A stretch of DNA of 25,184 bases. It comes from a virus. The stretch is taken from the IMG/VR virus record IMGVR_UViG_3300031975_001055, positions 1 to 25,184 of that record. One strand, given 5' to 3'. The notes below the pieces were generated by a model that had not been told where the DNA came from, searched no databases, and saw only the letters and a program-made list of their open reading frames with translations. A program made the position numbers and the translations under genes. The first letter of the stretch is position 1, and each line of letters opens with the position of its first letter. This document shows, in pieces, positions 1 through 25,184 of this stretch.

Positions 1-79
1 GAAGAGAATCGGATGGTTACGAGAGATATCCTACTCTATGTTCATACTAATTACTGCTAGTCAGTACGCTATATCATGA
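1..79 (+). other. possible 3' end of an upstream gene
   Basis: The first 79 bases precede the first complete gene. One frame is open from base 2 to a TGA at 77-79 and another from base 1 to a TAG at 58-60. Either could be the tail of a plus-strand gene that starts outside the window; too little is visible to choose, and neither fragment is recognisable. Confidence 0.25.
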
Positions 80-86
80 GGTGTCT

Positions 87-1493
87 ATGAATACAGAAGT
101 AAATTGTGTAGAGTGCGATGTAGACATAGCAGGAAACTCTGAGCATGACCATGACCTAGAGGTATGTTGTGATTGTATAGAAGAGAAGTACGATAGCTGT
201 CAACATTGCGACCAACTATTTCCTAAGAGTGATTTGATTGAAGCAGAAGATGAGCCAACTTGCGAAGATTGTTTCAGAGAGTATTACGCAGAGTGTAATG
301 GTTGTGGCGATATAATAACTCAGGATGAGACTTATTATTCTGAGAGTTCAGGCGATGACTATTGCGAGGATTGTTACTACGAAACATTTACGAGATGTGA
401 AGGCTGCGATTATGAAATGCAAAGCGACTATGCACATTATAGCGATAGCGATGGGTGCTCTTACTGTGATGATTGTTACGAGCATAATGAAGATGTAGAC
501 CTAGATTCCTATGGTCAAGTAAGCATACATCGCTCAAAGTCTTTCGAGAGTAATAAGTTTCACAGAGCAGTTGGCATAGAGATAGAAGCCTGTAATCAAA
601 ACTACAATGAACTAGAAAAAAACATATATTCTAGAAACTTTGAGATAACAAAGAACTGGAGAATAGTTAGTGATGGTAGTATACATCCGAGTGGAGAAGA
701 TGATATAGGTAAAGAGTTTGTAACTAGAGGTGGTATGAGTGGAGACGAGCTTTATCTATCAATCAATAATATGACTAGCATACTTCAACGAGAGGGTTGG
801 TATGTAAATAAGTCTTGCGGTCTCCATGTTCATGTAGATGCTAGAGACTTAAATGCGAGAGAACTTGCATATATACTCATGGTAGCTAAACTATGTGAGC
901 CTGTTATCTATAAGATGATGCCTCAATCTAGAGACAGCAGTAGATGGGCAAGACGTATACCTATGAGCTTAGAAAAGATAAATAGGATACACGATGAAGA
1001 TGACTTTATAGACTCATGGTATCGCTCTCATGGGACATCTCCTAGTATGGAGAAGTACAATGATGCTAGATACTGTGGATTCAATATGCACTCTAGAATA
1101 ATACATGGCTCGATAGAGTTCAGACATCACTCTGGAACTCTCAATCCTAGTAAGATAATAAATTGGATAGAGATTTGTCAGTCTATTATCAATACAGGTC
1201 TAGAGTTATACAGATTGATAGAGGATAAGGAAGTTGGATTACAAGGTATTACTCTAGCTAGAGCTAAAAAACTTATGAGAGTTTGGAGACTTATACTTAG
1301 CAAGGATGATAAGATGAAGTTGTTTAACCTTAAGACTATGAACAGTGCTCTAGAGTTAAAGACATCATTAAGAGCTCATATAAATTATAGAGTTGGTAAG
1401 TTCTATGATAATAATAAACAAGAGGATTATAGAGTTATAGGATATAACCCTATACGAATGTTACCAATAGTTGAAAGACATATAAGTTTTTAA
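87..1493 (+). CDS. zinc-finger/amidoligase fusion protein
   Basis: 468 residues in two parts. Residues about 7-131 hold at least eight CxxC pairs with acidic linkers (CVEC, CCDC, CQHC, CEDC, CNGC, CEGC, CDDC), which look like tandem treble-clef or LIM-like zinc fingers. Residues about 158-370 carry the signature motifs of the Amidoligase_2 family: VGIEIEA at 162-168, SDGSIH at 195-200, CGLHVHVD at 244-251 and IEFRHHSGT at 343-351. Members of this glutamine-synthetase-fold family are predicted ATP-dependent COOH-NH2 ligases that form amide bonds on peptides or metabolites; the substrate here is unknown. The ATG at 87 is chosen over an in-frame GTG at 81 because GAGG lies 5 bases before it. The domain assignment is firm. 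A role in modifying a host or phage protein, with the fingers choosing the target, is inference. Confidence 0.85.
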   Translation: MNTEVNCVECDVDIAGNSEHDHDLEVCCDCIEEKYDSCQHCDQLFPKSDLIEAEDEPTCEDCFREYYAECNGCGDIITQDETYYSESSGDDYCEDCYYETFTRCEGCDYEMQSDYAHYSDSDGCSYCDDCYEHNEDVDLDSYGQVSIHRSKSFESNKFHRAVGIEIEACNQNYNELEKNIYSRNFEITKNWRIVSDGSIHPSGEDDIGKEFVTRGGMSGDELYLSINNMTSILQREGWYVNKSCGLHVHVDARDLNARELAYILMVAKLCEPVIYKMMPQSRDSSRWARRIPMSLEKINRIHDEDDFIDSWYRSHGTSPSMEKYNDARYCGFNMHSRIIHGSIEFRHHSGTLNPSKIINWIEICQSIINTGLELYRLIEDKEVGLQGITLARAKKLMRVWRLILSKDDKMKLFNLKTMNSALELKTSLRAHINYRVGKFYDNNKQEDYRVIGYNPIRMLPIVERHISF

Positions 1494-1514
1494 AATAAAA
1501 GAAAGAGGTACTGC

Positions 1515-1712
1515 ATGAATGATAGCAATTTACAGAGAGCTATATCAACTATACTCTCTCAGTATGAAGTAAAAGAGATTAGCAGCGTAAAAATTACTGA
1601 GAGCGAAGTTCATAATTGGATTATAGAATTTGATACTGATAGAATAACGCCAAGTGGCAAGAGAATTAGTGTCTCGATGCCTGTCACTATAAAGTATGTT
1701 GAGGTAGAGTAA
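1515..1712 (+). CDS. small unknown early protein
   Basis: A 65-residue protein I do not recognise. It has no membrane segment and no cysteines; the second half (IIEFDTDRITPSGKRIS onward) looks like paired beta strands. The ATG is preceded by AAAGAGG at a good distance. Its stop overlaps the start of the next small gene as TAATG, so the two are probably translated together. It follows the amidoligase gene by 21 bases on the same strand and is probably on the same transcript. Confidence 0.6.
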   Translation: MNDSNLQRAISTILSQYEVKEISSVKITESEVHNWIIEFDTDRITPSGKRISVSMPVTIKYVEVE

Positions 1713-1867
1713 TGGAGATAACTTTAAAACTAATCAAAAAGATTGCCAAAGATATTATTGAATCTCAAGGTGATAACTACTTTTATAGTAGTGAAAATAG
1801 AGGTGAAAAACTAGCTCTTAGGATGTTGATACAGAGTTTTGAAGATATGCAGAAAAAAGATAAATAA
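1712..1867 (+). CDS. small unknown early protein, coupled to the preceding gene
   Basis: A 51-residue frame starting MEITLKLIKKIAKDIIE and ending in a lysine-rich tail. Its ATG shares the A of the preceding TAA (TAATG), the arrangement seen many times in this phage, which is the main support that it is real. The predicted product is a short charged helical protein with no cysteines and no membrane segment. Function unknown. It is the last gene before a 57-base intergenic stretch with a promoter-like sequence. Confidence 0.55.
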   Translation: MEITLKLIKKIAKDIIESQGDNYFYSSENRGEKLALRMLIQSFEDMQKKDK

Positions 1868-1868
1868 C

Positions 1869-1897
1869 TTGATTTATAAATATATAATTTGTATATT
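1869..1897 (+). promoter_or_regulatory. sigma70-like promoter candidate
   Basis: TTGATT at 1869-1874 and TATATT at 1892-1897 are separated by 17 bases, matching the -35/-10 layout at 4 of 6 and 5 of 6 positions. An overlapping TATAAT at 1883-1888 is badly spaced for this -35. The site lies in the only clear intergenic gap before the recombination genes and is followed by an SD (AAAGGAA) and the ATG at 1925. The stretch is very AT-rich, so a chance match is possible. Confidence 0.4.
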
Positions 1898-1924
1898 AAG
1901 CTATGAAAATAGAAAGGAAAATAT

Positions 1925-2803
1925 ATGCCAGCGATAGGATTTAAATACCCTGAAGGAGACAAGATAATCTTCGAGGATATTCTAGGCATAGAGAACAAAC
2001 TAGATGTAGAGAGAATGGGAATATATACTCCTGCGTTAAGAGAGATGGCGAAGGTCAGAGAGTCTGATAGAAAGCCTAGCGTTACAGAACTCTTAAATGG
2101 AACTTGTCAGGCATATCTAGAAAGAACTAGAGATTACTACATAGACCCACAAGAGCAAGCGTTCGCATTACTAGGAACTACACACCATAAAGTTCTAGAA
2201 GAAAATGCAAGCGAGAGTGATGCTGAGCAAGAAGTAGAGCTTTGGGGTATAACAGGTATTGCAGACCTCTATGATAGTAAGACAAAGAATTTGGTAGACT
2301 ATAAAAGTACAGGTGCTTTTAAAGCATCTAAGGTTTTAGGTTTAGACTTTTACTTGGCTAACGACCCAACAGGAGAAGTATATAAAAGAAGTGGTAGATG
2401 GGGAAAGAAGGGAGAGCCAAAGAAAGTTAAGAGATACTGGAAGAATCCAGAGAAAGCAGACCTAGAAGATTGGTCTTGGCAAATTAATATGTATAGACTA
2501 ATGCTGCAGTCTCAAGGTAAACAGGTAGATAAGATGTATGTACAGATGATAGTTAGAGATGGAGGATTAGCAGCGTCTAGAGATAGAGGTATAGATAGGA
2601 ACATATATTTAATAGAGGTTCCATACATACATGATGACCACTTAAAAGAAAGATTTACAAGTAAAAGAGATTTACTACTAGAGTCTTTAGAATCAAGAGA
2701 GATTCCTGATAAATGTAGTGATTCTGAAACATGGGGAGGTATAAAGTGCGAGAGATTTTGTCCTGTACGAGAGTTCTGTCCACATATATCCCCAACACAA
2801 TAG
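1925..2803 (+). CDS. Cas4-like PD-(D/E)XK exonuclease with Fe-S cysteines
   Basis: 292 residues with the RecB/Cas4 nuclease motifs in order: GTTHH at 84-88, the metal-binding aspartate D114 in GIADLYD, D125-Y-K127 in LVDYKS, and Q186 in the QINMYR motif. One cysteine before the nuclease core (C61) and three at the C-terminus in C-x3-C-x5-C spacing (C275, C279, C285) match the 4Fe-4S arrangement of Cas4 and AddB-type nucleases. Such proteins resect DNA ends to leave single-stranded tails. It is followed 14 bases later by an annealing protein and then an SSB-like protein, so it most likely supplies the exonuclease step of phage recombination or replication. No cas1, cas2 or CRISPR array is nearby, so a role in spacer acquisition is unlikely. 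Confidence 0.85.
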   Translation: MPAIGFKYPEGDKIIFEDILGIENKLDVERMGIYTPALREMAKVRESDRKPSVTELLNGTCQAYLERTRDYYIDPQEQAFALLGTTHHKVLEENASESDAEQEVELWGITGIADLYDSKTKNLVDYKSTGAFKASKVLGLDFYLANDPTGEVYKRSGRWGKKGEPKKVKRYWKNPEKADLEDWSWQINMYRLMLQSQGKQVDKMYVQMIVRDGGLAASRDRGIDRNIYLIEVPYIHDDHLKERFTSKRDLLLESLESREIPDKCSDSETWGGIKCERFCPVREFCPHISPTQ

Positions 2804-2817
2804 AAGGAGATGATTAA

Positions 2818-3387
2818 TTGAATAGTGTATTTGAGAAACTAGATAGCATAGATGTCTCTACCAAAGCTGAAAAGAAAGGTAGGTTTACCTATCTTAGTTG
2901 GGCTTGGGCAGTTAGAGAACTGTTGAGAGTTGCTCCAGACTCTACGTGGGTAGTCCACGAGTGGGGAATTGAGGGCAATAAGCAGCCGTATATGCAAACA
3001 GAAGCAGGGTGCTTTGTTAAAGTCTCTTTAACAGTTGATAATATAACAAGAGAGCAAGTACATCCTGTATTAGATAATAGAAATCAACCTATAAAAGAGC
3101 CTAATGCTTTTGAAATAAACACATCTATACAAAGATGTTTAGCTAAAGCTATCGCTCTACATGGTCTTGGTCTGTATATATTTGCAGGAGAAGATTTGCC
3201 TGATAACTCTATAACGAGTAACGATGTATCAGAGCTATTTAATCTAGCTGATAAGGTAGGTAAAGAAGAAGCAGAGAGAGTTAGAAAGGCTTTAGAAGTT
3301 GGAAAGATAAACAAGAGTAATCTAGATAAGACAATGTCTGCCCTAGAAAATCTCGCAATTAGTAAAAAGGAGAATGATAATGAGTGA
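2818..3387 (+). CDS. Sak3-like single-strand annealing protein (DUF1071)
   Basis: 189 residues. The N-terminal FTYLSWAWA (about 23-31) and the segment SIQRCLAKAIALHGLGLYI (103-121) followed by AGEDLP are the conserved features of the DUF1071/Sak3 family, phage recombinases that anneal complementary single strands. The C-terminal 60 residues are charged and helical and less conserved. The start is TTG at 2818, placed by AAGGAG eight bases upstream; I see no better ATG. The gene overlaps the next one by a few bases. With the exonuclease before it and the SSB-like protein after it, it completes a three-gene strand-annealing module. Confidence 0.85.
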   Translation: MNSVFEKLDSIDVSTKAEKKGRFTYLSWAWAVRELLRVAPDSTWVVHEWGIEGNKQPYMQTEAGCFVKVSLTVDNITREQVHPVLDNRNQPIKEPNAFEINTSIQRCLAKAIALHGLGLYIFAGEDLPDNSITSNDVSELFNLADKVGKEEAERVRKALEVGKINKSNLDKTMSALENLAISKKENDNE

Positions 3388-3952
3388 TGTAAACTCTATA
3401 ATGGGAAGTAATGAAGCATACTATGACCCATCTAAAGATGTTCCATCTTTAATTCCAGAGGGTATGTTTAAAGCATACGCTACTAAACTGTCTGAGAGGG
3501 AGGTGATTGTAAGAGACAAATACGTAGCAGATGTATTCGATATTGAGTTCGAACTAGCAGAAGAGAACAAAGGAGAGAGTGTAGAAATAGGTAGTAAAGC
3601 TATAGACAAGGGTGAATATGCTGGTAAAACAGTACGCTCTAAAGGTTTCTTTAGATTTAAGAAGCCAGACCCAAGCAATTCTCTACATGATGGATTAGAG
3701 ATGAATACAGCGTCTAATAAATCCTATATGGAATTATTAAATTCATTCTCTATTGAGACTGAAGAGGACAAAGAAGGTCGCTACTTCCTTCCACATATTA
3801 ATGAGAGTGACGTTAGTGGCAAAGCTGTTATACTAGATATTGTTCATGAGAACTGGACTTCTAGAGAGGGCGATGCTATGGTCACACCAAAAGCTAAAGC
3901 TATCTTTATATGGGAGGGACAAGCTCCTAAGAAAGAAGAGCTGCCGTTTTAA
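3380..3952 (+). CDS. putative single-stranded DNA-binding protein
   Basis: 190 residues from the ATG at 3380. An in-frame ATG at 3374 is only one base from the GGAG, so 3380, seven bases away, is the better start. The middle (about 30-160) is rich in predicted beta strands, compatible with an OB fold. The last residues, KKEELPF, imitate the acidic tail of bacterial SSB (DDIPF), the part that docks partner proteins. Its place right after the exonuclease and annealing genes supports the SSB role. I do not see a recognisable SSB core motif, so a related DNA-binding family is the alternative. Confidence 0.65.
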   Translation: MSDVNSIMGSNEAYYDPSKDVPSLIPEGMFKAYATKLSEREVIVRDKYVADVFDIEFELAEENKGESVEIGSKAIDKGEYAGKTVRSKGFFRFKKPDPSNSLHDGLEMNTASNKSYMELLNSFSIETEEDKEGRYFLPHINESDVSGKAVILDIVHENWTSREGDAMVTPKAKAIFIWEGQAPKKEELPF

Positions 3953-3963
3953 TTAGTTGATTA

Positions 3964-4015
3964 AGAGGGGTGGTGTTTTTATTTAGTTATATGACATTCC
4001 TTTTTCCACCCCTCT
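3964..4015 (+). promoter_or_regulatory. 10-bp perfect hairpin after the SSB-like gene
   Basis: AGAGGGGTGG at 3964-3973 and CCACCCCTCT at 4006-4015 form a perfect 10-bp stem around a 32-base U-rich loop. It is among the most GC-rich stretches of this AT-rich arm and lies in the 85-base gap before 4038. No U tract follows the stem, so it is not a textbook terminator; an attenuator, a processing site or a protein-binding site are alternatives. The arms resemble those of the hairpin at 8211-8241. Confidence 0.5.
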
Positions 4016-4037
4016 ATACCATAAACTTAGGATATAT

Positions 4038-4322
4038 ATGAATTTATGTGATTGTTGCCCACCAAACAAAGAAGAAGAGCTAGATATAGTAACTATACCA
4101 ATAGACTATAGAAGCTCTAATAATTTTTGTGGTGATATTAATTTTGTTAATTATAGTAAAGATAGGAGGTATATCTCTATGAGCTGTAGAGATTGTTTTA
4201 AAGATTTAGACCCATTAAAAGATACAATGCAAGACAGAGTATGTCAACGATGCTCTAATAAAAACGAAGAATTTTGGAACAGTATAATTAAATTATTGGA
4301 GGATAGCTATAGTGAAGTTTAA
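4038..4322 (+). CDS. small cysteine-rich early protein
   Basis: 94 residues, function not recognised. Cysteines form the clusters CDCC near the N-terminus, CRDC at about 50-53 and CQRC at about 69-72, enough for one or two zinc sites. The tail (FWNSIIKLLEDSYSEV) is a predicted helix. The ATG follows TAGGA at five bases. It is the first gene after the hairpin at 3964-4015 and begins a run of small genes. A zinc-binding regulator or host-takeover protein is plausible but not shown. Confidence 0.55.
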   Translation: MNLCDCCPPNKEEELDIVTIPIDYRSSNNFCGDINFVNYSKDRRYISMSCRDCFKDLDPLKDTMQDRVCQRCSNKNEEFWNSIIKLLEDSYSEV

Positions 4323-4482
4323 ACATATAGAAGAGTTAGAGTCTATGTATGTGACAAAAGGAAACGGCAGCACTGATGATGACATAGAAGAATTTAAGAA
4401 GTTTATATGGAGGCAGGCAGAGATTAGAGGTCTTGTCATCAATACGAAAGAGAGTCAAGGTGAAAATAGAAACTTGGAATGA
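4312..4482 (+). CDS. small unknown early protein (GTG start)
   Basis: A 56-residue frame, VKFKHIEELESMYVTKGN onward, opening at a GTG nine bases after a strong GGAGG, and overlapping the end of the preceding gene by 11 bases. The product is acidic in the middle (GSTDDDIEEFKKF) and has no cysteines. Function unknown. It ends inside the start region of the next gene. Support is the SD and the overlap pattern typical of this operon; the short length keeps confidence moderate. Confidence 0.5.
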   Translation: MKFKHIEELESMYVTKGNGSTDDDIEEFKKFIWRQAEIRGLVINTKESQGENRNLE

Positions 4483-4681
4483 GATTATGGATAAGATGTG
4501 TAGTCTTATGGGTTATGACAAAGGCATACAAGCCTGTGTAGACGCTAAGCGTGAGATAAAACCTAGCACACCTATCTACGAACTATCAAGGAGAGACGAT
4601 AAGTATTTGATACATAAACTTAGAAAGACATACACAAGTTACAAGAATTCACCAGCTTCGTACGGATACGAGGCTGAATAA
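4433..4681 (+). CDS. small unknown early protein, start uncertain
   Basis: Up to 82 residues. The frame is open from a TTG at 4433, but the AGAGG there is only two bases away. Alternatives are a GTG at 4460 with GAGAG five bases upstream, and an ATG at 4487 just past the stop of the overlapping small gene. The C-terminal part (SRRDDKYLIHKLRKTYTSYKN) is basic and helical and could bind nucleic acid. No family recognised. It is the last gene before the 160-base intergenic stretch at 4682-4840. Confidence 0.5.
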   Translation: MSSIRKRVKVKIETWNEIMDKMCSLMGYDKGIQACVDAKREIKPSTPIYELSRRDDKYLIHKLRKTYTSYKNSPASYGYEAE

Positions 4682-4840
4682 TAATTGGCGAGTCGAGTTA
4701 TAACATTTTTAACCCATTTTTATTCATGAAGAACCTAGCTCTATTGAGAGCGGTGGATATTTTATAAGAAAACAAATTGGCGTTATAAAAAGGATAACTT
4801 AAGAGTTGGCGCTCACTCGCCAAAACCTTTTGGAGATAAT
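4682..4840. promoter_or_regulatory. intergenic element with TTGGCG repeats and competing hairpins
   Basis: The longest non-coding stretch in the left arm. TTGGCG occurs three times in the same orientation (4685, 4777, 4806). The complement ACTCGCCAA at 4815-4823 can pair with TTGGCGAGT at 4685-4693 over 9 bp, or locally with TTGGCG at 4806-4811, but not both. AT-rich segments separate the copies. This could be a transcription-control element, a phage operator or part of a replication origin; the sequence alone does not decide. No convincing ORF lies within it. Confidence 0.45.
4806..4823 (+). terminator. short TTGGCG/CGCCAA hairpin, possible weak terminator
   Basis: A 6-bp perfect stem with a 6-base loop (CTCACT), followed by AAACCTTTT. 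It sits 17 bases before the ATG at 4841, so it could act as a weak terminator or as an element controlling translation of that gene. Confidence 0.35.
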
Positions 4841-5077
4841 ATGAAAAAGAAAAAACAAAAACCTACTATGAGAGAAGTATATGCAGATGTAGGAACACTG
4901 TTTAAAGTAGTAAGTTCTATGGGTTCTACTATGGAATCTATGAGAATTTTACTAGAAAACTATTTGGAAATGAAAAAAGATACTGATAAATTAGCTAAGT
5001 TTATAGAGAACAAGGCAAAGGAATTAAAGAATGTTAATCAAAGAAGCGAAGAGTCTAAAGAAAATAAACCTGCCTAG
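4841..5077 (+). CDS. small basic coiled-coil-like early protein
   Basis: 78 residues beginning MKKKKQKPTMREVYADVG. The middle to C-terminal part (TMESMRILLENYLEMKKDTDKLAKFIENKAKELK) is a long amphipathic helix that could form a coiled coil. No cysteines, no membrane segment, no family recognised. The ATG follows GGAG at a normal distance and lies just downstream of the hairpin at 4806-4823. Its end overlaps the next gene by 47 bases. Confidence 0.55.
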   Translation: MKKKKQKPTMREVYADVGTLFKVVSSMGSTMESMRILLENYLEMKKDTDKLAKFIENKAKELKNVNQRSEESKENKPA

Positions 5078-5348
5078 TTGTTGTTCTGTCTGTTTAAAAA
5101 GAGATAGTGATTACTGGTACGCTATACTATCTTGTGAGACACCAACAAAAATAGAGATGTATGAAGATGATGATGATAAGATGCCTCGTATGGAAGACCA
5201 TAGGCACTATGTACTATGCAAGAGATGCTCTAAAAGTTATAATAATATGAGTATAGCAGAGCAGAACTATCGTAGATTAAATTTTGCATACATAAGCAAG
5301 GAATGTAAATGCACAACATTTGGAGAGATATATGTCAAGCAAAAGTAA
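5031..5348 (+). CDS. small zinc-binding-like early protein
   Basis: 105 residues with a CCSVC group near residue 17-21, CKRC at about 64-67 and CKC near 94, separated by an acidic stretch (MYEDDDDKMP). The cysteine pairs suggest a zinc-binding fold of the HNH/treble-clef kind, but I see no complete HNH active site. AAGGAA lies seven bases before the ATG at 5031, which supports that start despite the 47-base overlap with the preceding gene. It overlaps the next gene by 17 bases. Function unknown. Confidence 0.55.
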   Translation: MLIKEAKSLKKINLPSCCSVCLKRDSDYWYAILSCETPTKIEMYEDDDDKMPRMEDHRHYVLCKRCSKSYNNMSIAEQNYRRLNFAYISKECKCTTFGEIYVKQK

Positions 5349-5643
5349 ACAAAAGGGAAGCAGATTTGAAAGAGAGTGTGTTGATATAGCTAAGAATAAA
5401 GATATTAAATCTATTAGAGCCTGGGGTTCTGATGGTAGGTCTTTAGGTCTTACAGCAGAAGTCGACATACTGATAGATAAATACAAAGCACAATGTAAAG
5501 TAAGAAAGAGAGTAGCAAAATGGTTGAAACCAAGCGAGGAAGTAGACATTCAGTTAGTAAAAGAAGACCGTGGGCAAATTTACGTAATCCAGAGGTACGA
5601 AGAATGGTTAGAAATGGCGAGTGTTCTCCTAGCTCAGAAATGA
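5332..5643 (+). CDS. Holliday-junction resolvase-like nuclease
   Basis: 103 residues from the ATG at 5332 (GGAGAG just upstream; an in-frame TTG at 5320 lies before the SD and is rejected). It begins with SKQKGSRFERE, where E13 fits the first catalytic position, followed by AEVDILI with D45 and AQCK with Q54 and K56. This E...D...QxK set is the PD-(D/E)XK active site of archaeal/phage Hjc-like resolvases and related small nucleases. Such enzymes cut branched DNA intermediates made during recombination and replication, before packaging. Its neighbours, small cysteine-rich proteins and then the helicase, agree. The QxK form of motif III and the small size favour a resolvase; a restriction-like nuclease is the alternative. 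Confidence 0.72.
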   Translation: MSSKSKQKGSRFERECVDIAKNKDIKSIRAWGSDGRSLGLTAEVDILIDKYKAQCKVRKRVAKWLKPSEEVDIQLVKEDRGQIYVIQRYEEWLEMASVLLAQK

Positions 5644-5945
5644 CACCATTAACAGGATGGAAAAGTGAGACTGAAAGCCTTTATCTCTGTAGAGATGTAG
5701 CTAAGCAAGAGTCTTTGGTCTACTATTTTAATGAAGAATGGTTTGATTTTGAATCACTAACAAAAGAAAATAGAAGTGAAGGAAGTTCAAAGCTTAAATA
5801 CTCTGATTCACTTAAGAGGTGTGAGTATTGTAAAAAAGGCTGGTGTTATTTTAGTGAAGGAACTGTAGATGATTTTTATTATTTAGACAATGAAAGCTTT
5901 GCTAATATTCCACTAGAGAAAGAACCTTGCCCTAACTGTGAGTAG
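5604..5945 (+). CDS. small cysteine-rich early protein
   Basis: 113 residues from the ATG at 5604, chosen because AGAGG lies eight bases before it. The frame is open further upstream to 5520, but that part only mirrors the resolvase gene in another frame. An ATG at 5640 overlapping the resolvase stop is the alternative. CEYCKKGWC in the middle and CPNCE at the very end form a plausible zinc ribbon. The last cysteine knuckle overlaps the GTG of the next gene. No family recognised. Confidence 0.55.
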   Translation: MVRNGECSPSSEMTPLTGWKSETESLYLCRDVAKQESLVYYFNEEWFDFESLTKENRSEGSSKLKYSDSLKRCEYCKKGWCYFSEGTVDDFYYLDNESFANIPLEKEPCPNCE

Positions 5946-6327
5946 TAAAACTACAGACAAGTGTCCTAGCTGCGGCTCAACTCTTAAGTCTAAAAATCTA
6001 GACAAACAGATTGATTCTATTCTTTTATCTCGAAGCAAAGAGTATGGTAAGCTATACGAGTATGTAAAAGCCGAGGTGAATAGAAGTAGAACTGTTCAGT
6101 TGTCAAGTAGAGAGATACATTCTTTCTTGAATAGTACAAAAGAATGTGATGAAGAGATGGCTATTATATCTATGAATCAATACATAGAAAACAATGTCGC
6201 TAGAGAGGGCAAAGGATTGCCTTATTTAGCAGCCATTATAAACAACTCTACTATGACAAAGAAGTCTAAAAAAGAGCATGAGTTTAAAATGTTAGACAGG
6301 ATTCCACCAAGAATAGACAGAGGATAA
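5938..6327 (+). CDS. zinc-ribbon protein before the helicase, candidate helicase loader
   Basis: 129 residues starting at GTG, overlapping the preceding gene by 8 bases and ending directly at the helicase start (TAAATG). The N-terminus has CPSCGST, half of a zinc ribbon; the rest is helical and basic, with LSSREIHSFLNSTKECDEEM and a conserved-looking GLPYLAAIINN. Phage replication operons often place a helicase loader or replication initiator directly before a DnaB helicase, so that role is suggested by position alone. No loader motif (such as an ATP-binding loop) is present, so it would not be a DnaC-type ATPase. Confidence 0.5.
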   Translation: MSSKTTDKCPSCGSTLKSKNLDKQIDSILLSRSKEYGKLYEYVKAEVNRSRTVQLSSREIHSFLNSTKECDEEMAIISMNQYIENNVAREGKGLPYLAAIINNSTMTKKSKKEHEFKMLDRIPPRIDRG

Positions 6328-7662
6328 ATGTATAATTTAGAAACAGAAGAAGCTTTATTATTCTGCGTATTAAATAGACCAGAATGTATAGAAGATATAA
6401 GACGATGGATACCAGAGGAAGATGTTTTTTATAATTCTTTTAATAAAAAAATATGGAAAGAATGTTATAAGCTTTATAATAATAAAGAGCCAGTAGATGC
6501 CATATCGGTATCAAGAGCTCTACCAAAAAATAAATTAGATGGTAAGCTCCCCTCTTACGAGTTAACGAGGATATCAACTAATGGAGTTACAACTTCTAAC
6601 GCAGAGTATTTAGCTAAGAATATATACGAAGATTATCTTAGAAGAAATATAGTTAACAACTGTCATAAGCTAATCGGTAAAGCTAAGGACAATGCTGTAG
6701 ATTTTGATGACATAATAGAGCAGATAAATACAGATACATCTAATGTAATAAACACTAAGCCTTCTAAAAATGAATTTAATCTTAGTGAATTGTTGCATGA
6801 TACAGATGATTCTATATTTAAAAGTAAAGGTATTATAAAGACAGGTTTAAATACTCTTGACTCTGTAATACATGGAATGACAAGAGGAGAGATAACAATA
6901 GTAGCTGGTAGACCAGCCAATGGCAAGACAACTGTTGCTGCTAATATAGCTAGGCAACTAGTATTGTCTGGTAAAAGAGTTATGATGTTCAATAGAGAAA
7001 TGCCCAACACAGAGATGATGAAGAAGTTTATTGCTATGGAATCTATGAGTCTATCTTATAGAAACCTAAGACATGGAGCTACACTATCATCTACTGAAGT
7101 GCATACTGCTATGCAGTTTATCAAGGATAACTATCAAGATAAATTATTTATGTATGACTCTATAAGTGACTTACAATCCACGTTCGAAGAAATAAAAAGA
7201 ATAAAACCTGATGTTGTGATTGATGACCATATAGGTCTTATTGAGTTTCCATCTAGAGATACTAGAGACTTAAGGCATAAGATAAGGGAAACTACAATGA
7301 AATATAAATGGCTTGCTAAGGCACATGATATGTGTGTAATATTAGTATCGCAGCTTAATAGAAATATAGAGCATAGGATAGATGCTACACCTAGGTTATC
7401 AGACCTAGCGGAGTCTGGTTCATTGGAGCAAGATGCAGAAATGGTGGTGTTCACACACTATCCTTATGTTTCTAGATTTGGTCAGGCAGATTCAGACGGA
7501 AGAGTATGGGGTAAGAATGAAATAATGTTAATCGTATCTAAGAATAGATATGGAACCCCTGGAAGCGTAGAGATGGGATACTCTGGTGATAGCTGTTTAT
7601 TATTTGACGATATAAGGAGTGCAAAAGATTACGAAGAAAAGAAGAGGCAACTAAGTGCCTGA
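6328..7662 (+). CDS. dnaB: replicative DnaB-type helicase
   Basis: 444 residues, the usual length for DnaB. Residues about 1-100 match the DnaB N-terminal domain (ETEEALLFCVLNRPE, DAISVSRAL). The RecA-like motor has Walker A GRPANGKT at 194-201, Walker B VVIDD at 296-300, SQLNR at 341-345 and SDLAESGSLEQDAEMV at 358-373, all diagnostic of the family. It unwinds DNA at the replication fork as a hexameric ring. No primase domain is fused, and no separate primase or polymerase is seen here. The gene starts at ATG right after the stop of the zinc-ribbon gene and overlaps the metallopeptidase gene by 8 bases. Confidence 0.92.
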   Translation: MYNLETEEALLFCVLNRPECIEDIRRWIPEEDVFYNSFNKKIWKECYKLYNNKEPVDAISVSRALPKNKLDGKLPSYELTRISTNGVTTSNAEYLAKNIYEDYLRRNIVNNCHKLIGKAKDNAVDFDDIIEQINTDTSNVINTKPSKNEFNLSELLHDTDDSIFKSKGIIKTGLNTLDSVIHGMTRGEITIVAGRPANGKTTVAANIARQLVLSGKRVMMFNREMPNTEMMKKFIAMESMSLSYRNLRHGATLSSTEVHTAMQFIKDNYQDKLFMYDSISDLQSTFEEIKRIKPDVVIDDHIGLIEFPSRDTRDLRHKIRETTMKYKWLAKAHDMCVILVSQLNRNIEHRIDATPRLSDLAESGSLEQDAEMVVFTHYPYVSRFGQADSDGRVWGKNEIMLIVSKNRYGTPGSVEMGYSGDSCLLFDDIRSAKDYEEKKRQLSA

Positions 7663-8035
7663 TAATATCAAGAGAGTTGTAGCTAAGTGGGTTATGAATC
7701 AATACGACTTAGACCCAATAATAAGTATAGAGAAAGATATAGGTTGTGATGGTATGTATATACCAGACCAAGATAAAGTATTGATTAGTGCAGACTTAAA
7801 GCCAGAGCTGTTAATTAAAACTGTATTACATGAAGCAAAGCACGTAATGGATTCTATGAAATACGGAAGAGTTAAGTTTCAAAAGAAATATAATCAGGCT
7901 GGTACTGTTGCTGCTAACTGTGGAAATAGCCCATATTTAGACAATAAGTGGGAGATAAGAGCAGAGAAATTTGCAGAACAAGAAATGAAAAACAAATGGA
8001 AAGATTTAGACAATGGTAATAGTGAAGAAGACTAA
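7655..8035 (+). CDS. HExxH zinc metallopeptidase-like protein
   Basis: 126 residues starting at a GTG that overlaps the helicase end. LHEAKHVMD carries HEAKH at 59-63, the HExxH zinc site, and a downstream glutamate in WEIRAEKFAE (E100 or E104) could be the third ligand, as in the ImmA/IrrE (M78) and related small peptidases. ImmA-like peptidases cleave repressors or other regulators, but no substrate can be named here. No signal peptide, so it should act in the cytoplasm. It overlaps the bS21 gene by 23 bases. Confidence 0.65.
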   Translation: MPDNIKRVVAKWVMNQYDLDPIISIEKDIGCDGMYIPDQDKVLISADLKPELLIKTVLHEAKHVMDSMKYGRVKFQKKYNQAGTVAANCGNSPYLDNKWEIRAEKFAEQEMKNKWKDLDNGNSEED

Positions 8036-8189
8036 AAATAAAACAGTTCAGAAAATGATTACTGAGTTCAAAAAGAAAGTAAGGGAAGTTGGTATTAAAG
8101 AAGAGCTGGAAGAGCGTCGTTATTACACTAAGCCCTCCCAGCTCAGGAGGGAGAGAGAGAAAAATATTAAAAGATTAAATAGAAAATAA
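8013..8189 (+). CDS. rpsU: phage-encoded ribosomal protein bS21 homologue
   Basis: A 58-residue frame. Residues 17-58 follow the bS21 pattern closely: FKKKVREVGIKEELEERRYY, then TKPSQLRREREKNIKRLNRK, matching the family's helix-turn-helix with the [EKR]xRRxYYxKPS core and a basic helical tail. bS21 sits at the 30S platform near the anti-Shine-Dalgarno end of 16S rRNA and helps start translation; phage copies are known and are thought to replace the host protein and favour phage messages. It is shorter than E. coli bS21 (71 residues), lacking part of the tail. It is the last gene of the early arm, overlaps the metallopeptidase gene by 23 bases and lies just before the convergence hairpin. Confidence 0.85.
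   Translation: MVIVKKTKNKTVQKMITEFKKKVREVGIKEELEERRYYTKPSQLRREREKNIKRLNRK
8133..8151 (+). promoter_or_regulatory. GC-rich hairpin with an SD-like arm inside the bS21 gene
   Basis: CCCTCC at 8133-8138 pairs with GGAGGG at 8146-8151 around a 7-base loop. The right arm includes AGGAGG (8145-8150), the full Shine-Dalgarno sequence, with no start codon at a usable distance downstream. A competing 7-bp pairing, GAGCTGG 8103-8109 with CCAGCTC 8138-8144, uses the loop and part of the left arm. It may be a consequence of the codons for KPSQLRRE. Confidence 0.4.
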
Positions 8190-8210
8190 TTTTATCCTCG
8201 GTTGTGAAAT

Positions 8211-8241
8211 GGGGTGTAGTTTTTTTGTCTTGCTGCACCCC
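8211..8241. terminator. hairpin between convergent arms, likely terminator
   Basis: GGGGTGTAG at 8211-8219 pairs with CTGCACCCC at 8233-8241 (9 bp, one G-U) around a 13-base U-rich loop, in the 58-base gap between the last plus-strand gene and the last minus-strand gene. Downstream on the plus strand comes TAAATTTTAT, a weak U tract. Position and structure suggest a terminator that may serve both directions. Confidence 0.55.
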
Positions 8242-8247
8242 TAAATT

Positions 8248-9012
8248 TTATCTAGGAGGAATAGGCTCCTGCATTTGTGGAGAAAATAACCTCATCATAG
8301 TTTCTGCATCCATACGATTTCTACGTACATCAAGAGGTAATGGCTCTTGCATTTGTGGAGAAAGTAACCTCATCATAGTTTCTGCATCCATTTTAGGTTC
8401 TAATTGGTTTGAATCACCAAACATTTTTAAAAGTTCTTCAACAGTGCTAGACTCCATATTTTTTTGTCTTGTCACATCGACGTTAGTTGCATCCCTATCA
8501 GATTTTGATAAGACTTCAACTAAATCAGATTCTCTTAAAATATCATCTATCGACTTAGACCGAGGTGATTTTTCTAAGCTAGGACTAGACTCTCTACCTG
8601 CAAGAACTTCAGCTAGAGATGTCATAACTCCAAAACCCTGGTCAACCCCTCGAGGCATCCTGCGTTTAGTATTGTCAGGAAGTTGAGGTGTTCCTGTACT
8701 ATTATCTGGATTGTATATTCTTGAAAATATATCTGTAACCTCATCTTGGTCTCTATCTATATTGCGAAGGTGACTTTCATTTTTCTTAACTAAATCAATA
8801 AACTTGTCATACTCTTTTGGCGACAGCTTAGCTTCTCGTATTATATCTGCGATGTTGAATTGCTCACCTTTGAAAAAATCGTAACCTATTCTGGGGTCAT
8901 AGTCCTCTCTGTCGCGAGGGTCTTCACCATAACTAAGTTTATATGCTCTTTCGTTAATAGACTGTTCACTTTGTGGGAACATCTTTGCTAGCATTTTTTG
9001 TATCTCATTCAT
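8248..9012 (-). CDS. unknown late protein with C-terminal tandem repeat
   Basis: 254 residues, last gene of the late arm. Charged and polar throughout, with no membrane segment. The C-terminus contains two copies of MDAETMMRL(L/F)SPQMQEP, 26 residues apart, ending three to four residues from the stop. Earlier parts include short helical motifs separated by flexible linkers (SIDDILRESDLVEVLSKSD; STVEELLKMFGD), the look of a protein with several short binding motifs, such as a scaffold, a virion-associated protein or an adaptor. No family recognised. It overlaps the preceding 37-residue gene by 8 bases. Confidence 0.65.
   Translation of the reverse strand: MNEIQKMLAKMFPQSEQSINERAYKLSYGEDPRDREDYDPRIGYDFFKGEQFNIADIIREAKLSPKEYDKFIDLVKKNESHLRNIDRDQDEVTDIFSRIYNPDNSTGTPQLPDNTKRRMPRGVDQGFGVMTSLAEVLAGRESSPSLEKSPRSKSIDDILRESDLVEVLSKSDRDATNVDVTRQKNMESSTVEELLKMFGDSNQLEPKMDAETMMRLLSPQMQEPLPLDVRRNRMDAETMMRLFSPQMQEPIPPR
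8264..8391 (-). repeat. 78-base-period direct repeat in coding sequence
   Basis: Two 50-base copies, 8264-8313 and 8342-8391, differ at two positions. The period of 78 bases keeps the reading frame, giving the duplicated 17-residue peptide at the end of the 254-residue protein. The two mismatches give one synonymous and at least one other change, so the duplication looks fairly recent. Confidence 0.85.
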
Positions 9013-9118
9013 CTCTTTGTTCTTTCTTTTTATTTTTCATTAATCTCTTAATAGATTTATTTTCAATCGTAAGTTTTCTCTTTCTACGCTTTCTTTCTTT
9101 GGCTTTTTTGTTTGGCAT
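9005..9118 (-). CDS. 37-residue highly basic protein
   Basis: A frame reading MPNKKAKERKRRKRKLTIEN and ending KKKEQRDE, half of its residues being lysine or arginine. It begins two bases after... the stop of the preceding gene (TAGATG) and overlaps the next gene's ATG by 8 bases, so it fills the gap exactly and is probably translated. No family recognised; a nucleic-acid-binding peptide is the obvious guess from composition. It is the smallest of four neighbouring basic proteins. Confidence 0.55.
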   Translation of the reverse strand: MPNKKAKERKRRKRKLTIENKSIKRLMKNKKKEQRDE

Positions 9119-9415
9119 CTACCACTTGACCCTATTAGCCCAATAAGCTGCGCTCATTTTTCCTTTAGCTATATTCTTACGATGTCTAGCCTTAAAAGAC
9201 TTACGTTTCATTTTCATTTTTTTAGACTCTCCAGCTTTAGGTTTGCCAGCAGTGCTAGCTCCTTGCTCTCCAAATCTAATAGTTTTAATTTTATCTCCGA
9301 CTTTAGCTACTACCACATGGCTTTTCTTAGGGTGACTTGGCGTTCTCTTTGGCTTATTAAAACCAGATACACCAGCTCTAGCTAGTCGTGAGTCTCTCTT
9401 CTTCTTAGCAGGCAT
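9119..9415 (-). CDS. small basic virus protein, DUF6321-like
   Basis: 98 residues, rich in lysine and arginine. The segment SGFNKPKRTPSHPKKSHVVV, then KTIRFGEQGASTAG, then KRKSFKARHRKNIAKGKMSAAYWANRVKW, is the pattern I associate with DUF6321, a family common in marine phages and other aquatic viruses whose function is not established. The start ATG shares bases with the preceding stop (TAATG). The C-terminal KARHxKNI..GKxSAAYWANxVKW reads like a compact nucleic-acid-binding helix pair. The family name is from memory of the pattern. Confidence 0.7.
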   Translation of the reverse strand: MPAKKKRDSRLARAGVSGFNKPKRTPSHPKKSHVVVAKVGDKIKTIRFGEQGASTAGKPKAGESKKMKMKRKSFKARHRKNIAKGKMSAAYWANRVKW

Positions 9416-9723
9416 TACTTCTTCTTCTTTCTGGTGGTTGTTTTTTTCTTACCACCTCTGATTAAATCAGCGTCAGCTTTTCTAGCTCCACCTTTTCCAG
9501 TTGCAAAACTTCTTACTCTACCAGCAGCCCATGCATGAGCACTAGTTCCTGGTCTTGAACCGCTAGAATAAAAAGCACCTAAACCTCTAGAGTATACCTT
9601 AGATAAAGTACCTTTAGATATACCAGAGCTCTTAGAGTACTTAGCTAGTACAGCTGCTTTACCCCCTGATGTTTTTCTTTTTGGGCTTGCTTTTTTTCTT
9701 GGGCTTGCTTTTTTTCGTGGCAC
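9415..9723 (-). CDS. small lysine-rich virus protein (DUF5824-like?)
   Basis: 102 residues from a GTG at 9723, chosen because AAGGAG lies five bases upstream; the in-frame GTG at 9729 is inside the SD. The N-terminus is a repeat of KKASPRKKASPKRK, the core is KYSKSSGISKGTLSKVYSRG followed by SGSRPGTSAHAWAAGRVRSF and a GGARKADADL segment, and the C-terminus is a run of lysines and arginines. The core resembles small proteins of aquatic viruses, perhaps DUF5824, but the name is uncertain. Basic tails at both ends suggest binding to DNA or another acidic partner. Overlaps the preceding gene by 65 bases. Confidence 0.6.
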   Translation of the reverse strand: MPRKKASPRKKASPKRKTSGGKAAVLAKYSKSSGISKGTLSKVYSRGLGAFYSSGSRPGTSAHAWAAGRVRSFATGKGGARKADADLIRGGKKKTTTRKKKK

Positions 9724-9901
9724 TTTCACTCCTTAGTTTAGATATTTTATCCATCATAGCTGGTGTCAGCTTTCCCATCCTATACAGTTCTCTTGTTCTA
9801 CGTATTTCAGACTCTCTAGATGATGGATTCTTTGAACCCCTAACGTATTTTAACGGAGTTCCTCTCCTTGTTTTCTTTACTGGTTTAAATTTTCTAGGCA
9901 T
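9659..9901 (-). CDS. small basic late protein
   Basis: 80 residues, MPRKFKPVKKTRRGTPLKYV then a helical middle (SSRESEIRRTRELYRMGKLTPAMMDKISKLR) and a lysine-rich tail KKSKPKKKSKPKKKNIRG. It starts directly after the stop of the 1187-residue gene. Its last 65 bases overlap the next gene in another frame, and both frames encode lysine repeats there. No family recognised with confidence; small size, charge and position beside virion genes suggest a virion or DNA-binding protein. Confidence 0.6.
   Translation of the reverse strand: MPRKFKPVKKTRRGTPLKYVRGSKNPSSRESEIRRTRELYRMGKLTPAMMDKISKLRSESATKKSKPKKKSKPKKKNIRG
9681..9716 (-). repeat. 18-base tandem duplication in two overlapping genes
   Basis: Positions 9681-9698 and 9699-9716 are perfect 18-base copies containing a run of seven T. 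Both overlapping genes translate the repeat as a six-residue lysine-rich unit (KSKPKK in one frame, ASPRKK in the other), so expansion or contraction by whole units lengthens both proteins without breaking either frame. Confidence 0.8.
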
Positions 9902-12900
9902 CTACCTTCTCATTATTCTTTTATATATCTCTAGCTCTTCAGGTGTTAACTCTTCAGTATTAACTTTCATATTTTTTCTTAACGCTGCTTCATATATAGT
10001 CTCGTAATTTACATCGTTCATACTGATTGGATTAGATGGGTTTAAATTGTTCCATCTTTTAATATTTTCAATAACTAATTTTTGATTACCAGCCATCATA
10101 AACCTATGCATCTTATCAACAACTCTCTGTTTTTCTCCTTGAGTTCTCTGTCTTTTTTGAGCTTCTGTTGCAATAAATCTTTCAGATAATCTTCTAGCAT
10201 TACTCCCAAATATCCTTGATGCTTTATGAGTTGCTCTTCTTACAGCTATTGAATTATAACCAAACTCATCAAGACTTTTAGTTAGCTCTTGAAAGCTACC
10301 TACAGCCCTAGTTAAGTCATCTACAAGCACTGGCTTTACAGCAAAACCTAGTGCACTAAATTTATCTTCAGCAGCCATAAAATCTGATAACATACCAAAC
10401 GCTCCTATAGTTGCTATGCCTTCAGCTATTTGATTTGGTAGTGGGTCTTTATCATCGTAGTTCCATCTACCTGATGTTATTCTACTTATTGTATCTAACC
10501 CTGCTCCAACTAACTGAGAGCCAGCCCATCCACCGATTGCCATTCTAGCTACAATCATAGGATTACCAAGCCTTAACTCTTCTTTCATTGATTCTGTCAT
10601 TAACTGCGCTTGCTTAAGACCAAAACTTTTAAATAACACAAAAGGTCTAACTGCAGGCTTACTAAGCCAGTCTTGCTCTCTTAAAAAATCTCTTTGAACT
10701 TGAGAACGTTTTGAGAATGAACTAATAGCACCCTGTATTTTATTGTTATCTAAAGAATCAATTTTATTTACATCTAGACTAAAAAATGATTTAAGCTTTT
10801 CTTTTGCATATCTGCCCTTAACCCCATCTGGATTTTTTTTGTACATTTTTATGTAGTCATCTATTGCTATCTTTGCAGTAGCAGCAGCTAATCTAGCATT
10901 AAACCTATTTGCTTGTGAAAAACCAAGCTTAGAAGCCGATTCAGCTAATCCAAGCATATCAAATTTACCACCACTAGAGCCCACACTTCCAACCATCTCT
11001 CTTATAAAGTCTTGATACACATATGGAAGTGAATCTTTAAACTCTTTATCTGTTGTTATTTTTATAAGAGCTCTTCCAGTTCTCATCATTCCAAGCATAG
11101 GCATTGTAGAAATAAGAGTCTGACCTACATTTTTTATAGTTGCATCACCAAGAGATATTTTTGTTATAGCTTCAAAAGCCATCACGTTATCAATAAACTT
11201 TCTAATATTTGGATTCATTTTTTGAAAAGCTTCCACATTGGAATAGCCAGTCATTTTATCTACCATACCTCTTAATCTTATTTGCTCATCTGAGCTTTTA
11301 ATATTTGATATAGCTTTAGTTATAAACTGATTGTCATTACCCCAAACTCTAGCTGTTTCAACCCTTCTACCAAGTCTTGAATCGTATATAGCCAATAGCT
11401 TTACAGGGTTAGTCTCCAGTAAATTTGTTGGTATTTCAAAATTTCTAGGATTCTCCATACTTCCATGTGGATTTACCTTGCTGGGTAGTGCATCCTTTCT
11501 AAATAAAGAATACGCTTCAGCATAACTCATTTTTTTACCAGTTCTTTGCTGCTCTTGCCTTATTATACCATCCATTAATTCTCTGAAAGGTGCACTTACT
11601 TTATTGTTTGCCATCTTATCAAGAACTATAGTTTGTATTAAATCTTTTTCAAACTTCTGCAAATCACCTGATTTAAACATTAAAGCTGTAGCTTGCTCGA
11701 CCTTTATGTAGTCATCAAACAATAAATCTTTTATATCATGCCTAAAGTATTGAGGTAAAAACTTTGATATCTTCCCAGCAGCAGAAATATTACCACGCTT
11801 AGCATACTCTAATCTCTCGTCAAATATTTTTTTTATTTCTTTTAGTTTAGCAGCGTTCTTTTTTGTAGCTTTTTTTCTACCAGTAGCTTCTAAAAATATT
11901 TGTCTTAATTCGTTTTCATTTTTTCCTAATAATTTTTCAAGATTTATTGTCTGTTTTCTAGACTTAGCTTCAAACAAAGATACGTTATCTGATATTTGAT
12001 AAAAGGTTTTTACTATTGCTTGAGAGCCTTTATCTTTAAAAGTTTTTGGAGCTGTTTTTATAATATTAGCAATAGATGTTCCGAGCCAAGAATCTAATAA
12101 ATCTTGCTGCGGTATTGAATCCGAGTAATCCGCAAACTCTTTTCTAAAGTCTCTATTGATATACTTATTAAATAGTTTTTGGTTATAATTTAAAAGTTCT
12201 CTATCTGATAATAGTGAAGTAGCTTTACCTAAAAGAATAAAAGCTTCTGTTTCTGGATTTATTCCTAGATTTTTTGCTATACTAGCTATACTTTTTTGAG
12301 TTTTTATTCTTGATAAATTTTCTTCTTGGTAATTTTTAAAGAAAGTATTTTTATAAATTTTCTTTTGTTTTTGAGTGTCATTATCTATAACTTTATAAAA
12401 CTTACCTTTCTTATCCTCTCCGCTCTTTATTATCCTGATTGTTTCTGAACCTGTTTTTTTAGACCAAAGCTTAGCACCTCTCTCGCTTTGCCATTTTGCT
12501 TCAGTAAATTCTCTTGCAACCTCAGCTTGCTTTGCTCTATCTTCAACGCTTAACTTGCTTATAGGATTTATTTTTGACTGCTCATCTAGCAAATAAACCT
12601 TATTAAGATTTTCTTTGTATTTTTTAAGAGACCTAGCTGTTCCAGCTGCTCCAGTAAGACCCATAGCAAATCCAACTGATTGTATATAACCTTCAACTGT
12701 TGGAGACTCACCTCTTAATACTGGGTCTAATGTTCCTATTGTGAATGCTTCTTGAGTATATCCAGATAGTTTACCCTGACCTCTACCCTTAGCTCTTCCT
12801 AATACAGAACCACCTAAACCAGCAACCAAACTATTTCTTGACGCATCCGTTAATACTTCAGACCAGTCTACTCTCTCATCCTTCATCTTTTGGCTAAGAG

Positions 12901-13465
12901 TTGATTGTAAACCAGAATATGTAAAGGCTGCTCCAGCTTGAGTTCCAGCTTCATCTAAAATTTTTCTTGAGCCAGCTTCTATTACTTCTCTAGCAGTTTC
13001 TTTTTTGATACCAGCTTGCATGAGTTTTTTTGAACCCATTGTAACTGCTCTTCCTAAAGCATTTTTAGCGCCTGCTTTAGCAGCTAATCCACCCAATCCA
13101 CCACCAGCTACTGTTGTAATTAAATCAACTGGCATAAAGAAAGATAGAACTGTCGCTCCTATATCTCCCTTTACTCCTGGGTCATACCCATCTAAATTAA
13201 ATCTTTTCTCACCAGTAATAAGCTGTTGACCCATTCCCTGTATTGATTCATTGTAAGCCTTTTTAACTATATTTGGTAGCCACTCATCGACTTTATTAGA
13301 AAGCCAACTCTTCTCACCGCTTTCCTCAAAAGATAAATCTTCATCAGGTATATTAGTTTCAGGCATACCTCCATATAAGTTTAAAGAATCATTTCTATTT
13401 ATGAAATATTGATTTAATCTATCAGCCTGTTCAGGCGTAAGTGTTATTTTGTTTTGTCCGTTCAT
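9902..13465 (-). CDS. large internal virion / DNA-ejection protein (putative)
   Basis: 1187 residues, the largest protein in the window. After a charged N-terminus comes a hydrophobic, glycine-alanine-rich stretch at about 101-150 (ATVLSFFMPVDLITTVAGGG onward), able to insert in a membrane. The rest is mostly helical and charged with long coiled-coil-prone stretches, with another hydrophobic Gly/Ala segment about 780-830 residues in. Size, composition and position as the last of four consecutive large structural-type genes fit the internal core/ejection proteins of podoviruses (the T7 gp16 role) or a very large virion-associated polyprotein-like protein. I see no transglycosylase or other catalytic motif. 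The ATG follows GAGGGAG. Confidence 0.55.
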   Translation of the reverse strand: MNGQNKITLTPEQADRLNQYFINRNDSLNLYGGMPETNIPDEDLSFEESGEKSWLSNKVDEWLPNIVKKAYNESIQGMGQQLITGEKRFNLDGYDPGVKGDIGATVLSFFMPVDLITTVAGGGLGGLAAKAGAKNALGRAVTMGSKKLMQAGIKKETAREVIEAGSRKILDEAGTQAGAAFTYSGLQSTLSQKMKDERVDWSEVLTDASRNSLVAGLGGSVLGRAKGRGQGKLSGYTQEAFTIGTLDPVLRGESPTVEGYIQSVGFAMGLTGAAGTARSLKKYKENLNKVYLLDEQSKINPISKLSVEDRAKQAEVAREFTEAKWQSERGAKLWSKKTGSETIRIIKSGEDKKGKFYKVIDNDTQKQKKIYKNTFFKNYQEENLSRIKTQKSIASIAKNLGINPETEAFILLGKATSLLSDRELLNYNQKLFNKYINRDFRKEFADYSDSIPQQDLLDSWLGTSIANIIKTAPKTFKDKGSQAIVKTFYQISDNVSLFEAKSRKQTINLEKLLGKNENELRQIFLEATGRKKATKKNAAKLKEIKKIFDERLEYAKRGNISAAGKISKFLPQYFRHDIKDLLFDDYIKVEQATALMFKSGDLQKFEKDLIQTIVLDKMANNKVSAPFRELMDGIIRQEQQRTGKKMSYAEAYSLFRKDALPSKVNPHGSMENPRNFEIPTNLLETNPVKLLAIYDSRLGRRVETARVWGNDNQFITKAISNIKSSDEQIRLRGMVDKMTGYSNVEAFQKMNPNIRKFIDNVMAFEAITKISLGDATIKNVGQTLISTMPMLGMMRTGRALIKITTDKEFKDSLPYVYQDFIREMVGSVGSSGGKFDMLGLAESASKLGFSQANRFNARLAAATAKIAIDDYIKMYKKNPDGVKGRYAKEKLKSFFSLDVNKIDSLDNNKIQGAISSFSKRSQVQRDFLREQDWLSKPAVRPFVLFKSFGLKQAQLMTESMKEELRLGNPMIVARMAIGGWAGSQLVGAGLDTISRITSGRWNYDDKDPLPNQIAEGIATIGAFGMLSDFMAAEDKFSALGFAVKPVLVDDLTRAVGSFQELTKSLDEFGYNSIAVRRATHKASRIFGSNARRLSERFIATEAQKRQRTQGEKQRVVDKMHRFMMAGNQKLVIENIKRWNNLNPSNPISMNDVNYETIYEAALRKNMKVNTEELTPEELEIYKRIMRR

Positions 13466-13477
13466 TAACTCCCTCTG

Positions 13478-15166
13478 TTAATTCGCTGATATTTTTTCTT
13501 TCATTGCATTTATTATAGCTACAGTATCATCATAAAAATATTTAATATCATCATCAGTTTTTTGCATATTTTTTATTGCTCTATTTATTTTTGCATGAGT
13601 ATTGTTTATTAATTTATTTAAATTATTTTTTACAGCTAAATTATTTGAGTTTTCAGCTGCTTTTGTTGCTTCTACAATAAGATTTTTTAGCTCTTCATTA
13701 GCTTGATTTATTTCTTCTGGAGACAGTCCTTTTCTTTTTCCAGAAATTAAAGTATTTATAGATTCATTTATACCATATCCAGCATTTCTAACTGCTTTTA
13801 CCTGTTCTCTAGTAGAGCCAGAAACAGCTGATTGAGCATTAGATGTAATTGCATTGCCAGCAGCATCTACTCCCTCTTGTATCGTTGGTATATCTGATGA
13901 TTGAGTAACTCTACCACCTGTAAGAAAGCCTAATAGAGTATTGCCAACAGACTCTTCAGTTGTTGCATCTTTGTTTGCCAATCTAGATTGTGCGTCATCG
14001 TCATCACCTTTAACTTCTACTGAATCTGTTGTGGTGGTACTAAGTTTTCTTACATCCGTTGCTTGATTTCCATCTACATATATGTCTTCACCATTATTTT
14101 CTAATGCTTTCTGAATAATCTCAGCATCTGCATTGTCTACTGTTAATGTTATGTTTCCATCATCACCAATTACACCAACGAATCCAGATGTGTTATCTCC
14201 AATCCTAACCATAGTATTTTCATCTACCTTACTTATGTCAAGGCTATCGTAACTTGGAATTTGATACTTAGGAGTTGAACCCAATATGTTTTGATAGGAT
14301 TTTATACCTAAAGCATTTTCTCCTACCCTATCAGTTTCTGATGTTAGATTTGGATTAAAACTACTGTTAGTAGGTAAATTTTTTGATTCAAGAAAATTAA
14401 ATAATTGTTGCCTTCCCTCATTTACTATTCTTTGGGCTTCTTCTTGTCTTTTATTAAGCTCATCTTCAGTTAAATCTGTAAGGATTGGAAATCTACTGGT
14501 AATAACATCTGCTCCTATTCTGTCGCTAATTGTTTTAGCATCTCTAAAATCAATTATACCTTTTAAAACTTCAGATGCTTGATTTACTGACTTGTAAGTT
14601 CTGTCAAACGCAACAGAATCTTCAGCTCTCAAGCTTGCTTTACTACTAATATAGTTTTGAGCTACTCTTGAAAAATCTGCATCACTAACATTTACTCTGC
14701 TAGAAAGTCTACCTTCAGCATAGTCTCTAAAAGGTTCACCAAGAAGGTTACTTAAACTTTCTATTTCTCTGTTTATAAATTTATTATTTGATTCAGCGGT
14801 TATAAGACTTGTATTTAAAATATTTTTATATTTATCTGTCTTTAACCTGTCTTTAAGTATTTTAACTTGATTTACATAGTCTGGATAATTTCTAATGCTA
14901 TCTAATGTATCGACTAATCCTTGGTCAAACTCTTCATCTTCTTTTGTTTGCTGCAATCCTTTTTGAAAATTAAATTGTTCTCTTCTTAATTGAAAGTTTT
15001 CTTGAGCTTGCTGTTGATTAGTTAAGGCTTGTTGTTCATTAAAAGCTAATCTCTGGTCAAACTGACGAGACCTCTCTTGCCTAGTAAGTTCATTTTCTAA
15101 AAACCTAGGAAGAGTAACACTTAACAGTGTATCTATAGGTGATTTATAATCAAATCCATTTGCCAT
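13478..15166 (-). CDS. putative internal virion protein, coiled-coil
   Basis: 562 residues. The N-terminal 20-75 region is rich in glutamine and arginine (RQERSRQFDQRLAFNEQQAL) and predicted to be a long coiled coil; the middle is helical, about 290-370 looks beta-rich, and the C-terminal 130 residues are helical again. No membrane segment. GGAGGG lies well placed before the ATG, and the gene begins three bases after the previous stop. Its place between the 237- and 1187-residue proteins makes it a candidate for the T7 gp15-like ejection role. Family not recognised. Confidence 0.5.
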   Translation of the reverse strand: MANGFDYKSPIDTLLSVTLPRFLENELTRQERSRQFDQRLAFNEQQALTNQQQAQENFQLRREQFNFQKGLQQTKEDEEFDQGLVDTLDSIRNYPDYVNQVKILKDRLKTDKYKNILNTSLITAESNNKFINREIESLSNLLGEPFRDYAEGRLSSRVNVSDADFSRVAQNYISSKASLRAEDSVAFDRTYKSVNQASEVLKGIIDFRDAKTISDRIGADVITSRFPILTDLTEDELNKRQEEAQRIVNEGRQQLFNFLESKNLPTNSSFNPNLTSETDRVGENALGIKSYQNILGSTPKYQIPSYDSLDISKVDENTMVRIGDNTSGFVGVIGDDGNITLTVDNADAEIIQKALENNGEDIYVDGNQATDVRKLSTTTTDSVEVKGDDDDAQSRLANKDATTEESVGNTLLGFLTGGRVTQSSDIPTIQEGVDAAGNAITSNAQSAVSGSTREQVKAVRNAGYGINESINTLISGKRKGLSPEEINQANEELKNLIVEATKAAENSNNLAVKNNLNKLINNTHAKINRAIKNMQKTDDDIKYFYDDTVAIINAMKEKISAN

Positions 15167-15169
15167 ACA

Positions 15170-15883
15170 CTACCCTCCTATCTCCTGTAAAAATCTTTCT
15201 GCGCTCATTGAGCCATCTATTAACAATCGACTTCCTAAGCTAAATACTAAATTATTAAACTCATCTTCTGAAGGAAAAGGAACGTTTCCAGATTGATAAT
15301 AATTCATAAGCATACTTCTAGCTCTTCTATTTTGAACTGGCTCATCTCCAGGTTGGTCAATTTTTCCAGGAATTTCAATATCTAAAAGAGGTGATGTAGA
15401 GCCAGAAAATGGTTGCGTTGGGTCTAAGGCATCTATTCTCTCTGCTCTTCCAAAAGTTCCTGTTAAATAGTTTTGAAATAAACCAGTTAAAGCAGCAGTT
15501 TCTTGACCTCTATCCTGCTCTATGCCATATCTACCTCTAGACAGTGCATCCTCAGCTGTTCCCCTTGCTCCAGAAACTAGTCTTTGAGCAGCTCCAGATT
15601 GAGTAAATTTTGTTTGAGCTCCTGTACCTAGTATATCAGATATTGCACCACCAAGACCAGAGCTAACATCCGACATTAAATTTGATGTTCTGGTTCCTAC
15701 CCTATTACCTATTTCTTGAAAAGCTTCTAATGCTCTACCTTGGTCAAATGGTTGGAAAAATTTTCCAAACTGTTGAGCTCTGTCTCCAGTAAATCCAAAA
15801 GCTTTTGCTACTTCAGGAGAGCTTTGAAAGTAATCTGAATAGCCACCAAAGCCTACTCTATCTAATAATTGTTCAAAATTCAT
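15170..15883 (-). CDS. unknown virion-module protein
   Basis: 237 residues. N-terminal MNFEQLLDRVGFGGYSDYF and FGKFFQPFDQGRALEAFQEI are aromatic and helical; the middle is glycine-, serine- and alanine-rich (SDVSSGLGGAISDILG, SGAAQRLVSGARGTAEDAL). No catalytic motif or clear membrane helix. Its start overlaps the previous stop as TAATG. Composition and position suggest a virion component working with its neighbours. Confidence 0.5.
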   Translation of the reverse strand: MNFEQLLDRVGFGGYSDYFQSSPEVAKAFGFTGDRAQQFGKFFQPFDQGRALEAFQEIGNRVGTRTSNLMSDVSSGLGGAISDILGTGAQTKFTQSGAAQRLVSGARGTAEDALSRGRYGIEQDRGQETAALTGLFQNYLTGTFGRAERIDALDPTQPFSGSTSPLLDIEIPGKIDQPGDEPVQNRRARSMLMNYYQSGNVPFPSEDEFNNLVFSLGSRLLIDGSMSAERFLQEIGG

Positions 15884-16644
15884 TATCTAAACCCCTCATA
15901 CATCATATCTCTTCTTATTTGCTCATCTTCACTAATAGGGGATGGAGACCTATCTCTTCGAATCCCACTATCTGGTAAAAAATTAAATATATCATTACTA
16001 GTTTTAGCTCCAGTAAGAATTGAAATTAAATCTTCAGCGCTTCTAGCTGTAGTTTTTGACTTTCCAGCTGCAATAGCAGCTTGCAAACCTTTTCCTAATC
16101 CTAAAACATTTCCCTCTGCATCCGTACTTCTGGCAAATCCTGGTATTGACCGAAGTGCTTCTGGAGTAAATCCAGCTCTTTCTAAAGAAACCCCACTAAT
16201 TAAATCTTGAATAGCATTTGAAACCAAACTATCTGTAAAGCTTTGATTGGCTGTATTAATAAATTTATTTATATCATTTCTTGATGAATCATATCTATCT
16301 CTAAGTCCTTGACCAAAAGTTGTATCCAATAATTGCGATGATATATTTTTTACTTTTCTTCCAGCCCTACCAATCTCACTTCCAACGGTGCCACCAAATG
16401 CTCTACCTGGAGCTCCTCCAAAAAGAAACCCTGCTGCTCCACCCAATAGTCTTCCAAGCGATGAATCTCTTTTTATATCTTTAAACTGCTCACCAGCTTC
16501 TGTATAGGAGTCTTTAAGTCCTTGAAGAGCTTTATTTAAAGTTCTTCTATCTTCAGCTGCTGTAGATGTAAGCTCTCTTCTTGTTTGTGCAAAACCAACA
16601 GACTGACCTCCTCTTGCACTTGCTAATAATTCTGCTAAAGTCAT
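15883..16644 (-). CDS. putative internal virion protein with glycine-rich segment
   Basis: 253 residues. A charged helical N-terminus (about 20-60) leads into LGRLLGGAAGFLFGGAPG and FGGTVGSEIGRAGR at about 63-97, a glycine-zipper-like hydrophobic segment of the kind that inserts in membranes, found in podovirus ejection proteins such as T7 gp14. The rest is helical and polar. AAGGAG stands before the ATG, overlapping the previous stop region. It is the first of four structural genes in a row. The ejection role is inferred from composition and order only. Confidence 0.5.
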   Translation of the reverse strand: MTLAELLASARGGQSVGFAQTRRELTSTAAEDRRTLNKALQGLKDSYTEAGEQFKDIKRDSSLGRLLGGAAGFLFGGAPGRAFGGTVGSEIGRAGRKVKNISSQLLDTTFGQGLRDRYDSSRNDINKFINTANQSFTDSLVSNAIQDLISGVSLERAGFTPEALRSIPGFARSTDAEGNVLGLGKGLQAAIAAGKSKTTARSAEDLISILTGAKTSNDIFNFLPDSGIRRDRSPSPISEDEQIRRDMMYEGFR

Positions 16645-16645
16645 T

Positions 16646-16837
16646 CTAACTCCTTGTAAATTCTAAATAGTGCCATGCACCAATTTCTTTTCTGTAAAGC
16701 CTAAGCTTACCATCTGGTGTTTTTACTATTCTTTCTTCCCCATCATTTCCAGAATCGTTTGATGGATATCCTTGTTGTAATTTTGTTTTAACTCCCTTAG
16801 AGTTATATAAAAATCTTTTTTCTCTATCAATAGACAT
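16646..16837 (-). CDS. 63-residue unknown virion-module protein
   Basis: A short protein (MSIDREKRFLYNSKGVKTKL; ending KLRLYRKEIGAWHYLEFTRS) with a beta-rich C-terminus. It starts with a TAATG overlap after the 782-residue gene and stops just before the next SD. No family named; its exact packing between two structural genes supports that it is translated and late. Confidence 0.55.
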   Translation of the reverse strand: MSIDREKRFLYNSKGVKTKLQQGYPSNDSGNDGEERIVKTPDGKLRLYRKEIGAWHYLEFTRS

Positions 16838-19185
16838 TATGTAATTCTCTTATATAATGGTCTATACTCTACACCAACACTATTTACTTTTTGAATACTA
16901 CTTCCATCTAAATCTATTTGAACCTGAAAAGAAGAAGCTAATAATGGAGAACTAAATGTAATTCTATTTACATCTAAGTCATTGCTTGTACTAGCTAAAG
17001 TCCCAGCATTAGCAGTTCCTTGTTTTGTACCACTATCATTTGTATAAAAATATTTAACACCATTACTATTAGATGCTCCACTAGCATATTCTACAGTTAC
17101 ACCGTAAATCTTCTTAACTATATTAGGCAAACCAAAGTCATCGTCTTTTAACTTTATGTCAAATGTAGCTCCAGAATCTGGCTCTCCATCATAAGATTCT
17201 AACTCATCTGTTCCTACACCTAAAGTCATATTGTTATGTAGGTCTGTAATAATATTAGTTTTTACAGCGTTATCAACCATATCTTCTACAAAAGTAAAGC
17301 TGTTTGTAATAAAACTATAAACATAAGCATCACCACCTGTACCACCAGAAGCAGCAGCATCTCTAACTATAACTAAATGTTTATGAGTTGGTTCATACCC
17401 AATAATAGTATCATCGTTTACAAAGCTTGTCCACTCTGATTCTAGTACTTTGCTCTGCAAGTTTCTTATTTGCGACCCATCATAAAAATACAATCCGTTT
17501 TTATTTACCCAGGCAACTCCAAAGTCTGTTTTTACGACTGCTGCATGGAAGTCTACCCCCATGTTTTTATGCTCTGATTCTAAGAACCATTGAGTATCAG
17601 AACCACCACCCACGTTAATAACATACAATGTTCTATTCTTATATGCTAACAATCTATCAGCATAAGACTCTATCTTTACAAAGTCTTCTCCATCGTTAAC
17701 ACCTATATCAATAAAGTTTGTAGGTGGAAACGTATCAAATTTATTTATCTCACTATACATTAATCTATCTGACTGAACAACTGTTTGTCCTTTGTCATTA
17801 ATAGACTTTACATTAGCTACAAACCTTCTTCTGTTTGACACTACGCTAGTCTTATACCCTTCTCCAGTATTTCCTATTGATATGCTAGATAAATCAGCGT
17901 TATATCCATTTAACGAGCTGTATGTATCAGCATTTGGGTCTTGTATTGCTACTGTACAAAACAAAAAAGAAGCGCTAGTGTATATAGTTGACCAACCAAC
18001 GTGCTTAGATTCTAAATTTGTTCTACAACCATAGGTTAAATCTATATCTGCTAAAAGCTGAAAATCTCCCTTAGAGGTAGAATCTCTAAAATATATTCTA
18101 CCACCAGTAATTCTTTTGTCATAACCATGCGAAGCTATAATAGAGAGGCTTAGTCTGTTATTAGCAGAGACATCTGTTAAGCCAGTCATTATCGTAGGTA
18201 AGGACTCTTGAACACCATCATAAATAAATGTTTGAGCAAACTCATACGTACCAGCTGGTATACTACCATCGCTTCCAGTTGCTATTGCTTGAAGATTAAA
18301 TCCAAGTCCAGCATCAGGAGCTATATATAGTTTTGTATCAGAGCCAAGAACATTCCAAGTTTTAGATGAATCTATTATTAGCTCTGTATTACTATTCCTT
18401 TGTACTATTCCTACTGTATCAGTACCTGGCCCGTTTATAAGAACATATAAACCAGTATCTAGTTGAGTATCTGTTCCAGCTGTATTGCCTGAATCTGTTA
18501 TTGTAGTTGAGCCTGATAGTGTAACTGTAGTTCCGCTTGCAACACCTTCAATAGTATCGTCAATTCCAAGAGCAGCGCTAACTAATCCAGTTGCACCTGT
18601 ACCAGCAAATGGTTGTTTTGGTGGAGCGTCAGACACTACCCATTCATTTACTGTTTGAGCACTGCCTCCTCCAACATTTATTTGGCTTAAGCTATCATCT
18701 AACCATAGCTTTTTATTTACATATCCATACCATTTTACACTATTACCAGAACCAAAATTAGTATCACAAACTCTTACCACACCATCAGCTAAGTCATATA
18801 TTACCTTACCATTTGCAGTGCTACCTAAATCTATTGCTTCAGCAAATGTTCCATTACTATCCCCAACATCTATTCTAGTATCTGAAGTAGCATCTGTATC
18901 CGCTAAGAATGTTTTAATGGTAGAAGTATTTGTTCCAGAGCCACTTACTCCAGTATAATCCATTCTTGCTTGAAACAATCCATATCCAGGCTGAGATGCG
19001 TCTAAATTAATTGTTCCATAATCGCTTGTATTATCAGTTACTCTGCCAGAAGACTTAACTACTCCAAACTCATCTACGATAACATTATTAGCCTGAGCTA
19101 ATTCGTTATCAGCAATAGAGCGTGAGTTAGTTTTAGTATTAAGACCACCATCAAAACGTGTATATGTTTTAAACTGTTTAGGCAT
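16837..19185 (-). CDS. putative tail/head-tail connector protein
   Basis: 782 residues, mostly beta strands. The N-terminus FDGGLNTKTNSRSIADNELA followed by NNVIVDEFGVVKSSGRV is a motif I associate with podovirus tail tubular / DNA-stabilization proteins (P22 gp10-like and related beta-propeller nozzle proteins). Repeated beta-strand units with many glycines and aspartates follow (DTRIDVGDSNGTF, GYEPTHKHLVIVRD), compatible with a propeller. Its place just downstream of lysis genes and upstream of the ejection-like set fits a tail component. The exact class is unproven. TAATG overlap with the endolysin stop. Confidence 0.55.
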   Translation of the reverse strand: MPKQFKTYTRFDGGLNTKTNSRSIADNELAQANNVIVDEFGVVKSSGRVTDNTSDYGTINLDASQPGYGLFQARMDYTGVSGSGTNTSTIKTFLADTDATSDTRIDVGDSNGTFAEAIDLGSTANGKVIYDLADGVVRVCDTNFGSGNSVKWYGYVNKKLWLDDSLSQINVGGGSAQTVNEWVVSDAPPKQPFAGTGATGLVSAALGIDDTIEGVASGTTVTLSGSTTITDSGNTAGTDTQLDTGLYVLINGPGTDTVGIVQRNSNTELIIDSSKTWNVLGSDTKLYIAPDAGLGFNLQAIATGSDGSIPAGTYEFAQTFIYDGVQESLPTIMTGLTDVSANNRLSLSIIASHGYDKRITGGRIYFRDSTSKGDFQLLADIDLTYGCRTNLESKHVGWSTIYTSASFLFCTVAIQDPNADTYSSLNGYNADLSSISIGNTGEGYKTSVVSNRRRFVANVKSINDKGQTVVQSDRLMYSEINKFDTFPPTNFIDIGVNDGEDFVKIESYADRLLAYKNRTLYVINVGGGSDTQWFLESEHKNMGVDFHAAVVKTDFGVAWVNKNGLYFYDGSQIRNLQSKVLESEWTSFVNDDTIIGYEPTHKHLVIVRDAAASGGTGGDAYVYSFITNSFTFVEDMVDNAVKTNIITDLHNNMTLGVGTDELESYDGEPDSGATFDIKLKDDDFGLPNIVKKIYGVTVEYASGASNSNGVKYFYTNDSGTKQGTANAGTLASTSNDLDVNRITFSSPLLASSFQVQIDLDGSSIQKVNSVGVEYRPLYKRIT

Positions 19186-19577
19186 TATTCCTTTATCTCA
19201 AAATGTACTAAGTCATCAAACTTATTATCTTTGGTCTTGGTGTCCATATTCCAATCTCCACCCCATCTTATCCTTAATCCCATTTGTCTAGCAATTCCAA
19301 GAACGTAGCCGCCAAAGTAATGAAACCTATCCCTATCATGCCAGTCAATAGGATAAGGAGCAACATCAACAGCATTACTGGGACTTTTATTATGCTTCCC
19401 ATTCGGGAACTTAACTTTGCTATTTCCTTTGTTATATGCTTCATCTTGAGCTTTCTGTCCTCTATGACCTTCTAATACTGTGCAATCAAACCCCTTAACT
19501 ACTTCTTCAAACAACTCAACCAATCTTTCATCGCAAGTATATAATTTGTGTTTACTATTTCTGCTAAACCTAGGCAT
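19185..19577 (-). CDS. M15 family peptidase, endolysin
   Basis: 130 residues. The zinc ligands of the M15 (VanY/L-alanyl-D-glutamate peptidase) family are visible: H62 in KHNKSPSNAVDVAPYP with D71, and H125 in DDLVHFE, with D122 or E127 as catalytic acid. The spacing H-x8-D with PS-x-AVDVAPYP marks the phage endolysin subgroup. It cuts peptide cross-links in cell-wall peptidoglycan. There is no signal peptide, so it needs a holin to leave the cytoplasm; small membrane proteins encoded just upstream are candidates. Start overlaps the previous stop as TAATG. Confidence 0.88.
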   Translation of the reverse strand: MPRFSRNSKHKLYTCDERLVELFEEVVKGFDCTVLEGHRGQKAQDEAYNKGNSKVKFPNGKHNKSPSNAVDVAPYPIDWHDRDRFHYFGGYVLGIARQMGLRIRWGGDWNMDTKTKDNKFDDLVHFEIKE

Positions 19578-19804
19578 TACTTACCCTTAATTAAACCTTC
19601 TATTAAATCAGTAACAACATCTACGCACTTCTCAAAAAAGATTTGCTCTTTATCTTCACTTACAAATGGAATATCAATCTTCTCATTAATTTTTGTAGCG
19701 ATTGTCTTAGCCATTTCATCTGAAGTAAGTTGACTAACCATTTGCTTTTTAATTGAATCTGCTTGACTTTCAGCCGCAGCTACTAACATCTCTTTTAAAC
19801 CCAT
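19577..19804 (-). CDS. 75-residue unknown protein in the lysis cassette
   Basis: A soluble, helical, acidic protein (MGLKEMLVAAAESQADSIKK; ending FFEKCVDVVTDLIEGLIKGK) with no membrane segment. It sits between the putative 57-residue holin and the endolysin, coupled at both ends by TAATG overlaps. An accessory lysis or lysis-timing role is possible from position; nothing in the sequence proves it. Confidence 0.6.
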   Translation of the reverse strand: MGLKEMLVAAAESQADSIKKQMVSQLTSDEMAKTIATKINEKIDIPFVSEDKEQIFFEKCVDVVTDLIEGLIKGK

Positions 19805-19974
19805 TATTTTCTCCTAATCTCATTATTTGTTTTAACTATTAAATATACTAAAGTTGCAATAGATACAGCCATTTGCAGCAACATTGGTAAGTTGACCCAC
19901 CAAACACCTACTCCAACTACACCATTAACTACTGCCTTAGTTGAATCTATCATTCTATCAACCAGCCTTTCCAT
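19804..19974 (-). CDS. 57-residue single-membrane-segment protein, candidate holin
   Basis: Reads MERLVDRMIDSTKAVVNGVVGVGVWWVNLPMLLQMAVSIATLVYLIVKTNNEIRRK in total (first part shown by key residues only: VVGVGVWWV, then LPMLLQMAVSIATLVYLIV, then a basic tail NNEIRRK). A small hydrophobic protein with a glycine/tryptophan turn and a basic C-terminus is typical of class II/T7-like holins. AAAGG before the ATG at 19974 supports that start; an ATG at 19953 lacks an SD. It overlaps the upstream gene by 17 bases and the next by TAATG, and lies two genes before the endolysin. Confidence 0.6.
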   Translation of the reverse strand: MERLVDRMIDSTKAVVNGVVGVGVWWVNLPMLLQMAVSIATLVYLIVKTNNEIRRK

Positions 19975-20263
19975 TAATACGACCTTTAAGGTACGCTAAA
20001 TCATCGGTTACATCGTTTAACTCTTTAACTATATCTTCTCTATGTCTCTGTCCTATATCGTCTGACTTGTTCCATCTCTCTATTAACTTTATAGTTATCC
20101 CTTCTACATTCTTTATTGTAGATTCTATCTTAGCTATCGCTTGTCTTATGTTATCTAAATCTTCATTTTGAGCTCTTTGGCTCTTCATTAGATTAACTAT
20201 CATCAGTACAAACAAAGATACGATAACACCTACAGCACCGTACTCAGCGTATGTTTCAATCAT
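19958..20263 (-). CDS. one membrane segment plus coiled coil, holin- or spanin-like
   Basis: 101 residues. Residues about 8-27 (EYGAVGVIVSLFVLMIVNLM) form one membrane helix; the rest is charged coiled coil (QNEDLDNIRQAIAKIESTIK onward). This layout fits BhlA-like holins and also inner-membrane spanins (Rz-like). The gene overlaps its neighbours on both sides, within a run of small genes leading to the endolysin. The choice between holin and spanin cannot be made here. Confidence 0.55.
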   Translation of the reverse strand: MIETYAEYGAVGVIVSLFVLMIVNLMKSQRAQNEDLDNIRQAIAKIESTIKNVEGITIKLIERWNKSDDIGQRHREDIVKELNDVTDDLAYLKGRINGKAG

Positions 20264-20402
20264 TTAATACTTTCTTCGTCGCTTTTAAACCAATTAAAAA
20301 TAAAAATCCAAGCATTACTTGCAGGAGCATCTCTTGTCTAATACTAAACGCTAGCATAACAGACATAATAAATTTTCCTGCAAGAATTGCTTTATCAATC
20401 AC
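20256..20402 (-). CDS. 48-residue membrane protein
   Basis: Starts at GTG sharing the G of the previous TAG (TAGTG) and overlaps the next gene's ATG by 8 bases. The protein reads VIDKAILAGKFIMSVMLAFS, a hydrophilic turn, then MLLQVMLGFLFLIGLKATKK: one or two hydrophobic helices and a basic tail. Such tiny membrane proteins are common in phage lysis regions as holins or antiholins. Overlaps on both sides are the main support. Confidence 0.5.
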   Translation of the reverse strand: MIDKAILAGKFIMSVMLAFSIRQEMLLQVMLGFLFLIGLKATKKVLND

Positions 20403-20581
20403 TATTTCCCAACAATCTTTTGGGCTTTATTATGTGACTGTTTAAAGGTTTTACCCTTTCTCATTTCTGATGCCATCATTGACAAGTGCTTTTTAGTATG
20501 ATGAACCTTATGTTTCTGCATTTGCTTCTTTTGCATAACAGATAATCCATTAAGGTTTACATTCTTTAAGTCCTTAGCCAT
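20402..20581 (-). CDS. 59-residue lysine/histidine-rich protein
   Basis: Begins MAKDLKNVNLNGLSVMQKKQ and ends KTFKQSHNKAQKIVGK, with a central KHKVHHTKKHLSMM. Highly basic, soluble, with a helix-turn-helix-like alternation of short helices. I recognise the SFKQSHNxAxKxVGK ending as common in marine phage small proteins but know no function. The stop overlaps the GTG of the next gene. Confidence 0.55.
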   Translation of the reverse strand: MAKDLKNVNLNGLSVMQKKQMQKHKVHHTKKHLSMMASEMRKGKTFKQSHNKAQKIVGK

Positions 20582-20622
20582 GCTACCAACTCTTCTTTCT
20601 AATCCAAAGTATAAAAAACATA

Positions 20623-20883
20623 CTAACCTTTATCAGACTCTTGTTCTTTATTGTAAGGATATTTATTTTCCTCAGACAGTGCAGCTTTAAGTCCATCTAC
20701 AAACGCTTGTCTGCCAAATTGTAACTGCTGAAGATTAAATGTTGTTGTATCAATCTTTCTGTTTAAATCAGCAATGTGATTAACCATTGTTTTTTGGTCA
20801 TCGTTCATTGAATTGATATCGTACTCTTTCCCATCAAGGTTTAACATTGGGGCATTTTCTTTTTTATTTTCTTTTTTAGCCAT
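20623..20883 (-). CDS. small unknown protein (DUF6447-like?)
   Basis: 86 residues. LNLDGKEYDINSMNDDQKTM is followed by a helical segment rich in N, Q and L (NHIADLNRKIDTTTFNLQQL) and a short acidic tail. The DGKxYDxxSxxDxxK beginning with a following coiled coil resembles a family of short phage proteins I know as DUF6447, function unknown; the match is from memory. AAGGAAATATA before the ATG is a good SD. The position is within the late small-gene cluster. Confidence 0.6.
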   Translation of the reverse strand: MAKKENKKENAPMLNLDGKEYDINSMNDDQKTMVNHIADLNRKIDTTTFNLQQLQFGRQAFVDGLKAALSEENKYPYNKEQESDKG

Positions 20884-20892
20884 TATATTTCC

Positions 20893-21156
20893 TTATTTTC
20901 TTTTTAGTCCTAACTTTTGCATTAGGGTTTTGTTTTCTTCCTCAAGTTTCTGTATATGCTGCGATTCCATTCCTTCAACACTAGCAGTTAACACAGTAAC
21001 TTTATCTTCCAAATCTTCTATTCTTCTTCCTTGTTCTGCAAACTTCATCTGTGCTTGATACCAAGAGCCAGTAACGATAGCTATTAGTATACCAGCTTTA
21101 ATTAATAGAGCTACGCTTATATGTACTTCACTATTTGCGTTAATTGGTTTATTCAT
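20893..21156 (-). CDS. one membrane segment plus coiled coil, spanin- or holin-like
   Basis: 87 residues. Residues about 15-34 (ALLIKAGILIAIVTGSWYQA) form a membrane helix; the remainder is a charged coiled coil (GRRIEDLEDKVTVLTASVEG, then SQHIQKLEEENKTLMQKLGL). The architecture is that of an inner-membrane spanin (Rz-like) or a phage holin with cytosolic coiled coil. It overlaps the upstream gene by 8 bases. Together with the protein at 19958-20263 the phage has two such architectures. Confidence 0.55.
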   Translation of the reverse strand: MNKPINANSEVHISVALLIKAGILIAIVTGSWYQAQMKFAEQGRRIEDLEDKVTVLTASVEGMESQHIQKLEEENKTLMQKLGLKRK

Positions 21157-21442
21157 CTTCAGTTTTTGGTTTTGGTCTAGGCTTTGGCTTCTTATTAATT
21201 ACAATACTTTTAGTATAAACAGGTGTATGCAAATGTTTTGTTTCCCAATAACGATAGTCATTTGTATTCCAACCGACAGCATACGCATTGGGCATATAAC
21301 GATATTTAAACGCAGAAGTATTATAAACCTTTACTACTCTACCACTATCTGTATAAGTAATGGTTTGATAAGGTACAGGCTCACCTAAATCAGAGCCACT
21401 AATCATCATACCTACTGCTAATCCTACTATAAATTCAATCAT
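21149..21442 (-). CDS. membrane-anchored or secreted small protein
   Basis: 97 residues. MIEFIVGLAVGMMISGSDLG is a hydrophobic N-terminal anchor or uncleaved signal; the middle is beta-rich with many tyrosines (YQTITYTDSGRVVKVYNTSA; YRYMPNAYAVGWNTNDYRYW), and the tail KPKPRPKPKTEDE is proline- and lysine-rich. The proline-rich end suggests a periplasmic or extracellular tether, as in outer-membrane spanin partners. TGATG overlap with the upstream gene. No family recognised. Confidence 0.5.
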   Translation of the reverse strand: MIEFIVGLAVGMMISGSDLGEPVPYQTITYTDSGRVVKVYNTSAFKYRYMPNAYAVGWNTNDYRYWETKHLHTPVYTKSIVINKKPKPRPKPKTEDE

Positions 21443-21699
21443 CAGTTACTACCATTGTTAATCCTATAAGCATCTATATACAAATCATTATATATGCCCA
21501 AGCTATCTGCTTTCCAAATAACCTTTTTCATTAAGCTATCTATCTCAAACATTTCTTGTGCTAATTCTTCTCGTGTCTTACCTATGTAATAATCCTGACA
21601 ACTAAATATGCTAAACATAAAAGCTACCATAAATCCTACTATGACAAGTGCGTGTAAAGCTTTACTAGCATCAGCCCATTCGTTTAACTTCTTATGCAT
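21442..21699 (-). CDS. small membrane or lipoprotein-like protein
   Basis: 85 residues. Residues about 18-35 (LVIVGFMVAFMFSIFSC) form a hydrophobic segment ending in IFSC before QDYY, a non-ideal lipobox. If processed it would be a lipoprotein and a candidate outer-membrane spanin; otherwise it is a simple membrane protein with a 50-residue helical tail. It begins right after the stop of the 113-residue gene. Confidence 0.5.
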   Translation of the reverse strand: MHKKLNEWADASKALHALVIVGFMVAFMFSIFSCQDYYIGKTREELAQEMFEIDSLMKKVIWKADSLGIYNDLYIDAYRINNGSN

Positions 21700-22041
21700 T
21701 TACCAAGGCTTTCCTTTTCCTGTAGTTGGATTTTCTTTAGCGTCTATTTCGTTTGCAATTCCATCTTCTACTGACTTAACTTGTTCATCTCCAAGCTTTG
21801 CTTTTACCCAGCCAACAACTGTATCTTCATCTAGCTTATCGTAAGCTACAAAAGCATTATCTTTCCAATCTGAATCAACTCCAATAGAACCATAAATCCT
21901 ACCATAGTATGTAACTTTTTCACCATCTTTTGTTACTTCTTTTGAATCGTTAGCATTCCAATGAACAGATGTAACTACGTTTGATTTACTATCTTTTGAA
22001 ATCTCGTAGTCTAATGTACTTATTGACCATTTAATTGCCAT
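21700..22041 (-). CDS. small conserved phage protein, DUF7936-like
   Basis: 113 residues. MAIKWSISTLDYE, TSVHWNAND, a YYGRIYGSIGVD strand, FVAYDKLDEDTVVGWVKAKLG and NPTTGKGKPW at the very end form the pattern I associate with DUF7936, a short beta-plus-helix protein of marine tailed phages with unknown role, often next to tail fibre genes. AGGAG precedes the ATG. It follows the appendage gene directly, so a tail-tip or fibre-associated role is plausible. The family name is from memory. Confidence 0.65.
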   Translation of the reverse strand: MAIKWSISTLDYEISKDSKSNVVTSVHWNANDSKEVTKDGEKVTYYGRIYGSIGVDSDWKDNAFVAYDKLDEDTVVGWVKAKLGDEQVKSVEDGIANEIDAKENPTTGKGKPW

Positions 22042-22054
22042 TCTTTAACTCCTA

Positions 22055-24235
22055 TTATTTTACAAAGTACATTTCAACTGTATCTGAAACGTCTTTCATT
22101 TTAATCCAATTTGATGCTACTGGTTGTCCTTTGGTAATTTGTATTTGCCCAAGCAACCCTACTATATGCCACTCATCTCTTTCTTCTCTACCTTTATATG
22201 AATCAGCTTTACTATGGTCATAATCAGAGTTAATCTTTTTTCTTTTATTTTTATCTTCAATAACTCTTGCATCGCTTGGTACAGTTAAATCAGATGGTAT
22301 TCTGTCTGTATGGAATCTGTATATTATCTCGTACTTTTTACTACCATCTTTCTGCTCATAACATTCTTTCTTAACAGTACCTCCAAGTACACCACCATCA
22401 CCAATATTTGTGCTTTTATAGGTATCGTAATCAACTTCTTTTTCCCACTTAGTCATAGTAAAAGATTCCATAACATATCCACCATAGTCATCAGTTTCAT
22501 ACATTCCTTGCCAATGGAATGGCTGGCTACCACCAACAACTGCTGAAGTATGTAGAGGTCTAACAACACCTATTGGTGTATCACCATCTTCACAGGCTAC
22601 AATTTTACCATCGTCTAACTTTACTGTTGTACCTATTCCAATAGCTTTTCCATCTTTAGACTCAAAATATTCAGCGTAGTCAAGACTTGCTCCAGAAGTT
22701 ATTGCGTTTTCGTGGTCAATAGCTCCATTATCGTGCCATCTCATTACTAACGAAGATTGTGTATGACTATACAATTTCATATGATAGTCTGCATTACTAC
22801 CAGCAACACCATAGTAACCAAGCATTTCTCCTGCTGGATTAGTATCTGCATCGTGGTCATTTTCTATTCCATATACTGAACCTCTTATAGTACCACCACT
22901 TGCTATTTCTGTAAGATTGTAAAGCGTTACAATATTATTATCAATTTCTCCACCATCAAAATTATTAAAGTTTAAAATAGCACGCATATAATCAGCATCA
23001 CCAGCTTCGAAACTGTTATTATTTGAAATACCAGTTACCTGTGTCATTTGACCAGCTGCAAGAGCACATTGATTATTATTGAATATACCATACATAGAAC
23101 CAAAACCTTGTCCAGATTGGTTGTGTTCCATATGATTTCTAATACCCATATAAGTATCACTTGAATCAGATGCACCAGCAGTTATTATATGATTGCTAAA
23201 AAATCCAGTATAACTTGAACCATCATTATTAATTGTTTCATTTGATACTTCCAAATGAGCATCTGGAGACGTATCATCGCCTATGCCAACAAATCCAGCA
23301 GATGTAATACGCATCGCCTCATCAAGCGTTGCATCATTTTGTGATGTGTAAAAAGCTAATGCTGTTTCTGCATTACTATCATCTGCATTTTCTTTTAATC
23401 CTGCAATTCCTGCCCCTAAGATTGGGTTTGTTTCATCATCAGGTATATAAAAAGAAAGTAAAGACCCTGCTCCTGCTGACCCATCTGTTCCTGCTGATGG
23501 ATAAAATGTTTTTAACGCTAATACTTCATCAGGTGTAGAAGCATCATTAGCACTAATTGGTTTATTAATATTAACAACATTGCTTCCTGCATCAATAAAA
23601 AATCCATGAGTATTTCCAGTTGTTTCTACTCTGAAATCATGGTCTTGACCTTCTTCATTAAATACTACACCTGAACCTTGATAGCACATAAAATAATTGC
23701 TTCCTCCGTCACCACTACCATATGTGCCTTGACTATCATTAAATGATATTTGGTCAGAATTTATAAACAATTGCCCAGAGCCTGGTGTATGATGAATGTG
23801 TGAAGCTGTGCCATCAAAGTAAATTTCTAAATCATCACCTGTTCCAAGAAGTATTTTGTTATTATCTTGCATATCAAGAGCATCAGAAAGAGTTGTAACT
23901 CCACCCACAGCCAATGTACTTGCCATATCCACAGCGCCATTTATATCAATAGTAGTAGCTGTTAACTCTATTTCTGTATCAGATACTAAATCTAAAACTC
24001 CATCTGCTGATTGGTGTATATATGAAGCATTGTCACCAAACTCTAAACGATTAGTGCTGTTAATCATTATAGCATCAGCAGCTGCTGAAAACGGAAATGG
24101 ATTTCCATCGCCATCCTCTATTACTTTTAATGTTGTAGCATGAAGAGTTTCTCCACCATCTGTAGTACCAGTAATCTTTAATAAAGACTTATAGGTGTTA
24201 GCAATCGTTTGCCCTGTTAATGTTCCTGTTGCCAT
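22055..24235 (-). CDS. tail appendage/fibre with Peptidase_G2-like self-chaperone domain
   Basis: 726 residues. The first 500 are beta-rich repeats typical of marine phage fibres (NNKILLGTGDDLEIYFDGTA, LEFGDNASYIHQSADGVLDL). The C-terminal 208 residues, starting near DYAEYFE at 519, follow the Peptidase_G2 pattern: DGDTPIGVV, IPSDLTVPSDARV, SYKGREERDEWHIVGLLGQI and KGQPVASNWIKMKDVSD. In phi29-like appendages this domain helps the fibre trimer fold and then cuts itself off; whether it cleaves here is not visible. It should recognise the host surface. AGGAAAAGATT lies before the ATG. The next gene begins 13 bases after its stop. Confidence 0.8.
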   Translation of the reverse strand: MATGTLTGQTIANTYKSLLKITGTTDGGETLHATTLKVIEDGDGNPFPFSAAADAIMINSTNRLEFGDNASYIHQSADGVLDLVSDTEIELTATTIDINGAVDMASTLAVGGVTTLSDALDMQDNNKILLGTGDDLEIYFDGTASHIHHTPGSGQLFINSDQISFNDSQGTYGSGDGGSNYFMCYQGSGVVFNEEGQDHDFRVETTGNTHGFFIDAGSNVVNINKPISANDASTPDEVLALKTFYPSAGTDGSAGAGSLLSFYIPDDETNPILGAGIAGLKENADDSNAETALAFYTSQNDATLDEAMRITSAGFVGIGDDTSPDAHLEVSNETINNDGSSYTGFFSNHIITAGASDSSDTYMGIRNHMEHNQSGQGFGSMYGIFNNNQCALAAGQMTQVTGISNNNSFEAGDADYMRAILNFNNFDGGEIDNNIVTLYNLTEIASGGTIRGSVYGIENDHDADTNPAGEMLGYYGVAGSNADYHMKLYSHTQSSLVMRWHDNGAIDHENAITSGASLDYAEYFESKDGKAIGIGTTVKLDDGKIVACEDGDTPIGVVRPLHTSAVVGGSQPFHWQGMYETDDYGGYVMESFTMTKWEKEVDYDTYKSTNIGDGGVLGGTVKKECYEQKDGSKKYEIIYRFHTDRIPSDLTVPSDARVIEDKNKRKKINSDYDHSKADSYKGREERDEWHIVGLLGQIQITKGQPVASNWIKMKDVSDTVEMYFVK

Positions 24236-24262
24236 AATCTTTTCCTATTTATAATTTAAATT

Positions 24263-24382
24263 TTAACCTGTGTGTTCATTCCACTTAACATTGTCTTCTT
24301 CATAGTTAAGTTGAGATATGTTCCAAATAACATCATATACTGACCTTAAAAAATTTAATTGCGTTCTAAACCAAGTAATCAT
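24263..24382 (-). CDS. 39-residue unknown ORF
   Basis: Reads MITWFRTQLNFLRSVYDVIW then NISQLNYEEDNVKWNEHTG. Its ATG overlaps the stop of the preceding virion gene as TAATG, the coupling used throughout this arm. An amphipathic aromatic N-terminal helix and an acidic end. No function recognised; without the overlap it would be too short to call. Confidence 0.45.
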   Translation of the reverse strand: MITWFRTQLNFLRSVYDVIWNISQLNYEEDNVKWNEHTG

Positions 24383-25184
24383 TATTCTTTTAAAGCTACC
24401 ATATTGCTAGCCGTTGTGCCACTTTGATACACTTGAGTTATTTGTATAGGTAGTATCTGGCCACTTGCTACGTTACTAAAAGTTATACCACTTCCGCTTG
24501 TTCCCATGTTTACCTTTACATTGCCACCTGTTCCAACATATAACGCATTATGAGTTAATGAAGTATGGTTGCCACTATCAATGTCAATAGCTACAGCTGT
24601 GCCATAAATCATATCAGCTAAAGAAGCTTGAGATGCTTCCGTAGCAGTTTTAACAGCATCAGTATCAGAATCTATGGTGCCTGTATCAGTTTTAATTGCA
24701 TCTAATACTGCATCAAAAGTATCTATCTTAGAATTAGTAGATGTTATTAATGTTTCAATTCCATCTACATGGCCTTTAATAGCATTTGTATCATCGTCTA
24801 TAGTGCCTAATAATACTTCCATAGCTGCTAAATCTGTAACTGCTGGGTCATCAGATGCTAGCGTAACTCTTTGTACTCCAGCTGCTACTGCACCAGCACC
24901 GCCAACAAAGTCTGTTCCTGCTATGTTAGCATTTACATTTAAATAGTTCCCATCTACTGCATTGTCTAGTAATTGCAACGCAGTAATCATTGTAGTTTGA
25001 TTAGCTGCTGTTGCTCCACCAGAAGGTAAAGCAGACGATACGATATCTACTTGAGTATGTCCAGCTGCATCAACTAATGGAACTGTATTAGTACCACTAC
25101 CATCTGCTGCTGTATTACTAAAGATTACTATAGAATCATTCTCTTTATCTATGTCTACAGATAACTGAGAACCATCAAGAGTTA
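24382..25184 (-). CDS. virion structural protein, 5' end beyond the window
   Basis: The frame is open to the right edge, so the gene starts outside the window; 267 codons are visible. The visible part has repeated units of the form IDxDTxAIKxxxxxIxT (DDDTNAIKGHVDGIETLITS; DSDTDAVKTATEA), a likely triple-helical or coiled stalk, then a beta-rich end (NALYVGTGGNVKVNMGTSGS and a GQILPIQITQVYQSGTTA motif). Such a shaft-plus-tip layout is common in phage fibres, spikes and head or tail decoration proteins. It precedes the fibre gene in the late operon. The internal ATG at 24990 is not the true start, because the frame continues upstream without a stop. Confidence 0.65.
   Translation of the reverse strand, partial: TLDGSQLSVDIDKENDSIVIFSNTAADGSGTNTVPLVDAAGHTQVDIVSSALPSGGATAANQTTMITALQLLDNAVDGNYLNVNANIAGTDFVGGAGAVAAGVQRVTLASDDPAVTDLAAMEVLLGTIDDDTNAIKGHVDGIETLITSTNSKIDTFDAVLDAIKTDTGTIDSDTDAVKTATEASQASLADMIYGTAVAIDIDSGNHTSLTHNALYVGTGGNVKVNMGTSGSGITFSNVASGQILPIQITQVYQSGTTASNMVALKE

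Follow-up and report, generated by a model that had tools for sequence, protein, structure and literature searches.

A phage bS21 gene with a 3' half apparently conserved as an RNA hairpin on the opposite strand, at the meeting point of two opposing gene blocks

Two questions are raised by this locus: whether a 58-codon open reading frame at the junction of two convergent gene arms is a phage gene for ribosomal protein bS21, and why the 3' half of this frame varies so little at the nucleotide level among related phages. The window, i.e. the whole stretch of DNA that was analysed, is an IMG/VR virus record of 25,184 bases. Its plus-strand arm, which ends in bS21, includes an amidoligase-like gene, a PD-(D/E)XK nuclease, a Sak annealing protein, DnaB and a HEAKH peptidase, and the arm running in the opposite direction, on the minus strand, carries structural and lysis genes. 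The early arm is purine-rich, with a GC skew of about +0.25, and the skew switches at the arm junction. The genes next to the junction are as follows.

6328 to 7662, plus strand: DnaB-type replicative helicase of the early arm (DnaB_C, 2.6e-50)
7655 to 8035, plus strand: HEAKH putative metallopeptidase gene, its last 23 nt overlapping the start of bS21
8013 to 8189, plus strand: bS21 coding sequence, 58 aa, ATG to TAA, the end of the early arm
8248 to 9012, minus strand: last gene of the convergent late arm, 254 aa, no PHROG match

The HEAKH peptidase matches phrog_87 (metallo-protease, 1.1e-4) and, weakly and below the cut-off, DUF6782 (20.4 bits). In the protein encoded by 8248–9012 on the minus strand, the C-terminal peptide MDAETMMRLxSPQMQEP occurs twice, and the length of the protein varies among relatives. 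The gene at the window start (81–1493, plus strand) encodes a 470-aa protein that has an amidoligase_2 domain (2.2e-24) and is rich in cysteine in its N-terminal part.

The protein translated from positions 8013–8189 of the plus strand, MVIVKKTKNKTVQKMITEFKKKVREVGIKEELEERRYYTKPSQLRREREKNIKRLNRK, matches the Pfam profile PF01165 (Ribosomal_S21) at E 2.2e-7 with 30.9 bits, above the gathering cut-off of 27, residues 7–54 aligning with positions 5–52 of the 55 in the profile; it also matches PHROG 21469, 'ribosomal protein S21', at E 6.1e-8. The original prediction, made from the sequence letters, of a 58-residue phage bS21 is borne out by these significant matches. The cut-off of the equivalog model TIGR00030 (S21p), 28.95, was narrowly missed (27.4 bits), so that this model gives no ground for claiming strict equivalence to cellular S21. 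The hits of phmmer in the PDB, taken to E 1, are bS21 chains from bacteria, plastids and mitochondria (best E 1.5e-4). The predicted YYxKPS signature is present as YYTKPS at residues 37–42, fitting a core motif of this type in a short basic protein, and Y38, K40, P41 and S42 are invariant over 19 phage bS21 proteins. An AlphaFold2 model of moderate confidence (pLDDT 74.5, pTM 0.40) has helices at residues 12–26, 28–36 and 43–57. When this model was searched with Foldseek, all 10 of the 10 matches were chains from ribosome entries (best TM 0.71, none with E below 0.001, such weak E-values being expected at 58 residues), and the several that could be identified by chain through the PDB sequence search are bS21 or its organelle homologues. 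Codons 2–30 evolve under purifying selection in related phages (dN/dS about 0.16). The profile matches, the same frame in relatives, the gene order and the purifying selection exclude a chance open reading frame, and 8013–8189 is confirmed as a genuine phage bS21 gene.

The frame is carried by about 20 IMG/VR loci, in which bS21 is 67–95% identical to the window copy; wherever the contig is long enough, dnaB and the peptidase precede it, and a convergent arm lies downstream. That bS21 closes the early arm and overlaps the HEAKH peptidase gene was likewise correctly read from the window. A 93-aa open reading frame separates the peptidase and bS21 in L035 (2223–2504), the sole break of that adjacency seen. 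In the record IMGVR_UViG_3300030708_000851 (80,282 bases; loci L007, L025 and L038), two diverged sets of dnaB, peptidase and bS21 are separated by about 45 kb, their dnaB copies being 88% and 66% identical to the window dnaB, so that the record either contains the genomes of two related phages or is an assembly chimera. Between window positions 19980–21129 and the relative G008, blocks of 602 and 547 nt are identical, although the dnaB of G008 is only 68% identical, which probably reflects recent gene exchange in that part of the late arm. Among annotated phages, a bS21 homologue was found at E up to 0.1 only in HTVC008M and in Microcystis phage Mel-JY01, and a single-protein genome scan with bS21 confirmed no relative. 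On the related contig G002 (38.4 kb, with a longer late arm) there are genes for terminase, portal and capsid, whose relatives in the phage collection are all remote, and the structural proteins of the window's phage group have no or only remote matches there. The nearest phage by DNA is Methylophilales phage Venkman, which shares only 140 bp of the Sak gene, too little for a host assignment.

Phage bS21 is an already known kind of gene, as the original prediction stated, with previous cases in HTVC008M, Kolga and lake Bacteroidetes phages; the window copy adds one example, from a replication arm. For Pelagibacter phage HTVC008M, incorporation of the phage bS21 into E. coli 70S ribosomes has been shown, and E. 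coli ribosomes containing it gave about 5% of the normal product in vitro (PMC6375957). This protein (AGE60443) is 46% identical to the window bS21 over 55 residues; HTVC008M differs, however, in being a 147-kb phage with same-strand genes after bS21 and no trace of the conserved element described below. By its description, the Pelagibacter siphophage Kolga is a similar case, a marine phage isolate that also has bS21 (PMC8163748). In the huge phages of freshwater lake Bacteroidetes, whose bS21 is believed to substitute for that of the host, the gene is expressed late and is surrounded by those for terminase, capsid and portal (PMC9723584), whereas the window bS21 stands at the end of the dnaB arm, a place that suggests early synthesis. 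The bS21 of F. johnsoniae has a C-terminal tyrosine, Tyr54, whereas residues 43–58 of the window protein, QLRREREKNIKRLNRK, contain no tyrosine; good Shine-Dalgarno (SD) sites are present on many genes of the window's phage. Thus, neither the C-terminal tyrosine stacking on A1534 nor the little use of SD sites that characterise the Bacteroidota-type, anti-SD-sequestering bS21 was found here, and a mechanism of that type is unlikely.

The constraint within the bS21 gene escaped the original prediction. Codon usage in the related phages gives good support to the view that codons 31–50 are constrained as nucleic acid. In 13 representative phages, 8 of the 10 residue-invariant codons among codons 41–50 were also codon-invariant, compared to 18 of 233 in dnaB and the peptidase (probability about 1e-8 under the per-residue background, assuming independent sites), and the synonymous sites of dnaB, the peptidase and the rest of the bS21 gene vary freely in the same phages. 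The longest identical run is 20 nt in bS21, whereas no other early gene among those tested exceeds 11 nt. The invariant codons of this stretch include CCC, TCC and AGG-AGG, and the fixed codons are rare in the AT-rich phage of the window (CCC 2.1%, TCC 2.1%, CTC 2.5% and AGG 13.6% of their synonymous sets). A pattern allowing all codons for the peptide KPSQLRREREK was found in exactly 19 places, all of which also match the fixed 21-mer CCCTCCCARCTYAGGAGGGAG. The conserved block is present in a single copy per genome, and the sequence is missing from more distant phages whose bS21 is followed by genes on the same strand.

Several origins of this pattern can be set aside. The 21-mer is absent from all of 84,980 prokaryote species genomes, and derivation from a host or from an attachment site was rejected on this basis. 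None of the five remaining frames stays open over a conserved length throughout the members, so an overlapping protein gene is not the cause of the constraint. Programmed frameshifting after the GGAGGG/A-run was rejected as well, the −1 and +1 frames stopping soon and at differing lengths. The locus might hold an ordinary phage bS21 gene and nothing else, the conservation of its 3' half stemming from recent exchange or from the protein and being itself functionless. The phage group is mosaic, as the 602-nt identical block shared with G008 illustrates, so some identity could be recent, and the peptide KPSQLRREREK itself is nearly invariant in the clade; however, rare synonymous codons cannot be fixed by protein constraint, dnaB, the peptidase and the first half of bS21 vary freely in the same phages, and the few variable sites of the block follow clades, its edges being identical in all members. 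We regard this as the least probable of the explanations weighed here. Instead, the conservation of the 3' half is apparently due to a conserved RNA hairpin on the opposite strand, where the opposing gene blocks meet. Its parts, all inside bS21, are the following.

8103 to 8115, minus strand: 3' arm of the hairpin, GCUCUUCCAGCUC
8116 to 8131, minus strand: hairpin loop, 16 nt, partly variable
8132 to 8144, minus strand: 5' arm of the hairpin, GAGCUGGGAGGGC
8145 to 8164, minus strand: invariant CU-rich tract, 20 nt, reading UUUUUCUCUCUCUCCCUCCU on that strand, immediately 5' of the hairpin

On the minus strand, a continuous hairpin of 12–13 bp is predicted in every member, at −22 to −27 kcal/mol. 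Compared to GC-matched synonymous recodings, its folding has z-scores of −3.3 to −4.6 (0–1 of 500 recodings as low), versus only −1.1 to −2.5 for the plus strand of the same stretch. In every row, 12 of the 13 minus-strand pairs are standard, several by way of G-U, where the plus strand has A-C mismatches; the thirteenth pair, at the helix end, is lost in one clade. Codon choices beyond the needs of the protein are matched by the pairing, namely GAG, GAA and GAG at codons 31, 33 and 34, and CGN at codon 35. Covariation is slight, a two-sided change being seen in one pair, as it also is in 115 of 500 shuffles, so that the case for the hairpin is carried by codon choice and folding energy. Two constant G-U pairs occupy positions fixed by amino acids, and part of the strand bias could therefore be incidental. 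The invariance of the CU-rich tract (8164–8145) is not explained by the long helix itself, and CU-rich antisense sequence is general in the purine-rich early arm. No match at the gathering score was found in Rfam anywhere in the window, and a covariance model revealed no convincing second copy of the element in these phages; its hits in distant bS21 genes were weak (E 0.01 and above) and fell in the same codons, probably as a consequence of shared coding sequence.

The same letters could instead act in the bS21 mRNA, on the plus strand, as an autoregulatory element in which CCCUCC-GGAGGG mimics the SD/anti-SD duplex beside bS21, or as a switch between alternative hairpins. Autoregulation of bS21 by SD/anti-SD pairing is known for rpsU of Flavobacterium (PMC9976891) and lends this explanation a precedent. 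In all members, two mutually exclusive plus-strand hairpins differ by no more than about 4 kcal/mol, and the GGAGGG and CCCUCC arms are invariant, synonymous changes being confined to the loop. However, the plus strand beats the GC-matched recodings only modestly and forms the long helix with A-C mismatches, the element is located in the 3' half of the gene rather than at its start, and many genes of the window's phage use ordinary SD sites. An mRNA element is thus improbable, with only the functionless origin ranking below it.

A DNA site, such as an origin or a packaging or recombination signal overlapping bS21 at the arm junction, would agree with the single copy per genome, the fixed position at the skew switch, and the combination of an inverted repeat with a purine tract. 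Yet pairing that is kept through G-U on one strand points to RNA, and the terminase genes are distant from the element (in L119, near 2900–5800), which makes a packaging site here unlikely. We place this explanation next above the mRNA element, and still among the improbable ones.

How would an RNA hairpin on the minus strand, which is the strand of late transcripts, be used? Between the two arms lies one further hairpin.

8211 to 8241, plus strand: gap hairpin GGGGTGTAG..CTGCACCCC, its sequence differing among relatives, with T-rich DNA following on the plus strand

T-rich DNA follows this hairpin only on the plus strand, so that it is probably the terminator of the early arm, ending the early transcript, even though an automatic terminator scan with a loop limit of 8 nt did not call it; the minus-strand sequence of the gap also forms a hairpin, with no U run after it. 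In two relatives (L022 and L024) the gap is reduced to 2 nt and the gap hairpin is gone, with the hairpin inside bS21 being kept, and late transcripts would accordingly have to end within bS21 or beyond. Intrinsic (Rho-independent) termination at the minus-strand hairpin was rejected, given that no conserved U run follows it (TTCTTT, TAGTAG and TATTAG in different members). A Rho-dependent terminator would have a CU-rich, G-poor tract and would cease to act without Rho; a tract of this composition is present 5' of the hairpin. A related arrangement is known from E. coli, where the 3' end of galE forms inside the next gene, galT, by Rho or RNase E and is held by a hairpin (PMC11925234). As in that case, the order seen here, first a CU-rich tract and then a strong hairpin, would be compatible with Rho-type termination in which the 3' end is held by the hairpin. 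The two cases are analogous in how they would work, a message 3' end lying inside the neighbouring gene and being held by a hairpin; they differ in that galE and galT are co-directional whereas the neighbour is convergent here, and in that the process in the window is inferred from sequence only.

These observations are suggestive of one gene with two functions, a phage bS21 on the plus strand and a boundary element for the 3' ends of late transcripts on the minus strand, to which we assign a probability of about 0.5; for the function of the element, a role as such a boundary is, from the sequence comparisons, the most likely of the several considered. Under this proposal, the phage bS21 would substitute for the host protein on 30S subunits, beside the anti-Shine-Dalgarno tail, and would favour initiation on phage messages; replacement and a shift in start-site choice were also put forward in the original prediction, and the entry of HTVC008M bS21 into E. 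coli ribosomes is the precedent for them. Leftward late transcription would cross the gap into bS21 and terminate, in a Rho-like manner, within or beyond the CU-rich stretch, and at the junction of the arms the hairpin would define or protect the late message's 3' end.

Two further explanations also assign a role to the minus-strand RNA. A late RNA running across bS21 could pair with the bS21 or early message and shut it off late, consistent with the antisense orientation of the hairpin to bS21 and its position downstream of the late arm. Perfect complementarity, however, requires no conserved sequence and would leave the fixed codons unexplained, and no convincing dedicated promoter was found on the minus strand, which has one weak site at chance level. 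Antisense regulation is therefore unlikely, albeit ranked above a DNA site. The other explanation is that bS21 is dual-coded, the minus strand giving a structured RNA with a specific role that ties ribosomal-protein replacement to the early/late switch; that role could be the end of the late transcript, or an action on translation by CU-rich RNA with an anti-SD-like CCUCCU. This stands first among the alternatives but is nonetheless doubtful.

The embedded minus-strand element is the new part of the locus, bS21 itself joining an established list, and to our knowledge, based on a limited literature search, nucleotide-level RNA constraint inside a phage ribosomal-protein gene has not been reported. 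The element offers a compact, testable case for the possibility that each of two convergent phage operons has its transcripts end within genes of the other, and it cautions against taking the synonymous sites of a phage bS21 gene to be neutral. A separate long identical run was observed in the late arm: in a 63-aa open reading frame on the minus strand (16646–16837), 23 nt are identical in nine sequences, exceeding the 20 nt of bS21, and the conserved stretch covers the gene start near 16806–16837, with the AT-rich sequence ATTGATAGAGAAAAAAGATTTTTATA kept in relatives.
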